Assembly (NCBI GenBank): GCA_024400635.1
Contig: JAKSMI010000005.1
Location: forward strand, 1-64,000
DNA length: 64,000 nucleotides
Source of the DNA: Bacteroidales bacterium
GTDB taxonomy: Bacteria; Bacteroidota; Bacteroidia; Bacteroidales; WCHB1-69
Direction of reading: 5' to 3'
The notes beneath the pieces are model-generated. The model saw only the letters and a list, made by a program, of their open reading frames with translations. It was not told the DNA's origin and searched no databases. Below are positions 1 through 64,000 of this stretch, one piece after another (positions within the stretch are counted from its first letter, which is position 1; every line of letters begins with the position of its first letter). Made by a program: the position numbers and the translations under genes.

Positions 1-84
1 CTTTTTCCTTGATTTGAGCGTCTTTTTCCTTGATTTGAGCGTCTTTTTCCTTGATTTGAGCGTCTTTTTCCTTGATACGTTCAT
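1..84 (-). repeat. 21-bp tandem repeat encoding KEKDAQI heptads
   Basis: The 21-bp unit CTTTTTCCTTGATTTGAGCGT is repeated three times exactly, followed by a fourth diverged unit ending at 84. Each unit encodes one heptad of the repressor's coiled coil. The near identity of units suggests recent expansion by slippage. The array begins at the window edge and may be longer. Confidence 0.85.
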
Positions 85-406
85 CTAAGATGTCTATCTG
101 GGCTCGCAATACGTCGGGACTGTCACTGTAGTATTGGCGGTTGTCGATGTGGGAATTGTCACCAATCACATTGTTATTACCATTGATGGCATTTTCGGAA
201 TTTTTCTTTCCTTTATTGACTTTTTCGTCAGAGAAAAAGTACTCCAATAATTTAGCATTTGCTTGTGTCGGAATTGATTTTTTATTCCGATAATTAAGTA
301 TAGTCTGCTCCCTAATGCCAGTTTTTGAGGCAATGTAATAAGCTGTCAAAGGGCATTTATTTAGCATATCTAAAATTTTTTCTACCTGACTATCAGTTGT
401 TTGCAT
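1..406 (-). CDS. HTH repressor with heptad coiled coil (3' end outside window)
   Basis: Reading leftward from ATG at 406, the product has an N-terminal helix-turn-helix-like segment of about 60 residues (around TAYYIASKTGIREQTILNY). An asparagine-rich linker (INGNNNVIGDNSHIDN) follows, then a coiled coil built of exact heptads KEKDAQI that runs off the window edge. This layout is common in phage repressors of Bacteroidota. Its position at the head of the lysogeny-control region, divergent from the early operon, supports a CI-like role. The C-terminal part cannot be seen, so a peptidase or oligomerisation domain is unknown. Confidence 0.7.
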   Translation of the reverse strand, partial: MQTTDSQVEKILDMLNKCPLTAYYIASKTGIREQTILNYRNKKSIPTQANAKLLEYFFSDEKVNKGKKNSENAINGNNNVIGDNSHIDNRQYYSDSPDVLRAQIDILDERIKEKDAQIKEKDAQIKEKDAQIKEK

Positions 407-560
407 ACTTTTTACTAAAATAAATTACTTTTTATGTGTTTTTACTCAATTATTTGTGTATTTTTGCCTCGTACAAAAGTGACAATAAAACCGTACAAAT
501 ATAATAATAAAATAACACAAAAAAAGTCCGCTTATTGTTTTGTCGTAAAAAATTAAAATT
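407..560. promoter_or_regulatory. Divergent repressor/early promoter region with paired CGTACAAA sites
   Basis: A plus-strand -7 box TATTTTTG lies at 459-466 and fires toward the early genes. A minus-strand -7 box (CAAATATA on the plus strand, 496-503) fires toward the repressor. CGTACAAA occurs at 470-477 and 492-499, spaced 22 bp or about two helical turns, overlapping both promoters. These are good candidates for repressor operators. The boxes match the known Bacteroidota consensus TAnnTTTG; operator function is inferred. Confidence 0.6.
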
Positions 561-779
561 ATGAATGCATTAACAGAAACAAGAAAGAAGTTGCTCCAAG
601 ACGGATATTGTTTTATCCGCCTTACAGAAGATGGTGGATCATTGTCAAATGAACCAAAGATAAAGATATGCGAAGATTGGGGTGTTTGGAGGACATTCAA
701 GGTGTATCCAACAAAAGCAGCACGTGACAGAGAGGCAATAGATTTGATTAAGAATCATAAATGTCTTTGTATAGACTAA
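561..779 (+). CDS. Small early phage protein, unknown function
   Basis: This is a 72-residue soluble protein, the first gene of the rightward early operon and just downstream of the divergent control region. It has a mixed charge pattern, an aromatic central part (EDWGVWRTFKVYPT) and a C-terminal Cys pair (HKCLCID). No family is recognised. Its position suggests an early regulatory or host-takeover role, which is only inference. Confidence 0.6.
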   Translation: MNALTETRKKLLQDGYCFIRLTEDGGSLSNEPKIKICEDWGVWRTFKVYPTKAARDREAIDLIKNHKCLCID

Positions 780-868
780 ATTGTGTCAACATTTATGAAG
801 ATGAAAATAAAATAACAATACGAACAATATCCGGAGATAACACAATGGTAGAATTTTCAATAGAATAA
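761..868 (+). CDS. Very small overlapping protein (35 aa)
   Basis: ATG at 761 lies inside the end of the preceding gene, in another frame, and the frame ends TAA at 868. The product begins MSLYRLNCVNIYEDEN and looks like a small beta-rich polypeptide (KITIRTISGDNTMVEFSIE). Tight overlap with the previous gene and the next start three bases later fit a translationally coupled phage operon. The call rests only on spacing and reading frame. Confidence 0.4.
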   Translation: MSLYRLNCVNIYEDENKITIRTISGDNTMVEFSIE

Positions 869-870
869 TT

Positions 871-1136
871 ATGAAACTTCATTTAGTCGTAAAAGCAAAA
901 TGGTTTGACATGATCAAATCTGGTGAAAAAATGAAGAATACAGGAAACACTGTCTTCACTGGCATCAAAGAATTGAAAAGCAAATTATAGATTCAGTCGT
1001 GTTTCACCGTGGATACACCAACGTAACTCATGAGCGCGAGTGTGTACGGGTTAGGAATGGCTTAGGAAAACCGGAATGGGGTGCTCCGGAAGGGCTTGTG
1101 ATCATTCTTGATTTAGGTAAAGAAATAGAACAATAA
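871..1136 (+). pseudogene. ASCH/PUA-like (DUF3850-type) protein, frameshifted
   Basis: The first frame gives MKLHLVVKAKWFDMIKSGEK, the typical start of small ASCH/DUF3850 RNA-binding proteins, and then loses the pattern. One frame over, the expected continuation NEEYRKHCLHWHQRIE is followed by VFHRGYTNVT and PEWGAPEGLVIILD, to a stop at 1136. The switch falls in an A-run near 926-931 that has six A where seven would keep the frame. So a single base is missing. It may be a real mutation, a sequencing error or, less likely, slippage. Restored length would be about 89 residues. Confidence 0.7.
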
Positions 1137-1147
1137 AAATAAAAATC

Positions 1148-1378
1148 ATGCCCAACATCGTCACCTACCGATTTTTAGACTACTTCAGCCAAACACGCCG
1201 TGAAGTGAAGGCGGAAGTGTTGGAATCTGGAGAAAAGACCAGCCGTATAAAGCTGCTGGGATATGGTCCCAAAAACGCCGTTCCGGGTACCGAAATGAGA
1301 GTGCACAATAAAAGTATCAATATTAACAAAAACAAATCACAAAATCATGAATGGAAGAAATATACCTACTTCGATTAA
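1148..1378 (+). CDS. Small early phage protein, unknown function
   Basis: A 76-residue basic protein with a beta-rich first half (NIVTYRFLDYF, REVKAEVLES, RIKLLGYG) and a lysine/asparagine-rich tail. No family is recognised. Its 3' end overlaps the start of the next gene by 32 bases, as expected in a compact early operon. Confidence 0.55.
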   Translation: MPNIVTYRFLDYFSQTRREVKAEVLESGEKTSRIKLLGYGPKNAVPGTEMRVHNKSININKNKSQNHEWKKYTYFD

Positions 1379-1595
1379 TCAGGAAATGTTTTGCCGGATG
1401 AAGGAAAAAGTAAAGAAGTTCCCCAAGTTCAGAATGGAGCTGCAACTCAAAACCGGATATTCGTTAAGCTATATCGATAAACAGCTGAACGGCGTGGCAA
1501 CACCCACCTACAAGCTTATCCAGGCAATGGGCGACATTGCCAAATTGGTTGACGAACAGGATAACAACATCAAGAAAATCTTAGAACAAAACTAA
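1347..1595 (+). CDS. Small helical, possibly DNA-binding protein
   Basis: An 82-residue, mostly helical and basic protein. The segment MELQLKTGYSLSYIDKQLNGVATPTYKL, here cited by its ends, looks like a helix-turn-helix (residues about 28-55), so a regulator such as a Cro-like protein is plausible. It overlaps the previous gene and is followed four bases later by the next. Confidence 0.5.
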   Translation: MNGRNIPTSINQEMFCRMKEKVKKFPKFRMELQLKTGYSLSYIDKQLNGVATPTYKLIQAMGDIAKLVDEQDNNIKKILEQN

Positions 1596-1599
1596 AGCC

Positions 1600-1926
1600 A
1601 TGTACAAAAACTATCCATTATTTTACATAACAGGTCCCTACAGATTGTTGATGAGGAAAATGGGATATTCAAGGACATTGCTCTATTTCGACATCTGCAA
1701 GCAAAACGCCATTGCGGCATCATCCGTCATCTGCAAGAAGATTGACGATGAAAACCCGCTGAAGATTGCCCACAGAAACCATTACAGGCACTGCTTGAAA
1801 CAACGCCTTAATGCCGTTGAGAAGGCCGATTTCGTGGTGTTTACTGAGCATTACCTGCTATCGCCCGCCTGTTTGGTAGAATGGCTGTGGGCAAAGATAT
1901 TGAAGAAACGCATCATATACAAATAA
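1600..1926 (+). CDS. DUF4406 / nucleoside 2-deoxyribosyltransferase-like protein
   Basis: A 108-residue protein with YITGPY near the N terminus and a C-terminal pattern ADFVVF...LLSPACLVEWLWAKIL. This resembles the small-phage DUF4406/NDT fold, in which an S-x-G/A...E...A helix follows a strand ending in a hydrophobic run. Members may act on nucleosides or NAD-like substrates. The match is partial: the usual SRGA motif is SPAC here. Last protein gene before the structured RNA at 1933. Confidence 0.45.
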   Translation: MYKNYPLFYITGPYRLLMRKMGYSRTLLYFDICKQNAIAASSVICKKIDDENPLKIAHRNHYRHCLKQRLNAVEKADFVVFTEHYLLSPACLVEWLWAKILKKRIIYK

Positions 1927-1932
1927 CCTCAT

Positions 1933-2047
1933 AACGGTGGAGCACGCTGGGAATAGGTTCATGACCATGGGTTAAAGCCTTGCACTCCTGTCGTGGGATG
2001 AAGAATGGATAAAAAGACCGAATAAGTGATACCTCCACCGTTTTTTT
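1933..2047 (+). ncRNA. Structured intergenic RNA closed by a 10-bp stem and ended by a T-run
   Basis: AACGGTGGAG (1933-1942) pairs perfectly with CTCCACCGTT (2033-2042), which runs into seven T (2041-2047). CAC (1944-1946) can also pair with GTG near 2026. The 90-nt interior has further pairing, for example around GGTTCATGACC and CACTCC...GGGATG. A stem enclosing 90 nt and ending in U is larger than a simple terminator and looks like a small RNA or a structured element within the early transcript. No known RNA family is recognised. Confidence 0.55.
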
Positions 2048-2061
2048 AAGAAAAGTCAATT

Positions 2062-2280
2062 ATGAATGAATTTGGAAACTTCTATCAAAGCAAAATAAGC
2101 CGTCTCAGTAACCGGGCGGCGCGTAGAAATTATAAGCGGCTAATCGCCAAAAGGCTTGGAAAGTCGGTTTTTACCATCGACAACTGGATAAAGGGCGTAA
2201 CCGTTCCAAACAGGCTGGAACAAAAAGCCATCAATGTTATTTTTAGAGAAAAGATATATCAAGATGAAGAACTGGATTAA
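2062..2280 (+). CDS. Small basic HTH protein
   Basis: A 72-residue, strongly basic protein. KRLIAKRLGKSVFTIDNWIK (about residues 25-44) has the look of a helix-turn-helix in which the second helix starts after SVFT and contains DNWIKG. It probably binds DNA and may regulate the early or middle genes. It overlaps the following membrane-protein gene by 17 bases. Confidence 0.5.
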   Translation: MNEFGNFYQSKISRLSNRAARRNYKRLIAKRLGKSVFTIDNWIKGVTVPNRLEQKAINVIFREKIYQDEELD

Positions 2281-2563
2281 ATTCACGGCGGCATCGATAG
2301 CCATTGCGGCCATCGCGATATTGTCGGTGATTTCCGTTGGCGACAAAAAGATGATCAAAAGCCAGCAAGAACGCATCGAGGAACAGGGAAAGGTGATTGA
2401 TTCTCTTCTTAACAGGCGAACAACCTTTATCGACTGTCACCTGGTTGTGACCGACAAATCAAAAAACATCATCTATGGCCGCTACAACAAGGGCTCCATA
2501 TCCCAGCCTCAGGAACGGAAGTACATTTTGGAAATCGATTCGACCAACATCAAAATCAGATAG
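2264..2563 (+). CDS. Membrane-anchored coiled-coil protein
   Basis: Starting at ATG 2264, the 99-residue product has one N-terminal membrane span (residues about 5-24, rich in A and I), a short charged helix (SQQERIEEQGKVIDSLLNRR) and a small beta-rich C-terminal domain. This layout is seen in many phage inner-membrane proteins of Bacteroidota. No function is known. An in-frame upstream start is ignored because it lies inside the preceding gene. Confidence 0.55.
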   Translation: MKNWIKFTAASIAIAAIAILSVISVGDKKMIKSQQERIEEQGKVIDSLLNRRTTFIDCHLVVTDKSKNIIYGRYNKGSISQPQERKYILEIDSTNIKIR

Positions 2564-2564
2564 T

Positions 2565-2981
2565 ATGGAAAACTTCAATGTAAATTCAGTGCTGGATTAT
2601 GAGGCAACGCGACTGGTACGCCTGATTGATACGAAGAAACAGTATCTCTCAAAACTGGATCCAAAGACAATGCAGTACAAGTACCTGTTGTCTGAGGTGG
2701 AATTTTTGGAACAGGACATTTTGCCGATGATACTGTCCAAGAACCTGTTTCTAAACGAGTTCAGCAAGTGTTTTGACCTCAATATGGCCAAGGTGGCCAA
2801 TTACAAGAACAATTCCATATTCAACGGCATCCTGTACTACTACCACATGAAAGACCCCCAGCCCGACCAGATTCCGGCGGCGGCCTGCTTTACCAATTAC
2901 CATCCGGACAAAATCTATATGGACTTCAGATTGATACCTGACTTTTTGAATATGATAACCGTTGTGCCAATTGCTTTTTAA
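2565..2981 (+). CDS. Phage protein upstream of the VirE helicase, unknown
   Basis: The start at 2565 follows the previous stop by one base and gives 138 residues. The protein is mainly helical with an aromatic middle (NGILYYYHMKD). No catalytic motif is visible, so it is not a recognisable primase. Directly upstream of the helicase gene (two-base gap), it may be a replication accessory protein; that is inferred from context. Confidence 0.5.
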   Translation: MENFNVNSVLDYEATRLVRLIDTKKQYLSKLDPKTMQYKYLLSEVEFLEQDILPMILSKNLFLNEFSKCFDLNMAKVANYKNNSIFNGILYYYHMKDPQPDQIPAAACFTNYHPDKIYMDFRLIPDFLNMITVVPIAF

Positions 2982-2983
2982 CT

Positions 2984-4270
2984 ATGGAAAAAAAGGAAAA
3001 CAGCGAAAACAGAGAAAACCGTGAAGAATACGGACAGGAAAAGGCCAAGATAACCAAGATACAGGAATGGCTGATGAGATACTACGAGTTCAGGAACAAC
3101 ACCGTCACACAGCAAATTGAATACAGAAGCGTTGAAAACGACGTGTTTTCCCAGTTCAACGAGAAAATGAAGACCGACATCGTTATCAAGCTGAAGGAAA
3201 TGCGCTTTTCCAAGCCGAAAGAGGACCTGGAAGACATCCTCAATTCCTCTATGATCAACGACTATAATCCCATCGTTGACTATTTCGGGAAAATCAGGTT
3301 CAAGGGCTTTGGCTATATAAGGCAGCTGTCGAAGTGTATCAAGTTGGACCAGCCCGACCAGATTATCCGTGGAAAGAAATACACTGACCTCTTTGAGGAA
3401 TATCTGCACAAATGGCTGTTGGCGTGCTATCTGTGCAGCACAGGAAAGACCGTGAATGACGTGATGCTTATCCTGATCGGAGCCCAAGGCAGGTTCAAAA
3501 CGTCGTTTTTGAACAATCTTTGTCCCAAGGAACTGATGGATTACAGGGTTTGCAGCCACATTAATCCGTCGCTTACCGACTACAACACCAGCAACTACCT
3601 GGCCGAAAAGTTCATGATCAATGTGGATGACCAGATGGAGACTATATTTGGCAAGGACTATAACTGTATGAAAGCGATAGTTTCGGCCCCCGACATCACC
3701 AACCGCAAACTGTACAAGGCCACCCACCAGCGACGGAGACGAATAGCCAACTTTTGCGGTTCGGTGAACGAAAGCCGATTTTTGCGTGACAGCAACAACC
3801 GGCGTTATCTTTGCTTTGCCATCACCGACATATCGAGAGACTATACAGAGGTGGATATTGACGGACTGTGGGCGGAAGTGAAGTATGAGGCCGAACAACT
3901 CAAGTCGAACTACATTTTCGGCCGTGAAGACTACATCACCATCGACTGTATGAATGCCAACTTCGAGGCACCCACCGAGGAAGCCGAAACGCTCCAGGCC
4001 GTTTTTATGCCAGTTGTAGATAAGCCGTTGGAAGACAGGGACGTGTATTATGTTTCATTCACCGAGATGATAGGGATATTAAAGCTTTATTCCTCCAACA
4101 ACTATCTGAAATCGTACAACCTGCAGACGGCCATGCGAAAATACGGCTACACGGTGAAGTCGTACAAGAAATCAAGATTCAACAACCAGCCGCGCAACCT
4201 GTATGCGGTGCAACTCATCAATCCAAAGCTGGAATGGCTGAGAAACAAGATGGATGAACTGTATATATGA
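2984..4270 (+). CDS. VirE/VapE-type (P4-like) replicative helicase
   Basis: A 428-residue protein. A charged N-terminal part of about 150 residues precedes an ATPase with Walker A GAQGRFKTS (near 165) and a Walker B-like strand FMINVDDQ. Further on are NESRFLRDSNNRRYLCF and the segment ITDISRDYTEVDIDGLWAEV. These are hallmarks of the virulence-associated E family, related to P4/D5 helicases that unwind DNA at phage origins. It is the only replication enzyme in the window and lies about 0.7 kb from the repeat-rich region. Its 3' end (4246-4265) is copied downstream of the methyltransferase gene. Confidence 0.85.
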   Translation: MEKKENSENRENREEYGQEKAKITKIQEWLMRYYEFRNNTVTQQIEYRSVENDVFSQFNEKMKTDIVIKLKEMRFSKPKEDLEDILNSSMINDYNPIVDYFGKIRFKGFGYIRQLSKCIKLDQPDQIIRGKKYTDLFEEYLHKWLLACYLCSTGKTVNDVMLILIGAQGRFKTSFLNNLCPKELMDYRVCSHINPSLTDYNTSNYLAEKFMINVDDQMETIFGKDYNCMKAIVSAPDITNRKLYKATHQRRRRIANFCGSVNESRFLRDSNNRRYLCFAITDISRDYTEVDIDGLWAEVKYEAEQLKSNYIFGREDYITIDCMNANFEAPTEEAETLQAVFMPVVDKPLEDRDVYYVSFTEMIGILKLYSSNNYLKSYNLQTAMRKYGYTVKSYKKSRFNNQPRNLYAVQLINPKLEWLRNKMDELYI

Positions 4271-4865
4271 TAAAAGCGTATGGACTGCTTCAACTACGAG
4301 GCACTTGGACTGGATATTGAGAATGAGTATAACGATTTTAAGAATTTTAATTATGAAAGAAAAACCTATTTTAGATGCCTGTTGTGGTTCAAGGATGTTT
4401 TGGTTCGACAAGAACAATCCTTTAGTTGACTTCATGGATATCAGAGATGAAGATTGTGTATTGAGCGATGGTCAGATATGTATGGTGCATCCAAATATAA
4501 TTGGAGACTTCTGCAATATGCCATTTGGAGATAAAACCTACAAAATGGTAGTATTTGATCCTCCGCATTTGGTTTGGGAAGGGAAAACGTGCAACCTATA
4601 CAAGAGATATGGTAAGTTGGACGATTGGAGGCAACAAATTCGCTTGGGAATAAACGAGTGCATGCGAGTATTGGATGACTTTGGAGTACTGATCTTTAAA
4701 TGGAGTGAATCACAAATTAAATTATCCTCAATTCTGAAGATAATAGACTACCAACCATTATTTGGGCATCGAAGAGGACCAACAATATGGTTGGCGTTTA
4801 TGAAATTACCACAATAACGATTTGGAAGAGTTTTAGTTATGGGAGCAAGATGGATGAACTGTATA
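4246..4865 (+). repeat. 20-bp direct repeats bracketing the methyltransferase cargo
   Basis: CAAGATGGATGAACTGTATA occurs at 4246-4265, inside the last codons of the helicase gene, and again at 4846-4865, exactly 600 bp downstream. The second copy, read in the helicase frame, also gives KMDELY followed by K and a stop. It therefore looks like the original 3' end of the helicase gene, displaced by the insertion of a 600-bp cargo. Confidence 0.8.
4353..4817 (+). CDS. Class I SAM-dependent DNA methyltransferase
   Basis: Start chosen at 4353, giving 154 residues. The N terminus carries a cofactor motif (ILDACCGSRMFWF), then DFMDIRDED (acidic residue for the ribose), and a catalytic-type motif VVFDPPHL, related to DPPY of N6-adenine or N4-cytosine methyltransferases. 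The C-terminal part has the usual VLIFKW strand. It probably methylates phage or host DNA, for protection or regulation. It has no restriction partner. It is more AT-rich than its neighbours and sits between 20-bp direct repeats, so it looks like a recently acquired cargo gene. Confidence 0.75.
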   Translation: MKEKPILDACCGSRMFWFDKNNPLVDFMDIRDEDCVLSDGQICMVHPNIIGDFCNMPFGDKTYKMVVFDPPHLVWEGKTCNLYKRYGKLDDWRQQIRLGINECMRVLDDFGVLIFKWSESQIKLSSILKIIDYQPLFGHRRGPTIWLAFMKLPQ

Positions 4866-4899
4866 AGTGAAAAAGCCTGAGAAAAAAGCGTCGGTTTCT

Positions 4900-4935
4900 G
4901 GAGGGTGGCCATTTGGCCATCCTCCTTTTTTTTTT
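4900..4935 (+). terminator. Strong Rho-independent terminator of the early operon
   Basis: GGAGGGTGGCCA (4900-4911) pairs with TGGCCATCCTCC (4914-4925), with one G-T pair and a TT loop, followed by ten T. It ends the transcript carrying the helicase and methyltransferase. Confidence 0.92.
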
Positions 4936-5185
4936 GAGGTAGTTGGCAAAAAGACAAAAAGTTCTAACTACCGCCAACTACCCAAAAAAAGACTTTTTGC
5001 AAATATCTTTTTTTCTAAAAACTACCTAACTACCTAACTACTATTTTACATTATATTTATTTTTAAATAGTTATGATTTTTATTTGGGTCGTTTGGTAGT
5101 TAGGGTAGTTAGCAGTGACATTTTTTTTGTTATTGAAAATTTAAAATTTTGGCTTGGTAGTTAGGTAGTTGGTAGTTTTCGCACA
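4936..5185. repeat. Iteron-like array, candidate phage origin
   Basis: GGTAGTT occurs at 4938, 5095, 5104, 5156, 5164 and 5171. Its complement AACTACC occurs at 4966, 4976, 5020 and 5028, with a variant (AACTACT) at 5036. Neighbouring copies are 7-10 bp apart and arranged as a cluster of AACTACC facing a cluster of GGTAGTT around an AT-rich centre (5043-5090). No gene is present. Such iterons next to a helicase gene are typical of plasmid and phage origins or partition sites; function is inferred. Confidence 0.6.
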
Positions 5186-5567
5186 AAACAACTTTTTTAC
5201 ACTTTTACACTTTTCAGGTAATTTTTTTTCTACCGCTGGTTATTTTTGGTATGGCATCGGAAAACAAATCCGGCATTATGGTAGATAAACCGCTTAAACC
5301 AGTTTTCAGGCATATAAATATGATAAACTTTTAATGGTTGACGATATATAAATAAAATATACCGGTATAAAAATTGACTATACCGGTAAATTCAAAAAAA
5401 ATCGTATATTTAAGAAGCTAACAATCAGAACGTTAAAATATAACGCTTATAGCTGAAAAAATAATATTTGCATTATAAATTGCTGAATTGCAACTATTTA
5501 TGACTAAAATTAAAAAACAACCGTTGATGTTCAAAATTTGCGTAAAAAACTCCGAAAATTCCGAAAA
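5186..5567. promoter_or_regulatory. Gene-free AT-rich region with a pair of TATACCGGTA sites
   Basis: The perfect palindrome TATACCGGTATA lies at 5358-5369 and a second copy, TATACCGGTA, at 5379-5388. Their centres are 21 bp apart, two helical turns, as expected for cooperative binding by a dimeric repressor or initiator. The remaining sequence is very AT-rich, with a TTACACTTT repeat near 5197-5212, and I see no gene in it. The sites lie about 200 bp upstream of the first nuclease gene. Confidence 0.5.
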
Positions 5568-5585
5568 ATGAAAAAAGGTGAAACA

Positions 5586-5987
5586 ATGACAATGGAAAAG
5601 AAACAACCAAATAAATATCATAAAGTTGGTCGTATCAATATGACCATTTCAAAAAAAGCCCATATTAAATGTGCTGATATTTTAATTGATGACAACCATT
5701 TGAAACACATTCAGAAAAAACACAACATCGAGTTGTCAACTTTGGGAATGTCGAGCCTTGATTTTGTGTCCTTAATAGTTGGTAAATTTAATGAAATTAG
5801 AGAAGCCCCTGATTATGCGTATAATTTAGTATTGGCAAATTATAATGAAAAATTCTTTGTTGCCGTAATATCAATGAATTATAATGACAATGGTTTTTGG
5901 GAAATAAAAACGGCTTTGCCTATTCGGAAAGCCGTTGTTTTATCTCGTAAACTGATATGGAAAAGGGAGCGAACCCCTTTAAGGTAA
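5586..5987 (+). CDS. PBECR3-like nuclease, putative toxin or anti-host factor
   Basis: Start at 5586 chosen for the AAGGTG eight bases upstream (5568 is possible); 133 residues. The core reads DDNHLKHIQKKH, then LSTLGMSSLDFVSLIV, KFNEIREAPD, a pair of strands, and FWEIKTALPIRKA. This order resembles the PBECR group (phage barnase-EndoU-colicin E5/D-RelE-like nucleases), with His in HIQKKH and the basic strand as likely catalytic parts. The family assignment is by pattern only. The last eight codons run into a hairpin belonging to a convergent small RNA (5961-6036). Codon use is more AT-rich than the surrounding genes. Confidence 0.5.
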   Translation: MTMEKKQPNKYHKVGRINMTISKKAHIKCADILIDDNHLKHIQKKHNIELSTLGMSSLDFVSLIVGKFNEIREAPDYAYNLVLANYNEKFFVAVISMNYNDNGFWEIKTALPIRKAVVLSRKLIWKRERTPLR

Positions 5988-6036
5988 TTACCTTGTAACT
6001 TCTGCCGATGGCACTACGCTTTTACTCCATCAGTTA
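5961..6036 (-). ncRNA. Convergent small structured RNA at the 3' end of the first nuclease gene
   Basis: A minus-strand -7 box TATTTTTG (plus-strand 6042-6049) lies a few bases upstream of a run of three hairpins. The first pairs GTAACT/GATGG (5995-6011) with CCATC/AGTTAC (6027-6037). The second is the 14-bp palindrome AAGGTAATTACCTT (5981-5994). The third is AAAGGG...CCCTTT (5962-5980), ending in four U on the minus strand. The nuclease stop codon (5985-5987) lies inside the second hairpin. A stable RNA of about 75 nt, antisense to the end of the nuclease mRNA, is predicted; role inferred. Confidence 0.5.
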
Positions 6037-6094
6037 CACCGCAAAAATACAAAAATTATAATATATAACATATAAACATAAAAAATTTTTTATC

Positions 6095-6688
6095 ATGCCA
6101 GAAGAAACAGAAAAAACAGCAACCAATGGACGCGTATTGAGCTTGAAAGTCACGTCGAAAACTTACGATGAGTTCCAGCAACTGAGAACCGAAGGACAAT
6201 ATCCCACAGCACAACTTTTCATGCAAGAATTGCTTGAAAGATATTCTGATCCCATTGTCGCCAATAAAAACAACGACGAATTAAAAGCCAAGCTGGAGGA
6301 ATTGCAGGCCGAAAACGAAAAGCTCAAAGAAGCGAATATCGACCTGGCCAAGCGGATGGACGATGCCGGGCAGCTCAACCAGCAGGAAATCGAAAGGCTG
6401 AAGGCCGACATCACCAACTATCAGCAAAGCGAGGAACACGACCGTATGGAAAAGGAGCAAACCTCCAAAAGCCATATCCTGGTACCCATTTCACCATTGG
6501 AAAGAAAATGTCTGGAATATCTCACGGAACGCGAACGAAAGAACCGCCGCCGCACCGACATCACGCCGCCCGTGTTCTTTATGTATGTGCTTTCCGAAAT
6601 GCTGATCAAGGGCAATAAGTTTTCAATCAATTGCGTGCCCGATTCCGTTATCGCCAAATTTGAAAAGGAACTGAAAGATGAAGAATAA
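6095..6688 (+). CDS. Coiled-coil phage protein, unknown function
   Basis: A 197-residue protein. The N-terminal part (residues about 10-50, GRVLSLKVTSKTYDEFQQLR) has the strand-helix-helix look of a ribbon-helix-helix DNA binder. A long charged coiled coil follows (about 60-125), then a C-terminal helical domain with a basic patch RERKNRRR. It could be a partition, origin-binding or regulatory protein. The next gene is a nuclease cargo gene, and the last 29 bp of this gene (6656-6684) is repeated beyond that cargo (7240-7268). Confidence 0.55.
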   Translation: MPEETEKTATNGRVLSLKVTSKTYDEFQQLRTEGQYPTAQLFMQELLERYSDPIVANKNNDELKAKLEELQAENEKLKEANIDLAKRMDDAGQLNQQEIERLKADITNYQQSEEHDRMEKEQTSKSHILVPISPLERKCLEYLTERERKNRRRTDITPPVFFMYVLSEMLIKGNKFSINCVPDSVIAKFEKELKDEE

Positions 6689-6700
6689 AAACCATCTATT

Positions 6701-7120
6701 ATGAACAATTTGAAAGTAGGCGATTTTGGCATTATTTATCCACAATTCAAGGGGAAACCTAAACAGGCCATAAAGCACCTGATGAAAGTTAAGGGTGGAG
6801 AATGCACCAACTCCTTATACAGAAAAGATATTGGTTACATCGATATTGTGTGGGGTGAAAATGATCCAAAGACAAACAAGGGTTTTGGACTAAAGCACAT
6901 TATTGAAAAACATGGTGAATCGATTAAGAAATTAGGGTTTTCAATTGAGGATTTTATCCCAATTGTTATTCAATATGCGGATTTGTCAACAAAGAAAATT
7001 CTTAGAAATAGGATTGTTATGGAAAATACAAATTGTAGAGTTGTTGTTAAAACGACTTGGAATAATAAAAAGAAAGTTTTTCTATTAACCGCATTTGATA
7101 TACGAAAAAAGCCAGACTAA
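6701..7120 (+). CDS. PBECR-family nuclease (barnase/EndoU/colicin E5-D/RelE-like), putative toxin
   Basis: A 139-residue protein with YIDIVWGEND, then GFGLKHIIEKH (about residues 60-72) and a C-terminal strand pair ending VFLLTAFD. The IDxVWG...GLxHIxxKH signature is that of PBECR/'barnase-colicin E5' nuclease domains, in which the His of the HI..KH helix and later basic residues cleave RNA. They are known from polyvalent phage proteins and as stand-alone toxins; RNA is the likely target. The gene is AT-rich relative to its neighbours and is bracketed by 29-bp direct repeats. Its stop codon (7118-7120) lies inside the hairpin of a convergent small RNA. Confidence 0.65.
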   Translation: MNNLKVGDFGIIYPQFKGKPKQAIKHLMKVKGGECTNSLYRKDIGYIDIVWGENDPKTNKGFGLKHIIEKHGESIKKLGFSIEDFIPIVIQYADLSTKKILRNRIVMENTNCRVVVKTTWNNKKKVFLLTAFDIRKKPD

Positions 7121-7192
7121 GTCTGGCCATATCTTGAAATCATCAGTAGGACTGACATTGATGATTTTACGATAAAGATACTCCCTTTATCA
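7105..7192 (-). ncRNA. Convergent three-hairpin small RNA at the 3' end of the second nuclease gene
   Basis: A minus-strand -7 box TATTTTTG (plus-strand 7199-7206) is followed by hairpins GATAAAG/CTTTATC (7171-7191), AAATCATCA/TGATGATTT (7137-7167) and GCCAGACT/AGTCTGGC (7111-7127). The last runs into six U on the minus strand (7105-7110), a clear Rho-independent terminator. The predicted RNA is about 88 nt. The nuclease stop codon is inside the terminator stem, so the RNA is antisense to the end of the nuclease message. The layout matches that at 5961-6036, although the sequence differs. Confidence 0.6.
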
Positions 7193-7261
7193 ACACTGCA
7201 AAAATACAAAAAAAAACAATACAAATCATTAATGAAAGAAAATTTCATAAGGAACTGAAAG

Positions 7262-7552
7262 ATGAAGATGAATAAGCCAACAGCAAACCTACTTGTTAAG
7301 ACATTTGCACCGACAATCAAAAAGATTGCCGAAGGTGGAAAGATTGACGGTTTCTTCCAGGCCATCAAGAAGGAACGGTCGGAAGGCCTGTACCTGATGG
7401 AGGGTGAAACGGTCGAAATCATGATCACCACCGAAGAGGACGGAAAAGAATACGTTTCACTGGTTATTCTTTACGACGGCCAGACCATACAGAAAGTTCT
7501 TACGCAAATTCCACTTTCGGAAATGGTTATTCAGATACTATCAAAAATTTAA
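7262..7552 (+). CDS. Small phage protein, unknown function
   Basis: A 96-residue protein (a start six bases later, at 7268, is also possible). The first half is helical (ANLLVKTFAPTIKKIAEGG) and the second half beta-rich (LYLMEGETVEIMITTEE, VSLVILYDG). No family is recognised. It precedes an ATPase-linked gene and its start overlaps the relic 3' end left by the nuclease insertion. Confidence 0.55.
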   Translation: MKMNKPTANLLVKTFAPTIKKIAEGGKIDGFFQAIKKERSEGLYLMEGETVEIMITTEEDGKEYVSLVILYDGQTIQKVLTQIPLSEMVIQILSKI

Positions 7553-7556
7553 AGTT

Positions 7557-8099
7557 ATGGGATTAGGACTAAAACACGATAAGGACCAGTTCGACGACTT
7601 CTTGGATTCTCTGAAGCAGCCGCGCCAGGTTATGGATGCCAATGCAATGGATGTTCCACCGGTTGACGAACTTCCAATGGAAAAACCCGATTTGGACGAT
7701 TTGGACGATTTGGGCGATGAACTGGAAAGCCCACAGGAACAAAAGCAGCGTTACAGCTTGTCGATGATACCGGCGGAAACGCTGGTGAATTGCGTTGACA
7801 TCGCGTTCACACAGGTAAACAGCATGATTGCCAAGCAGAAAATGGAGGGCGCGAGCCGCGACGAAAAGGAAAGCCTCATACAGGCGGCGGCCAACTACAT
7901 GAAGGAAAAGGACATCGACATTTCGCCCGGCTCCATGCTGGTGGTGATGGTACTGGTTATCTATGCCCCGAAAGTATGGCAGGCCGTGGAACTGAGAAAG
8001 GCCAACGAGGAAAACGAAAAACTCAAACTCCAGCTTGAGGCGCAAAAAAAGAAAATTAAGGCATTGGAAAACAAAACGGATGACGATGAACGAGAATAA
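7557..8099 (+). CDS. Membrane protein with acidic N terminus and C-terminal coiled coil, partner of the ATPase
   Basis: A 180-residue protein. The N-terminal 60 residues are acidic, with DDL repeats coded by short repeats near 7690-7720. A hydrophobic segment MLVVMVLVIYAPKVW (about residues 127-141) is followed by a charged coiled coil. It overlaps the packaging-type ATPase gene by 14 bases, so the two are translationally coupled and may work together, for example as a membrane anchor at the packaging vertex. That role is inferred. Confidence 0.5.
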   Translation: MGLGLKHDKDQFDDFLDSLKQPRQVMDANAMDVPPVDELPMEKPDLDDLDDLGDELESPQEQKQRYSLSMIPAETLVNCVDIAFTQVNSMIAKQKMEGASRDEKESLIQAAANYMKEKDIDISPGSMLVVMVLVIYAPKVWQAVELRKANEENEKLKLQLEAQKKKIKALENKTDDDERE

Positions 8100-8664
8100 C
8101 CGATATGCGATAAGCTCCATCCTTTGCGGTATCAACGGCACGGGCAAAACCACGTTGCTGAAAAAGATACTGGACAACATGATTGAAAACGGGAACCGCG
8201 TGCTGATTGTCACCCCCGACCCGATAGAGTGGGACAATGCCGCTCCGATTCGGATTTGGAGCGAGTTGGAAACCTTTTCAGGCATTCGCCGCCTGGTGTA
8301 TTCGCCCGGCGTGATGGAACGCATACAGCAGCACTACAGCAACGGCGTTCTGGTCCTGGACGACTGCCGCGTATATATACGGGCACAGTCCAACGACTTC
8401 ATGCAGTGGCTGCAGATCCGCCGCCGACAGGCGGGTATCGACCTGTTTTCTGTTTTTCACGGCCTCACACAGGTGCCGCCGGTCTATTTCACCTTTGCCA
8501 CCAACCTTATCCTGTTCTATACCAAGGACAATATCAAGCGGCGCGGCGACTATGTGGATGATTCAGACTTCGCATTGATCCAGGACGCGAAAAAGCGTAT
8601 TGAAAAGCACATATCGTCTAATCCGTATTATTATGAAATAATAAAACTCGATAAAAGGTTATAA
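8086..8664 (+). CDS. Packaging-type P-loop ATPase (FtsK/HerA, A32-like)
   Basis: Start at 8086 (MNENNRYAIS), 192 residues. It has Walker A GINGTGKTT near residue 15, a hydrophobic Walker B strand GVLVLDDC (about 90), and a polar strand before HGLTQVPP (about 125) that resembles the sensor region. Small ATPases of this kind package DNA into tailless, membrane-containing virions such as PRD1, PM2 and relatives; Zot proteins of filamentous phages are cousins. With no terminase in the window, it is the best candidate for the packaging motor. Confidence 0.7.
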   Translation: MNENNRYAISSILCGINGTGKTTLLKKILDNMIENGNRVLIVTPDPIEWDNAAPIRIWSELETFSGIRRLVYSPGVMERIQQHYSNGVLVLDDCRVYIRAQSNDFMQWLQIRRRQAGIDLFSVFHGLTQVPPVYFTFATNLILFYTKDNIKRRGDYVDDSDFALIQDAKKRIEKHISSNPYYYEIIKLDKRL

Positions 8665-8665
8665 T

Positions 8666-8851
8666 ATGGATAGCATAACGTCAAAGCCACGAACCCTGAA
8701 GGAATTGGCCAATTATTACCAGGTTAGCCCCAAAACGTTCAAAAACTGGTTGGATTGCAAGACACTGAACGGCATAAAGCCCGAAAGCGGCTACTACTAT
8801 TCCATTGCCCAGGTGAAACTTATCGTTGACCATCTGGGAAGTAATGATTAA
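8666..8851 (+). CDS. Small HTH protein, possible late regulator
   Basis: A 61-residue protein. LKELANYYQVSPKTFKNWL is a MerR/excisionase-like helix-turn-helix, followed by a wing-like YYYSIAQVKLIVDHLG. Such proteins act as excisionases or transcription factors. It is the last gene before the late region, and the late promoter carries seven phased 10-bp repeats, so it is a natural candidate to bind them. That link is inference. Confidence 0.5.
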   Translation: MDSITSKPRTLKELANYYQVSPKTFKNWLDCKTLNGIKPESGYYYSIAQVKLIVDHLGSND

Positions 8852-8934
8852 AAAAACTTAATATTCATATAAAAAAATGAATATGTAAGAAATAATTACT
8901 ATTTTTGCCGTGTTAACATTTAAATTCTCGACTT
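8852..8934 (+). promoter_or_regulatory. Hairpin and promoter before the lipoprotein gene
   Basis: ATATTCAT (8861-8868) and ATGAATAT (8877-8884) form an AT-rich hairpin after the HTH gene. A -7 box TATTTTTG lies near 8900-8907, about 30 bases before the ATG at 8935. The lipoprotein gene therefore has its own promoter and can be expressed in the lysogen. Confidence 0.55.
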
Positions 8935-9330
8935 ATGAAAAAATTATTTTGCTTAATGCTGATGGCTGTAGCAACAGTCCTTTTTGTTTCTTGCAACAAA
9001 ATAACCGAAAACAAATTACTTGGCAGATGGAATGTGGTATCATGGCAAGAACGTTTTATTTCAGATAATTCTACAGATGAAATTGCTGATTTAATTGATC
9101 AACTGATTTTTTATGACAATGGCCAGTGGAAAATGACTGGTATTGATTATATTGATGACCCTACTGCATATGAGTCTGGTAAATGGTATTTAGATAATGA
9201 TAAATTGCATTTTTATGATGAAGTATGGGATGTTGAATTTTTATCAAAGAAAGAAATAAAATTGCATTGTGTTGGTCGTGCTTGGTTTGAAGGATTTGAA
9301 GAAACTATCCGACTAAGGAAAGCCAATTAA
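8935..9330 (+). CDS. Lipoprotein, lipocalin-like, probable lysogenic-conversion gene
   Basis: A 131-residue protein with a lipobox signal peptide (VLFVSC, Cys at residue 20) and a beta-rich body with LLGRWNVVSW, ESGKWYLDN and KEIKLHCVG. This resembles the lipocalin-like DUF families of Bacteroidota lipoproteins. It is AT-rich relative to the flanking genes and has its own promoter and terminator, the pattern of a phage moron. It may block superinfection or alter the cell surface, but nothing in the sequence shows which. Confidence 0.6.
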   Translation: MKKLFCLMLMAVATVLFVSCNKITENKLLGRWNVVSWQERFISDNSTDEIADLIDQLIFYDNGQWKMTGIDYIDDPTAYESGKWYLDNDKLHFYDEVWDVEFLSKKEIKLHCVGRAWFEGFEETIRLRKAN

Positions 9331-9353
9331 CATAGAAACTATATTACCCCAAG

Positions 9354-9382
9354 AAGGCGACCAATTACGGCCGCCTTTTTTT
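9354..9382 (+). terminator. Terminator after the lipoprotein gene
   Basis: AAGGCG (9354-9359) pairs with CGCCTT (9372-9377) and is followed by T to 9382. It isolates the moron from the late region. Confidence 0.8.
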
Positions 9383-9400
9383 GTGCCAAAATAATAAAAA

Positions 9401-9470
9401 ATTGTGGGCAAATGTGGGCAATTGTAGGTAATTGTAGGCAATTGTGAGTAAATGTGGGCAAATGTGGGAA
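9401..9470 (+). repeat. Seven phased 10-bp repeats upstream of the late promoter
   Basis: Units start at 9401, 9411, 9421, 9431, 9441, 9451 and 9461: ATTGTGGGCA, AATGTGGGCA, ATTGTAGGTA, ATTGTAGGCA, ATTGTGAGTA, AATGTGGGCA, AATGTGGGAA. The 10-bp period puts every unit on the same face of the helix. The array ends about 20 bp before the late -7 box. It is a strong candidate for an array of activator sites. Confidence 0.85.
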
Positions 9471-9490
9471 CCCGTTAAAATCCATCATTA

Positions 9491-9498
9491 TACTTTTG
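9491..9498 (+). promoter_or_regulatory. Late promoter -7 box
   Basis: TACTTTTG matches TAnnTTTG and is followed by GCC, as in other promoters here. The start of transcription would be near 9505, leaving a leader of about 145 nt before the first late gene. Confidence 0.6.
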
Positions 9499-9558
9499 CC
9501 GCTGTTTTTCACAAAACAAAAAAACATCATACTACAAACTTATATTAAATTAATCAGT

Positions 9559-9620
9559 GTTGGGCAACCTCTGGCCGATGGGAACCGATGGCCATGAACA
9601 AAGATAATAGAGGTCCCAAC
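9559..9620 (+). promoter_or_regulatory. Folded leader of the late mRNA
   Basis: Three nested stems can form: GTTGGG (9559-9564) with CCCAAC (9615-9620), CCTCT (9568-9572) with AGAGG (9609-9613), and GGCC (9573-9576) with GGCC (9590-9593). The structure lies 30 nt upstream of the first late start codon. It may stabilise the capsid mRNA, control its translation or be recognised by a protein. Confidence 0.55.
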
Positions 9621-9650
9621 TTAAGACAACAACATTAAAAACAATATAAA

Positions 9651-9791
9651 ATGAAAAAATTTATCACAGACAACATCCACATTTTAGTAATCGTGGCATT
9701 GGTGGCAGCAGGTTATGCCATTTATCGCATCACCAAAAAGGACAAAAACGAAAATTCAGAAACCACAACCACAACCGCAGCCGCTGAATAG
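9651..9791 (+). CDS. Small single-span membrane protein
   Basis: A 46-residue peptide, MKKFITDNIHILVIVALVAA..., with one membrane span (residues about 8-25), a basic flank and a Thr/Ala-rich tail. It is the first gene of the late operon, nine bases before the capsid candidate. Small proteins like this are virion-membrane components in PM2- and PRD1-like phages. Confidence 0.6.
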   Translation: MKKFITDNIHILVIVALVAAGYAIYRITKKDKNENSETTTTTAAAE

Positions 9792-9800
9792 TATTAACCC

Positions 9801-10472
9801 ATGAAAAAAGAAACAGTAATGAAAAATTCACAAAGACGCTTAACCAACCGCTTTGGCGGAAATGCTGAAAACATCAACATTGAGTATGCAGACAAGAATA
9901 TTGCCGAAGGCATCGCCAACCACATGACAATCATTGTCAAGAACAACCACTCGACAAACGCATTGCCATTCGCAATCATACCAGCCAACTTTGACACATT
10001 GAGAGCTAAGGTCACTTCATCAGAATCTTCTGTAGCCGTTGACCTGGAAGAAAACAATTGTGCCGAAATGCAGAAAGCCGGATTCAACATCAGCGGCGTT
10101 GCTCACGACGGAAGCTATTCAGACTCCGCTAAAGGCATTAACTATGCAGTTGAAAGTGCTGATCCAGCCAGAACCATCAAGAACTTCCTCCGTTACATCA
10201 AATTGAACCCAAGCAAGTTGAAATCAATGGAAATCGTGGCAGCCAACGCCAACGCATTCGACACCAACATGCAGTTGACTTACGTTAACCCATTCTTCAA
10301 GAATGCAATGCAAAACATCGACCTTTCAACTTTCTACTCACTGTATCAGGAAGCCACAGACCGTGTAAGAATCGACTTTGCCAACAACAACGTCGAGTTG
10401 AACGACCTCTCTTTGTTGACCGCCGTTATTCCGGCCAACACGACGATGAAATTCATCTTACGCTTTGCATAA
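9801..10472 (+). CDS. Candidate major capsid protein (jelly-roll type)
   Basis: A 223-residue protein (possible second start at 9819). It is rich in predicted beta strands with N-rich loops: MTIIVKNNHSTNALPF, SMEIVAANANAFDTN, DRVRIDFANNN and TMKFILRFA. It has no signal peptide or membrane span. It sits early in the late operon, behind a strong promoter and folded leader, and is followed by its own terminator, the arrangement expected for the most abundant virion protein. The length is short for a double jelly roll (PM2 P2 is about 269 residues), so a compact double or a single jelly roll are both possible. The identity is inferred from context. Confidence 0.5.
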   Translation: MKKETVMKNSQRRLTNRFGGNAENINIEYADKNIAEGIANHMTIIVKNNHSTNALPFAIIPANFDTLRAKVTSSESSVAVDLEENNCAEMQKAGFNISGVAHDGSYSDSAKGINYAVESADPARTIKNFLRYIKLNPSKLKSMEIVAANANAFDTNMQLTYVNPFFKNAMQNIDLSTFYSLYQEATDRVRIDFANNNVELNDLSLLTAVIPANTTMKFILRFA

Positions 10473-10515
10473 CAGACAGACCCCGACCAGGAATAATCGA
10501 TTTGAATTTAAGTGG

Positions 10516-10550
10516 TATGCCCCGCCCAGTTGGGCGAGGCATATTTTTTT
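10516..10550 (+). terminator. Terminator or attenuator directly after the capsid candidate
   Basis: TATGCCCCGCCC (10516-10527) pairs with GGGCGAGGCATA (10532-10543), one mismatch, loop AGTT, followed by seven T. Partial readthrough would give high capsid expression and lower expression of the genes beyond. Confidence 0.9.
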
Positions 10551-10562
10551 AACGAAAAAGAC

Positions 10563-10850
10563 ATGGACCAGAAACTTACATTGAAAATAAATAGGGCTGA
10601 CGGGTATAATGGATCCGAGTTTTGGGCTGATGGCAAATGGTGGACGGGAATTGGAGACACTTTGTCCGGTATTTTGAGCGGTACCGCATCAATTATCCAG
10701 GCAAAAAACGGCACCTATCCGGACAACGCATCGACGGCTTACATACAAGGATCTTACGATAATCAATCCAATACGACCAAGTATCTGATTTTTGGCGGTG
10801 CTGGATTGATCCTACTCATCTTGATTGTACTATTAGTTTCAAGAAAATAA
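10563..10850 (+). CDS. C-terminally anchored virion membrane protein candidate
   Basis: Start at 10563, 95 residues. The body is glycine- and serine-rich with EFWADGKWWTGIGD; the C terminus is a membrane span (YLIFGGAGLILLILIVLLV) with a short basic end. The stop TAA overlaps the next ATG (TAATG). Likely part of the internal virion membrane. Confidence 0.55.
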   Translation: MDQKLTLKINRADGYNGSEFWADGKWWTGIGDTLSGILSGTASIIQAKNGTYPDNASTAYIQGSYDNQSNTTKYLIFGGAGLILLILIVLLVSRK

Positions 10851-11479
10851 TGAAATTCATAGACACCGACAAAAACGACTTGCAAAACTGCCCGGCTGCC
10901 GTTGATATGGAAACGGGTGATGTTTACATCAACCGTGACGTTTGGGACGACTACACCGAAAGCGAAAAGCAATTCATCATCCAGCACGAAATCGGACATT
11001 ATGAACAACAAACCGACAGCGAAACACTATCAGACCAATACGCCCTCAAGCAAAATTTCGGAAAGGTCAAGAAAAGTCTGAAGTCATCATTTACGGCCCT
11101 CGACAAGGCAGGCGTGAAAGATGATGAACGGTACACCGAACTTTACAGGGAAGCGTTGGCAATAGACGCTGAAAACGGAAACCCGGTTGCAGCCATAGAA
11201 TTAAACAACATTAAATCAGTTAACAAACCAAAAAATCAAGAAAAAATGAAAAACAGACCAACGCAAATCACCTACATCACAGGTAATACCCCGAAAAACA
11301 AACAAAGAGTTACCAGAAGAAACTTTTGTAGAGCTGACGGCAATTCAACGGGATCATCAAATTCACAGTCACACAGCCACAAGCAAAACGGCATTGTTGT
11401 TTCCGACCACTACTTCAGCTACACCAACATCCTTTTGTTTGCCATCGCATTGATCCTGATTATCAAATTGAAGAAATAA
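10850..11479 (+). CDS. HExxH metallopeptidase-like protein with C-terminal membrane anchor
   Basis: A 209-residue protein. FIIQHEIGHYEQQ (about residues 42-54) is a zinc-binding HExxH motif, and DQYAL shortly after may supply the third ligand. A Ser/His-rich linker and a C-terminal membrane span (NILLFAIALILIIKL) follow. It may be a virion-associated peptidase for maturation or entry. An in-frame start at 11246 (MKNRPTQ, preceded by an A-rich stretch) could yield a second, shorter product with only the anchor. TAATG overlap with both neighbours indicates coupled translation. Confidence 0.55.
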   Translation: MKFIDTDKNDLQNCPAAVDMETGDVYINRDVWDDYTESEKQFIIQHEIGHYEQQTDSETLSDQYALKQNFGKVKKSLKSSFTALDKAGVKDDERYTELYREALAIDAENGNPVAAIELNNIKSVNKPKNQEKMKNRPTQITYITGNTPKNKQRVTRRNFCRADGNSTGSSNSQSHSHKQNGIVVSDHYFSYTNILLFAIALILIIKLKK

Positions 11480-12153
11480 TGAAAGCGGCTTTAAAACCCC
11501 CATACTTTGTCTACAGGGGAGCATATAAGGGTAGGGAAACCGCAGCTGAAAAGCGCAATTGCTTCAATCCGAAAAGACGATGCTTTTTCACGTCCTCTTC
11601 AGATTATAACAATATAGCATCCGCATCAAAAGTAAAAATATCAAGTGACGTGATTCTTATTTATCACAAAAACCCTGGTTCGCTGAAAGCGTCAATTGAT
11701 GCCAACGTTGGTGAAATATTCACAGAGTTTGGTTATTATGACAGATCCTGGCAAACTGATAAGTGGCTAAAACTGGAATCTCCAGGCAAAAATGGTAATA
11801 CAGGTGGAGCCCACACATATACAGCCGGAGCGGCACAGATGCAGACAGATATTATGAAAATAGTCAATGGCGGGAAAATCACAAAATATTACATTGATAG
11901 CGATGGTGAAATTATCGGTGTAACAGAAAAAGGGCTATTGGTTCGTTTGGATGCAGTTGATAGAGATGTTAAAAAAACGAAAGATCCAGCCTCGGCCGGC
12001 GTTAACGAGGAAACAGGTCAATTTATCCCTCCAGACACAAGTTCGGAAGACAATACCAATTCCACAAAAAAATACCTCCTCATCGGCATTGCCATTGTAG
12101 CTCTTATTGCTGTATTCATCATCCTGAAAAAGAAAAAAATCATCAATCTATAA
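11479..12153 (+). CDS. C-terminally anchored late protein, unknown
   Basis: A 224-residue protein. The first 180 residues form a soluble, mixed domain with aromatic motifs (YFVYRGAYKGRE, FGYYDRSWQTDKW). A Thr/Ser-rich linker and a C-terminal membrane span (YLLIGIAIVALIAVFIIL) follow, ending in a lysine cluster. The orientation, with the soluble part away from the C-terminal anchor, fits a protein in a virion membrane. No family is recognised. Confidence 0.55.
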   Translation: MKAALKPPYFVYRGAYKGRETAAEKRNCFNPKRRCFFTSSSDYNNIASASKVKISSDVILIYHKNPGSLKASIDANVGEIFTEFGYYDRSWQTDKWLKLESPGKNGNTGGAHTYTAGAAQMQTDIMKIVNGGKITKYYIDSDGEIIGVTEKGLLVRLDAVDRDVKKTKDPASAGVNEETGQFIPPDTSSEDNTNSTKKYLLIGIAIVALIAVFIILKKKKIINL

Positions 12154-12156
12154 CCC

Positions 12157-12627
12157 ATGGCAAAGAAAAAAGACGCAATCGACAAACTGGTTGACGACCC
12201 CAAGAAAATACTCATCATCGTTATCATCATCGTGATACTGGTGGTGCTGGTGTGGGTGTTCTGGGGAAAGCTTAAAACGCTTTTTTCTGAAATCAGCAAC
12301 AAATACCAGCAAAATTCGGAACTCAACAACTACATATCCACAACCGGAGAGCAGGTCACATTGTCGGATTCCGACCTTAGACAGCTGGCCAACAAGCTCT
12401 ATACCGCATTTTACGGCGGACTTTTCGGATGGGGCACGGACGAAGATGCGGTTTATGACGTGTTCAACCGCATAAACAACGGTGCGGACCTACACAAGCT
12501 CATATCCGTATATGGAACCCGTGAAAACCTCACACTTGACCAGGCAATGGTTAACGAGCTCAACAACAGCGAATTAAAGAAAGTCAACACGATTTTAGCC
12601 AACAAAGGCATTAACTATCAATTCTAA
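12157..12627 (+). CDS. Membrane protein with an annexin-like C-terminal repeat
   Basis: A 156-residue protein. It has one N-terminal membrane span (residues about 17-35, valine/isoleucine-rich) and a helical C-terminal domain. FGWGTDEDAVYDVFNRI and the following LISVYGTRENLTLDQAM resemble the G-x-GTDE helix pattern of annexin repeats. The end (ILANKGINYQF) is also seen, from memory, in small proteins of Bacteroidota phages. The calcium-type loop is not complete, so binding of lipid or calcium is uncertain. Confidence 0.5.
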   Translation: MAKKKDAIDKLVDDPKKILIIVIIIVILVVLVWVFWGKLKTLFSEISNKYQQNSELNNYISTTGEQVTLSDSDLRQLANKLYTAFYGGLFGWGTDEDAVYDVFNRINNGADLHKLISVYGTRENLTLDQAMVNELNNSELKKVNTILANKGINYQF

Positions 12628-12631
12628 CATT

Positions 12632-12799
12632 ATGAACAACAACGACCAACCATCATCATTATGGGACGTGATCAGCGGCAACGAAAGTCTGAAGCTGTCA
12701 ATCTCACTCGACATTACAACCATTGTTTACATCGCATTAGGCGTGTTCGTGGTTGGAATAGCATTAATCGCAATCAGCAAATCATGGCCCAAAAGATAA
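12632..12799 (+). CDS. Small single-span membrane protein
   Basis: A 55-residue peptide, MNNNDQPSSLWDVISG..., with one membrane span (residues about 31-48) and a short basic end (KSWPKR). It ends four bases before the lysin gene. It may be a virion membrane protein or a holin-like helper; the sequence does not decide. Confidence 0.55.
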   Translation: MNNNDQPSSLWDVISGNESLKLSISLDITTIVYIALGVFVVGIALIAISKSWPKR

Positions 12800-12803
12800 C
12801 ACC

Positions 12804-13274
12804 ATGAAACCATCCGAATACCTAAAGAAATATGCCGGTTACTTTGTCGTGGCCTGTGAAGACACCAAGCTGTTTCCGTCCGTCAAGATCGCCCAGGCGG
12901 CATTGGAAACCGGGTGGGGAAACCACATTGTGGGCAATAACCTGTACGGCATCAAGGCCACCGGGCAGCAAACGCCCTATTGGCACGGTGATTTCGTCAC
13001 CGCCGGAACAACGGAGTACGCCAACGGAAGCTACAACCCGCAAAGCTCCAACTTCAGGGCATACGACAGCATCACCGACAGCATCCGTGACCACAGCCAC
13101 CTTATCAACACACTGAGCCGCTACAAACCAGTACTGGAAGCCGCCACGCCGGAAGAACAGGCACGGGCGTTGCAGAATGCCGGTTACGCCACCGACCCAA
13201 ACTATGCCAGCAAGCTCATCAGCATAATCAACAGCAACAACCTCAAGCAGTACGACCAAAAAAAAAAGCAATGA
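12804..13274 (+). CDS. GH73 glucosaminidase (endolysin or entry lysin)
   Basis: A 156-residue single-domain enzyme of the FlgJ/mannosyl-glycoprotein endo-beta-N-acetylglucosaminidase family. IAQAALETGWG holds the catalytic glutamate, and NNLYGIKA, YDSITDSIRDH and NAGYATDPNYASKL are the usual family motifs. It cuts the glycan strands of peptidoglycan. There is no signal peptide, so export needs a holin-like protein, or the enzyme is carried in the virion for entry. The next gene starts in the ATGA overlap. Confidence 0.9.
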   Translation: MKPSEYLKKYAGYFVVACEDTKLFPSVKIAQAALETGWGNHIVGNNLYGIKATGQQTPYWHGDFVTAGTTEYANGSYNPQSSNFRAYDSITDSIRDHSHLINTLSRYKPVLEAATPEEQARALQNAGYATDPNYASKLISIINSNNLKQYDQKKKQ

Positions 13275-13354
13275 AATACTTTGAAATAGCCGCCGCAGTC
13301 TTAACACTTATACTTTGCGTCTGGACAATTTACAAGAACCTCAAATACAGTTAA
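13271..13354 (+). CDS. 27-residue membrane peptide coupled to the lysin
   Basis: ATG at 13271 overlaps the lysin stop (ATGA). The peptide MKYFEIAAAVLTLILCVWTI plus seven residues is almost all membrane span. It could be a minimal holin or a virion membrane peptide. Confidence 0.5.
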   Translation: MKYFEIAAAVLTLILCVWTIYKNLKYS

Positions 13355-13355
13355 C

Positions 13356-13616
13356 ATGGGAACCATTAAGGAAAACCCGTATTTTGGCACATATCAGCAG
13401 TTGGAAATCCCGCACAAAAGGATTGTCCCATCCCCAAGGTTTGAAAACCTCACCCCAGGTGAAAACGTTGACTTTGAAGAAGTGAGCAACGGAGTCCAGC
13501 AGATCAACGCCACAGGTGGTGGGGAGGGCGGGCTGCAAGTCATAACGTCAAAGGAAGAACCCCAAGAAATGAAAGCCGGTGACTACTGGTTTCATGATAA
13601 TTCACAATCATTATAA
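13356..13616 (+). CDS. Small late protein sharing a C-terminal motif with the spike candidate
   Basis: An 86-residue protein, proline- and charge-rich in its first half. Its end, LQVITSKEEPQEMKAGDYWF, resembles the end of the next gene's product (IVVAASEPSSMNVGDFWYEE). The shared EP..M..GDYWF motif suggests a common fold or fibre attachment element. Probably a vertex or fibre component. Confidence 0.5.
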   Translation: MGTIKENPYFGTYQQLEIPHKRIVPSPRFENLTPGENVDFEEVSNGVQQINATGGGEGGLQVITSKEEPQEMKAGDYWFHDNSQSL

Positions 13617-13637
13617 ACTCAAAAAAATTTTTTTATT

Positions 13638-14288
13638 ATGGCAACAAAAAAAATTACAATGAAGCAGAAAACGTCGCAAGGTTACGACATTCTGCATCCA
13701 GCAACCACCATTGAACAGGTTAGCGGTCTTCAATCCGCGCTTGACGAAAAACTATATAAAAGTTTTTCAGAAAATTATTCGCAAAAATCCACAATTGTTG
13801 ACAATGACCTATTAGCAATCAACAATTCAGAGGATTCTAACAAAGCGTCGTACATCAAAGCATCCCAACTCAAATCATTTGTACAGGATCCACACAACAA
13901 GGGCTACTATGCCACAGTGGACGCTCTGAAAGCCGCTTATCCGACGGCAACGGCTGGAGACTTCGCCATCGTTGGTGAAACCGACACCATCTGGGTATGG
14001 AATGACGAATCTGATAAAAGCGGATGGGTAAACACCGATACCCACGGTGAAGTTACCTCTGTCAACGGCCAGACAGGAGCCGTGACAGTCCCAACCCCCG
14101 GCAACCTCACTTGTGGCGATCAGGCCGCTGAAAGCATGGCAGGCAACATCACCCTTGCAAAGGTGGCCAAGACCGGAAGCTACAATGACTTGACCGACAA
14201 ACCGGCAATCCAGAAAATCGTTGTGGCAGCATCCGAACCCTCATCAATGAATGTTGGAGATTTCTGGTACGAGGAAATCAACAGCTAA
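13638..14288 (+). CDS. Spike or receptor-binding protein candidate
   Basis: A 216-residue protein built of typical phage fibre motifs. These are TSQGYDILHPATTIEQVSG at the N terminus, GYYATVDALKAAYPTATAGD, FAIVGETDTIWVWNDE, GEVTSVNGQTGAV and TGSYNDLTDKPAI. Such modules occur in adhesins at the tips of tail fibres and in vertex spikes. Here, with no tail genes, a vertex spike is more likely. Upstream is an A/T-rich start region (13617-13637). Confidence 0.65.
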   Translation: MATKKITMKQKTSQGYDILHPATTIEQVSGLQSALDEKLYKSFSENYSQKSTIVDNDLLAINNSEDSNKASYIKASQLKSFVQDPHNKGYYATVDALKAAYPTATAGDFAIVGETDTIWVWNDESDKSGWVNTDTHGEVTSVNGQTGAVTVPTPGNLTCGDQAAESMAGNITLAKVAKTGSYNDLTDKPAIQKIVVAASEPSSMNVGDFWYEEINS

Positions 14289-14302
14289 AAGCCAATCCCC
14301 GT

Positions 14303-14659
14303 ATGGAAATACTAAACACCATACTTTCACACGTTCTGACCGGGGGGATTACCTCCGGTCTGAGCGTGTTGTTTTGCCTTAAGTTCGCCCGGCGGAAAGA
14401 GGCGGCAAGCGCAAAGGACATGGAGGAACAGGCCGAATCAAAGTCGATCCAGAACGAAAAGGAGTGGATAGCGTTTTACGACATCCTCATCAGCGACCTG
14501 ACCAAGCGGCTTGAAAACATGATGACCAAACTGACAGAGGCGGAAAGACGCAACAACGAGCTCCAGGCCATCAACACGAAATTAGACAAGAAGTTCAACG
14601 AACTGGAAGCCAAATACGTCGAACTTGAAAGAAAGTATAACGAACTTAAAAGAATGTAA
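14303..14659 (+). CDS. Membrane-anchored long coiled coil
   Basis: A 118-residue protein. It has an N-terminal membrane segment (about residues 8-26) with a basic stop (KFARRKE), then a charged coiled coil to the end, including ELQAINTKLDKKFNELEAKY. It could be a spanin-like lysis protein, since spanins of Gram-negative phages are membrane-anchored coiled coils, or a virion structural rod. Confidence 0.5.
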   Translation: MEILNTILSHVLTGGITSGLSVLFCLKFARRKEAASAKDMEEQAESKSIQNEKEWIAFYDILISDLTKRLENMMTKLTEAERRNNELQAINTKLDKKFNELEAKYVELERKYNELKRM

Positions 14660-14661
14660 CC

Positions 14662-15066
14662 ATGAAGTTAATTTCGGCAAAGCAAAAAAACACAAAATCA
14701 AATCCACCTGAACGCATCAATTTCAGCAATGAAATCGAGGTTATAGGTCTTTCGGCAAATATGACATTTAGACTGTCTGATTTCCGCTCGGACATTATAT
14801 ATTTTTACCGAAAAGGCGGAAAATCTAATATAACAATTCGTATTCAATGCGACAGACCATTAAGAAAATATACTTTTGTCGCATTGAATGATAGTAATTC
14901 AATAAACATTGAGTTTGAGTTTTATGCTGCCGATGGAGATTATATTGAAAAATATTCCAATGAAACTGACTCGATTATCAAGGCCGGAACCAGCGGGGTA
15001 ATTGATTTATACCAGACAAAAGAAAAAGAAATCCATTTGGTGAAGCACACATTAAGTTATATTTAA
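14662..15066 (+). CDS. Beta-rich late protein, possible minor capsid component
   Basis: A 134-residue protein without a membrane span. It is rich in strands (EIEVIGLSANMTFRLSDF, NITIRIQCDRP, YTFVALNDSNSINIEFEFYA). The pattern suggests a beta sandwich, and a minor capsid or penton role is possible. More AT-rich than its neighbours. No family recognised. Confidence 0.45.
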   Translation: MKLISAKQKNTKSNPPERINFSNEIEVIGLSANMTFRLSDFRSDIIYFYRKGGKSNITIRIQCDRPLRKYTFVALNDSNSINIEFEFYAADGDYIEKYSNETDSIIKAGTSGVIDLYQTKEKEIHLVKHTLSYI

Positions 15067-15068
15067 AA

Positions 15069-15437
15069 ATGACAAAGAAAAGCAAAACCATCATCATATC
15101 CGTGTCTTTTGTGTTGGTTGCAATTGTTGTGGCCATCGTCATCATTGCCAACCGTAAATTCAAGAAATACGAATTGACGGAGGAGGGCAAAAGCCACATT
15201 AACATCTACACGTTGGACGATGCCAATAGAGAGGTCGATGTGTCATACGCCACCGGAGCGCAAACAGTGATGGTTGACCCGTCACGCCAACGGAAGGTGT
15301 TTGCGTACAACTACCACAATGGGGTTGACGGCAACTGGACGATGATACCCATAAAGAAACTGTGGTATGCTGACGGCACTGTCACCAAATACAATCAAAA
15401 GACCGATTACATCATCACCGACTATGTTCAACTGTAA
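15069..15437 (+). CDS. N-terminally anchored late membrane protein
   Basis: A 122-residue protein. It has one membrane span (about residues 8-27) with a basic end (NRKFKKYE), then a beta-rich domain with YATGAQTVMVDPSRQRKVFA and a KLWYADGTVTKYN stretch. Probably part of the virion membrane complex. No family recognised. Confidence 0.5.
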   Translation: MTKKSKTIIISVSFVLVAIVVAIVIIANRKFKKYELTEEGKSHINIYTLDDANREVDVSYATGAQTVMVDPSRQRKVFAYNYHNGVDGNWTMIPIKKLWYADGTVTKYNQKTDYIITDYVQL

Positions 15438-15454
15438 AAAATAAAGGAAACATT

Positions 15455-15568
15455 ATGAAACTGAAAAAGCCCATTGCAAAACAGGAAACAAAGACATTGA
15501 CAAAGAGTAAATTCATTGTCGATAAGAAAAGAAAGAAAGTAAAGAAAACAGCAAAGAGAAAAAAATGA
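15455..15568 (+). CDS. 37-residue lysine-rich peptide, candidate DNA-condensing protein
   Basis: MKLKKPIAKQETKTLTKSKF continues to IVDKKRKKVKKTAKRKK and a stop that overlaps the next ATG (ATGA). About half the residues are basic and there is no hydrophobic core, like protamine or adenovirus core peptides. It may neutralise DNA inside the virion. It is too short to be assigned to a family. Confidence 0.55.
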   Translation: MKLKKPIAKQETKTLTKSKFIVDKKRKKVKKTAKRKK

Positions 15569-16434
15569 AACGTAAAATCGTTGACACGAACATCGACATA
15601 ATGGAAGGCGGGAGAGCCAACCGTTATTGGTATGCGAAATCTCCAAAACCCAACAATTGGAGTGGGGGTGGAAATTACGAGGTTGATTTGCAGCTTATCC
15701 TGAAAAGTTATAAAATCAAGGGCTTTGAATTTGGAAACTGGCTGAACAATAACGACAGATACGACAGAGTGTTGGCTTGTAGTTCTGCCTTAGCTCATCT
15801 TTCCGGCATCATAGGAAGTAAGAATATCGGCATGGACTATCTTGTCGGTATCGCATTTGGCGCACGTGGAAAGTCTAAGGCGTTGGCCCATTACGAACCA
15901 AGTTACAACATGATCAACATTACCAAGGAAAAGGGAATTGGCACAATGGCCCACGAATACGGCCATGCTTTGGACTACAATATCGGGTGTTTTGTTGACC
16001 AGAATAAAAAGCACGCCTTTTTGTCAGGTGGTAGGATTACCATCAATAGAAAATGTTCATCAGCCCAAAACAGATTAAAAGACAATGTGGGAGAAATAAG
16101 GAGTCTGATGGAAAATCTGTTGATGAAGGCCTCCGACACCGACAGCTTTAAAAAAATGTCACCCGGATTATGCGGTTATTGGACACAGCGCACCGAAACC
16201 TTTGCGAGGGCTTTTGAACAATACGTATGCTACATTCTTAAATGTAACGGTATCCGTGATAAATTCCTAACCAACAGCTGGTCATTCTATACCACGATGG
16301 AACACTACTGGACAGAGAATGATTTTTTTAGTTTTTTGCCGGAAATGACATCGTTAATTCATGCAATATCCAAGAAAATGAACGTGAAGGCACACACGGT
16401 AACTGGAAAAGGAAAAATCGCGGCAAAGAAATAG
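15565..16434 (+). CDS. LPD1-type metallopeptidase-like protein
   Basis: A 289-residue protein. The middle holds IAFGARGKSKALAHYEPSYN, INITKEKGIGTMAHEYGHALD (HExxH near residue 132, read as AHEYGHALDY), and later RTETFARAFEQYV, a probable third-ligand helix. This matches the LPD1 domain of polyvalent phage and mobile-element proteins, thought to be a zinc peptidase delivered with DNA. Here it stands alone in the late region and may enter the host with the genome. It ends in a basic tail (GKGKIAAKK). Confidence 0.7.
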   Translation: MKRKIVDTNIDIMEGGRANRYWYAKSPKPNNWSGGGNYEVDLQLILKSYKIKGFEFGNWLNNNDRYDRVLACSSALAHLSGIIGSKNIGMDYLVGIAFGARGKSKALAHYEPSYNMINITKEKGIGTMAHEYGHALDYNIGCFVDQNKKHAFLSGGRITINRKCSSAQNRLKDNVGEIRSLMENLLMKASDTDSFKKMSPGLCGYWTQRTETFARAFEQYVCYILKCNGIRDKFLTNSWSFYTTMEHYWTENDFFSFLPEMTSLIHAISKKMNVKAHTVTGKGKIAAKK

Positions 16435-16465
16435 AAATAATTTATATAACAAAACATCCTTCATT

Positions 16466-16768
16466 ATGACAAAAACTAAAAGAAGCTCAGACAAAAGCCT
16501 TGCTAAAAAGAAAACAGTAAAATATGCACTTTATGGGATGAAGATCGTTAGTAAGCGGCTTTTTAACAATACGACCTTAAAAACTTTAAATTCAGGATCT
16601 GTAAGAGTTTCAAGCAACGCCGAACTTATCAAACTTCTTAGCGACAAATACGGAATAACGGAACTTGGTGGTCTTCATTATGACGGCAGATGCGGAATTT
16701 ATACCATATATAAAACCAAAACTGACAAAGAAGGCAGGTATTTAACCCTTCACATTTGGAAACAATAA
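16466..16768 (+). CDS. Small basic late protein, unknown
   Basis: A 100-residue protein. The first 25 residues are lysine- and serine-rich (TKTKRSSDKSLAKKKTVKYA), followed by a compact domain with ELIKLLSDKYGITELGGLHYD. Basic character suggests DNA or RNA binding. AT-rich relative to its neighbours and placed just before a gene relic, so it may be a later addition. Confidence 0.45.
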   Translation: MTKTKRSSDKSLAKKKTVKYALYGMKIVSKRLFNNTTLKTLNSGSVRVSSNAELIKLLSDKYGITELGGLHYDGRCGIYTIYKTKTDKEGRYLTLHIWKQ

Positions 16769-16794
16769 AACACGTTTAATCTCCGTTTACTATA

Positions 16795-16878
16795 TCGGCA
16801 AAATTCATCAACAAAAATATTGGAGGCTATCTCAGCCAATCACCGGATCCAAACTGGGACGAACTATTTAACGCGTAA
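16795..16878 (+). pseudogene. Relic of the 3' end of a paralog of the 17273 gene
   Basis: Twenty-seven codons, ending GGYLSQSPDPNWDELFNA and a stop, match the C terminus of the gene at 17273-17725, with 24 of 27 residues identical. Only about 64 of 84 bases match, so most differences are synonymous. No start or upstream coding part is present. It is a 5'-truncated copy from a related but distinct phage gene. Confidence 0.8.
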
Positions 16879-16894
16879 CAAAAAAACAAACATT

Positions 16895-17101
16895 ATGACA
16901 GCATCACAAAACAAAACATTATTAATAGCCATTGGCGTTATCTTTGTAATTGCTTTGATTGTTTTTGTGCTATATTACGCACACGAAAAGGAAGAGGCCG
17001 AGTATGAACGCTTAATTGCTGAAAAAGAAAACAGTGGCAAAAATAACTCCCGTGGCGGTTTTTGGGGCTTTATTAGTTCAATTATAGCCGCTTGTGCATA
17101 A
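16895..17101 (+). CDS. Small membrane protein, paralog A
   Basis: Start at 16895, 68 residues. MTASQNKTLLIAIGVIF..., one membrane span, a charged helix (YYAHEKEEAEYERLIAEKE) and a hydrophobic end. The next gene encodes a close paralog. It follows a C-terminal gene relic, in the same order as the intact gene at 17273 and its follower. Confidence 0.6.
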   Translation: MTASQNKTLLIAIGVIFVIALIVFVLYYAHEKEEAEYERLIAEKENSGKNNSRGGFWGFISSIIAACA

Positions 17102-17127
17102 ATTAATAATCATTAAAAGCAAACATT

Positions 17128-17262
17128 ATGACGGCATCACAAATGAGAACAGTAACAATATTAATCGCGGTTGTATTCGTATTCGCTTTGATAGCTTTAA
17201 TATTATATTTTTCACACGAAAAGAAAGAAAATGAGTACGAACGCATACTTGCTGGATTGTAA
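17128..17262 (+). CDS. Small membrane protein, paralog B
   Basis: A 44-residue peptide, MTASQMRTVTILIAVVF..., followed by ALILYFSHEKKENEYERIL. It aligns along its length with paralog A but ends earlier. Tandem duplication of a virion membrane peptide gene is the simplest reading. Confidence 0.55.
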   Translation: MTASQMRTVTILIAVVFVFALIALILYFSHEKKENEYERILAGL

Positions 17263-17272
17263 AAATAAATCT

Positions 17273-17725
17273 ATGAAAAAGCTGAACTGGTATTACGCCA
17301 TCGATGTATTAGCGGTGTTGTTTTTTGTATTACTGTTTGTGTTCTTTCATTATAGAAATCAAAAAGTAATAGCATTATTGGCTGCTGATATGGGATTAAT
17401 GGGGTTGTTTTTATTCCTTGAGTATTTCCCAAAGAATCCACTCATTCCAAGCAAGGTGACAAACAATATGGATGAACCTATATTGGCAAAGCCTGAAACG
17501 GGAAACACTCCCGTACAAATCGCCCCACACGCTGAAATGTACGGCGTGGATGGTATCAAGGTTAACGGGAAAGTCTTTAAGCTTTGCAGCGGAACACACG
17601 TTGAAGTGAAGGGGAACGGTGAAATTGTCACCAAGGCATCATCCGCTAAAATCATAAATAAATACCAGGGTGGATATTTATCACAATCGCCTGATCCAAA
17701 CTGGGACGAACTTTTTAACGCGTAA
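17273..17725 (+). CDS. Membrane protein with two spans and a soluble C-terminal domain
   Basis: Start at 17273, 150 residues. Two membrane spans (about residues 8-26 and 32-50) precede a beta-rich domain with GVDGIKVNGKVFKLCSGTHV and the C-terminal signature YLSQSPDPNWDELFNA. The signature is repeated in the relic at 16795-16878, so the gene family has recombined here. Function unknown; probable virion membrane component. Confidence 0.55.
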   Translation: MKKLNWYYAIDVLAVLFFVLLFVFFHYRNQKVIALLAADMGLMGLFLFLEYFPKNPLIPSKVTNNMDEPILAKPETGNTPVQIAPHAEMYGVDGIKVNGKVFKLCSGTHVEVKGNGEIVTKASSAKIINKYQGGYLSQSPDPNWDELFNA

Positions 17726-17737
17726 AAATCAAACATC

Positions 17738-18040
17738 ATGAAAAAAGACATTATTACTATTATTGTCGTCGTTGCCATCGTGGCAGTTTTGGCACTGGTT
17801 ATCATAGCCATCCGAAAGCGACAACAGCAAATAGAAGAAAGCCAGCCAACAATAATGGACAGCATCACATCCATATTTGGCAGCATAGCCGACTCCATCA
17901 GCGGCATTGCGGGCAAAAAACAAACGAGCATCACCAATGCAATAACTCCACAAACAAACACAAATTACGGATTGACAGATGAACAAACGGACTACTGGAT
18001 CGACTACATCGATAATTACGACTATGAACAATGGGATTAA
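17738..18040 (+). CDS. Last late gene, N-terminally anchored protein
   Basis: A 100-residue protein. It has one N-terminal membrane span (ITIIVVVAIVAVLALVIIA), a basic stop, an amphipathic middle (ITSIFGSIADSISGIAG) and an acidic tyrosine/tryptophan-rich end (YWIDYIDNYDYEQWD). Followed directly by the late terminator. Confidence 0.55.
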   Translation: MKKDIITIIVVVAIVAVLALVIIAIRKRQQQIEESQPTIMDSITSIFGSIADSISGIAGKKQTSITNAITPQTNTNYGLTDEQTDYWIDYIDNYDYEQWD

Positions 18041-18066
18041 TAAATAGTTGTTATTGATTTGGAGTG

Positions 18067-18096
18067 TTGGCCCGCCAAGGCGGGCCAATTCTTTTT
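18067..18096 (+). terminator. Late operon terminator
   Basis: TTGGCCCGCC (18067-18076) pairs perfectly with GGCGGGCCAA (18079-18088), then ATTC and five T. It separates the late operon from the convergent integrase gene. Confidence 0.85.
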
Positions 18097-19207
18097 AAAA
18101 GTCTATATTGGTTTCCTCCATTATACGTTTTGCGTTGGAACGGTGCGTGTATTTTTCTGTCATCTCCAGCGAGTGGTGGTCGGCCAATTCCTTTACGAAT
18201 TTTGCAGGAACGCCTTTTTCAAGCATTTCAGTAATGCCGCTATCCTTTAGCGAATAAAACTGATATTCCTTTGGAAATTTCAAATCGTCACGCATTATAG
18301 ACCAGGTTCTGCCTGAATCACGTGAACACAACATTTTTGATCCAGGAACATAACCGGAAGAAAACGCAAAAAGGCGTTGATTTTTGTTTGAAAACTGTTT
18401 GAAATACTCGATCAAGTCCTTAGGCAATGCCACCTCTCTTTGATGGTGGTTTTTGGCCACATCGGCACGGATGGTGATGATGCCGTTGTCAACATTTATA
18501 TCCGAAAGCCGCAACATCAACATTTCCTTTGGGCGTATCAGGCACTGGAAACATAAGCGCATCATTACGACATATCCGTGTAGATTATGCCGTTCAAAAT
18601 AATCCACAATTGCTTTGCGGTCATCGGATGAAATGGTCATGCGCCTTTTTTCATCAACCCTTTTGTGCTTTATGCCATCAAAAGGATTTTTTGCACACCA
18701 ACCACGCTCAGTGAAATAGGCAAAGAGTGTGAAGAAGAACGAGAGATAGTTGTTGTAAGATTTGTTGGATACACCTTTGTTTTCCATGCTTTCCAATAAT
18801 CGAGTGGCGTGGATTTTGTCGAAAGAAAAACAGTATTCATCACTCATACGAGTTGAACGACACCACTCCAGGAATATTTTACCGTATGACTTATAGCACC
18901 TGAAACTGTCAGGTCTTATTGATTTAGATTTGTCATCAAGGAATAAAGCAACCGCATCAGACAGTTTTTTTGAGTTGGCGTTGGATTCTTCGATAAACGG
19001 ATTCCAACCGTCGTAAAGTTTTACGTTTACTTCAAATGCCAGTCGCAACGCATACCTTTTTCTTTCCCTTGCATTGGCTATGTGGTTAAGCTTGATTTTT
19101 TTTCTTACCATCTTGTTTGTGAATGGATTAACCACGTAATAACCCACGTAAGAATCTTTCCCGGGGAAATATTGTGCGGGTCTAAACTTAACCAAAAAAT
19201 CAGACAT
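18095..19207 (-). CDS. int: Tyrosine recombinase integrase
   Basis: A 370-residue integrase. Residues about 1-80 form an N-terminal arm-type or SAM-like domain, about 85-190 the core-binding domain, and the rest the catalytic domain. CLIRPKEMLML carries the first catalytic Arg, QFYSLKDSGITEML takes the place of the usual HxxR box, ADHHSLEMTEKYTH supplies the late His and the nucleophile Tyr. The YSLKD form is seen in phage integrases of Bacteroidota. It points away from the tRNA-Ser gene whose 3' end is the probable attachment site, and a hairpin covers its ribosome-binding site. Confidence 0.88.
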   Translation of the reverse strand: MSDFLVKFRPAQYFPGKDSYVGYYVVNPFTNKMVRKKIKLNHIANARERKRYALRLAFEVNVKLYDGWNPFIEESNANSKKLSDAVALFLDDKSKSIRPDSFRCYKSYGKIFLEWCRSTRMSDEYCFSFDKIHATRLLESMENKGVSNKSYNNYLSFFFTLFAYFTERGWCAKNPFDGIKHKRVDEKRRMTISSDDRKAIVDYFERHNLHGYVVMMRLCFQCLIRPKEMLMLRLSDINVDNGIITIRADVAKNHHQREVALPKDLIEYFKQFSNKNQRLFAFSSGYVPGSKMLCSRDSGRTWSIMRDDLKFPKEYQFYSLKDSGITEMLEKGVPAKFVKELADHHSLEMTEKYTHRSNAKRIMEETNIDF

Positions 19208-19215
19208 ATTTTTTT

Positions 19216-19247
19216 ATCCTTTCTATGTTTTTGGCATTTGAAAGGAT
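19216..19247 (-). promoter_or_regulatory. Inverted repeat covering the integrase ribosome-binding site
   Basis: ATCCTTTC (19216-19223) and GAAAGGAT (19240-19247) form a perfect 8-bp inverted repeat with a 16-base spacer. On the integrase mRNA the second arm contains AAGGA about nine bases before the start codon. The hairpin would hide it, a way of keeping integrase low. It could instead be a protein-binding operator. Confidence 0.5.
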
Positions 19248-19256
19248 GGTGAAACA

Positions 19257-19276
19257 CTGTCCCGGTACTGTCCCGG
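19257..19276. repeat. Paired CTGTCCCGG sites near the attachment region
   Basis: CTGTCCCGG occurs at 19257-19265 and 19268-19276, 11 bp apart. Short direct repeats between integrase and attachment core are typical arm-type sites for integrase or excisionase. Confidence 0.45.
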
Positions 19277-19284
19277 CTGTCTTT

Positions 19285-19329
19285 AAAAAATGCCGTAAAA
19301 CACTAATTGTCAGAGTTTTACGGCATTTT
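19285..19329 (-). terminator. Terminator of tRNA-Ser at the phage junction
   Basis: ATGCCGTAAAAC (19290-19301) pairs with GTTTTACGGCAT (19315-19326). On the minus strand it follows the tRNA by a few bases and runs into six T. It should keep tRNA transcription from running into the integrase gene. Confidence 0.75.
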
Positions 19330-19418
19330 GGCGGAAAGTAAGGGATTCGAACCCCTGGACCCCCGGAGGGGTCAACAGATTTCGAGTCTGCCCCATTCGA
19401 CCACTCTGGCAACTTTCC
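19329..19418 (-). tRNA. tRNA-Ser (CGA)
   Basis: The minus strand reads GGAAAGTTGCCAGAGTGGTC at the 5' end, with a 7-bp acceptor (GGAAAGT/ACTTTCC), a class II long variable arm (GACCCCTCCGGGGGTC) and T-arm GTTCGAATCC. The anticodon loop between CAGA and TCTG carries CGA. A CCA end is encoded (19329-19331). A minus-strand -7 box lies at 19424-19431. The 3' part is the likely attachment core. Confidence 0.93.
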
Positions 19419-19670
19419 GTCGGCAAAAATACGATTTTTTTCGATATATCTAAGTGTTTTTTTAGGATTTTTTCGCTACAACCTTGCGACTTGCTGCCCT
19501 CTTCGCAAATCAACTGCCGAAAATCAAAAGAACAAATTTCCGAAAAGGATGTGGAAATTTCATGCATAGCCATACTACAATTTTTATACTTCGTTAATTA
19601 TCAATATTTTATAATAACAAAAAAAAGCGTGGCTTGAAAGATATTTTTTGTATTTTTGCAATCTCAATAC

Positions 19671-19745
19671 GGCGATTGTAGCTCAGTTGGTTAGAGTACC
19701 GGATTGTGGTTCCGAGGGTCGTCGGTTCGAATCCGACCAGTCGCC
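19671..19745 (+). tRNA. tRNA-His (GTG)
   Basis: GGCGATTGTAGCTCAGTTGG begins a normal cloverleaf. The extra G at -1 pairs with C73, the anticodon loop is TTGTGGT (GTG), and the T-arm is GTCGGTTCGAATCCGAC. A promoter box TATTTTTG lies at 19651-19658. The first anticodon-stem pair is a mismatch. Confidence 0.92.
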
Positions 19746-19748
19746 CAA

Positions 19749-19781
19749 AAATCAGCAAATTAAAATTTGCTGATTTTTTTT
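19749..19781. terminator. Bidirectional terminator
   Basis: AAATCAGCAAATT and AATTTGCTGATTT form a long stem with T-rich tails on both strands, ending tRNA-His on the plus strand and the DUF2130 gene on the minus strand. Confidence 0.85.
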
Positions 19782-19787
19782 ATTTAT

Positions 19788-21128
19788 CTACTCTTCATCA
19801 ACCACCACATTTTCATTGGCAAGTCTCGCCTCCTCAAACTTTTCCTTCATGGTTGGATTATTTCGGGTCAGCTTCTTAATCGTCAATGCCTCGGCCTTTT
19901 CGTTGGCAATTCGGAGGTTGTTTTCACTGCCGACCAACGCTTCCTTGATTTTTTGCAAGTGATCTATCGACTTGTCAATTTCTTCAATTGCCTTTTTGAA
20001 TTTTTCACTTGCCAGACGATAATTTCTGCCAAATTTATCCTGAAAATCAAGCAATTGATTTTCAAAATTCGTCACATCCACCGATTGGCTTTGGGCAATT
20101 GCCAACTGTTGCTTATAAGCCAGACTTTTCTTCGATGTTTGAACCAACAACGAAATCATCGGCAAAAAGAACTGTGGACGAACAACATACATTTTATCGT
20201 ACTTGTAAGAAACATCAACAATACCTCCATTATACAGTTCGCTTTCGGGTTCAAGCATGGAAACCAAAACGGCAAATTCGCAGTTTTTTGCTTTGCGGTC
20301 TGCATCCAATTTCTTGAAAAAGTCATCGTTTTTATGTTTTTTGGCCGTATCGTCCGCCTCATTTTTCATTTCAAACATAATGGACACATACTCCGTTCCA
20401 TCGTCTGCATAATCCCTAAAAATAAAATCGCCCTTACTGCCTTCAGAAGCATCATTATCCTTTTCAAAATAAGCATGGGGAAGCAACTGACGGAAATTCT
20501 GATTATACAGCGTCTCACAATGAATTTCCAAGGTCTCGCCTATCATCTTCGTCGACATTTTGAGCTTCAATTCTTTATAGTAGTCAATCTGTTCCTGTTT
20601 CACACGAAGTTCTTCTGCGAAGCGTTGGCGAAGGGCAGCTTCATTATTCAAAGCCTGCTGAGCTTTCAATTCGGCTGCATTTTTTAGTTTTGATATTTCT
20701 AATTCTTTGGCACTCAATGCATTTTCCGCATTTTTTTGAGCCTGCATGACTGCGATTTTAATATCGCTATCCTTTTGTCCTATCAAGCCATTCAAATTGG
20801 CAATTTGCTTTTCTTTTTCAGCCACAGCCAATTGAACGGCACTGTTTTTCTCGCTTTCTTTGTTCACCAAAGCCTGCTTCAATCGTAGGATTTCCTGATC
20901 CTTTTCACTCAACTTTTGATTTTGTGCCGACAATTTATTCTGAAAGTCTTTTTCTGATTCTGATTTTGACAAAGCCTGTTCCGCCTTCATCCGTTGATGC
21001 AGTTCTGACAAACGGCGATCCAATTCAGCATCAAATTCAACTGTTTTCACCTGATTTAAGATTGAAGCATAACTGGCATCATCAACCTTGAATGGCTTTC
21101 CGCAATTAGGACAAATCAATTCTTTCAT
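19788..21128 (-). CDS. DUF2130 protein with zinc ribbon and coiled coil
   Basis: Start taken at 21128 ([13 protein letters not shown]), about 446 residues. A short Cys motif CPNC opens the protein; a long charged coiled coil fills about residues 35-200. The C-terminal half has [17 protein letters not shown] and [12 protein letters not shown], typical of DUF2130, thought to hold a PD-(D/E)xK-like nuclease fold. It may act in DNA repair or defence; no experimental role is known to me. Stand-alone gene. Confidence 0.8.
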
Positions 21129-21173
21129 AATCATCAAAACTATATTTTCCAAAGAATATTTTTCTCATTAAAA

Positions 21174-23504
21174 TTATTTTCCAGCCGCCTGCGCTGCCGC
21201 TTGAGCGGCCAAAGCCTCATCTATCTGGCGTACAAAATTCAGATAATAAGCAGAGGAGTCAGGACTTCCCAACTCTTTGAACAACAAACCTTTCTCGCGA
21301 TACGCCTCCAAGAAGTTGGATTGGTATTGAATACAAGAGTTCATCATCTGCAATGCCTTGGCATAGTCCCTGCGATTCTTTTCCACCAGCCCTTTGTAAA
21401 AATAGATTTCGCCATTATATGGGAATAGGGAAAGGGCTTTGTCCAGCACCTTTTCGCCCTCATTCCAGCGGTCAGTCAGCAACAGCACTTTGCTCTTCAA
21501 GACATACCCCGACGAGGAATAAGGATCCATCGCTATCGCCTTGTCATAATAGTAAATGGCTGAATCCGGCTTGCCGATATTGAAATAATTCAAGCCTAGA
21601 AAAGTAATCGCATCCACACGTTTGGGATCAATTTCCAAACATTTATGATAATAATAAAATGATGAATCATACATTGCCAAGGTGCCATAAGTACTTCCCA
21701 AATTAAAATAGCCATCAGCCAACAAAGGATCATACAAGACGGCCTCTTTATAATAATGTTTGGCTTTCATCATATCACCACGTTCAAAATATATTTTAGC
21801 CAGATTACTGTTGCAAGTTGCCTTGCTTGGTACGTATTGCAAACTTTTCAAGAAATAATACTCAGCCGTATCACGATAAGTCATATTATTGATTTTCACA
21901 CCATACTGGTCGTAAAGCACACCCAGTTGTTCATAACAATCCGCATATTCCGGAAAAATTTCCACGCCCTTTTTGAATTGTTCTATGGCCTTCCACATCC
22001 ATTCCTTATACTGTTTCTCATTTTCCTGATACTTTGCCCAATTGGTTTCCTTCTTGTTGGCGTCAAGGCAATCATAGCCTTTATCACGCAATGCCAAGCC
22101 CCAATACAAACGCATGTGCGCACTGTTGTCCGACTTTTTCACATCAGCGCCGAAAAGCGTAAACTGATCTTTCCACTCTGCTGCACGCGTCACAGTTCGC
22201 CAAGAGAATAACGACAAAACCACAACAAAGACAGCCACAGGAACGGCCAATTTATTGTTTTTCATTTTTTTATCATTATTCTGACGAATACCTTGAATTT
22301 GTTTTTCTTCTTTCTTATCAATTTTAAATATTTGGAACACCAAGAAAACAATGACAACGCAAAAAGCCAAGGAAGGCACAAAGAGAAAACGTTCGGCAAA
22401 GGAAGAACCAATACGGTAAACCAAATTGCTATAAACACTCATCGTAATGATATAGAAGAGGATAGCATATGCCATTGGTTTTTTCTTGCGTATGCCAAAG
22501 ATGGCATAAATCAATAAAGCCAGATGTACCAGCAACGAGCACCAGGTTGAAAAATCGGCGAAAGTAGTAATCGGGAATTGTTTCAAGGAATAGTCACAAG
22601 CCAGCGAATACGGGAAAATCAGCTTGATTAGATATTGCCCCAAAAGCATAATCGCCGTAGCCCATCCCGTCCATAAATCAGTGTCATAAAAATAGTTATC
22701 GACTAAAGAAACAGAAAAATCCGACATTTCCCGATAGGGAGCCAAGACCGAATGCCGCACCATAAGATAAACGGCTGCCGGCACAATTAACATCAGCAGT
22801 GTAAGAACATATTCTTTAGCATTAGCTTTGCGGAAGAAAAAGAGTGTCAATGGCAGCACGGCCAATATTGTAATCGAGCTTTCCTTGGAGAACATTGCCA
22901 GAAGGAAAGAAACAAACATCAACGGCAGATAGAACACCTTTCTTCTATCAACATATAATAGTGAGAACCATAGTGTTAGAAAAACAAAAAGGCAACACAT
23001 GATTTCATCTCGGCTCTTGATATTGGCCACCACTTCGGTATGAATGGGATGAGCGGCAAAAAGCAAAGCGATGAGAAAAGGAATCCATGGATTATAATCC
23101 TTGAACAAGCGCCGCAAAAATGCCAACAAAACCACGCAAGCCAAGGCAAAGAAGATAACGCTTATGGCGTGATACAGACCCGGGCTATCGGGAAACATTT
23201 GCCACTCTGTGGCGAACATAAGCTGAGACAAAGGGCGGTACAGTTGGTCGGTATAGAAACCGGAACCATGCCGATAACTTTTAGTCAGAATGTCATGATA
23301 GCCATTGGCACCAGCCGTGACGTAGATATTGAGTTTAAAACTGCCATAATCGTCCAATACCCATTCGTGATGAAACGTATTGGCATACAACAAAAACGCA
23401 AAAACAAAAATGATGGGATAAAATATTTTGTATTTTTTTGTGTTTTCGATTAAAGGGAGGCTGTTTTTCTCCTTCTTGACTGTAGATTTTGCTTGCGTTG
23501 CCAT
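21174..23504 (-). CDS. TMTC-like membrane protein with TPR repeats
   Basis: Start at 23504 (MATQAKSTVKK), 776 residues. About ten membrane spans fill the first 440 residues, with an early ANTFHHEWVLDDYGSF acidic pair and HPIHTEVVANIKSRDEI in a loop. Both are hallmarks of the GT-C fold TMTC/O-mannosyltransferase relatives. About eight TPR repeats follow and the end is alanine-rich. It probably glycosylates or handles exported proteins. A TATTTTTG box (plus-strand 23521-23528) lies just upstream, giving a very short leader. Confidence 0.75.
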   Translation of the reverse strand: MATQAKSTVKKEKNSLPLIENTKKYKIFYPIIFVFAFLLYANTFHHEWVLDDYGSFKLNIYVTAGANGYHDILTKSYRHGSGFYTDQLYRPLSQLMFATEWQMFPDSPGLYHAISVIFFALACVVLLAFLRRLFKDYNPWIPFLIALLFAAHPIHTEVVANIKSRDEIMCCLFVFLTLWFSLLYVDRRKVFYLPLMFVSFLLAMFSKESSITILAVLPLTLFFFRKANAKEYVLTLLMLIVPAAVYLMVRHSVLAPYREMSDFSVSLVDNYFYDTDLWTGWATAIMLLGQYLIKLIFPYSLACDYSLKQFPITTFADFSTWCSLLVHLALLIYAIFGIRKKKPMAYAILFYIITMSVYSNLVYRIGSSFAERFLFVPSLAFCVVIVFLVFQIFKIDKKEEKQIQGIRQNNDKKMKNNKLAVPVAVFVVVLSLFSWRTVTRAAEWKDQFTLFGADVKKSDNSAHMRLYWGLALRDKGYDCLDANKKETNWAKYQENEKQYKEWMWKAIEQFKKGVEIFPEYADCYEQLGVLYDQYGVKINNMTYRDTAEYYFLKSLQYVPSKATCNSNLAKIYFERGDMMKAKHYYKEAVLYDPLLADGYFNLGSTYGTLAMYDSSFYYYHKCLEIDPKRVDAITFLGLNYFNIGKPDSAIYYYDKAIAMDPYSSSGYVLKSKVLLLTDRWNEGEKVLDKALSLFPYNGEIYFYKGLVEKNRRDYAKALQMMNSCIQYQSNFLEAYREKGLLFKELGSPDSSAYYLNFVRQIDEALAAQAAAQAAGK

Positions 23505-23678
23505 AGGATTATAGAAAAAGCAAAAATACAAAAAATGTTGAATTGATGGAATGTCGAAAAGATTAGGACATAAAACTTTCTTTGAAATGATATTCAGCCA
23601 TCAAGGCAATTAAACGATAAAACGATTAAACATTATCACCAATAATTTTGTATTTTTGCATACTTTAAAAACTGAAAA

Positions 23679-24893
23679 ATGGAGATACTGGTAGACACAC
23701 TGAAAGAGACCTTGACCGTCACATGTCTGGTGATGATTATGATGTTACTGATAGAATTTGTGAATGTGGGGTCTGCGGGCAAATGGCTGGAGAAATTGCA
23801 GCACAAGCCGTTTCTACAAATCATTGTTGCCACGCTGTTAGGGTTGACACCAGGCTGCATTGGTGGTTTTGCCATCGTATCGATGTTTACGCATAACCTA
23901 CTATCATTTGGTGCATTAGTAGCAGGGATGATTGCCACTTTTGGAGATGAGGCATTCGTCATCATGGCATACAGTCCACGATGGACCTTGATTTTGTCCG
24001 GGGCACTTTTTGTCATTGCCATTGCGTCGGGATGCGTTACGCATTGGATTTTCCGAAAAAAGAAGTTTGTATTGGAGCCTCATGGTTTCGAGCTCCATAA
24101 AGAACAGTTCGAGCATGAGCATGAGCATGGACACGAACATAGCCACGAGCATTTGCGGGCCAAGTTATCGTTTGCCAATCTCAAGAACATTTCATTTCCT
24201 CGTGCGCTACTGGTCTTCGGTCTAATCATCTATATTGTTGCTTTGTCTTCTGGAGCGCTGTCGCACCATCACGGCGGCGGCAGCCACGAGCATCACGAGC
24301 ACAGTACTGAAGTTGCCACCGCCGTGCATCACCACGACTGCGATGCTGCCACTTGCGAATGCGAACATTACGAACACACTGCAGCTGACGCCAACACAAA
24401 TCACCACCACGAACATGGCCTTGGCGGTTGGGAAAACATCTTCTTTCTTGTCCTGGCCTGCATCACGCTGGTCGTAGTGGCCCTCTCGTCGGAACACTTC
24501 CTGCAGTCGCACCTCTGGGAGCATGTTATCAAACAGCATTTTCTCACAGTTTTTCTTTGGACCTTTGGCGTGTTGATTTTCCTGAAAGTCCTCTACCTAT
24601 TCGTCGATGTCAACACCCTCATCGCCGACAACCCATGGGCATTGTGGGGATTGATGTTTTTGGCCATTCTCATCGGAATCATTCCCGAGTCGGGACCTCA
24701 TTTGGTATTTGTCATCATGTTCTTCAGTGGTGCCATTCCGTTCAGCATCCTGTTGGTTAGTTCCATCGTTCAGGACGGGCACGGCGCCCTACCCTTGCTC
24801 GCCCAATCCCGCAAGAACTTCTTGCTGATGAAAGGCATCAATATGCTTGTCGGACTCATTGTCGGGGTTATCGGACTACTACTGGGAATCTAA
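23679..24893 (+). CDS. Putative metal exporter (ArsP_2 / putative manganese transporter family)
   Basis: A 404-residue membrane protein with about ten spans. LGLTPGCIGGFAIVSMF in the first half and LIGIIPESGPHLVFVIM in the second are matched inverted repeats, each with a small-residue/proline turn inside the membrane. Two cytoplasmic or periplasmic loops are very rich in His (EHEHEHGHEHSHEH; SHHHGGGSHEHHEH), likely to bind metal. The family is annotated as a heavy-metal or manganese exporter. A promoter box TATTTTTG lies about 25 bases upstream. Confidence 0.78.
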   Translation: MEILVDTLKETLTVTCLVMIMMLLIEFVNVGSAGKWLEKLQHKPFLQIIVATLLGLTPGCIGGFAIVSMFTHNLLSFGALVAGMIATFGDEAFVIMAYSPRWTLILSGALFVIAIASGCVTHWIFRKKKFVLEPHGFELHKEQFEHEHEHGHEHSHEHLRAKLSFANLKNISFPRALLVFGLIIYIVALSSGALSHHHGGGSHEHHEHSTEVATAVHHHDCDAATCECEHYEHTAADANTNHHHEHGLGGWENIFFLVLACITLVVVALSSEHFLQSHLWEHVIKQHFLTVFLWTFGVLIFLKVLYLFVDVNTLIADNPWALWGLMFLAILIGIIPESGPHLVFVIMFFSGAIPFSILLVSSIVQDGHGALPLLAQSRKNFLLMKGINMLVGLIVGVIGLLLGI

Positions 24894-24923
24894 AAACTGA
24901 ACTTAACATCTTAATTTATAATT

Positions 24924-26402
24924 ATGCGGCGGTTTTTGATATTTATGGTAATATTTTGTGCGTCAATGTTGACGGTGGCTCAAAGTGATGGACCATTGCG
25001 TATTGAACTTCCCACCGCACAGGATGCCGACGACTATCATTATTGTCTTTTAGACTCGCAAGGACTATCCATTTTCTACGAAGGCAACAGCCTCAATGCC
25101 GATACCACGGAATGGATTGTAATGCTTTACGATACTAATTTGCAAAGGCAAAACACCTTCACCATTCCGCTTTCAAAAGCCTCAGCCTACCGCAATTCCA
25201 CCTATCAAGACGAGCAACTGCACCTATTGTTTCAAGAAGTGGTAGGCAAAAAAGAAACACCTCGCACATTCATATCTTCAATTGACATTCATTCATTAAA
25301 AAATCAACGATTTGAATTATTTGGTATTCCCAAATTTGAATATTCGCAACTCAAATCCATCAACCATCATCTGATTTTTTCAGTATTCAATGAAGACACT
25401 TATCATATCTATTTCTACAACATTGACAATCAAAAACTTAACGAATTCATCATTCCTGACGCAGCTATCATTTCCGAACAATTTATTGAAATTGACACTT
25501 TCAATCGTAAAGTATATTTAGGCTTAGGAGTTCTGTTCAACAACAAAGCTTCAACATATGCCATTTTTGAAACCAATTACGATGGAATTTTCATTAATGA
25601 AACAGCACTTCCTATTACGACAGGATATATTTATCATTCGGTCAGAATGGCAGTCATCGACAAGGATTACTCTTTACTCATTGGGACATACAATATCTCC
25701 AAAAGCAATAAAAACGGGAACTATCATACGGGCGTTTACACGATGACGTATCACAATGCCAAAATTAGCGAACCATTATTTCTCAATTATTCAAATTTAA
25801 GTCAGAATTCAAGACAACACACCGCGGCGGAGAAAGAACAAATAGTTGATTTACAAATGCTTGTAGGAGACATCATTGCCAACGACAGTTGTTTCAGTCT
25901 AATCACTGAAGTTTATTACCCTGAATACTCATACTCGCCAAGTTATTACGACAATTCATCGTATTATTATGGTTCGACATACAATCCGGCAATGACGACG
26001 TTTTTAGGATATCGCTATGTCAATGCATACGTTACAGCTTTTGACAGGTATGGCAAATTATTGTGGAACAACTATTTTCCATTTTCAAACATCATTACCA
26101 AGCGGTTAACACGCCGTGTTTCGCTTCATTATACGCCCTATGGAACTGCCATATTCTACCCATACAATTCAACGCTCACCGCCACCTTGGTCAACGAATA
26201 CGAAGTGATTGAAAAAGTCGGTTCAATACCTATTGAATGTTTATACAAGAAAGACGTCGTAGAATATTCAAGAGACGTAAATATGCAGCGATGGTACGAC
26301 AATAAGTTTGTCATTACAGGGTATCAGCAAATCAACAACAACGGAAAATCTTCCAGGGGAAAACGTTATGTATTCTTTATCAACAAACTGGAATACAGAT
26401 AG
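24924..26402 (+). CDS. Secreted protein, unknown function
   Basis: A 492-residue protein with an N-terminal signal peptide (RFLIFMVIFCASMLTVAQS) and a body of repeated beta strands with tyrosine-rich segments (YYPEYSYSPSYYDNSSYYYG). It could be a beta-propeller-like periplasmic or surface protein. No C-terminal sorting signal is visible and no family is recognised. Stand-alone gene, convergent with the porin gene. Confidence 0.6.
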   Translation: MRRFLIFMVIFCASMLTVAQSDGPLRIELPTAQDADDYHYCLLDSQGLSIFYEGNSLNADTTEWIVMLYDTNLQRQNTFTIPLSKASAYRNSTYQDEQLHLLFQEVVGKKETPRTFISSIDIHSLKNQRFELFGIPKFEYSQLKSINHHLIFSVFNEDTYHIYFYNIDNQKLNEFIIPDAAIISEQFIEIDTFNRKVYLGLGVLFNNKASTYAIFETNYDGIFINETALPITTGYIYHSVRMAVIDKDYSLLIGTYNISKSNKNGNYHTGVYTMTYHNAKISEPLFLNYSNLSQNSRQHTAAEKEQIVDLQMLVGDIIANDSCFSLITEVYYPEYSYSPSYYDNSSYYYGSTYNPAMTTFLGYRYVNAYVTAFDRYGKLLWNNYFPFSNIITKRLTRRVSLHYTPYGTAIFYPYNSTLTATLVNEYEVIEKVGSIPIECLYKKDVVEYSRDVNMQRWYDNKFVITGYQQINNNGKSSRGKRYVFFINKLEYR

Positions 26403-26420
26403 TTTACATACGCAAGGCCA

Positions 26421-28139
26421 TTAAAACCTATAATTCAGCATACAATTGAACCGATTGGCAAAGCCTTGAGCCTTTTCGCCAGATAAAGTTCCTTTTTTCA
26501 AGCCAAAGAGGAATTCCGCGCCGATTGAAAAATCAGGATTAATATCAAAGAACAAGTTTGCGGCTGCATAATGTGTACTTCCCAGGAGGAATCCATTTCT
26601 ATCTTCAGCATATCTTACTCCTTTGATTGGCAACAAATTCGTATAGCCATATATAAACGAGGAATTGAGGCGTGATGTCCACAATGCTTGCAAAGAAACA
26701 TAGAATCCGCACACAGGAGCCGCTGCCAAGTCTAAGATTCCATGCGTATTTTCATCACGCACAACCAATAAGTCGAGTTTGACATTATCACTATTAAAAT
26801 CCTGGATATAGGTAGCGATACCCTGCCCCAAGACAGCTTGACCGGCAAAGATGCACTTTTTAGCAATAAGCACCGAACCGCTGGCAGAAACGCCCCAACC
26901 AAAACGGTACACACTCCGTCCACCTTTTTCAGAATCATTATAATAGTACGCTAAGGTACGGAAAATAGCACCCATTTGTACGTGTCCGATATCACCTTTA
27001 TACTTGGCATGAACCACAATGTCAGGAGCAGCTTGATATTCTTCTTCTACAGACAAATCTGTTCCACCAAAAACGTAAGCCAAGGAAGGAGCTTCCGCAG
27101 AAAAGGCCATGTGCCATTTATCACCCAAGGGCAGTGTATAAGCGATAAGTGGATGACGTCTGGAAATCTGTGTATTAGGTCCTTCCAAGTCAACGGTTCG
27201 AGCACCAGCGGACAAATCCATAAACAACGACCACGTATGACCTATGGTAAAACCAGCGTAAGAAGCGTATGCGTGTCGTATTGTAATATTATTAGAGGAC
27301 GTTCCCACTCCCATTTCAATGAAAGCGAACAACTTTCGTTTGCCGACATTACCTGTAGCGCGGAAATTAAGCTTGGTAGAACCCGATGTCAGTCCAAAAT
27401 GTGGAGCAAAATCGGTTGGCACAGAAATATTGGTTGTTGTAAAATCCAGGCCGTCGACAGAACCCAAATAATCATAAAACATAGTAAAATGGACGTTTCC
27501 GCCAATACCAAAAGTAAAATTGCCTTTTTTATCTTCAATCATGAAATGAGGATCGCCCGCATCTGTATAAGCTTTTTGGAAGAAACCCTGTTCTGGATTA
27601 TAGTAGTTTTTCACTCGTTCCACCATGTTTTCATAACGAATTTCCTCTTTTTGCTTATTAGATAGTTCTGTGGTATCGGAAAGCGTCATCAATCTTTTAC
27701 GTTGCGTTTCACTCAACTCACAACTCAAAGTTATTTTCTCAGCAAAACCCAAACGGGCAACATTGACATATTCCATCACAGGAACATCAATTAGCACACT
27801 TTTATCCACAATGGACTTCACGGGAAGCCCCATTGTAAAAAGCGTATCAATGCTAACATTTTCTTTCAATGTAGCCACAACGGGAACGCAAACATAGCCC
27901 TCGATCAATTCCATGCCATACTTTTTCATCATATCAAAATCATCCATTGACAAGGGGTGGTTCAACAAGACCAAATCACCAAGCAAGGCGGTAGCTTTGG
28001 GGGACAAACCCTTCGCCGTCGTCACTTCAGTCGTTTTTTTCGAAGTGCTGTTGTTTTTTTTCTGCTTTGTTGAATTCTGTGCATACGTAGCACTTAAAAT
28101 CGACAATAAAACCAGTAGAATCGATATTTTTTTGACCAT
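26421..28139 (-). CDS. DcaP-like outer-membrane porin
   Basis: Start at 28139, 572 residues. A signal peptide (ISILLVLLSILSATYAQ) and a Ser/Lys-rich linker are followed by a helical part with an N-rich plug, then a beta-barrel with FGIGGNVHFTMFYDYLGS, NITIRHAYASYAGFTIGHTW and RFNCMLNYRF at the end (terminal aromatic). This is the DcaP-like trimeric porin pattern, which transports small anions. It follows the SulP transporter gene on the same strand with a short gap, so outer- and inner-membrane steps of anion uptake are probably co-expressed. Confidence 0.7.
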   Translation of the reverse strand: MVKKISILLVLLSILSATYAQNSTKQKKNNSTSKKTTEVTTAKGLSPKATALLGDLVLLNHPLSMDDFDMMKKYGMELIEGYVCVPVVATLKENVSIDTLFTMGLPVKSIVDKSVLIDVPVMEYVNVARLGFAEKITLSCELSETQRKRLMTLSDTTELSNKQKEEIRYENMVERVKNYYNPEQGFFQKAYTDAGDPHFMIEDKKGNFTFGIGGNVHFTMFYDYLGSVDGLDFTTTNISVPTDFAPHFGLTSGSTKLNFRATGNVGKRKLFAFIEMGVGTSSNNITIRHAYASYAGFTIGHTWSLFMDLSAGARTVDLEGPNTQISRRHPLIAYTLPLGDKWHMAFSAEAPSLAYVFGGTDLSVEEEYQAAPDIVVHAKYKGDIGHVQMGAIFRTLAYYYNDSEKGGRSVYRFGWGVSASGSVLIAKKCIFAGQAVLGQGIATYIQDFNSDNVKLDLLVVRDENTHGILDLAAAPVCGFYVSLQALWTSRLNSSFIYGYTNLLPIKGVRYAEDRNGFLLGSTHYAAANLFFDINPDFSIGAEFLFGLKKGTLSGEKAQGFANRFNCMLNYRF

Positions 28140-28159
28140 AAACGTCAATTTTTATATGT

Positions 28160-29857
28160 TTAATTATTAAGTTTTTTAAGGAATTCCGTACAGTCTTCAA
28201 AAGTTTTAAATGTATGTTCTTCGGGAAGGAGTTCCGGGATGAGTTTCATTTTTGTGAGCATATACATTGGCTGGGGCTGAATAATGGTCATCAGCACCAT
28301 CACGCCACGTTCCTGCATGTCCTTAATAGCGGTTTCCATTGCATACAAGCCAGACTGATCCATAAAGCTTACCAGACGCATACGAATGATGACGATTTTT
28401 GCGGTGTCTGGCACATCATTCATCACATTTTGGAATTTCGTAATAGTTCCAAAAAAGATAGGACCATTAAGTCGCTGAATATAAATACGATGCTTCATTT
28501 CTTCAGGAATACCGCCCTCATCGTTCCATGGACTTTCCTTATCGAAATTTGTCATTTCGCTGGAACTATAACCACCTTCGACAAGGTCACTGGCACGTTT
28601 CATAAACAGGACACAGGCAATGACCATACCTATACCGACAGCCGTAAGCAAATCGACAAAAACCGTCAACAGGAAAACAATGATAAGGACAACCGCATCG
28701 GCCTTCGGAATTTTAAGCAAATCTTTGAATCCTTTGAAATCGATGATTCCCCAGCCGACAGTAATCAGGATGCCGGCCAAGACTGAAAGTGGCACATAAC
28801 GGACGAAGCTGCCCAAACCGAGAAGGATGGCAAAAAGCAGTATAGAATGAACCATGCCGCTAATCTGGGTTCGACCACCACTCTTGACATTGACGACCGT
28901 ACGCATTGTAGCGCCAGCACCAGCAATACCACAGAACAGGCCACTGACCATATTGCCGATGCCCTGCCCTATCAATTCACGATTGCTATTGTGGTGGGTT
29001 TTGGTAATATTATCTGCCACGACAGAAGTGAGCAATGTATCAATAGAGCCCAAGCCCGCCAGTGTAAGACCTGGAATGACAGAGGCTTTAAGGATTTCAG
29101 CCCAATCCAGACCTTGCAAAGAGAGTCCTTCTTTAGCGAAGAAAGGCATAGGCAAACCTGCGGGGATACTACCGATAAGCAATTTCTCATCCATATTGCA
29201 GAAAAGCGCCACCACCGTCATCACAATCAGAGCCACCAATGTTGAAGGTATCTTCTTGGTAATAAGTGGGAAAAGGTAAATAACAGCAATAGTCCCAAGA
29301 CCCAAGAGCAAAGCGGTCAATGAAACACCTGATGCGATTTTGTCCGGAAGCTGGGTAATCATATCCACCACCAAAACAGGTGATTTGAGACCTATCAAAG
29401 GATAGATTTGCTGTAAAATGATGATGATACCGATACCGCTCATAAAACCCGACAGTACAGGATAAGGAATATAACGAACATATTTGCCAATTTTCAAAAT
29501 ACCAAAAATGATTTGGAACAAACCACACAGTAAACCAGCCAGTGACATACTGATCAAGACAGCTTCAAAAGACTGATGGGATGCCCAAACGCCACTTATT
29601 AAAGCTGCGGTGATAACAGTCATTGGGCCGGTAGGGCCACTAATTTGCGAATGGGTTCCACCAAAGAGGGATGCAAAAAAGCCCAACATGGTGGCACCAA
29701 TCAACCCCGCCAATGCTCCCATGGAACTTGCCGCAGGATCGTCAATACCTCCAAATGCCTGAATACCAAATGCCAAAGCCAAAGGTAACGCCACAATACC
29801 GGCTGTTATACCTCCAAAAATGTCGCCTTTCAAATTCTTCGTAGAAATAAATGCCAT
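28160..29857 (-). CDS. SulP-family anion transporter with STAS domain
   Basis: A 565-residue protein. The membrane part starts with GGITAGIVALPLALAFG and FGGTHSQISGPTGPMTV, the signature of SulP transporters. The C-terminal 130 residues form a STAS domain (FFGTITKFQNVM, VIIRMRLVSFMDQSGLYAME). It imports sulfate or bicarbonate by ion coupling. First gene of the pair with the DcaP-like porin; a minus-strand promoter box lies at 29899-29906. Confidence 0.9.
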   Translation of the reverse strand: MAFISTKNLKGDIFGGITAGIVALPLALAFGIQAFGGIDDPAASSMGALAGLIGATMLGFFASLFGGTHSQISGPTGPMTVITAALISGVWASHQSFEAVLISMSLAGLLCGLFQIIFGILKIGKYVRYIPYPVLSGFMSGIGIIIILQQIYPLIGLKSPVLVVDMITQLPDKIASGVSLTALLLGLGTIAVIYLFPLITKKIPSTLVALIVMTVVALFCNMDEKLLIGSIPAGLPMPFFAKEGLSLQGLDWAEILKASVIPGLTLAGLGSIDTLLTSVVADNITKTHHNSNRELIGQGIGNMVSGLFCGIAGAGATMRTVVNVKSGGRTQISGMVHSILLFAILLGLGSFVRYVPLSVLAGILITVGWGIIDFKGFKDLLKIPKADAVVLIIVFLLTVFVDLLTAVGIGMVIACVLFMKRASDLVEGGYSSSEMTNFDKESPWNDEGGIPEEMKHRIYIQRLNGPIFFGTITKFQNVMNDVPDTAKIVIIRMRLVSFMDQSGLYAMETAIKDMQERGVMVLMTIIQPQPMYMLTKMKLIPELLPEEHTFKTFEDCTEFLKKLNN

Positions 29858-29898
29858 AAATCTTAAAGTAAATATAGTTGTTCAAAAATTATAAAGTG

Positions 29899-29943
29899 CA
29901 AAATTACGCATTTTTTTCGACATTCATTTTTTTTGTATATTTG
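29899..29943. promoter_or_regulatory. Divergent promoters of the SulP and TolC genes
   Basis: CAAAATTA (29899-29906) is a minus-strand -7 box TAATTTTG for the SulP gene. TATATTTG (29936-29943) is the plus-strand box for the TolC gene. Confidence 0.6.
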
Positions 29944-30001
29944 CAATATTTATAAATAGAAAAAATTATACCTTAAGATATTAATATTAAGGATATTACT
30001 T

Positions 30002-31258
30002 ATGAGAAAAATTGTTCTTTCGATACTATTCCTACTGATTTTCGGCCTTACGATGGGACAAAACACCGTCACCATTGAACAATGCCAGGAATGGGCTGTG
30101 TCTCAATCATCAGCAAATGTTCAGAAAGAGCTCAACGACAAGTTGCTAAAAGTCAAGTTGAACAATGCGGCATCGCACATGTTCCCCAAATTGGAAATCA
30201 ATGGAGAAGCGGCCTACCGTTCAGATGTGCCCCAATTGTATCCCTACGTGCCCGCGGCTGACACCTTCAACAACCACCAATACTTCATCGGGCTGGATTT
30301 CGAGCAGATGATTTTCGCCGGAGGCAAATCATTCTACGGTCGCCGCTATGAAAGACTCGCTAACCAAGCAGAAATCTACAAGGTTGAACTTTCCATCAAT
30401 GAAATGAAGGAACAAATCATCAATCTGTATCTCAACCTCTTAATCTTAGACAAGCAATTATCAATATTGACTAATGCTGAAAACACACTGCAAGGGCAAG
30501 TCAACCAATTGAAAAGTTTAAAAGACAATGGGATTATTCCGGCCAGCACCGTATCGCAACTTGAAGTGGAAGTGCTGAAAGTGGAACAAAGCAAAGGCGA
30601 ACTTAAAGCCAAGCGGGAGTCATTGGTTTCATCGCTATCCATTCTTACTGGCAAAGACTTATCAAAAGCCGAATTTGAAACGCCGATTGTCCCCTCCGTC
30701 GACATCAATTCACCATCTGTACGCTTAGAATATCAGATTTTTGAAAACGGAAAACAGACCTTAGATTATCAGCGTAAGCTGCATCTCACCAATAGTCTCC
30801 CAAAATTATCAGTCTTTGCCACAGGAGGTTACGGCAGGCCCACCTACAATTACTTCACTCCGAATTTCAAATGGTATTATGCTTTGGGCGTTCGCTTGAA
30901 TGTTCCCATCATCGACTGGGCCAAGACCTCTGGCGTAGCCAATGTCATTGAATTGCAAAAGTCGATTTTAGAAAGCCAGGAACGCGACTTTGTCAAAGGA
31001 AACGAAATTGCCATACAGGAAAAACGCTTTGAAATTCGCCGTATCGAAGACATGCTGGTATTGGACAAGCAAATCACACAAAAGCAAAACGAAATCACCA
31101 AAACCTTCTCCATACAACTGCTCAACGGGACCATCACGGCGTACGATTATATCAAACAACAAAGTGATGAAACCAGTTCACTTATCAATCAAGAAGTTCA
31201 CAACATACAACTCCTCAAAGCCAAATATGAATTACTCGCTTTGACAGGAAGACTATAA
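30002..31258 (+). CDS. TolC-family outer-membrane efflux protein
   Basis: A 418-residue protein with a signal peptide (IVLSILFLLIFGLTMGQ) and two helical-hairpin repeats with short beta segments. QCQEWAVSQSSANVQK near the start and the later ISLNELKEQIINLYLNLL-type helices are typical of TolC. Such proteins form the outer exit duct for efflux or type I secretion. No pump genes are adjacent; the next gene is a beta-barrel protein, so the partner pump may be elsewhere. Confidence 0.82.
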   Translation: MRKIVLSILFLLIFGLTMGQNTVTIEQCQEWAVSQSSANVQKELNDKLLKVKLNNAASHMFPKLEINGEAAYRSDVPQLYPYVPAADTFNNHQYFIGLDFEQMIFAGGKSFYGRRYERLANQAEIYKVELSINEMKEQIINLYLNLLILDKQLSILTNAENTLQGQVNQLKSLKDNGIIPASTVSQLEVEVLKVEQSKGELKAKRESLVSSLSILTGKDLSKAEFETPIVPSVDINSPSVRLEYQIFENGKQTLDYQRKLHLTNSLPKLSVFATGGYGRPTYNYFTPNFKWYYALGVRLNVPIIDWAKTSGVANVIELQKSILESQERDFVKGNEIAIQEKRFEIRRIEDMLVLDKQITQKQNEITKTFSIQLLNGTITAYDYIKQQSDETSSLINQEVHNIQLLKAKYELLALTGRL

Positions 31259-31307
31259 CAAATAATAATAAAAACGTTTATCATTGCAAATTCAATTCAG
31301 AAAGATA

Positions 31308-32051
31308 ATGAAAAAAACGCTCATCATAATAGCCACTTTCTTATTCGGGATTACTTCACTCCAAGCACAGGAAGACAGTACCGCAACAAAAAAAGTCAAT
31401 AAGGCAAAGGAAAAGATTGAACAGATTTACAATCCCACAGGCGAAGAAAAGCCGGAGATCATCCGCGACCGTCTGGTAATGGACATTTACCACTCTTTTT
31501 GGTTTGGCATGCCTAAAGGTGTGAATCACATGAAGTTCGACCCGGGCTTTTCCATTTCCGCCATTTGGGATTTCAAATTGCCGAATAAAAGCCCCATTTC
31601 ATTCGGCGTCGGCTTAGGATTTTCCTATTTTTCGCAATTCACGGATGCCCTTCTCAAAGTTGATGACGGATGGATTATGAAATACAACGTTCTCAACCCC
31701 GATATCAAATACAAGTTGAACCGCATCAATTACATGAACTGCAATCTTCCCATTGAATTCAGATATCGTCACAAATGCGGATTCAAGTTCTCTGTGGGCG
31801 CGCGTGTCGGTTTAATTGCGGAAGTGTCTCAAAGTTACAAAGGTGACGATCCTGATGGCGGAAGCATTGGCCGTCATTACAAGAACCGAGAAATCTACAA
31901 TACACAGAACATCAGTGTGGAGGTTTATACACGCATTGGCTGGAAAGCGTTCGCACTTTTCTACTCGGTACACGTGACCAAGATTTTCGATGATGGCGAA
32001 GGACCTGCCATCTATCCCATGTCATTGGGTCTTTCCATCAGTTTGTTTTAA
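31308..32051 (+). CDS. Outer-membrane beta-barrel protein
   Basis: Start at 31308 (MKKTLIIIATFLFG), 247 residues. A signal peptide is followed by a charged linker and an eight- to ten-strand barrel with alternating aromatic residues (ISAIWDFKLPNKSPISFGV, FRYRHKCGFKFSVGARVG). It resembles the porin-family/PorT-like barrels of Bacteroidota. Exact function unknown. Confidence 0.7.
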   Translation: MKKTLIIIATFLFGITSLQAQEDSTATKKVNKAKEKIEQIYNPTGEEKPEIIRDRLVMDIYHSFWFGMPKGVNHMKFDPGFSISAIWDFKLPNKSPISFGVGLGFSYFSQFTDALLKVDDGWIMKYNVLNPDIKYKLNRINYMNCNLPIEFRYRHKCGFKFSVGARVGLIAEVSQSYKGDDPDGGSIGRHYKNREIYNTQNISVEVYTRIGWKAFALFYSVHVTKIFDDGEGPAIYPMSLGLSISLF

Positions 32052-32111
32052 CAAATTTTAAGAAGATATAAAGAACTATATTTTTCGAAATTAACAAATT
32101 TTAACGACATT

Positions 32112-32933
32112 ATGGCAGATTATCTATCTAGCAACGTGAACAAGGTCACCACCAACGTTTTGCAGCGTATGCGTAACGAGGGGGAAAAAATCGCCATGCT
32201 CACCGCCTACGACTATTCGACGGCAAAGCTGTTGGATTTAGCCAAAATCGACATCATTCTTGTTGGCGACTCTGCCGCCAACGTGATGGCTGGTTATAAA
32301 ACGACACTGCCCATCACTTTGGACAATATGATTTATCACGCATCCTCGGTAGTTCGTGCCGTTGAACGAGCATTCGTCGTTGTGGATATGCCTTTCGGCA
32401 CGTATCAAGGCAACTCGAAAGAGGCGCTGCACTCCGCAATCCGCATCATGAAAGAATCAGGTGCTGACGCTGTCAAGTTGGAAGGCGGAGAGGAGGTTTC
32501 GGAATCCATCGACCGTATTCTGAGTGCTGGCATTCCCGTCATGGGTCATCTTGGACTGACACCGCAATCCATCAACAAATTCGGCACTTACGCTGTCCGA
32601 GCCACTGACGAGAAAGAAGCCGAAAAGTTGCTGCACGACGCACAAATACTTGAAAAGCACGGCTGTTTTGCGCTTGTACTTGAAAAAATCCCCGCGGACT
32701 TAGCCAAACGCGTTACCGAAGCCATCAACATTCCCACTATCGGCATTGGTGCTGGTCACGACACTTCCGGACAGGTTCTCGTATTCCACGACATGATGGG
32801 CATCACCCAACAGTTCTCGCCACGGTTCCTCCGTCGCTACAGCAACCTCGGCGAAGAAATCATTACCGCCGTCAGCAATTATATCCACGATGTCAAAGCT
32901 GTCGATTTCCCCAATGAAAAAGAGCAATATTAG
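32112..32933 (+). CDS. panB: 3-methyl-2-oxobutanoate hydroxymethyltransferase
   Basis: A 273-residue enzyme of usual length. It makes ketopantoate from alpha-ketoisovalerate and methylene-tetrahydrofolate, the first step of pantothenate and coenzyme A synthesis. MLTAYDYSTAKLLD, IILVGDSAANVMAGYKTT, KLEGGEE and IPTIGIGAGHDTSGQVLV are the family signatures, including the metal-binding Asp residues. Its last 20 bases overlap the next gene. Confidence 0.95.
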   Translation: MADYLSSNVNKVTTNVLQRMRNEGEKIAMLTAYDYSTAKLLDLAKIDIILVGDSAANVMAGYKTTLPITLDNMIYHASSVVRAVERAFVVVDMPFGTYQGNSKEALHSAIRIMKESGADAVKLEGGEEVSESIDRILSAGIPVMGHLGLTPQSINKFGTYAVRATDEKEAEKLLHDAQILEKHGCFALVLEKIPADLAKRVTEAINIPTIGIGAGHDTSGQVLVFHDMMGITQQFSPRFLRRYSNLGEEIITAVSNYIHDVKAVDFPNEKEQY

Positions 32934-33591
32934 GGAACGCATCCTCTACGAAGACAATCATCTCATCATTGTCAACAAAATAGCAGGCGAAATCGTCCAG
33001 GGCGACAAGACTGGCGATGAACCATTGTTGGAGGTAGTCCGGACTTATATTAAAGATAAATACCAAAAGCCAGGCAATGTTTTCTGCGGTCTGGTTCACC
33101 GTATTGACCGACCTGTCAGTGGCGCAGTGATATTCGCCAAAACATCCAAAGGTCTGGAAAGGATGAATGCGTTGGTCAAAGATCGGAATATCAGAAAGAT
33201 TTATTGGGCAATAGTGGAAGGACATTTGGAAAAAGAAAGTGACACACTCGTTCACTTCTTGCGCAAAAACGAGAAACTGAACAAAAGTTTCTGCGTCAGC
33301 GAGACTGACAAAGACGCTCAAAAAGCCACCCTATCCTACCATGTCCTGAAACATTTAAACAATTACACCTTAGTTGAAGTAGAACTACACAGTGGGCGGC
33401 ATCATCAAATTCGGGTGCAACTTTCCGCCATCGGACACTGCATCAAAGGCGATCTGAAATATGGAGCCAAACGCTCGAACCCAGACGGGAGCATCAGTCT
33501 TCACGCCTATCAGCTCATCTTCGAGCACCCCGTATCTCACCAGTCCATCAACGTTATCGCCCCTTGGGATGAGCCGTTGTCTATAATCTAA
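32914..33591 (+). CDS. RluA-family RNA pseudouridine synthase
   Basis: Start at 32914 (MKKSNIRERILYED), 225 residues, overlapping panB. GLVHRIDRPVSGAVIFAKT contains the catalytic Asp of the HRIDRxVSG motif, and SGRHHQIRVQLSAIGHCIKGD is the second RluA signature. No S4 domain is seen, like the short members of the family. It modifies uridines in rRNA or tRNA. Confidence 0.9.
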   Translation: MKKSNIRERILYEDNHLIIVNKIAGEIVQGDKTGDEPLLEVVRTYIKDKYQKPGNVFCGLVHRIDRPVSGAVIFAKTSKGLERMNALVKDRNIRKIYWAIVEGHLEKESDTLVHFLRKNEKLNKSFCVSETDKDAQKATLSYHVLKHLNNYTLVEVELHSGRHHQIRVQLSAIGHCIKGDLKYGAKRSNPDGSISLHAYQLIFEHPVSHQSINVIAPWDEPLSII

Positions 33592-33601
33592 TACTGACAA
33601 T

Positions 33602-36600
33602 TTAGAAGTCTACTCCTATTGAAAAATTAAACATACCTTTTTTATTGTAGATTTTCATATCTTCGACACCCCAGGCATAATCAAAGCGCAGGAAATAGCC
33701 GAAGATACTGGCTCTTAAGCCCAATCCAAAACCACCAACAAAGGGATCCACTTGACGCTTGATTTTGGCTGTAATAGGCCCGTTGGTAACATATCTGGTA
33801 TATAGGCAGTTATCCTCAGAATAAGGGGTTAAACCCGTCCATGCCGTGCCTACATCGCCAAAAACCAGGAACTGCATCGAATCGAAGAAATTGATTTTCA
33901 CGTGATGTCCGGCAATCAACTGAATGAAAGGGATTCTCAATTCGGTATTAAAAACCACAAATGAAGTGCCATTTCGAATATTCTGTTCGAAGCCGTGCAT
34001 ATTCGTTGCCAATGTCTGGTATGCGTAATCCTTGCTCAAATCCACCCAGATATCTCTGTTGAATTTAGCCCCTATCCAGTTATCGACGCCCCCCATATAA
34101 TACACCAATCGCGAAGAACCGAAATTCGTGCTCGCCGCCAATCGGCATGCCCAAGTCATATTCTTATAAACTTTCACCGACTTACGAATATCGAAACCTA
34201 AGACCAGGAGATTTTGGGTTTCTTTTTCCAATCGCTGATTGTATTCTGCAAAAATCTTGATTTTACTTCCCTTCCACAAATTCGTATACAATTCTTTTGA
34301 AGAATCAAAGATATATTCCACTTTAACGCCAGCCCAGGCATGCCATTCATCTTGTGTTTTCAAGGCCTCGTCGCTGGCCCCAGACAAAATACCACGCTCC
34401 AAACGCCCCGTCATCGTAAAACGCAAACTATTGTACTTATCAAAAGGCAATTTAATGATGTAAAACAAACTATTAGTATGCAATTTCACCATATAATAGT
34501 CAATGGAAGACTGTATTGACTGTCGATAAAATACCAACTGATGGTCAACACGGTGCGACAAATCCTCGTAACTCAGCATAAATTCGTTGCTCTGCAGGTC
34601 CAAGCCAAAACGGAATCCCCCTGTTATCCTATGGTTTTCAAACAAATCATTGATCCCCACCATAAACAAAGCCGTAATACCCGTATTGAGATAAATAGGG
34701 CTGGTTCCACTTGAAAACTGCTGATAGGTTGTGTTCAGGAAACCATAATCTGCTTGCGTCACCAATTTATTGACCGTATATTGCGTATAATAATTCTTAG
34801 AAATCGGATGTGCATAAGACAAGCCATCGGTAAGAATGTTTTTTTGCAAACCCATCTGAGCTAATGCAGGCGCATTCCCCAACGTATCAACAGTCTGAGA
34901 TGTTTTTTTCACTAAATCGCTTTGTCGATACTGATAAAATCCATGATGGACTCGCTCCGCTTCTTGTTTGTTCTTTTTCAGTCTTTCCTCTTCAACACTA
35001 TCCTTCAGCAAACGATTCGTAGCTATTTGAACTTGTAAAGCCGACGGCTTGATTTTCTCTTCAATAATCTGATTTTCAATATCTTGAACATAAATCCTTT
35101 TAACCTTATCATAGAGGATAATATTACCCGTCTGTCCCGTTTCACGATTATAAGCATGTTCAAACAAGCTGTAATTGTTATCGGTCAAACTTTTGATTTT
35201 GGCATAATAGGCATAATGGATAATCGTATCAATTTTGCTAATGCTGCTATCCAAGCGAGCCAATTTTCGGTTATAGATACCGTTTTCGTCACTCAAAAAC
35301 AACAATTGATTTGGGCTCAGCACTTGGGCCTGGGTTTCATTTGAGCGGAGTGTGTGCGTCAGCTGAAGCAATTTCTCATCTTTTTTTTCATAAGAATATA
35401 AAAAGAGATCATACGCATCTTGCGGTTTCGCTTGATAAAAAGCATCTTTTATCTTTATGGAATCGACAGGCCGATTGGAAGAAAAAACAATATGCTTTTT
35501 ATTCAGAAAAACAGGACCAAAATCATCATAAAAATCATTAGTTATATTTTGATATGATTTGGATAAGAAACTGAAAATAAAAATATCAGACTGTCCATCT
35601 TTAAATCCTGAGAAAAGCATGAATTTACCATCTTGATCAAATGAAAAATCAGTGATTTTCTCTACATCAACCAGGATTCTTTTTCCCAACTTCTTATTTT
35701 CAACATCATAAGGATAATAGTAGCAGCGGCCTTTATCTTCCAAGGTAAAAGCCAAAATTTCGCCATTGGGATGCCAACACAAGGATGGGAAACTCAAATC
35801 CGGATTATCTTCAGTTTTGTGGTATTTACGAAAGACGACCTTCGGTTTTTTCATATCCTCACTTTGAATCCAGATTTTAACTTGTCCTGCTTCATTGGTA
35901 GCAAATGCAAGACTTTTTCCATCAGGAGAAAAACAAAGTTGATTGTAATCTCTTTGTTTTTTGGGATGCTTCACCCAACCGTCCCCTTCAGGCATTGTTC
36001 GCTGCGAATCTTTGGCATACAATATGTAATAATACCTGTACCAATCCGTCAACAATTGGCGGAATTCTTGTCCTGTTACCAAGAAGAAGCCGCGTTCGTA
36101 ATTGCGAGCCTGCCGGGTAACGTGCAAAATATTGGCAATGGCATTTTCACCAAATCTGTCTGCGATGAACTTCCAAAAGGAGTGTCCCGCATAGGTAGCA
36201 TCCACTGGAGAAAGTTCGTCAAAGTCAGCATAGCGCTGCGACAAAATACCATCCTTCACATGAGCATCAATTTCACTATCCCAATTCCTTCCCTCGTATG
36301 ATGAAAGTCCGCTATAATACCACAAGGGCATACCGGAAGAATAACTTGAGCGCATGTTCGATGCCATTGTGGAACCCTCGACCAACAAGTGAGCATAAAT
36401 ATTCATGATACCAGCTCGTATCATCTTGTCAAAATTGGCATGATTTCCATCGAAATACAAGTAAACCTTTGTACCATAGATATTTGTAACACCGCCCTGA
36501 TTATAGAAATCATCATCATCATAAGCAAAATTCGACTCGCGGAAATCTGCCTGCGTATTATAGACAATAAACTGAATCTTCTTTGTCGAAGTAAAATTCA

Positions 36601-36874
36601 GCATTTTCTCAATTTCATTAATAAATTGAGGCGCCTTATACAACGTATATTTTGCTAATTCCTTACCCGTTTTATAATAGTAGACATCAAACTGTTCTGT
36701 ACGAAAGTATTCCCAATTGAATTTCTGATACTGAACCCGATTCTTGCCAAACGAGAGGTTTGAGCCATTGTAGAACTGAGCATTTAATTGCAATCCGGAC
36801 ATCAGCAAGCACAAAAACAGCACCACGATTTTGCGGTAAGTCTTAAGGATATTATTGCTGATAATGATTTTCAT
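33602..36874 (-). CDS. Large outer-membrane protein: peptidase-MA-like, TolB propeller and surface-antigen barrel
   Basis: A 1090-residue protein. A signal peptide (residues about 15-32) precedes a region with FDVYYYKTGKELAKYTLY, GVTNIYGTKVYLYFDGN and MPLWYYSGLSSYEG, like gluzincin-type domains that lack a clear HExxH. TolB/PD40 repeats follow (FSPDGKSLAFATNE, WHPNGEILAFTLED). The last 450 residues are a BamA/surface-antigen-like barrel ending in FNFSIGVDF. Proteins of this build are conserved in Bacteroidota; a role in outer-membrane assembly or proteolysis is inferred. Confidence 0.7.
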   Translation of the reverse strand: MKIIISNNILKTYRKIVVLFLCLLMSGLQLNAQFYNGSNLSFGKNRVQYQKFNWEYFRTEQFDVYYYKTGKELAKYTLYKAPQFINEIEKMLNFTSTKKIQFIVYNTQADFRESNFAYDDDDFYNQGGVTNIYGTKVYLYFDGNHANFDKMIRAGIMNIYAHLLVEGSTMASNMRSSYSSGMPLWYYSGLSSYEGRNWDSEIDAHVKDGILSQRYADFDELSPVDATYAGHSFWKFIADRFGENAIANILHVTRQARNYERGFFLVTGQEFRQLLTDWYRYYYILYAKDSQRTMPEGDGWVKHPKKQRDYNQLCFSPDGKSLAFATNEAGQVKIWIQSEDMKKPKVVFRKYHKTEDNPDLSFPSLCWHPNGEILAFTLEDKGRCYYYPYDVENKKLGKRILVDVEKITDFSFDQDGKFMLFSGFKDGQSDIFIFSFLSKSYQNITNDFYDDFGPVFLNKKHIVFSSNRPVDSIKIKDAFYQAKPQDAYDLFLYSYEKKDEKLLQLTHTLRSNETQAQVLSPNQLLFLSDENGIYNRKLARLDSSISKIDTIIHYAYYAKIKSLTDNNYSLFEHAYNRETGQTGNIILYDKVKRIYVQDIENQIIEEKIKPSALQVQIATNRLLKDSVEEERLKKNKQEAERVHHGFYQYRQSDLVKKTSQTVDTLGNAPALAQMGLQKNILTDGLSYAHPISKNYYTQYTVNKLVTQADYGFLNTTYQQFSSGTSPIYLNTGITALFMVGINDLFENHRITGGFRFGLDLQSNEFMLSYEDLSHRVDHQLVFYRQSIQSSIDYYMVKLHTNSLFYIIKLPFDKYNSLRFTMTGRLERGILSGASDEALKTQDEWHAWAGVKVEYIFDSSKELYTNLWKGSKIKIFAEYNQRLEKETQNLLVLGFDIRKSVKVYKNMTWACRLAASTNFGSSRLVYYMGGVDNWIGAKFNRDIWVDLSKDYAYQTLATNMHGFEQNIRNGTSFVVFNTELRIPFIQLIAGHHVKINFFDSMQFLVFGDVGTAWTGLTPYSEDNCLYTRYVTNGPITAKIKRQVDPFVGGFGLGLRASIFGYFLRFDYAWGVEDMKIYNKKGMFNFSIGVDF

Positions 36875-36893
36875 TTTAATAATGATGAACTGA

Positions 36894-38693
36894 TTAACCT
36901 ATCATAAAATAGGTTTCCGGATAATTGTGTCGTGATTCGACATTTCGGCGGCTCAGGGCATATGCGAAAGTCAATGTACCAATACGACCGATATACATGT
37001 CCGCTACTAAAACAGCTTTACCAGCATCGCTAAATTCGTATTGGCAGTTTGTGGACAGGCCACAGGTGGTAAAAGCAGACACCGACTCGAACAACAGATT
37101 CACGAATGGGGTTAGGGGTTCAATAATTGCCAACACGAAAGTAGAGGTAAAAATAATGATAATGGACAGAACCACAATAGAATACGCTTTATCGACGAGA
37201 CTAAAGGGAATGGTTCTTTTTTCAAATTCGATATGTTCTTTACCTTTAATGGTAGCAAATACAGACTTCATCAGCACGAAAAAGGTTGTGGTTTTGATAC
37301 CACCGCCGGTAGAACCAGGAGACGCACCAATGAAGATAATTAGCATAACCAACAACATACCCGGCAAAGAAATGGCATTGACATCAATGATATTGAAGCC
37401 AGCGGTTCGGCCGGAAATAATCTGGAACATGCTCGCAAAAATCTTATCCACCAATGTGTTTCGTTCTCTCAAGGAATGATTGTATTCCAATGCGAAGAAA
37501 AGCAGTGTACCCACGACAATAATGCCAAACGTGGTCAACAAAACGATTTTTGTGCCAGGGGACAATTTTTTCCAGCGGTATTTTTTTCGCTGACGAATCA
37601 TAACAGGGTTGAAGAATTCGCTGATGGTTACAAAGCCTATACCTCCCAAAAACACCAATATCATAATGATAGTCTGCGGGAAGAAGCTGTTGCTGATTTG
37701 AGCGTCACGAAAACTGGAATCCCACAAGGCGAAACCGGCATTGTTAAAAGCAGAAATAGCGTGGAATATGGAATAGAAGAAAGTCGTTCCCTGTCCTTCA
37801 AAAAAACCAGTTGTTCGCCAATACATATATAACATCAGCACACCCGACAATTCGATAGCCACAGTGGCCAAGATAATCTGCCGCAGCAGACTAAACGAAT
37901 CCGACAACTTGTTGGCGGAAATCATATCCTTAATCAAATATTGATAACGCAAGCCCACCATCGAACGAGACAGGAAAGTGGTAAAGAACGTCGCAAAGGA
38001 TAAGATGCTCATACCACCCAACTGCATCAGAATCATAATGACCACCTGGCCTTGGAAACTGAAATCATTTGCGGTACTTAACACCGTCAATCCCGTAACG
38101 CAACTGGCACTTGTTGCTGTAAATAACGCATCTATGAAGGAGATATGATGCGTCGTCATTCGAGGCAGCATCAGCAACAATGTTCCTACGACTATCAAAA
38201 TAAAGAACGACAACATCAGCAATATCGGCGGACTGAGATTGAGTTTACCCAGCAAGGTGCTAACCTTCGATAGTTCAATCGCCATGATAATCAAGAAGTA
38301 CAACTGAATGCATATCATATAAACATTCGCATATTCATTGAAATGGAACAAATCGAAGCCAAATAATGAATATAGAATAAAATGCAGCAACAAGAAAACA
38401 ATCAAGCCAAACTCGAGCCACGAATTCTTGATGTAATCCCACTTGTGCAAAGAATAGAACATCAGTAAAAAATACTTGAAGATATAAAAAGCAAGGCTGG
38501 AGTATACGATAATATAGAGTACATTGACAGCGGCAAGACTTAGATAGCAGCCGTGATAGATGATGATGGAAAAAATAGCGACAATAGAGACCAGCAAGCT
38601 GAGCCACTGCATTGTGCGGGTCACCTTGTCCTTGCTATTGACAATGTGCAAGTCTATTTTGGTTCTGGCCTGACTAAAGCGCGTAACGAACAT
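36894..38693 (-). CDS. TrkH/KtrB-type potassium uptake protein
   Basis: A 599-residue membrane protein. It has four pore-loop repeats with glycine filters (ATSASCVTGLTVLST, FNNAGFALWDSS, GRTAGFNIIDV, TTCGLSTNCQYEF). An extra N-terminal region of about five spans precedes the core. It moves K+ into the cell with Na+ or H+. The stop and the TrkA-type gene next to it (one-base gap) show a two-gene uptake system. Confidence 0.92.
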   Translation of the reverse strand: MFVTRFSQARTKIDLHIVNSKDKVTRTMQWLSLLVSIVAIFSIIIYHGCYLSLAAVNVLYIIVYSSLAFYIFKYFLLMFYSLHKWDYIKNSWLEFGLIVFLLLHFILYSLFGFDLFHFNEYANVYMICIQLYFLIIMAIELSKVSTLLGKLNLSPPILLMLSFFILIVVGTLLLMLPRMTTHHISFIDALFTATSASCVTGLTVLSTANDFSFQGQVVIMILMQLGGMSILSFATFFTTFLSRSMVGLRYQYLIKDMISANKLSDSFSLLRQIILATVAIELSGVLMLYMYWRTTGFFEGQGTTFFYSIFHAISAFNNAGFALWDSSFRDAQISNSFFPQTIIMILVFLGGIGFVTISEFFNPVMIRQRKKYRWKKLSPGTKIVLLTTFGIIVVGTLLFFALEYNHSLRERNTLVDKIFASMFQIISGRTAGFNIIDVNAISLPGMLLVMLIIFIGASPGSTGGGIKTTTFFVLMKSVFATIKGKEHIEFEKRTIPFSLVDKAYSIVVLSIIIIFTSTFVLAIIEPLTPFVNLLFESVSAFTTCGLSTNCQYEFSDAGKAVLVADMYIGRIGTLTFAYALSRRNVESRHNYPETYFMIG

Positions 38694-38694
38694 T

Positions 38695-39390
38695 CTATTG
38701 GTTTATTTTGATAAAGTTTTCCAAATCACGAGATTTGCCAAAGAGGACAAACACGTCTTTGTCTTTAATGACGGTTGTATTTTCGGGGACACCAAGAATA
38801 TGTTCCTCCTTGTCGATTTTGTCTGCGACAATTTCTTCAAAAGCACGACGAATAGTGATAAGGCTCAAATGGTGATTGTCTCGGAAATTAATGTCTCCGA
38901 CAGTCAAACCGACCAAGCGCTGGGTTGTAAGGATTTCAGCAATTTTATATTCATCGGGCAACTGCAGGTATGACAGCATATTAGGATTAAGCAACCTTTC
39001 GGCAAAGAGTTTTCCAATTTCGTCTTCAGGCGAAAGGAATTCCGTAATGCCCATCTTACCTAAAATGATACGCTGATTCTCCCCCATCGTACGACAAATG
39101 ATACGCTTCACATTCAAGTCGAGCAGATTGGCTGCGCACAGCAGACGCTTGACAAAATCATTACCAATGGTAACAATAACAGCATCAAATTCTTGAATAT
39201 TTTCACCTAAGAGAGCTCGTTTGTTAGTAGCGTCAATGCAGACGGCATAAGAAACGTCTTCGGCGATTTCCTGTACCACATTGATATCAGAATCAATAAC
39301 GAGCACTTCCGCGCCTTTTTCTGAAAGGGCGGTAGCGATAGCCGAACCAAAATGCCCAGCTCCTATGATAGCGAATTTTTCGTTTGACAT
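38695..39390 (-). CDS. TrkA/KtrA-type potassium channel regulator
   Basis: A 231-residue protein with one RCK-N domain (FAIIGAGHFGSAIATALSEK, GxGxxG nucleotide loop and acidic IDSD) and a C-terminal RCK-C domain (from about residue 140). It binds NAD(H) or ATP and gates the TrkH channel encoded directly downstream. Confidence 0.92.
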   Translation of the reverse strand: MSNEKFAIIGAGHFGSAIATALSEKGAEVLVIDSDINVVQEIAEDVSYAVCIDATNKRALLGENIQEFDAVIVTIGNDFVKRLLCAANLLDLNVKRIICRTMGENQRIILGKMGITEFLSPEDEIGKLFAERLLNPNMLSYLQLPDEYKIAEILTTQRLVGLTVGDINFRDNHHLSLITIRRAFEEIVADKIDKEEHILGVPENTTVIKDKDVFVLFGKSRDLENFIKINQ

Positions 39391-39407
39391 AGTATTAACA
39401 TATTAAA

Positions 39408-40163
39408 TCACCCTCTTATCTGGATTTTAAATCCCTCATCGACAAGCGGTTGTACAATTTTTTTCATTTCTTCCTCGCTCACTTTCTCAAGGCCCTCAGC
39501 TGGTGTTGGGCGATCGATGGTATAGACCATAATCTCGCGAGGCCTAACTTCCCTGACAATCTGCATCCAACCCTCAATAACTTCCGGGGCCGTTGAATCG
39601 AAATGTGGGCCACGAAGCATCATTGTTTGCAGCACAAAGTTGCCATTAAACTGTTTAAGAGCATCCACCACACGACGCACGTCATAGCCAGCGGTAGGAT
39701 TGTTGATTTTTGCCACCATTTCATTGGTCGGAGCATCAATTTTCAAGATAGGATTGTCAACTTTTGACAAAGCGGCAAAGACCGCAGGAATATGAACGCG
39801 GGTTGCATTCGACAAAATGGACACTTTTGCGGCAGGAAAATACTTGTCGCGAAGAGCCAGTGTGTCATCCACAATCTGCGAAAAATCGGGATTCAGTGAG
39901 GATTCGCCATCACCACTAAAAGTAATGGAATCGATAGGTGTCCCTTCTTCCAAGCAGGCTTGCAATTTGGCTTCCAATGCCGACTTCACCTCCTGAGCCT
40001 TCGGCAAATACTGATCGTCACGTCCATCCTTGTTCCATCCGCACTCGCAATAGATGCAATCGAAATTGCAGAATTTGCCATTAGAAGGCAAAATATTAAT
40101 TCCTAAGGAGTTGCCTAATCTTCTTGAATGAATGGGGCCAAAAACCGTTTCTTCTCTTAGCAT
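39408..40163 (-). CDS. Radical SAM protein
   Basis: Start at 40163, 251 residues. GKFCNFDCIYCECGW holds the CxxxCxxC cluster motif and SITFSGDGESSLNP is the following GGE-like S-adenosylmethionine loop. It resembles the short, stand-alone radical SAM family related to YfkA/MoaA cores. Substrate unknown. Just upstream of the TrkA gene on the same strand with a gap of 17 bases. Confidence 0.82.
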   Translation of the reverse strand: MLREETVFGPIHSRRLGNSLGINILPSNGKFCNFDCIYCECGWNKDGRDDQYLPKAQEVKSALEAKLQACLEEGTPIDSITFSGDGESSLNPDFSQIVDDTLALRDKYFPAAKVSILSNATRVHIPAVFAALSKVDNPILKIDAPTNEMVAKINNPTAGYDVRRVVDALKQFNGNFVLQTMMLRGPHFDSTAPEVIEGWMQIVREVRPREIMVYTIDRPTPAEGLEKVSEEEMKKIVQPLVDEGFKIQIRG

Positions 40164-40205
40164 TTTTCTCAATCTAAAATAGTTGCAAAAACAAACACAC
40201 TCAAA

Positions 40206-41669
40206 TCAGCTCTTTTTTACTGGATCGCTCGTCAAACCGATGCCCAAACGTTTAAACATCTTCAAATCCACTTCGCTAAGCATAACCGTCGTATGTGCCT
40301 GGCATCCATTAAGTTGAGGCAGGCATTCCAATGATTTACGACAATTTTCATCGTTAAGACTAAGCATTGATAGTGCCACCAACACTTCGTCGGTATGGAG
40401 TCGTGGATTATGACCATGAAGGAATTGGACTTTGGTTCTCTGTATAGGTTCAATCATTTCCTGGGGAATCAATTGAACTGAATGATCGATATCAGCCAGA
40501 TGTTTGGTAGCGTTAAGCAAAAGTGCGGCACTGGGGCCGAGCAAGTCACTGGTTTTAGCGGTAATAATGGTACCGTCGGCAAGCTCAATCGCAGCCGCTG
40601 GCACACCAGTTTCCTCCTTGCGAGCACGAGCGGCAGCAATGCTACGACGCTCATCCACCGTAATCATGGCTCGCTTCATCAACAGAGAAATCTTGTTGAC
40701 TTCATTCTCATTGGATTTTCCATCAACGACATTGCAAAGCGCAGAAAAATAACGTCTTATAATTTCATCTTTAGATGCGATACAGCAAACTTCATCATCG
40801 CAAATGCAATTTCCCACCATGTTAACGCCCATGTCCGTCGGCGATTTATAGGGATTCTCGCCATATATGCCTTCAAAAATAGCATTCAAAACGGGAAAAA
40901 TCTCAATATCACGATTGTAGTTGACTGCCATTTTTCCGTAGGCTTCAAGGTGGAATGGGTCAATCATATTCACATCGTCAAGATCGGCGGTAGCCGCTTC
41001 ATAGGCAATGTTGACAGGATGTTTCAGCGACAAATTCCAGATAGGGAAAGTCTCGAACTTGGCATAACCGGCTTTGACACCGCGCTGATTTTCCTGGTAG
41101 AGCTGGCTCAAGCAGACCGCCATTTTGCCGCTGCCCGGCCCTGGAGCTGTCACCACCACCAATGGACGCGTAGTTTCAACATAATCATTCTTGCCAAAAC
41201 CATCCTTCGAATCAATCAAATCAACATTGGTTGGATAACCTTCGATGGTATAATGGTAATAGACTTTGATGCCGAGACGTTCAAGGCGTTCGCGATAGGA
41301 AACGGCACTCGCCTGTCCATTATAATGCGTAATGACCACCGAACTAACGAGCAAACCTCTATCAATGAAGATATTACGCAAACGGAGAACATCTTCATCA
41401 TAAGTAATGCCCAAATCTCCACGAATTTTATTTTTCTCGATGTCAACAGCACTGATGACGATAACGATTTCACAATCGTCCTTCATCTGCATCAGCATAC
41501 GCAATTTACTGTCGGGCTGAAAACCTGGCAAAACGCGACTGGCGTGAAAATCGTCGTACAATTTTCCTCCGAATTCAAGATAAAGCTTGTCGCCAAACTG
41601 GGCGATTCTTTCTTTGATATGCTCTGACTGTATGGTCAGGTATTTCGCGTTATCAAAACCTATCTTCAT
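40206..41669 (-). CDS. DUF1846 family protein
   Basis: A 487-residue protein of normal length for the family. TAPGPGSGKMAVCLSQLYQE is a P-loop-like glycine-rich segment, and the order MKIGFDNAKYLTIQSEHI ... ALSMLSLNDENCRKSLE is characteristic. Structures of relatives suggest a nucleotide- or metabolite-binding enzyme, but the reaction is not established. Confidence 0.85.
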   Translation of the reverse strand: MKIGFDNAKYLTIQSEHIKERIAQFGDKLYLEFGGKLYDDFHASRVLPGFQPDSKLRMLMQMKDDCEIVIVISAVDIEKNKIRGDLGITYDEDVLRLRNIFIDRGLLVSSVVITHYNGQASAVSYRERLERLGIKVYYHYTIEGYPTNVDLIDSKDGFGKNDYVETTRPLVVVTAPGPGSGKMAVCLSQLYQENQRGVKAGYAKFETFPIWNLSLKHPVNIAYEAATADLDDVNMIDPFHLEAYGKMAVNYNRDIEIFPVLNAIFEGIYGENPYKSPTDMGVNMVGNCICDDEVCCIASKDEIIRRYFSALCNVVDGKSNENEVNKISLLMKRAMITVDERRSIAAARARKEETGVPAAAIELADGTIITAKTSDLLGPSAALLLNATKHLADIDHSVQLIPQEMIEPIQRTKVQFLHGHNPRLHTDEVLVALSMLSLNDENCRKSLECLPQLNGCQAHTTVMLSEVDLKMFKRLGIGLTSDPVKKS

Positions 41670-41688
41670 AATTTGCGATTTTATTCAT

Positions 41689-43167
41689 TTAGAATTTCAA
41701 ATAGATATTGCTACCAATGACATCATCAGAAGGAGTGCCGTGAGAAAATGACAAAACTTTCAAAGCTTTCAAAGAAGATTTCTTCTTAAAATCGGCTGTC
41801 ATATATTGAAGCAATTCCTCATTATCATTCAAAAGGACAAAGTTGAAAACAGCATTCGAAGGAGTATTCGTTGAGGCAAACTTGAATGACATTCCCGTTT
41901 CAACATAATTGCTGTTTTTCATCATTTTCTTATAGTATTCCATCGAAGTAGTGGTATCAGATAAAATGAAATAATCCCTGGAAACCATCAAACTTCGGTA
42001 TTCATCATTTTTATAAATTGAAGAAAACAATCCAGAATAAGAAACTGATTCACAATCAAATATGGATTTTGGCGTATTATTCAGCAATGAGTCCACATTC
42101 ATGCCTTCAGCAAAGAAAGAGTTCATAGATGCCACATTGGTATCCAATTTCAATACACAATAATGATATTCATCAGAATCTTGCTTCAATGTGAAATATA
42201 CCGATTGCACTGGCGCCAAATGTTGATAATTGGCAATAACTTCCGGATTGAAAATTTTGAGGTCAGCAAGATTTTCAGCTGTTTTTTTATGTTTATCATT
42301 ATCAATAATCGTAATATTATTGGCATCCAATGGTATTACGCGTTGAGGAAATTCATTATCGGGTTCAGCATTGACATATTTTTGAAAATCGGCATTATCG
42401 GAGAAAATGTAACCCGATAGGAAAATTTCGGATTCCGTAAAACGAATTTGATAAGCGCACCAACTTGCCTTTTGAAGCGTAGACTCTACCAAAGCAGCAT
42501 ATTCTTCATTATTATGCTGTGTTATAACAGAAGCATACTTTTCTGCATTAATCAAAAGCCAATTCTGTTTTGTATTTTTCTCCACCAACTTATGCAATTT
42601 CTTAAAAGTACGATCTTTTGACAAACCTTTGGGATACTCCAGTTGGACAATTGTTTTCTTCAGCAATTCAACATCTTCGGAAACAGAAAACACGCTATTA
42701 TGGAAAACGAATTTAAAGTCCTTATAGTGAGTTCCATAAGAATAGATTTCATATTCTTCGAACTGGATGTGGTTACGAGGGTCTATCTGCAAAAGTTTAA
42801 GCATGTTTTTGAAATAATGCTCATCCATACGGGTAGAGAAGACAGGAATGACTTTGCCATCTTCCACGAAGCCAGAGACCACGATTTCACCGTTTTTCTG
42901 TTTCATTTTTTCCAAAAACGATTCAAAACCAGCCAAGCCGTCCAAGGCAAAAAGCTCTGTCAGGTATGGCATGAGCGATGCTGAAGACTTGACAAACTGT
43001 TCGTTGTCGTTAATTTCCACCACAAAGGCGGCATCTGCCGGAACGGTCTCAATGAGCGGAGCGTTGGTCTGTCTGAAAAAATTGACATAAAAGAATATTG
43101 CCACCGCGACCAACACAACACCCACGCAGGCTAAAGATATACCCCATGCTTTTGCATTCGTACTCAT
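41689..43167 (-). CDS. Membrane-anchored protein of unknown function
   Basis: A 492-residue protein with one N-terminal membrane span (residues about 8-27) and a large soluble part with PLIETVPADAAFVVEINDNE at its start, a pattern like DUF3352-type proteins. Repeated segments (FVFHNSVFSVSEDVELLKK and similar) suggest tandem domains. It lies in an operon-like row with DUF5606 and DUF1846 genes. Function not known. Confidence 0.6.
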   Translation of the reverse strand: MSTNAKAWGISLACVGVVLVAVAIFFYVNFFRQTNAPLIETVPADAAFVVEINDNEQFVKSSASLMPYLTELFALDGLAGFESFLEKMKQKNGEIVVSGFVEDGKVIPVFSTRMDEHYFKNMLKLLQIDPRNHIQFEEYEIYSYGTHYKDFKFVFHNSVFSVSEDVELLKKTIVQLEYPKGLSKDRTFKKLHKLVEKNTKQNWLLINAEKYASVITQHNNEEYAALVESTLQKASWCAYQIRFTESEIFLSGYIFSDNADFQKYVNAEPDNEFPQRVIPLDANNITIIDNDKHKKTAENLADLKIFNPEVIANYQHLAPVQSVYFTLKQDSDEYHYCVLKLDTNVASMNSFFAEGMNVDSLLNNTPKSIFDCESVSYSGLFSSIYKNDEYRSLMVSRDYFILSDTTTSMEYYKKMMKNSNYVETGMSFKFASTNTPSNAVFNFVLLNDNEELLQYMTADFKKKSSLKALKVLSFSHGTPSDDVIGSNIYLKF

Positions 43168-43173
43168 AATTCT

Positions 43174-43584
43174 CTACTTTTGCTCGTCTTTTTGCTCTTC
43201 ATTATCGTCAATCAATCCCTTTTCAACAAGCTGGTTATACCAAAGGATGACTTTCTTCATATTGGAAACATAAACCCTGTCGCGGTCATAATTGGGAAGG
43301 ACTTCTGCGAAATAAGCTTTCAGGGCCTTGCCATCAGAAAGGTTAACTTCACATTTTGCGCCATTTTCCTTTTTGAATACCGACAAAAGAACGCTTTGCA
43401 ATGAAACATCTTCGTCTTCGGTAAAAATCGATATATTGTCCAATGTAGCCACGCCGTCATTGGGAAATACGGGCAAACGCTTGCCGTCAGTCAATGATTC
43501 AACAATAAAACTTGTGCTGTTGTGTGAGATGAGTTTGAATAAACCACTTTTTCCTGTTACAGATAAAATCTTTGATAAATCCAT
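43174..43584 (-). CDS. DUF5606 protein
   Basis: A 136-residue protein with SLTDGKRLPVFPNDGVATLD and ENGAKCEVNLSDGKALKAYF, the conserved pattern of DUF5606, found widely in Bacteroidota. SVTGKSGLFKLISHNSTSFI at the start looks like a small beta-barrel. No function is known. Confidence 0.8.
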   Translation of the reverse strand: MDLSKILSVTGKSGLFKLISHNSTSFIVESLTDGKRLPVFPNDGVATLDNISIFTEDEDVSLQSVLLSVFKKENGAKCEVNLSDGKALKAYFAEVLPNYDRDRVYVSNMKKVILWYNQLVEKGLIDDNEEQKDEQK

Positions 43585-43603
43585 TTTATAATTTGTTAGA
43601 TGA

Positions 43604-44491
43604 TTAATAATAGATATAATTTCTTATTCTTTTGTAAATCAATTTTTTGTCTTTTGTTCTCGTTTCCACGGTCCAATTATTTTCCTGATCGTAATCAGCA
43701 TAATCATAATGTTCACGACTATCATGGAGACGATCCTCAAAAATAACTTTCGACAATGAACCGTCCTGATTATACTGAGTATAAGTATATTCAATCAGGT
43801 CATTTTCACCTTTGAAAGCTCTACGGTTAACTTCATCGCCAAAGTTATCATATTCAATCGTCACATACTTATAAACTTTTCCTGAAGGATCGTACTCTTC
43901 GACACGACTCAACAAGCCATTTTCATTGTACTGAGAGCAATTTTTGAGCGAATAGCCATCGTAATGGCGCACCATTTCAATCACATTGCCCATCCCGTCG
44001 GTCTTGTAGGTTGTCGTCTGCATTAGTGAATCGTCAGCAAAGATTTTCTCTGCGGAAAGAAAATCATTAACATCATACTCATAACGGCATTCAACCGTTG
44101 TATTTGACTGAAAATCAATTTCTTTCCACGATTCCATGCGGGCATCTGAAAGATAATGGTATGTTCGGGCCAACAAAGTATCCTTTTCGGGAGTCAACTT
44201 GCAGGTTGACAACAAATAGCCGTCTTTGCTGTAAAGCTGCACGAAAACCCAAGCCGTATCAAAAATCGCTTCTTCCACATTAGCAGTATCTTCAGAAGAA
44301 GTTAGTGCGCGGCTCAGCAAAGTATAAGTCGTTATCTCCTTAACATTTCCGTAGATATGATTACGCTGGAGATGATTTTTCAGAACATCGGGGACAATAA
44401 CGATTTCAGCCGTTTTGTGCCTGCAGGCCACGAAGCAAGTCAGACACAGGAGACTGGACATCATCCCAACCAACAAAGTGGAATATTTCAT
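43604..44491 (-). CDS. Lipoprotein with YD-like repeats
   Basis: Start at 44491 (MKYSTLLVGMMSSL), 295 residues. The lipobox LTCFVAC puts the lipidated Cys near residue 23. The second half contains several YDxxGxxx-type strands (MGNVIEMVRHYDGYS, YDNFGDEVNRRAF, YNQDGSLSKVIFED). Such short repeats are found in many secreted proteins of Bacteroidota. Function unknown. Confidence 0.6.
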   Translation of the reverse strand: MKYSTLLVGMMSSLLCLTCFVACRHKTAEIVIVPDVLKNHLQRNHIYGNVKEITTYTLLSRALTSSEDTANVEEAIFDTAWVFVQLYSKDGYLLSTCKLTPEKDTLLARTYHYLSDARMESWKEIDFQSNTTVECRYEYDVNDFLSAEKIFADDSLMQTTTYKTDGMGNVIEMVRHYDGYSLKNCSQYNENGLLSRVEEYDPSGKVYKYVTIEYDNFGDEVNRRAFKGENDLIEYTYTQYNQDGSLSKVIFEDRLHDSREHYDYADYDQENNWTVETRTKDKKLIYKRIRNYIYY

Positions 44492-44515
44492 TCGATGTTC
44501 TTTATTCATCATCAA

Positions 44516-46522
44516 TTATTTTACGAATTGGTCAACAAGCTGATCATCGGCGATATTGGCGATAGTCACTTTGAGCATAGGATTGAGCTGCATAGCACGT
44601 TTGATAGCGAACATAGCGCCATCGTTGCGGGCCCAAGCGCGGCGGGCTATACCATTATTGACATCCCAATAGAGCATATTCTGGAGGCGTCTGTCGGCAT
44701 CCGCGGAACCGTCGAGGAGCATACCAAAACCACCGTTGATGACTTCGCCCCAACCGACGCCTCCACCATTATGGATGGACACCCAGGTGGCGCCACGGAA
44801 AGAGTCGCCGATGACATTCTGAATGGCCATATCGGCGGTAAAGGACGATCCGTCGTAGATGTTGGAAGTTTCGCGGAATGGAGAGTCCGTACCGGAAACA
44901 TCGTGATGGTCACGACCTAAGACTACAGGAGCGGTCAACTTACCCGACTTGATAGCATCGTTGAAGGCCTGAGCAATCTTGATACGGCCTTCGGCATCGG
45001 CATACAAGATACGAGCCTGAGAACCGACAACCAGTTTGTTGGCCTTGGCACCCTTGATCCAAGTGATATTGTCGTGCATCTGCTGTTGGATTTCTGACGG
45101 TGAATTCTTGGCGATTTCTTCCAGGACTTCAATAGCAAGCTGGTCGGTAACATCGAGGTCTTCGGCTTTGCCTGAAGTGCAAACCCAGCGGAAAGGACCA
45201 AAACCGTAGTCGAAGCACATAGGTCCCATAATATCCTGAACATAAGAAGGATAACGGAAAGTTCCGTCTTCTTTCATAATATCGGCACCGGCGCGGCTTG
45301 ATTCCAAGAGGAAAGCGTTGCCATAATCGAAAAAGTACATGCCTTGGGCTGCCAATTTGTTGACAGCTGCCACATGGCGGCGCAAACTTGCCTGTACCGC
45401 TTCTTTGAATTTCTGAGGTTCTTCCGCCATCATACGTTTCGATTCTTCGAAAGAATAGCCAACGGGATAATAGCCGCCAGCCCAGGGATTATGCAATGAG
45501 GTCTGGTCTGAGCCCAAGTCAACCTGAATATGATGTTCCGCGCAATATTCCCACAAATCGACAATATTGCCTTGATAGGCAAAAGATTTGGCGATTTTCT
45601 GTTGACGAGCTTCAGCGACCTTGGTCATCAGCACGTCAAGGTCGTCGCAAACTTCATCGACCCAACCTTGGGCATAACGTTTCTGTGTTGCGGAAGGGTT
45701 GATTTCAGCGGTAATGGAAACCACGCCTGCGATATCGCCAGCTTTAGGCTGAGCACCCGACATGCCACCCAAACCCGCGGTAACAAAGAGTTTACCGGCA
45801 GCACCTCCACCTATCTTACGGCATGCATTCAACACCGTAATCGTTGTGCCGTGAACAATACCTTGAGGTCCGATATACATATAAGAACCCGCAGTCATCT
45901 GACCGTACTGGCTCACGCCCATCGCGTTGAAGCGTTCCCAATGATCTGGTTTCGAGTAATTTGGAATCACCATGCCATTAGTAACGACGACGCGCGGAGC
46001 ATCTTTATGAGAGGGAAACAAACCCATTGGGTGACCTGAATACATCACCAAAGTCTGTTCATCTGTCATTTCTGACAAATACTTCATCACGAGGCGATAC
46101 TGTGCCCAGTTTTGGAAAACAGCGCCATTGCCACCGTAGGTGATCAGTTCGTGAGGGTGCTGAGCCACTGCGGGATCAAGATTGTTCTGAATCATCAGCA
46201 TAATGGCAGCAGCTTGTCGGCAACGTGCCGGATATGCCTCAATGGGGCGGGCATACATATCATAATCCGGACGGAAACGATACATGTAAATGCGGCCGTA
46301 ATCCTGCAATTCCTTCATGAATTCGGGAGCCAAAGTAGCGTGCAGTGACGGATCGAAATAGCGAAGAGCGTTCTTCAATGCCAATTTCTTTTCCTGTTTC
46401 GTCAGAATGTCCTTTCTTTTAGGAGCATGATTGACAGTATTATCGTACGGTTTCGGAGCTGGAAGCTGTGCCGGAATCCCCTGTCTGAGGTCGTTTTGAA
46501 ATTCCTGTAAAGTCATATTCAT
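44516..46522 (-). CDS. hutU: Urocanate hydratase
   Basis: Start at 46522, 668 residues. The enzyme turns urocanate into imidazolonepropionate in histidine breakdown. NAD-binding GGAAGKLFVTAGLGGMSGAQP and GGVGWGEVINGGFGMLLDGS are the family signatures. It is longer than the bacterial 557-residue type, in line with the long clade of urocanases seen in Bacteroidota. A minus-strand box TAAATTTG lies about 25-30 bases upstream. No other hut genes are nearby. Confidence 0.88.
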   Translation of the reverse strand: MNMTLQEFQNDLRQGIPAQLPAPKPYDNTVNHAPKRKDILTKQEKKLALKNALRYFDPSLHATLAPEFMKELQDYGRIYMYRFRPDYDMYARPIEAYPARCRQAAAIMLMIQNNLDPAVAQHPHELITYGGNGAVFQNWAQYRLVMKYLSEMTDEQTLVMYSGHPMGLFPSHKDAPRVVVTNGMVIPNYSKPDHWERFNAMGVSQYGQMTAGSYMYIGPQGIVHGTTITVLNACRKIGGGAAGKLFVTAGLGGMSGAQPKAGDIAGVVSITAEINPSATQKRYAQGWVDEVCDDLDVLMTKVAEARQQKIAKSFAYQGNIVDLWEYCAEHHIQVDLGSDQTSLHNPWAGGYYPVGYSFEESKRMMAEEPQKFKEAVQASLRRHVAAVNKLAAQGMYFFDYGNAFLLESSRAGADIMKEDGTFRYPSYVQDIMGPMCFDYGFGPFRWVCTSGKAEDLDVTDQLAIEVLEEIAKNSPSEIQQQMHDNITWIKGAKANKLVVGSQARILYADAEGRIKIAQAFNDAIKSGKLTAPVVLGRDHHDVSGTDSPFRETSNIYDGSSFTADMAIQNVIGDSFRGATWVSIHNGGGVGWGEVINGGFGMLLDGSADADRRLQNMLYWDVNNGIARRAWARNDGAMFAIKRAMQLNPMLKVTIANIADDQLVDQFVK

Positions 46523-46680
46523 TTTATTTATTGATTTAAAACAAAAATGCAAATTTACAATTTTTTTTGGGACCATAGAACAGATATTCAAAATTTATTT
46601 TTAAGAATCGTTATTTCGCCATTATTTTGTAACTTTGCCGCTGAGAGCTGGAAAAATGTGGATATCTTAAACATCTCAAC

Positions 46681-47853
46681 ATGAAAATAAAACGAATCCT
46701 CTTTATCATTGCCGTGGGACTGCTAATGTCTGGAGGTTTGCTGACGCATTTCACAGCGCAAAAAGAGGAATTCCATTTGCGAATCGGAGAAATCAACCAT
46801 TTAGGAGCACCATTGAATTTATCTTTACAACTTACTGATTTCCAAATCATCAACAACAATCAAGTCATAAATTTTTCAGCATTTTTGCACGTGCATGATG
46901 TCAATGGATATTGGAAAGGAGAAGTGCGTGCCAACCGAATGTTATGGCATCAAGGGAATCGCATTTTTCTAAAAGCGGCAGATAAGGATTTGGGAGGCTG
47001 TACCCTACTCGTCACTCGTGACCCTGCCGGCCTGGGGGTTGTATATGCCGCCTACCTGATTTTCACCGTCTTCATCATGGGCTTCTTTGCCTCGCCAAAC
47101 GGTCAATTTCGACAATTGCTACAGAGCGAGGGCGCCTCATTCAAAAACAGCAAGTACCAATGCGCCGCATTCATCAGCACCGTCATGTTCACCTTGACAA
47201 TATTAGGATTGATAATCTTTCGTTATTTCTTCCGGGGGCACAATCCCTTTAGTAATCTGTTTGACAGTTTGTTACTATTTGCCTTAGGCATCACAATTGT
47301 TGGCATTTTTGTCTGCAGACGAAGTACCATGTTGGCATTTCTCTCACTACCGGTGGCAGGATTTGCGATCCTGGCAGGCTTCATGACGGGTGGCTCGACG
47401 GCATCGCCGACACAAGCCATACTCAACTCGTCCTGGCTGCCCATTCACGTGTCGTTCATCATGATGGCATACAGTCTTTTCGCTTTCACATTACTAACAT
47501 CAATAATTTGTATTTTTTTCATTTTCAGAAATATAAATAAAGAAAAAGTACGACACCTAACTCAAATAAGCCAAATTTGCGGTCTATGGGGAGAAGGCTT
47601 GCTCGCAATAGGCATCATGGTGGGTTCGATATGGGCAAGTATGTCTTGGGGCAGTTACTGGGACTGGGACCCGAAAGAAACGTGCGCCCTGCTAACCTTA
47701 TTGGCTTATGGCATAGTGCTGGCAATCTCTTTCGGTTCTAAATCGAAAACGCGACCTCTCACCTATCATTTACTAATGCTAATTCCCTTTTGCCTTTTAC
47801 TGATGACTTATTTTGGAGTGAACGTTTGGTTTGGTGGCAAACATGCGTACTAA
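46681..47853 (+). CDS. CcsA-like cytochrome c assembly protein
   Basis: A 390-residue protein. The N-terminal 140 residues hold one or two spans and a soluble ResB-like fragment. The rest has about eight spans with SWGSYWDWDPKETCALLTLL, the tryptophan-rich heme-handling motif of CcmC/CcmF/CcsA proteins. The periplasmic His residues expected for heme (THFTA, VHVSFIMMAYSLF) are present. It would move or attach heme to cytochrome c or NrfA-type proteins. Confidence 0.85.
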   Translation: MKIKRILFIIAVGLLMSGGLLTHFTAQKEEFHLRIGEINHLGAPLNLSLQLTDFQIINNNQVINFSAFLHVHDVNGYWKGEVRANRMLWHQGNRIFLKAADKDLGGCTLLVTRDPAGLGVVYAAYLIFTVFIMGFFASPNGQFRQLLQSEGASFKNSKYQCAAFISTVMFTLTILGLIIFRYFFRGHNPFSNLFDSLLLFALGITIVGIFVCRRSTMLAFLSLPVAGFAILAGFMTGGSTASPTQAILNSSWLPIHVSFIMMAYSLFAFTLLTSIICIFFIFRNINKEKVRHLTQISQICGLWGEGLLAIGIMVGSIWASMSWGSYWDWDPKETCALLTLLAYGIVLAISFGSKSKTRPLTYHLLMLIPFCLLLMTYFGVNVWFGGKHAY

Positions 47854-48049
47854 AATCGCACACATCTTCCCATTTTCTCCGAAATCAAGATTGAAACGAC
47901 AGTGCATCAGATACGAAATTCCACATAAAACCCATAAATTTCAATTTCAAACAGATTAACAATCAAGAAATTATAAAAAAAATAAAAATAATAACTTTGA
48001 TTATTGGATATGTGAAAAAAAATCGTATTTTTGCATCGCAATTTTGCAA

Positions 48050-48124
48050 GGGAGCTTAGCTCAGTTGGTTTAGAGCATCTGCCTTACAAGCAGAGGGTCA
48101 CTAGTTCGAATCTAGTAGTTCCCA
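48050..48124 (+). tRNA. tRNA-Val (TAC)
   Basis: GGGAGCTTAGCTCAGTTGGT starts a normal cloverleaf. The anticodon stem TCTGC/GCAGA encloses CTTACAA (anticodon TAC). The acceptor is GGGAGCT/AGTTCCC with one G-T pair, discriminator A, no CCA encoded. A TATTTTTG box at 48026-48033 lies 16 bases upstream. Confidence 0.95.
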
Positions 48125-48130
48125 CGAAAA

Positions 48131-48165
48131 AGAGACTTACGATATATCGTGAGTCTCTTTTTTTT
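48131..48165 (+). terminator. Terminator of tRNA-Val
   Basis: AGAGACT-ACGAT (48131-48143) pairs with ATCGT-AGTCTCT (48146-48158), followed by eight T to 48165. Confidence 0.92.
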
Positions 48166-48304
48166 ACATAAGCATTTAGATTACAAATGCGATATTCACA
48201 CTGAACATGAGTATACCAAAGGCATGCGACCTTTTATACTGCCGACAGAGATTTAATTCCCAAAAATATTTCATAATTATCGTTTTTTATTCAAAATAAT
48301 TCAC

Positions 48305-48312
48305 TACCTTTG
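48305..48312 (+). promoter_or_regulatory. Promoter of serC
   Basis: TACCTTTG is a -7 box of TAnnTTTG type, about 70 bases before the serC start, leaving a leader of roughly 60 nt. Confidence 0.55.
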
Positions 48313-48379
48313 CGTCTGTTTTTAAAGTAAAGATTAAAATATAACAATTTCACATATTTAATAACATAAAACATTAATT

Positions 48380-49498
48380 ATGAAAGCAGTACACAATTTT
48401 AATGCAGGTCCTTGCAAACTTCCGCAGGAAGCAATTGAATCTACAATTAACGCCATCCGCAACTTCGACAACACCGGCGTTGGTCTGATGGAAATCTCAC
48501 ACCGTACTCCAGGTTGGGAACGCGTTATGGCTGAAACCCGTCAGTTATGGCGTGATTTGCTCAACATTCCCGATGAATACGAAGTATTGTTCCTTGGTGG
48601 TGGCGCAAGCACCCAGTTTTTCACTGTTCCCGCAAATTTGATGAAAACCAAGGCTGCTTATCTGCAGACTGGCGTTTGGGCAAAGAAAGCCATTAAGGAA
48701 GCTAAGAATTTCGGTAAGACTGAAGTCGTTGCTTCTTCAGAAGATAAAACATACAACTACATTCCAAAGGGTTGGACCGTTCCTGCTGATGCCGACTATT
48801 TCCACATCACTACCAACAACACCATCTACGGTACTGAAATCCGCAAGGATTTTGATGCCAGCGAAATCAACAATGTCATGCTCGTTGCCGATATGTCATC
48901 AGACATTATGAGCCGTCCTGTTGACGTTAAGAAATATGGTTTGATTTACGGTGGCGCTCAAAAGAACGTGGGTCCTGCCGGCGTTACTTTCGTTATCGTT
49001 AGAAAAGACATCCTCGGCAACATCGGTGACCGCGCTTATATGAATCCGCTTCCAACGATGGTTGACTACCGCACCCACGCCGCTGAAGAAGCCAAGAACA
49101 TCTCTATGTTCAATACTCCTCCAGTACTTCCTATTTTCGTTATGCACGAAACTTTGACTTGGTTGAAGAACACTATCGGTGGTGTTGCTGAAATGAACAA
49201 GATCAACATGAAGAAATCCAATATGTTGTACGAAGAAATCGATCGCAACAGCATGTTCGTTGGTACCGTTGCCGACAAGGGCGACCGTTCCATCATGAAC
49301 CACTGCTGGGTTATGGCTCCTGGTTACGAAGACAAGCAAGACGCCTTCATGGCATTTGCTAAGGAATGCGGTATGATCGGCATCAAGGGCCACCGTTCAG
49401 TGGGCGGTTTCCGCGCATCTCTCTACAATGCTTGCACTGTTGAAGACGTTGAAGCTCTCGTTGACTGCATGCAGAAATTTGAAAAAGCAAACAAATAA
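48380..49498 (+). CDS. serC: Phosphoserine aminotransferase
   Basis: A 372-residue PLP enzyme of usual length that makes phosphoserine in the serine pathway. [16 protein letters not shown] opens it, [11 protein letters not shown] binds phosphate, and [18 protein letters not shown] carries the PLP lysine. The next metabolic gene, serA, is 455 bases downstream; a four-helix-bundle gene lies between them. Codon use is typical of highly expressed genes. Confidence 0.96.
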
Positions 49499-49509
49499 AT
49501 TATTAACAA

Positions 49510-49932
49510 GTGAACAGTGATCAGTGAACAGTGATCAGATTTTATGAATCATAAGGATTTAAATGTTTGGAAGGAAAGTATGCTTTTAGTGAAAAAAGTT
49601 TATTTATTACTTGCAGGTTTTCCACAATCCGAACAATTTGGTTTATGTTCACAAATGAGAAGAGCTGCGGTTTCAATTCCGTCAAATATTGCGGAAGGTT
49701 GTGGTAGAAATAGCGATAAGGAAGCAATACACTTTTGTTATATTTCTCATGGCTCGCTGGCAGAATTGGAAACACAGCTGCTGATATCGGCAGACTTGAA
49801 ATACATAAAGTCTGATAATGATATTTTTGATCAGATAACGACGGTTAGAAAATTGTTATCAGGTTTTATTAATCATCTACAACAGAAAAACGATCTGAAT
49901 GCGTAGCACTCTCATAACTAATCACAGTTCAC
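49510..49932. mobile_element. Inserted four-helix-bundle element with inverted flanks between serC and serA
   Basis: GTGAACAGTGATCA occurs twice in tandem at 49510-49537, and its near complement TAATCACAGTTCAC lies at 49919-49932 (12 of 14 positions). They bracket the S23-type gene as imperfect inverted repeats. Intervening sequences with S23-type proteins in 23S rRNA genes have the same build. An insertion splitting an ancestral serC-serA operon is the simplest reading. Confidence 0.55.
49544..49906 (+). CDS. Four-helix-bundle protein (S23/Avd-like)
   Basis: A 120-residue protein. LNVWKESMLLVKKVYLLL, SQMRRAAVSIPSNIAEGCGR and SLAELETQLLISADL are the conserved helices of the family. Relatives are encoded in 23S rRNA intervening sequences and, as Avd, next to diversity-generating retroelement reverse transcriptases. 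No reverse transcriptase is nearby, so a DGR role is unlikely. Basic surface suggests nucleic-acid binding. Confidence 0.85.
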   Translation: MNHKDLNVWKESMLLVKKVYLLLAGFPQSEQFGLCSQMRRAAVSIPSNIAEGCGRNSDKEAIHFCYISHGSLAELETQLLISADLKYIKSDNDIFDQITTVRKLLSGFINHLQQKNDLNA

Positions 49933-49953
49933 AGCTCACTAATAACAAAAATC

Positions 49954-50871
49954 ATGAAAGTATTAATCGCAACAGAAAAACCTTTCGCAAAAGCCGCCGT
50001 TGACGGCATTCGCGCTATCGTAGAAAAAGCAGGTTATGAACTTTGCTTATTAGAAAAATACACCGACGTTCAACAGTTTTATGATGCAGTAGCAGACGTT
50101 GACGCTCTCATCGTTCGTTCTGACAAAGTTACCGCAGAAGTTATTGACGCCGCTAAAAACCTCAAAATCGTCGTTCGTGCTGGCGCCGGTTTCGACAACT
50201 TGGACCTTGCCGCTTGCACCGCCAACAACATCGTGGCTATGAATACTCCCGGCCAGAACTCAAATGCTGTGGCAGAATTAGCCCTCGGTATGATGATTTA
50301 TATGGCTCGCAACACTTTCAAACCCGGTACAGGTGCTGAATTGAAAGGCAAGAAAGTCGGTATCCAGGCTTACGGTAACGTGGGTCGCCTCGTGGCTGAA
50401 AAAGCTAAGGCCATGGGTATGGAAGTTTGGGCATTCGATCCTTTCGTTCCAAAGGAAAAAATGGAAGCCGAAGGCGTTCATGTTCCCGCCACTTTGGAAG
50501 AAATGTACGAAAACTGCAACTACATTTCCTTGCATATCCCCGCTAACGATCAGACTAAGAAGTCAATCGGTAAGAACCTCGTTGGCAGAATGCCTAAGGG
50601 TGGTTGCTTAATCAACACCGCTCGTAAGGAAGTTATCAATGAAGAAGAACTTTCCGCTTTGATGGCCGAAAGAGAAGACCTTAAATACTGCACCGATATC
50701 GCTCCAGTTGAAATGGGTCTCTTCGAAAACTACGAAAAACGCTTCTTCGCCACTCCTAAGAAACAAGGTGCCGAAACCGCTGAAGCTAACATCAACGCCG
50801 GTTTGGCCGCTGCCAACCAGATTGTTAACTTCTTCGTTAATGGCGACAAGAAATTCCAAGTAAACAAATAG
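49954..50871 (+). CDS. serA: D-3-phosphoglycerate dehydrogenase
   Basis: A 305-residue short-form enzyme: substrate and NAD domains only, without the ACT regulatory domain. VVRAGAGFDNLDLAAC, KKVGIQAYGNVGRLVAEKAK (GxGxxG variant) and the INTARKEVINEEEL motif are visible. It commits 3-phosphoglycerate to serine. Linked to serC. Confidence 0.94.
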   Translation: MKVLIATEKPFAKAAVDGIRAIVEKAGYELCLLEKYTDVQQFYDAVADVDALIVRSDKVTAEVIDAAKNLKIVVRAGAGFDNLDLAACTANNIVAMNTPGQNSNAVAELALGMMIYMARNTFKPGTGAELKGKKVGIQAYGNVGRLVAEKAKAMGMEVWAFDPFVPKEKMEAEGVHVPATLEEMYENCNYISLHIPANDQTKKSIGKNLVGRMPKGGCLINTARKEVINEEELSALMAEREDLKYCTDIAPVEMGLFENYEKRFFATPKKQGAETAEANINAGLAAANQIVNFFVNGDKKFQVNK

Positions 50872-50892
50872 TATTTGGTATTTAATACAATT

Positions 50893-50921
50893 AAAGGCGG
50901 TCGATTCCGACCGCCTTTTTT
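50893..50921 (+). terminator. Terminator of serA
   Basis: AAAGGCGGTCG (50893-50903) pairs with CGACCGCCTTT (50908-50918), loop ATTC, T-run to 50921. Confidence 0.92.
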
Positions 50922-50952
50922 CAATAAACAAATAAAAAAACACACAGGCAAC

Positions 50953-52077
50953 ATGTCCGAACTTGTACCAATTCTGCCTCTCATCTTCACGATATGCCTA
51001 TGCGTATCGGCACTGATTTTGATATTGTATTATGCCATTATCTTTTCACGCTTTGCATTCTCTAAAGCAAAGAAAATCAGAGATTACCATCAGGATCCCG
51101 TATCGGTAATCATCACGGCCAGCGACCAAGCGCACCATCTCATCCACACCTTGCCGGTTTTGCTCGAACAGCAATACAACAATTTCGAGGTAATCGTGGT
51201 GAGCGACAATTCGCACGACGAGACCGACCAGGTCATTGAAGATTTTCAGAAAAAATACAGCAATCTGGTATTCGTCAATCTTGATTCATCGGTTTCCACA
51301 ATCAAAGGAAAGAAATTCCCTTTGTCGGTAGGTATTAAGGAAGCTAAAAATGACATCATCGTACTTACCGATGCCCACTGCATGCCTGTATCGCCCTATT
51401 GGCTGCAAAACATCGCCAAGCATTTCGGGAAAGGCAAGGAAATTGTCTTGGGCTATTGCACTTTAGAAAAACAACCAGGTCTGTTCAACAGACTTCTGCG
51501 TTTCGATGCGTTGCAGACTGCCATCCAGTACTTTTCATACTCAATCTGCAAGATGACCTACCGTGGCAACGGACGCAATCTTGCTTTCAAGAAGAGCCTG
51601 TTTTTTCAGCAGCGCGGATTTGCCTCTCACAACCATCTGGAATATGGCGATGATGACATTTTCATCGGCAAAGCTGCCACTGCCAAAAACTGCGAGATTG
51701 AATATTTCGGCGAGTCTTTTACGATGGCAAGACCTAAAGCCACTTTCCGCCGGTGGTTTCGAGAAAAGAAAGGTTACCTTTATACGCGACCCTTCTATAA
51801 AGGAGGAATTCGCTTTCTGTTAGGGCTTTACAGCCTCACCAACGTCTTATTTTACGCCTTTTTCGGTTTGGCACTCGCCTACTCTATTCCTTTATTGACC
51901 ATGCTCATCGTGGTTTTATCGGTATTCGCATTCAAGACCATCTGCCAACATCTTGTCTTCGGCTTTTCCGCTGGGAAACTCAAGGAAAAAGACATCATAC
52001 CCCATCTTTTTCCCATCGACCTGATTTATTCCTTCCTGAGCATTTTCATCTTCCTCGGATCGAAATTCAACAAATAA
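50953..52077 (+). CDS. Membrane glycosyltransferase, family 2
   Basis: Start at 50953, 374 residues. One N-terminal span, a GT-A domain (PVSVIITASDQAHHLIHTLP, VSDNSHDET, LTDAHCMP with the DxH metal site, EYGDDDIFIGKA, RRWFREKKGYLY with the QxxRW-like acceptor helix), then two or three C-terminal spans. It resembles processive polysaccharide synthases and probably adds sugars to a lipid or polymer. Confidence 0.82.
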   Translation: MSELVPILPLIFTICLCVSALILILYYAIIFSRFAFSKAKKIRDYHQDPVSVIITASDQAHHLIHTLPVLLEQQYNNFEVIVVSDNSHDETDQVIEDFQKKYSNLVFVNLDSSVSTIKGKKFPLSVGIKEAKNDIIVLTDAHCMPVSPYWLQNIAKHFGKGKEIVLGYCTLEKQPGLFNRLLRFDALQTAIQYFSYSICKMTYRGNGRNLAFKKSLFFQQRGFASHNHLEYGDDDIFIGKAATAKNCEIEYFGESFTMARPKATFRRWFREKKGYLYTRPFYKGGIRFLLGLYSLTNVLFYAFFGLALAYSIPLLTMLIVVLSVFAFKTICQHLVFGFSAGKLKEKDIIPHLFPIDLIYSFLSIFIFLGSKFNK

Positions 52078-52114
52078 CATCACCCATTTCAAATTTCAAA
52101 GAAAACAAAGAACA

Positions 52115-52891
52115 ATGGACAGCAATTTTTTCCTCATCGCAGGGCCTTGTGTTGTTGAAGGAGAAGAAATCACTCTTCATATCGCACATGAAATCAATAA
52201 GATATGTAATGATTTAGATATTCCTTTTTATTTCAAGGCCTCGTATAAGAAAGCCAACCGTTCGTCATTGAACTCCTTCACCGGCATTGGTGACGAGGCT
52301 GCCATGACGGTGCTGGCAAAGGTAAAATCAGAAATTGGCGTTCCCATTGTCACAGACATACACAGCGAGCCGGAAGCAGCCTGGGCGGCGCAGGTGGCCG
52401 ACGTGCTACAAATACCGGCATTTTTATGCCGACAGACGGATTTATTAGTTGCGGCGGCACGCACAGGTTGTGTCGTCAATATAAAGAAAGGCCAGTTCAT
52501 GTCACCGGAAGCAATGCGTTTTGCCGTAGAGAAAGTGCGTGCTGCCGGCAACGAACAAGTACTTATCACCGAGCGTGGAACCACTTTTGGCTACACGGAC
52601 TTGGTTGTGGATTTCCGCGGCATCAAGGAACTGAAAAGCAATGGTTGCCCCGTCGTTTTTGACGCCACACACTCGCTGCAGCAACCCAATCAACCTAAGG
52701 GTGTTACCGGTGGCCGCCCCGACCTTATTGAAACGATGGCCAAAGCCGCCGTCGCTGTCGGCTTTGACGGACTATTCATGGAAACCCACCCCGAACCAGC
52801 CAAAGCACTTTCCGACGGCGCCAACATGCTACCACTTAACGAATTGCGTCCACTTTTAGAAAAACTAATCCGACTTCGCAGAGCACTATGA
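52115..52891 (+). CDS. kdsA: 3-deoxy-8-phosphooctulonate (KDO-8P) synthase
   Basis: A 258-residue enzyme. FLIAGPCVVEGEE, FKASYKKANRSS, KKGQFMSPEAM and VVFDATHSLQQP are the KDO-8P synthase motifs. It joins phosphoenolpyruvate and arabinose 5-phosphate on the way to the KDO of lipopolysaccharide. The stop overlaps the next start (ATGA). Confidence 0.95.
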   Translation: MDSNFFLIAGPCVVEGEEITLHIAHEINKICNDLDIPFYFKASYKKANRSSLNSFTGIGDEAAMTVLAKVKSEIGVPIVTDIHSEPEAAWAAQVADVLQIPAFLCRQTDLLVAAARTGCVVNIKKGQFMSPEAMRFAVEKVRAAGNEQVLITERGTTFGYTDLVVDFRGIKELKSNGCPVVFDATHSLQQPNQPKGVTGGRPDLIETMAKAAVAVGFDGLFMETHPEPAKALSDGANMLPLNELRPLLEKLIRLRRAL

Positions 52892-53511
52892 GAAAACTTA
52901 CCATTACCCTACTGAGCCTATTTTTAGGATTTAGTATTTTTGTCAATGCACAGAAACCTTACACTCACAGTCTGGGCGTAACCTTAGGCTCGCTTAACGG
53001 CGTTTCATACAAAGCCTTAGTAACAGACCATTTTGCCATCAGCACCGACTTGGGTTTCAAATTCAACTATATTCCAGTCAACAATGCGAACCTCACCACA
53101 TACACTTTTGAGTGGAATACAAATTTCATGTATCAACTTAACATGAGCGAGCACTCGTCCTTTTTTGTTGGCGCTGGTTTTGCCCTCGGCTACAATTGGA
53201 AATTGAGGTGTCAGGTCATTGACGGCTATATTCAAGGTTGGGACTGGCATTTCGGCCGATGGGGATACACCTATCCATTGCCGTTCACCATTCCAGTCGG
53301 TCGTTCCGTGGACGTATTTTACAATGCGGGCAAAGCCGGCGCCCACGGCATCATTGGCTTTGAGTTTTCTGATTTCGAAGCCCCCGTGTCCATCAGTATT
53401 GATTTCAGACCGGGTTACAGCACCTTCTTCAGCAAAACCTCTGAGAACAAAATGGCGACGGTTGGTGGCTTTGACTGGAGCGTGGATTTCGGTATCAGAT
53501 ATACATTCTAA
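52888..53511 (+). CDS. Outer-membrane beta-barrel protein
   Basis: A 207-residue protein with a signal peptide (TITLLSLFLGFSIFVNAQ) and an eight-strand barrel with alternating polar and aromatic residues, ending in DWSVDFGIRYTF (terminal Phe for the assembly machinery). It belongs to the general small-porin group of Bacteroidota. Its coupling to kdsA may be only positional. Confidence 0.7.
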   Translation: MRKLTITLLSLFLGFSIFVNAQKPYTHSLGVTLGSLNGVSYKALVTDHFAISTDLGFKFNYIPVNNANLTTYTFEWNTNFMYQLNMSEHSSFFVGAGFALGYNWKLRCQVIDGYIQGWDWHFGRWGYTYPLPFTIPVGRSVDVFYNAGKAGAHGIIGFEFSDFEAPVSISIDFRPGYSTFFSKTSENKMATVGGFDWSVDFGIRYTF

Positions 53512-53587
53512 GATAGAACCATGGAAATTTTGGAAATACTTTATAGAAGTATTCATTAATAATATTAATAATTAAATATTATCTTTG

Positions 53588-54922
53588 ATGAAAAATAATA
53601 TTATTTTTTTGATTGTATTCATCGCCTTGAGTTTGGATTTAAGCGCTCAAAACAACAACAAGAATGACAATTTGACAGAAATTGACAACTCTTTGAGAAA
53701 CACGGTCACCGTCGACTGTGAACACGTGAGTCTTCCAATCATAGAAACATTCGATGACTTGGCCGATTGCTGGCAATATTTTAGTGACGACCCCAATAAT
53801 AACAATAATTCCGTTTTGGGTCCTTGTCTGGATGGCGAGAATTATGTTTTCCGTTTCAGTTCTATGATACATGTTAATTCTGGTAATTATGTACAATATC
53901 TGATTACACCCGAATTGCCGACTGGCGCGTCATCTATCAGCATTTCTTTAGATGCAAAGAGTTTGTATGAAAGTCAAAGTCTGCAATTGGGGTATTCCAC
54001 CACTACCGATGACATTGCCTCTTTCACTTGGCTGTCGGCAACAAGTGTGCCCGTTTCGGGAGGTGTTTGTTCCGAAACTTTTCCGGCTGGGACAACCTTC
54101 ATTGCCATTAAATATGCCTCTGCTGATAAATTTTATCTCTATATTGACAATTTGACAATTGCCAATGCAGAAGAAGACTGTTCCGAAGCTGTTTCGGTTT
54201 TACCATGGACTGAAGATTTCTCTTCAGGGTGTTTCCCTCCAGAATGTTGGGATATTGATTTTACCAACATTGACACCACCTGGAAGCTCTTTTATTTGAA
54301 TGGAACTTGGGCATCTTGTTCGGGAACTTCTTACGACAGAACGGAAAAATTAATCACCAGGACTTTAGACTTCAGCAATTATGAAGAAGTCCATTTGGAT
54401 TTCAACTTTATGAGTAATTATTCATACGTGGATAATGACTATATAGATTTGAAAATATTCGCAAGCACGAATGGAGGCGAGACATTTGACGAAACGCCAT
54501 TGTGGAAATTAAGTGATTTTGGCGTATTCGAAAATTGGACCAGCACCCCTGTCACGATAGATTTGAGCAATCTTGCCGGCGAAAACAATGTCAAACTATC
54601 CTTTGTCTATGAAGGTTCATTGGCCCAAGTCACTTTTAGCGATGTTCGAATTTATGACCCTGGCCAGAGTGCTGTTGCGGATGTATTGGATTTAGGAATG
54701 CAAATATATCCCAATCCCGCTCAAAATATGATTACCATCAAATCCATGGACTACATAAACCATATCGAAATTTTCACTATTTCCGGACAAAAGGTGGCAG
54801 ACATGAATAGCAATGGGAATAGTGTCGAAATGTCCATTTCCCATTTGGCGGCAGGAATGTATGTGATGAGAATCCGCACTTCCCAAGGCACCGCCACCCG
54901 AAAATTCAGCATTGCCAGATAA
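53588..54922 (+). CDS. Type IX secretion target, cleaved-adhesin-like
   Basis: Start at 53588, 444 residues. A signal peptide (IIFLIVFIALSLDLSAQ) is followed by two jelly-roll-like domains of the cleaved-adhesin type (EDFSSGCFPPECWDIDFTN is the typical GFPPGW-type opening). The C-terminal Por tail is MQIYPNPAQNMITIKS ... GMYVMRIRTSQGTATRKFSI. It should be exported by the type IX system and attached to the surface. Confidence 0.82.
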   Translation: MKNNIIFLIVFIALSLDLSAQNNNKNDNLTEIDNSLRNTVTVDCEHVSLPIIETFDDLADCWQYFSDDPNNNNNSVLGPCLDGENYVFRFSSMIHVNSGNYVQYLITPELPTGASSISISLDAKSLYESQSLQLGYSTTTDDIASFTWLSATSVPVSGGVCSETFPAGTTFIAIKYASADKFYLYIDNLTIANAEEDCSEAVSVLPWTEDFSSGCFPPECWDIDFTNIDTTWKLFYLNGTWASCSGTSYDRTEKLITRTLDFSNYEEVHLDFNFMSNYSYVDNDYIDLKIFASTNGGETFDETPLWKLSDFGVFENWTSTPVTIDLSNLAGENNVKLSFVYEGSLAQVTFSDVRIYDPGQSAVADVLDLGMQIYPNPAQNMITIKSMDYINHIEIFTISGQKVADMNSNGNSVEMSISHLAAGMYVMRIRTSQGTATRKFSIAR

Positions 54923-55002
54923 TTAGCAAAAAGAGTCTGGTAAGAATTTTGGATGGAGAGGAAAATTTTGATTTTTTCCTATAATATTTGAACAATGGTC
55001 TT

Positions 55003-56124
55003 CTAAAGTCGTTCAATTGCTTCCGTCATACGACTCCAGGCATATTTTTTCTTTTCCTCCTTCACGTTGCTTTCAAAAGATTCTTTTCTATTATTGACAA
55101 AGAAATCCGCAATGGCATCGGCGATTTGCCGAGGATTGGGTTCCACCACATAACCGATTTTCTGGTGAGGGACAATTTCCGCCAAACCGCCCACATTAGT
55201 TACCAGCATAGGTTTTTCGAAGTGGAAGGCGATTTGCGTCACCCCACTCTGCGTAGCGGTTTTGTACGGTTGGGCCACAATATCGGCGGCATTAAAGTAA
55301 TATTTCACTCGCTCATTGGGAATGAAATCCGTATGAAGAACAACCTTGTCACGAATTTTCAGTTGATCAATCAATTCCTGATAATGCTGCTCGTCTTCAT
55401 AAAATTCACCTGCCACTATCAATTTGACATTCTGGCTTTTAAGTCTTTCATCGGCAAAAGCTTGAAGCAACAAATCCAAACCTTTATATGCTCGAATAAA
55501 GCCAAAGAAAAGGACATAACGATAATCTCCTGTCAAGTTTAATTGTCTGAGGGCCTCCTCTCGTGATGTAATTTCTCCGTAGTGGTCATAGATAGGATGT
55601 GGGGCGAAAGTCTTCGGGCAATTACGCCTATCAAATTTGCTAATGTCATCCACCACGGATTTTGACAGAGCGACAAAACCGTCAACTGATTTTACAAAAT
55701 AAGGCGGGAACAGTTTGTCGAGGATATTCGGCTCATGAGGAATCATATTGTGGACGAGCGCGATGACTTTAGAGCAACCATTTTTTCTCACTTTACGGGC
55801 GATAGTGCCGAAACAAGGAGCCATAAACGACATCCAATAGGCGAAAATAACGAGGTCGGCTTTCTTTTTCGCGATTTCTCGACCCACTTTCAACCAATTG
55901 AAAGGATTACAGGAGTTTATTTTTCTACGGATTACAAGATTTTCAGGAGCGGGATCTGTAGTGAATTGTGTTTTCCCAGGAAATAAGAATCCTGGATATT
56001 GCAGTGTAAAAGTGTACATTTCAACTTCATGACCTTGATTGACATATTCTGTGGCAAGGCGTTCGTTGAAAGTGGCCAAACCGCCGCGATAAGGATATGC
56101 TGTACCGACAATGATGATTTTCAT
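55003..56124 (-). CDS. Glycosyltransferase family 4
   Basis: A 373-residue GT-B enzyme. GTAYPYRGGLATFNERLA is the N-terminal acceptor loop, LFFGFIRAYKGLDLLLQAFA opens the donor domain, and QPYKTATQSGVTQIAFHFEKP is the E..G..E-like nucleotide-sugar motif in modified form. It probably acts in surface-polysaccharide synthesis. Confidence 0.85.
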   Translation of the reverse strand: MKIIIVGTAYPYRGGLATFNERLATEYVNQGHEVEMYTFTLQYPGFLFPGKTQFTTDPAPENLVIRRKINSCNPFNWLKVGREIAKKKADLVIFAYWMSFMAPCFGTIARKVRKNGCSKVIALVHNMIPHEPNILDKLFPPYFVKSVDGFVALSKSVVDDISKFDRRNCPKTFAPHPIYDHYGEITSREEALRQLNLTGDYRYVLFFGFIRAYKGLDLLLQAFADERLKSQNVKLIVAGEFYEDEQHYQELIDQLKIRDKVVLHTDFIPNERVKYYFNAADIVAQPYKTATQSGVTQIAFHFEKPMLVTNVGGLAEIVPHQKIGYVVEPNPRQIADAIADFFVNNRKESFESNVKEEKKKYAWSRMTEAIERL

Positions 56125-56224
56125 AGAAACAAAAATTAGATTGCAAAATTACATATAAATGTAATATTATTCAAAATAAAAGTATTATTTTTGCTCTGTG
56201 AAATTTTGTTTTTAGCATTCCAAA

Positions 56225-56395
56225 ATGATCGAATCCGATACAACCGAACTCAAACGAAAACTTATGAGAATCTTCCGTGATATGCGGTTAGTAGAACATT
56301 TAGGAACAGACATGGGAAGAATATTATCAGCGTACGATAGAAGCATTTCCCATATTAGCAAAAAATTCATAGAAAATACAGACTTACTCCAATAG
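56225..56395 (+). pseudogene. Fragment of an AlbA_2/RecG-like ATP-binding regulator
   Basis: Fifty-six codons. LMRIFRDMRLVEHLGTDMGR and ILSAYDRSISHISKKFI match the region NPLIxRIFRDMxLVExxGTGxxRI of the RecG-C/AlbA_2 family (DNA-binding, ATP-binding domain proteins), just before the winged HTH. The large N-terminal part is missing and the frame ends soon after. The complementary C-terminal part is at 58976-59284. Confidence 0.6.
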
Positions 56396-56450
56396 GAGAA
56401 TCGCTTAAAAAATCATTACTGAAACAAGAAAAATAAAAATCTTATATTAT

Positions 56451-58919
56451 ATGAAACCTACAACAAAAAAAATCCTTACGCACGCGGGTATTATCCTCTT
56501 CTTCTTCATTATTGCCGCCATCTATATGTCTCCCGTTTTCGATGGCAAAGTCATCCAACAAGGAGATACGTTAAGTTGGCAGGCCATGGCCAAAGAACAA
56601 ATGGACTTTCACAAAAAAACAGGAGGTCCTACTATTTGGAACAGTTCTATGTTTAGCGGGATGCCGGGTTACCAAATCACCACATCTGTACCCGCCCCTA
56701 ATATTTTTGCCAAGATAAGTTCTTTTCTCAAATTGCAACATATCGGATATGGTGGTAATATCGGCATTGTGTTTATGTATCTGCTCGGTTTTTACGTCTG
56801 CCTTATTGCCTTGGGTTGCAATCCGTGGCTCAGCTTATTGGGTGCCTTGGCCTTTGGATTAGGCAGTTACAATATTATTATTATTGAAGCCGGACATATT
56901 ACTAAAGCGCACGCCATAGCTTTAATGGCCCCCATCTTGGGCGGCATGATGCTGACCTTTAAACGGAAATACGTATGGGGCGGCATCCTCTTCACCCTCG
57001 CCTTGGGTATGCAGATTGCCAACAACCACATTCAAATCACCTACTATACGATGTTAGCCTGCATTTTCTTGGGAATGTCCTATTTGGTATATTCCCTCAA
57101 AGACAAATGGTTCAAACAATTCCTTATCGGTGTGGGCGTGCTACTCATTGGCTGCGGTTTGGCCGTTGGCGGCAATGCCCGTCAACTTTTCGTCAACCAA
57201 GAATATATGAAATACACGATGCGTGGCGGCTCCGAAATTTCCGTCACGCCAGAAGACCTTTATAATGACGGTGAGCCTGCATCCATTGCCGGCACCAACG
57301 GTTTGGACAAAGACTACGCCTTCAGCTGGAGCTATGGTAAAGGCGAGACCTACACCCTTTTGGTACCGGGTGCCTACGGTGGCGGTTCTGGCGAGAAAGT
57401 CAGTCGCGAATCCGAATTCTACAAGAACTTCCGACAAGAGCAGGCCCCGCTTTACTGGGGCGACCAACCCTTCACCTCCGGTCCCGTCTATTTCGGTGCC
57501 ATCATCATCTTCCTCTTCATCTTCGGCCTCTTTGTGGTTAAAGGTCCCGACCGCTGGTGGCTGGTATTGGCTACCCTCTTGGCTATTTTGATGGCCTGGG
57601 GCAAGAACCTGATGGGCTTCAACAGCTTCCTTTTCGACAAGCTACCGCTCTACAACAAGTTCCGCACGCCCTCTATGAGTTTGGTCATTGCCAATGTCAC
57701 GATGGTATTGATGGCCGCTTTGGCCCTCAAAGCCGTGTTTGATAAAAAGAATCCCATTGAAACCAAGAAACTCAATCGTGCGCTCTACATCTCCACAGGT
57801 ATTTCCGCTGGTTTCATCCTGCTGATGATGGTCTTCTCCAACAGTTTCGCCTTCACCGGTGTCAGCGATGTGGAAATGGCTAAACAATATGGTGCGCAAT
57901 GGCAGAGCATTCAAGACATCCTGATGGCTGACCGTAAAGCCCTCTTTATATCCGATTCTTGGCGTTCCCTCATCTTCATTCTGCTTGCCTTCGGCCTACT
58001 CTGGCTCTATATCAACCAGAAAATCAAGAAATCTGGCATCATCATCGGCGTTTTGGCTTGCTTGGTTCTCATAGATCTCTGGGGAGTGGATAGACGCTAC
58101 CTCAACGACCAGAATTTCATTACCGAAAAGAAATTAAAACTGAAACCCACGCAAGTCGATCAAACCCTTGACCAATATGCCGCTCAATTCAAGGATGAGG
58201 ACTACCGCGTGCTCGACCTCTCCGTCAACACCTTCAACGATGCTCGTCCTTCCGCCTTCCATCATCAGATTGGCGGATATAACGCAGCCAAACTGCGTCG
58301 TTATCAGGACATCATCGACTTCTACATTTCCCGCCATATCAATATGGGCGTACTCAACATGCTCAATGCCCGCTACTTTGTCGTTCCAGGACAAGACGGT
58401 CAGCCGCAGGTGCAGCGCAACCCCGAAGCCTTAGGCAACTGCTGGTTTGTGGATCAGTATCAGTTGGTGAAGGATGCCAATGCCGAGATTTTGGCGTTGA
58501 ACAAGCTCAATGCTGCCGACACCGCCATTATCGACCAACGTTTTGCCACTATGGTGCAAGGCAAGAACTTAGAACGCGACAGCAACTCCGTGATTACGAT
58601 GGAGCATCAAAAGCCCTACAACCCAGACTATGTAGTGTATAAGACCAAGACCTCTAAAGAGCAGTTGGCTGTATTCTCTGAAGTATATTATGCTCCTGAT
58701 TGGCGTGCCTATATCGATGGCAAACCAGCAGAATATTTCCGTGTGAACTACATTTTGCGTGCCATGGTCGTTCCGGCCGGCGAGCACAAGATTGAGTTCA
58801 AATGCGAAGCTCCGACAATGTACAAATTAAACAAGGTTACCCTTTGCTTCTCAATCCTGTTTGTAGTAGTGGCAGCTGGTTCCTTATTTCTCTATTACCG
58901 CAAGCGCAAGGAAGCATAA
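56451..58919 (+). CDS. YfhO-family membrane protein (GT-C fold)
   Basis: An 822-residue protein of normal length. About 12-13 membrane spans lie between residues 10 and 540, with a loop DGKVIQQGDTLSWQAMAKE that has the acidic residue of GT-C enzymes, and a C-terminal soluble domain with YSxxxYxxDWRAYIDGKPAE-type beta motifs. YfhO proteins are thought to glycosylate polymers or lipids with a lipid-linked sugar. It lies between two fragments of a regulator gene. Confidence 0.85.
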   Translation: MKPTTKKILTHAGIILFFFIIAAIYMSPVFDGKVIQQGDTLSWQAMAKEQMDFHKKTGGPTIWNSSMFSGMPGYQITTSVPAPNIFAKISSFLKLQHIGYGGNIGIVFMYLLGFYVCLIALGCNPWLSLLGALAFGLGSYNIIIIEAGHITKAHAIALMAPILGGMMLTFKRKYVWGGILFTLALGMQIANNHIQITYYTMLACIFLGMSYLVYSLKDKWFKQFLIGVGVLLIGCGLAVGGNARQLFVNQEYMKYTMRGGSEISVTPEDLYNDGEPASIAGTNGLDKDYAFSWSYGKGETYTLLVPGAYGGGSGEKVSRESEFYKNFRQEQAPLYWGDQPFTSGPVYFGAIIIFLFIFGLFVVKGPDRWWLVLATLLAILMAWGKNLMGFNSFLFDKLPLYNKFRTPSMSLVIANVTMVLMAALALKAVFDKKNPIETKKLNRALYISTGISAGFILLMMVFSNSFAFTGVSDVEMAKQYGAQWQSIQDILMADRKALFISDSWRSLIFILLAFGLLWLYINQKIKKSGIIIGVLACLVLIDLWGVDRRYLNDQNFITEKKLKLKPTQVDQTLDQYAAQFKDEDYRVLDLSVNTFNDARPSAFHHQIGGYNAAKLRRYQDIIDFYISRHINMGVLNMLNARYFVVPGQDGQPQVQRNPEALGNCWFVDQYQLVKDANAEILALNKLNAADTAIIDQRFATMVQGKNLERDSNSVITMEHQKPYNPDYVVYKTKTSKEQLAVFSEVYYAPDWRAYIDGKPAEYFRVNYILRAMVVPAGEHKIEFKCEAPTMYKLNKVTLCFSILFVVVAAGSLFLYYRKRKEA

Positions 58920-58975
58920 TATTTCAATAAATACCTCGTGTTTTACAAAAATACAGTAAGGAATGCTTTGACTTT

Positions 58976-59284
58976 ATGCAAAATTTCATCAGGATAGTGT
59001 TACCGTTTAACATTCAAACTACCACAAAAACTACCGCAAAAACTACCGCAAAAACTACCGCAAAAACCAGAGATAAAATTTTAAAGAACATACAAAAAAA
59101 TCCAACCATTACTATAGAAAATTTATCTGAAATATGCCATATATCCAAAGATGGCATTCGTTATCACATAAAATTATTGAAGGAGAAGGGTGTTTTAATT
59201 AGACAAGGAAGCAGCAAAAACGGGTATTGGGAAATAATAAATGCCATATCTCCCCAAAAAAGTAATCTCAAAGAAAATAAATAA
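58976..59284 (+). pseudogene. C-terminal winged-HTH fragment of the same regulator
   Basis: A 102-residue frame. QNFIRIVLPFNIQTTTKTT, the (TTAK)n linker coded by 12-bp repeats (about 59020-59066), and a winged HTH (ISKDGIRYHIKLLKEKGVLI) match the C-terminal end of AlbA_2/RecG-like regulators. It may be translated from its ATG, but the domain it should be joined to is 2.6 kb upstream at 56225-56395. Confidence 0.6.
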
Positions 59285-59306
59285 TTGATATCCAAACTCA
59301 ACACTT

Positions 59307-60209
59307 ATGCTCTCCGTTATCATTTGCACCTACAACCGCGACAAATACATCTATAATGTATTGCAAAGCCTTGCTCAAAACGATTTTCCTACCGACCAGT
59401 ATGAAATCGTTTTGGTCAACAACAACTGCACGGACAACACTCAAAGCGAATGCGCCCGTTTCAAGGCCGACTACCCGCAAGTGGTGATGCGCGAGTTTAT
59501 GGAGACCAACCAAGGCCTATCCTATGCGCGCAATCGCGGCATACAGGAAAGCAAGGGCGACATTTTGGTTTATGTGGATGACGATGCTTTAGTGAACAAG
59601 GAATATTTGCGCACGTATGCAGATTTCTTTGCTGCGCATCCAGAAATTGATGCCGCAGGAGGTCCTATTATACCCCAGTACGAAACAGAAGAGCCCGCTT
59701 GGATGAGCCACTTTACCAAATGTCTGATTACGGGTTACAAGTACAATGGAAATAGTGTAAAGGAATTTCCTGGGAAAGATTTTCCCGGTGGTGGGAATGC
59801 CGGTTATCGTGCTTCGGTTTTTGAAAAAGTCGGTTTGTTCAATGTAGATTTGGGTCGTAAAGGCGACAGTTTGGTAGGTGCAGAAGAAAAGGATATTTTC
59901 GACAAGATGACCTCTTTGGGAATGCGATTTTTCTACTTGCCAACCGCCATCCTATATCACTTGATTCCCGAAAAGAAACTTTCCAAAGAGTATTTCGATA
60001 AGCTCACCTATTCCATCGGCAAAAGCGAGCGTATTCGTACGTTGGCCATTGGCAAGGGCAAATATACCAAACGTATCATTTCTGAAATGATAAAATGGGC
60101 TGCCTCTATCGTACTCTGCATCGGCCACACCCTTACACTCAAACCGAGTAAAGGCTGGAAACTGATTCAGTTCAGATGGAATGTGACGAAAGGATTAGTA
60201 GGGAGGTAA
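59307..60209 (+). CDS. Glycosyltransferase family 2
   Basis: A 300-residue GT-A enzyme. MLSVIICTYNRDKYIYNVLQ, NNNCTDNT, LVYVDDDALV (DDD metal site), FPGGGNAGYRASVFEKVG and GAEEKDIFDKM are family motifs. It adds a sugar to a surface glycan. Its last 113 bp (60093-60205) is repeated after the next gene, which was probably inserted here. Confidence 0.88.
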   Translation: MLSVIICTYNRDKYIYNVLQSLAQNDFPTDQYEIVLVNNNCTDNTQSECARFKADYPQVVMREFMETNQGLSYARNRGIQESKGDILVYVDDDALVNKEYLRTYADFFAAHPEIDAAGGPIIPQYETEEPAWMSHFTKCLITGYKYNGNSVKEFPGKDFPGGGNAGYRASVFEKVGLFNVDLGRKGDSLVGAEEKDIFDKMTSLGMRFFYLPTAILYHLIPEKKLSKEYFDKLTYSIGKSERIRTLAIGKGKYTKRIISEMIKWAASIVLCIGHTLTLKPSKGWKLIQFRWNVTKGLVGR

Positions 60210-60254
60210 TTATATGGTCGGTAAATATCAAAAACTATCAATTATACATAAAAA

Positions 60255-61292
60255 ATGAAATATTCCAGAAAAAAGATAGACAAAGCGGGCCATATTATTG
60301 CAGCAAAAAACGCAGAGAATCTGGATTATGCTGAAGCTTTAGCAATTGTTGACGATTGGCGAAAACTTCATCTTCCCGTTCTTGAAATTTTAATGACACA
60401 AGTACTTTCGTTGCTTGATAAAAACAATATTAAGCCTGCCTTTTCTTCGCAGCGGCTCAAACGTATGGATTCCATCCAAGGGAAACTACAAAGAACGCCT
60501 GATATGGGTTTAGGTGGCGTGCAGGACATTGGAGGAGCCAGACTGGTTTTTGACGACATTTCCACACTTTTGAAAGCGAAAGAATGTATTTCTATGGCGG
60601 AATTTGATGGCTTCTCATTTGACCACGACGTTTATGATTATGTTGCATCTCCCAAAAAGAGCGGGTACCGTAGTATTCATTTTGTTCTCAAATACCATTC
60701 GGAAGACGACAAAGACGGTATGAGGGTGGAACTACAAATTCGTACAAAATTGCAACATGACTGGGCAACTGCAGTTGAAACAGCTGAACTCATTTCCCAA
60801 TCTTCGCTAAAAGCAGGAATAGGTGATGAGAACTGGTTGGAGTTTTTCAAATTAGTGAGTGCCATTTTCGCCAAAAGAGAAATGATGCCAGTTCATGCCG
60901 ACTACGCATATTTCTCAGACGAAAATTATTGTAAACGATATTCGCATTTGAATGAAGAGAACAAATTCATTGACAATTTGCAGGCTTTAGTCGGTGCTGT
61001 TAAAACCAGGGAAAACCTTTCATTCTCTGGAGGCTACGTATTGATCTTTATCAATTATGTTGAAAAGAAAGCAAATTTAAAACATTTCACCCAAACGGAA
61101 AAGGATTTGGCAAATGCCATATATGCTAAAGCGGAATCTGGCATCAAGCGAGAAGAAGCAGCGGTTGTTTTAGTTGCTGTTTCAGATGTTCGCGAACTTA
61201 GAGAAGCTTATCCGAGTTATTTCCTTAATGCAAAAGAATTTATTGATGAGTTGTATGATTTCCAGACACAATGCAAAAAAAAGGGCTTTTAG
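60255..61292 (+). CDS. RelA/SpoT-domain protein, possible toxSAS-like nucleotide synthetase
   Basis: A 345-residue protein. GLGGVQDIGGARLVFDDIST and SGYRSIHFVLKYHSEDD (about residues 85-150) followed by RVELQIRTKLQHDWATAVE are the (p)ppGpp synthetase motifs. The conserved D, R, ExQIRT and HxWA residues are present. There is no HD hydrolase, TGS or ACT domain. The C-terminal 150 residues are a helical domain of unknown role. Single-domain synthetases of this kind include small alarmone synthetases and toxSAS toxins. Its insertion into the end of another gene and its lack of metabolic context favour a defence or toxin role; which is unproven. Confidence 0.78.
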   Translation: MKYSRKKIDKAGHIIAAKNAENLDYAEALAIVDDWRKLHLPVLEILMTQVLSLLDKNNIKPAFSSQRLKRMDSIQGKLQRTPDMGLGGVQDIGGARLVFDDISTLLKAKECISMAEFDGFSFDHDVYDYVASPKKSGYRSIHFVLKYHSEDDKDGMRVELQIRTKLQHDWATAVETAELISQSSLKAGIGDENWLEFFKLVSAIFAKREMMPVHADYAYFSDENYCKRYSHLNEENKFIDNLQALVGAVKTRENLSFSGGYVLIFINYVEKKANLKHFTQTEKDLANAIYAKAESGIKREEAAVVLVAVSDVRELREAYPSYFLNAKEFIDELYDFQTQCKKKGF

Positions 61293-61297
61293 TCCCT
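61275..61297 (-). terminator. Minus-strand terminator for the convergent polysaccharide genes
   Basis: On the minus strand AGGGAC and GCCCT form a short stem with loop TAAAA, followed by eight T (61275-61282 on the plus strand). It lies beyond the stop of the minus-strand gene at 61478 and probably ends that operon. Confidence 0.55.
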
Positions 61298-61301
61298 CAA
61301 A

Positions 61302-61415
61302 TGGGTTGCCTCTATCGTACTCTACATCGGCCACACCCTTACACTCAAACCGAGTAAAGGTTGGAAACTGATTCAGTTCAGATGGAATGTGACGAAAGGA
61401 TTAGTAGGGAGATAG
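61302..61415 (+). pseudogene. Relic 3' end of the glycosyltransferase gene
   Basis: Reading tgg gtt gcc onward gives WVASIVLYIGHTLTLKPSKG followed by WKLIQFRWNVTKGLVGR and a stop (61413-61415). This matches the C terminus of the 59307 gene except for a V/A and a Y/C change. It has no start. The 60-base stretch 61416-61477 holds nothing else visible. Confidence 0.9.
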
Positions 61416-61477
61416 TCCAGCGTTTGAAATATGAATGGGTTGCGGTTGTAGGGCGGAGAATGAAGGATAGCATAGTG

Positions 61478-62500
61478 TTAAGGAATGTTGTTACTTAACA
61501 TTGTTTCCTTTTGTTTGTATGACTTTAGTTCCCTATATAAAAAATTAGAAAATATATTTTTAGGAATGGTAAGATTTGATGTGTAAAATTTGTGATATCT
61601 CGTAATGGTATCTACAATTTTAGGACAATCATAAAGTAAAGAGAAAAATTGATTTTTAGAGAGACGATTTTTAAGTACGACTTTTTTGAACATTGTATAT
61701 AATTGTGCGACATTTCCTAAATACAGTTCAAAATCAAACATATTAAGTTCATGCTTTTGGACTAATGAAATCAACTGTTCTCGATATTTCATCAATCCAA
61801 TTTCATAACTATCAGTTTTTGCGGTATTGTGAAGATGGTCAACATGATGGTATAAAGTTGCATTTACAAAAGCAAGGTCTGTCTGTTCTTCTTTTAAGGC
61901 AAGGAAAACTTGGAAATTAAATAGGGAATCTTCAGCACTTATAATTTTGGTATCTACAAAAAGAATGTTATGACGAACTAAAAAATTACGATTGAACAGT
62001 TTAGTCCAAATTCCATTTGCGTTACAAAGGCCATCTCTTTGTATGATTGCTTTTAATAAGTAATCACAAGTGTTGTTCTCAACTTTATGAGCCACCTTAT
62101 AGTCAACAATAACTTCACCATCTACTGACACATAGTCTCTATTACATCCTGCAACAGGTCTATTTTTTCGGATAGCTTCATTGTATAATAGCTCTATCAT
62201 ATTGGATTCGCAATAATCGTCATCATCAAAAAACATCACATATTCTCCTCGTGAATGTTCAAGCCCCTTATTTCTGCTTAATCCTATATGAAGGTTTTCT
62301 TTATTCTCAAAAAGAATTATGCGATTGTCATTATTTGCATAAGATTCGAGAATTCGAGCAGAATCATCGGTTGGACAATCTAATACGCACACTATTTCTA
62401 TATCTTTAAAAGATTGATTAAGCAATGATTCCAAACAAATTCTCAGTCGTTCACCTGGATTGTAAATAGGAATTACAATACTAACTTTTGGAGTACTCAT
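61478..62500 (-). CDS. Glycosyltransferase family 2
   Basis: A 340-residue enzyme. KVSIVIPIYNPGERLRICLE, CVLDCPTDDSARI, EYVMFFDDDDYCE (DDDD metal site) and SAEDSLFNFQVFL are GT2 motifs. It probably extends a surface polysaccharide. First visible member in a minus-strand cluster with the next two genes; AT-rich, as capsule clusters usually are. Confidence 0.86.
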   Translation of the reverse strand: MSTPKVSIVIPIYNPGERLRICLESLLNQSFKDIEIVCVLDCPTDDSARILESYANNDNRIILFENKENLHIGLSRNKGLEHSRGEYVMFFDDDDYCESNMIELLYNEAIRKNRPVAGCNRDYVSVDGEVIVDYKVAHKVENNTCDYLLKAIIQRDGLCNANGIWTKLFNRNFLVRHNILFVDTKIISAEDSLFNFQVFLALKEEQTDLAFVNATLYHHVDHLHNTAKTDSYEIGLMKYREQLISLVQKHELNMFDFELYLGNVAQLYTMFKKVVLKNRLSKNQFFSLLYDCPKIVDTITRYHKFYTSNLTIPKNIFSNFLYRELKSYKQKETMLSNNIP

Positions 62501-62518
62501 TTCAGTTTGATAAATATT

Positions 62519-63406
62519 TTAGCGAACAAACAAAACACTATAAAATGTATTTGATAATTGTTCTTGTTCTGTATTAAATTTATATGTCAACTTATGAATG
62601 CTTGACATTTGTTTAATTTGTTCATATCGTTCTTCTGAAAAATCATCAAACATTTTTTTTTGTAACAATTTACAATTGATATCGGGAAAATAAGGCACTC
62701 TCCTCCACAACCTATTATTCATATCGTTGTGATGAATAATCATAAACCAAAATAAATGGAAAATAGAATAGGAAACCAATTTGTTTTCATTGTTCCAATA
62801 TGATTCCAATAAATCTTTCATTTGGACAAAAAACGGATGGGCGGCACCTCCAGCTATAAACCAATTACTAGCGCAAGTCTTGCCAATGGTCTCATCCTTA
62901 TAGCAAAACAAATCTGCATTTACGATATAATTAGGAAGAATGTCCGTCAAATATGTGGTTGCATCAATCCAAATGCCACCATATTTTGCCAAGAGTGAAA
63001 TTCTAATATAATCGGCGAAGTGGGCATTAGGGATAATTCCCTTATCATGTTTTTCATCAATGAAAGATGGTATTGAAATGTAATTACGAACAGTAGAATT
63101 ATCAAGGACAACAACTTCTAAATTTGAATTATACTTCAATACAGAATCTTTACATTTCTTCACTAATTCTGGAGCAGTTTCGTAACCTTGTTGCCAAAAC
63201 AACCAGATTTTTTTAGGTTCATTGGAAACATAACACTTGTACGAATACTTATTCTTATCAAGAAGATATTCATATTTTTTCAAATAATTGTATGCACCAA
63301 TTCTATCACAAGCACTAGTGACCGCAGAATCGTGAGGCATTAATCTGCTTTGCAGTTTCAGCAGGGTGCATTTAAGACCAATCTTTTTTAGCGTTTTAAT
63401 TATCAT
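62519..63406 (-). CDS. Capsular polysaccharide glycosyltransferase (GT32-like, DxD type)
   Basis: A 295-residue protein. KKIWLFWQQGYETAPELVKK and LLAKYGGIWIDATTYLTDIL, with a DxT in the DxD position, are typical of GT32/caps_synth enzymes that move a sugar to a capsule chain. The later SNWFIAGGAAHPFF supports this. Acts in the same surface-polysaccharide cluster. Confidence 0.82.
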   Translation of the reverse strand: MIIKTLKKIGLKCTLLKLQSRLMPHDSAVTSACDRIGAYNYLKKYEYLLDKNKYSYKCYVSNEPKKIWLFWQQGYETAPELVKKCKDSVLKYNSNLEVVVLDNSTVRNYISIPSFIDEKHDKGIIPNAHFADYIRISLLAKYGGIWIDATTYLTDILPNYIVNADLFCYKDETIGKTCASNWFIAGGAAHPFFVQMKDLLESYWNNENKLVSYSIFHLFWFMIIHHNDMNNRLWRRVPYFPDINCKLLQKKMFDDFSEERYEQIKQMSSIHKLTYKFNTEQEQLSNTFYSVLFVR

Positions 63407-63432
63407 TTCAAATAAGATTAAACCATTTTGAG

Positions 63433-64000
63433 TTATTGTTTCAGACGAAAATATAAGTATGCTATTCCTGTATCTTCTTGCTGTAACAATCTCTGCTTCA
63501 AATCGGCAAAATTCATTGATTTTACTTCATCAGAATAGTTTCCATATGCATCGTGCAAAATTCTCTCTGTAAAACAGGGTTTAGAATATATTAATTGAAA
63601 GCCATATTGTTCAGCCAATTCAATCATACCCTTATATGTAAAAATATGGAAATGACGCGGGGCATCTGCAAATGGAAGAGAATTAATCCCATATTGTTGC
63701 CAACCGAAATTGCTAAACAAAGGCAAAGCAATCATTAAAACGCTATGAGAATGCATAATAGTTGATAATTTATGCAATGCGCCGCAAGGATCTTCCATGT
63801 GTTCTATAACATGACTTAGAATAATAAAGTCATATTTATCATTAATATCATTTAATGTTTTTTTCTTGATATAAAGTGGTTTTTGAGAATTAATTTCATA
63901 TACAATATCTTCTTGCAAATACGGATCAATTCCTTCAACATTTTCGAATCCACATTGCGCTAATTTTAGAATCACACTACCTGTACCACATCCAATATCA
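63433..64000 (-). CDS. Class I SAM-dependent methyltransferase (5' end outside window)
   Basis: The visible part starts DIGCGTGSVILKLAQCGF at the window edge, the cofactor-binding glycine loop, then GIDPYLQEDIVYEI and FIILSHVIEHMEDP (motif after the acidic strand). It is a methyltransferase-11/25-like enzyme that probably modifies a sugar or a lipid-linked intermediate in the polysaccharide cluster. The start codon is beyond 64000. Confidence 0.82.
   Translation of the reverse strand, partial: DIGCGTGSVILKLAQCGFENVEGIDPYLQEDIVYEINSQKPLYIKKKTLNDINDKYDFIILSHVIEHMEDPCGALHKLSTIMHSHSVLMIALPLFSNFGWQQYGINSLPFADAPRHFHIFTYKGMIELAEQYGFQLIYSKPCFTERILHDAYGNYSDEVKSMNFADLKQRLLQQEDTGIAYLYFRLKQ

Follow-up and report, generated by a model that had tools for sequence, protein, structure and literature searches.

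A terminator-like stem enclosing 90 nt in the early operon of a Bacteroidales prophage

The element described here lies at positions 1933-2047 of a 64,000-nucleotide stretch of Bacteroidales DNA (the window), in an operon of early genes that belongs to an integrated phage-like element, the left end of which is cut by the start of the contig. The carrier is a prophage of roughly 19 kb in a bacterium of gut type. It was recognized as integrated and phage-like because its integrase gene (18095-19207, minus strand) adjoins a tRNA-Ser gene (19329-19418) and because phage-like matches occur at 12.2 and 15.6 kb. Those at 12157-12627 are to a tape-measure protein (weak, E=8e-4) and to a Phycodna minor capsid protein (just below the Pfam cut-off); at 15565-16434 there are an LPD1 domain and a 'minor head protein and DNA pilot' match. 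The contig starts (window 1-100) within a tandem repeat that encodes KEKDAQI-like units and forms the end of a minus-strand repressor-like ORF; this may be the reason for the break in the assembly. KEKDAQI-like repeats are also present in the counterpart of this ORF (2286-2708) at L032, one of two related loci considered below, the other being L047.

A consensus scan located a Bacteroidota-type -7 box, TATTTTTG, on the plus strand at 459-466, which is probably the promoter of the early operon. The scan also matched TAnnTTTG at 739-746, within an ORF, and found no promoter-like box between 747 and the element. A broken reading frame is present at 780-1147. By eye, its pieces (MKLHLVVKAKWFDMIKSGEK... 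and MFHRGYTNVTHERECVRVRNG...) resemble one small gene of a kind that is intact at L047:1973-2377 (phrog_3136). The original prediction placed the element between a nucleotide-enzyme-like gene and an HTH gene, and the flanks are as described there. The upstream ORF (1600-1926, plus strand, 108 aa) is weakly like nucleoside 2-deoxyribosyltransferases (phrog_355, E=3.8e-4) and has no Pfam match, while the first ORF after the element (2062-2280, plus strand, 72 aa) is HTH-like by look, has no significant family match of its own, and has a 42% identical counterpart at L032:3708-3911. Farther down the operon is a gene for a VapE-type replication helicase/primase (2984-4270, plus strand; PF05272, E=2.7e-22; phrog_1313, E=2.7e-22). 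The same early region of the prophage includes a divergent repressor-like gene. Downstream of VapE and a DNA methyltransferase gene, an AT-rich non-coding gap holds the repeats CTAACTACC/GGTAGTTAG, clustered in both orientations (4934-5180). The cluster resembles an iteron-type origin of replication for the phage. Its identity to L032:8670-8916 is about 80%, a much higher degree of conservation than that of the long-loop element.

According to the ORF list and the frame translations, the element takes up most of a 135-nt non-coding gap on the plus strand (1927-2061), and the stop codon of the upstream ORF (1924-1926) ends 6 nt 5′ of the stem. The 5′ arm, AACGGTGGAG (1933-1942), and the 3′ arm, CTCCACCGTT (2033-2042), both read on the plus strand, form 10 bp with 100% complementarity and have 90 nt between them. 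The stem is followed by a T7 tract (2041-2047, plus strand), a terminator-like U-run whose first two Ts are the last two bases of the 3′ arm. The original prediction was right in the coordinates and description of this structure, a perfect 10-bp stem leading into a T-run, and also in calling the loop unusually long, since TransTermHP criteria call for loops of 3-13 nt and the median loop length in the Term-seq species of PMC12207403 is 4. There is no compact hairpin before the T-run, and a standard terminator scan does not report the site. The predicted pairing probability of the outer stem was about 0.9-1.0 for most pairs in contexts of up to 420 nt and fell to about 0.45 when the context was 461 nt long and began at 1600.

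A 10-bp stem with this spacing is not unusual by itself. Perfect 10-bp stems with 15-130 nt between the arms numbered 41 per strand, a count inflated by the iteron cluster near 5 kb, against 12.6 in window shuffles, and a second such stem is found about 160 nt upstream, inside coding sequence (1766-1894). The combination of stem and T-run, on the other hand, is well above chance. When we required a stem of 8 bp or more with 4 or more G+C, arms separated by 20 nt or more (measured from the 8-bp core), and 6 or more Ts at the 3′ arm, 1933-2047 was the only site on the plus strand of the 64 kb. The shuffles contained 0.2 such combinations per strand (0.027 for 10 bp), and none of 150 had a 10-bp stem and T-run with at least 6 G+C; the criteria were chosen after the element had been seen, and these figures are a guide rather than a strict p-value. 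The location in a non-coding gap and the orientation along the operon add weight to a non-chance origin.

Inside the loop, the minimum free energy (MFE) fold and the pair probabilities predict an irregular hairpin arm of 4+5+5+5 bp (1943-1995, plus strand), with probabilities of about 0.7-0.87 for most pairs. The fold of 1943-1996 had a z of -1.43, with 9.6% of shuffles at least as stable. The remaining purine-rich stretch (1996-2032, plus strand) is predicted to be essentially unpaired: the MFE of 1997-2032 is 0 kcal/mol, and a 2-bp helix (2007-2008/2018-2019) reaches about 0.55. For the whole element, z was -1.57 against dinucleotide shuffles, 6% of which were as stable; with its flanks, z was -0.58; and the interior alone, at +0.22, folded no better than shuffled sequence. 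When the interior was shuffled, the outer stem still formed, with a mean probability of 0.77 versus 0.95 observed, and 24% of the shuffles reached the observed value. Formation of the outer stem is predicted as soon as transcription has reached position 2040 (0.98). Before the 3′ arm is made, the predicted folds are 1925-1959 and 1960-1995, which are mutually exclusive with the outer stem, and the 5′ arm is partly held in the first of these hairpins (0.62). Shuffling of the flanks and interior gave a mean sequestration of 0.61, with 45% of shuffles reaching 0.62, and there is therefore no sign of an evolved or designed switch.

Relatives of the element were sought among known RNA families and in other genomes. 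No Rfam (Rfam 15) family matched it at the gathering threshold, and at permissive thresholds the best matches over it were far below threshold and chance-like. ARAGORN and Rfam, used for tRNA- or tmRNA-like RNA, found just three ordinary tRNAs in the window. Resemblances to ribozymes, retrons and tRNA noticed by eye were dropped, as no matching motif was present and ARAGORN was negative. DNA and covariance-model searches of 104 family genomes, and a covariance-model search of 384 order genomes, recovered the element itself and nothing else, and single-sequence covariance models (R1-R3) scored above chance only for self matches. The two best non-self DNA matches in the family genomes, L003 (E=1.4e-4 over 27 nt) and L004 (E=0.007 over 31 nt), were rejected as lying in contexts that are unrelated, A-rich or coding, and the weak covariance-model matches L091-L093 were rejected after inspection as chance. 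Phages and plasmids searched at the DNA level held no homologue, the exact interior pattern had no match in viral contigs, and no locus keeping the outer stem was found in the genomes searched. Loci picked up with peptide patterns (L062 and L064-L090) do not encode the operon. The comparisons suggested in the original prediction, with covariance models and with Rfam, thus yielded no relative.

A close relative of the VapE protein is encoded at two loci. L032, from a goat-rumen Bacteroidales MAG, encodes a VapE with 74-75% amino acid identity and also has counterparts of the small HTH gene, a membrane-protein gene and a 135-aa gene. L047, an IMG/VR contig, encodes a VapE that is about 58% identical over most of the protein and has little else in common with the window in the operon region. 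At each locus, this part of the operon contains a single sizeable gap, rich in GC, 5′ of a small ORF, and both gaps fold more stably than shuffles (L032:3297-3468, 172 nt, z -2.25; L047:3779-4110, 332 nt, z -2.91). In the L032 gap, AGAGGGGCA has two competing outer pairings, with TGCCCCT or with CCCCTCTG. The L047 gap has two adjacent stems within an outer one (3940-4054), and it may be partly coding because one plus-strand frame is open throughout. Neither gap could be convincingly aligned with that of the window, and neither has the outer stem or the T-run; covariance models built from each of the three gaps did not find the others, and Rfam at permissive thresholds gave nothing credible over the L032 and L047 gaps. 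A motif common to the three gaps, AAGTGNTA, was dropped as post hoc. It is conceivable, though improbable, that every phage of this VapE lineage has one non-coding RNA in the early operon, 5′ of the small HTH gene (in the window, 1927-2061), which is GC-rich, structured and fast-changing. These RNAs would be functionally equivalent, although no longer recognizable by sequence, and would serve in early regulation or anti-termination. If the gaps were equivalent in this way, they would point to a layer of RNA control of the early operon in a group of phages that has been little studied. With three loci, the GC-rich gaps are too few to count as a pattern.

We favor, at slightly better than even odds, the reading of 1933-2047 as an intrinsic terminator or attenuator whose loop is partly folded and unusually long. 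We regard it as a real, mildly unusual, terminator-like element, one that would work like a terminator rather than being a typical member of the class. This reading fits best because the U-run is strand-specific, the element closely follows a stop codon, and the interior shows no sign of being constrained. The perfect, GC-containing stem runs into the T7 tract on the operon strand only; a site 6 nt past the upstream stop codon is a usual place for a terminator; and an interior that resembles shuffled sequence is what is expected if the outer stem alone matters. Transcription, beginning near 470, would run through 1600-1926 and on into the 5′ arm. Ninety nucleotides later the 3′ arm, with its GC-rich CTCCACCG, would emerge just before the T7 tract, the stem would close and stack on the inner hairpin (1943-1995), and some of the RNA polymerases would be released at the T-run while the others would read through into the downstream genes. 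Such a stop would be partial or regulated, because the downstream genes have no recognizable promoter of their own. Since no Bacteroidota-type box lies nearer upstream than 739, read-through would have to be substantial or regulated. The element lies where the first early genes give way to the HTH/VapE replication genes.

Several observations weigh against termination at this site. While a stable stem lies directly before the U-run, as in intrinsic terminators, the loop is far outside their usual range, and its slow closure would make for a weak terminator. In the predictions, the 1925-1959 hairpin partly engages the 5′ arm until the 3′ arm is made, and the downstream replication genes would need to be expressed past the stop. 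Besides, the stem and the T-run are both absent from the related operons, and the strong compact terminator of the region, as located by the standard terminator scan, is elsewhere (4900-4935).

An RNA processing site is an unlikely alternative. In this case the stem, stacked on the inner hairpin, would be cut by RNase III or would protect the ends of both halves of the early message, splitting it between the upstream genes and HTH-VapE without termination. The stem and the inner arm are predicted to build a long, mostly stacked helix, the position is intercistronic, and the downstream genes, with no promoter-like box close upstream, need read-through. However, processing leaves the T7 tract without a use, no conserved stem is present at L032 or L047, and the predicted helix contains interruptions and would be rather short for an RNase III site. 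There is a slimmer chance that the element is a stable small RNA of about 115 nt acting in trans, with its 3′ end made by the terminator and its 5′ end by processing. A single stem pairs its two ends, the inner arm has a moderate fold, and the gap is non-coding; but there is no promoter-like box on the 5′ side, the interior fold is not above chance, and the searches of Rfam, phages, plasmids and family and order genomes gave no relative. Doubtful to a greater degree is a regulatory switch or attenuator in which the early hairpin (1925-1959) would compete with the terminator stem under the control of a ligand, a protein or a ribosome stopping at 1924-1926. Mutually exclusive folds are indeed predicted, and the first bases of the alternative hairpin fall within the stop codon, yet sequestration of the 5′ arm is the same as in shuffles and nothing is conserved. 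The stable small RNA or regulatory switch that the original prediction put forward was not borne out by these results. Least probable of all is a chance structure or relic, a stem and T-run without a role left by a decayed gene or an insertion, for while the element is a singleton, the broken frame at 780-1147 suggests decay in the same operon and other perfect 10-bp stems occur in coding sequence, the stem and T-run combination was absent from all 150 shuffles and sits exactly in the gap on the right strand.

If termination takes place as predicted, 1933-2047 would clearly exemplify, in a Bacteroidales prophage, intrinsic termination across a 90-nt loop. Sites of this kind would escape standard predictors, which limit the loop to about 13 nt. 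As the evidence stands, it is a modest point of annotation.

The element shares features with three known systems. Like intrinsic (Rho-independent) terminators, it has a GC-containing stem that leads directly into seven Ts on the transcribed strand and lies a short way past a stop codon; it differs in having 90 nt rather than 3-13 between the arms, and termination at this site is a prediction. In lambdoid phages, early terminators such as lambda tR1 are partial or regulated. The element has a similar place, after the first early genes and ahead of those for replication, in an operon accompanied by a divergent repressor-like gene, although its host belongs to a different phylum and the likeness is one of position. 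In the early mRNA of phage T7, RNase III sites lie in large intercistronic hairpins. The element likewise is a large intercistronic hairpin in an early phage message, but it has a T-run, and the likeness is one of position and shape.
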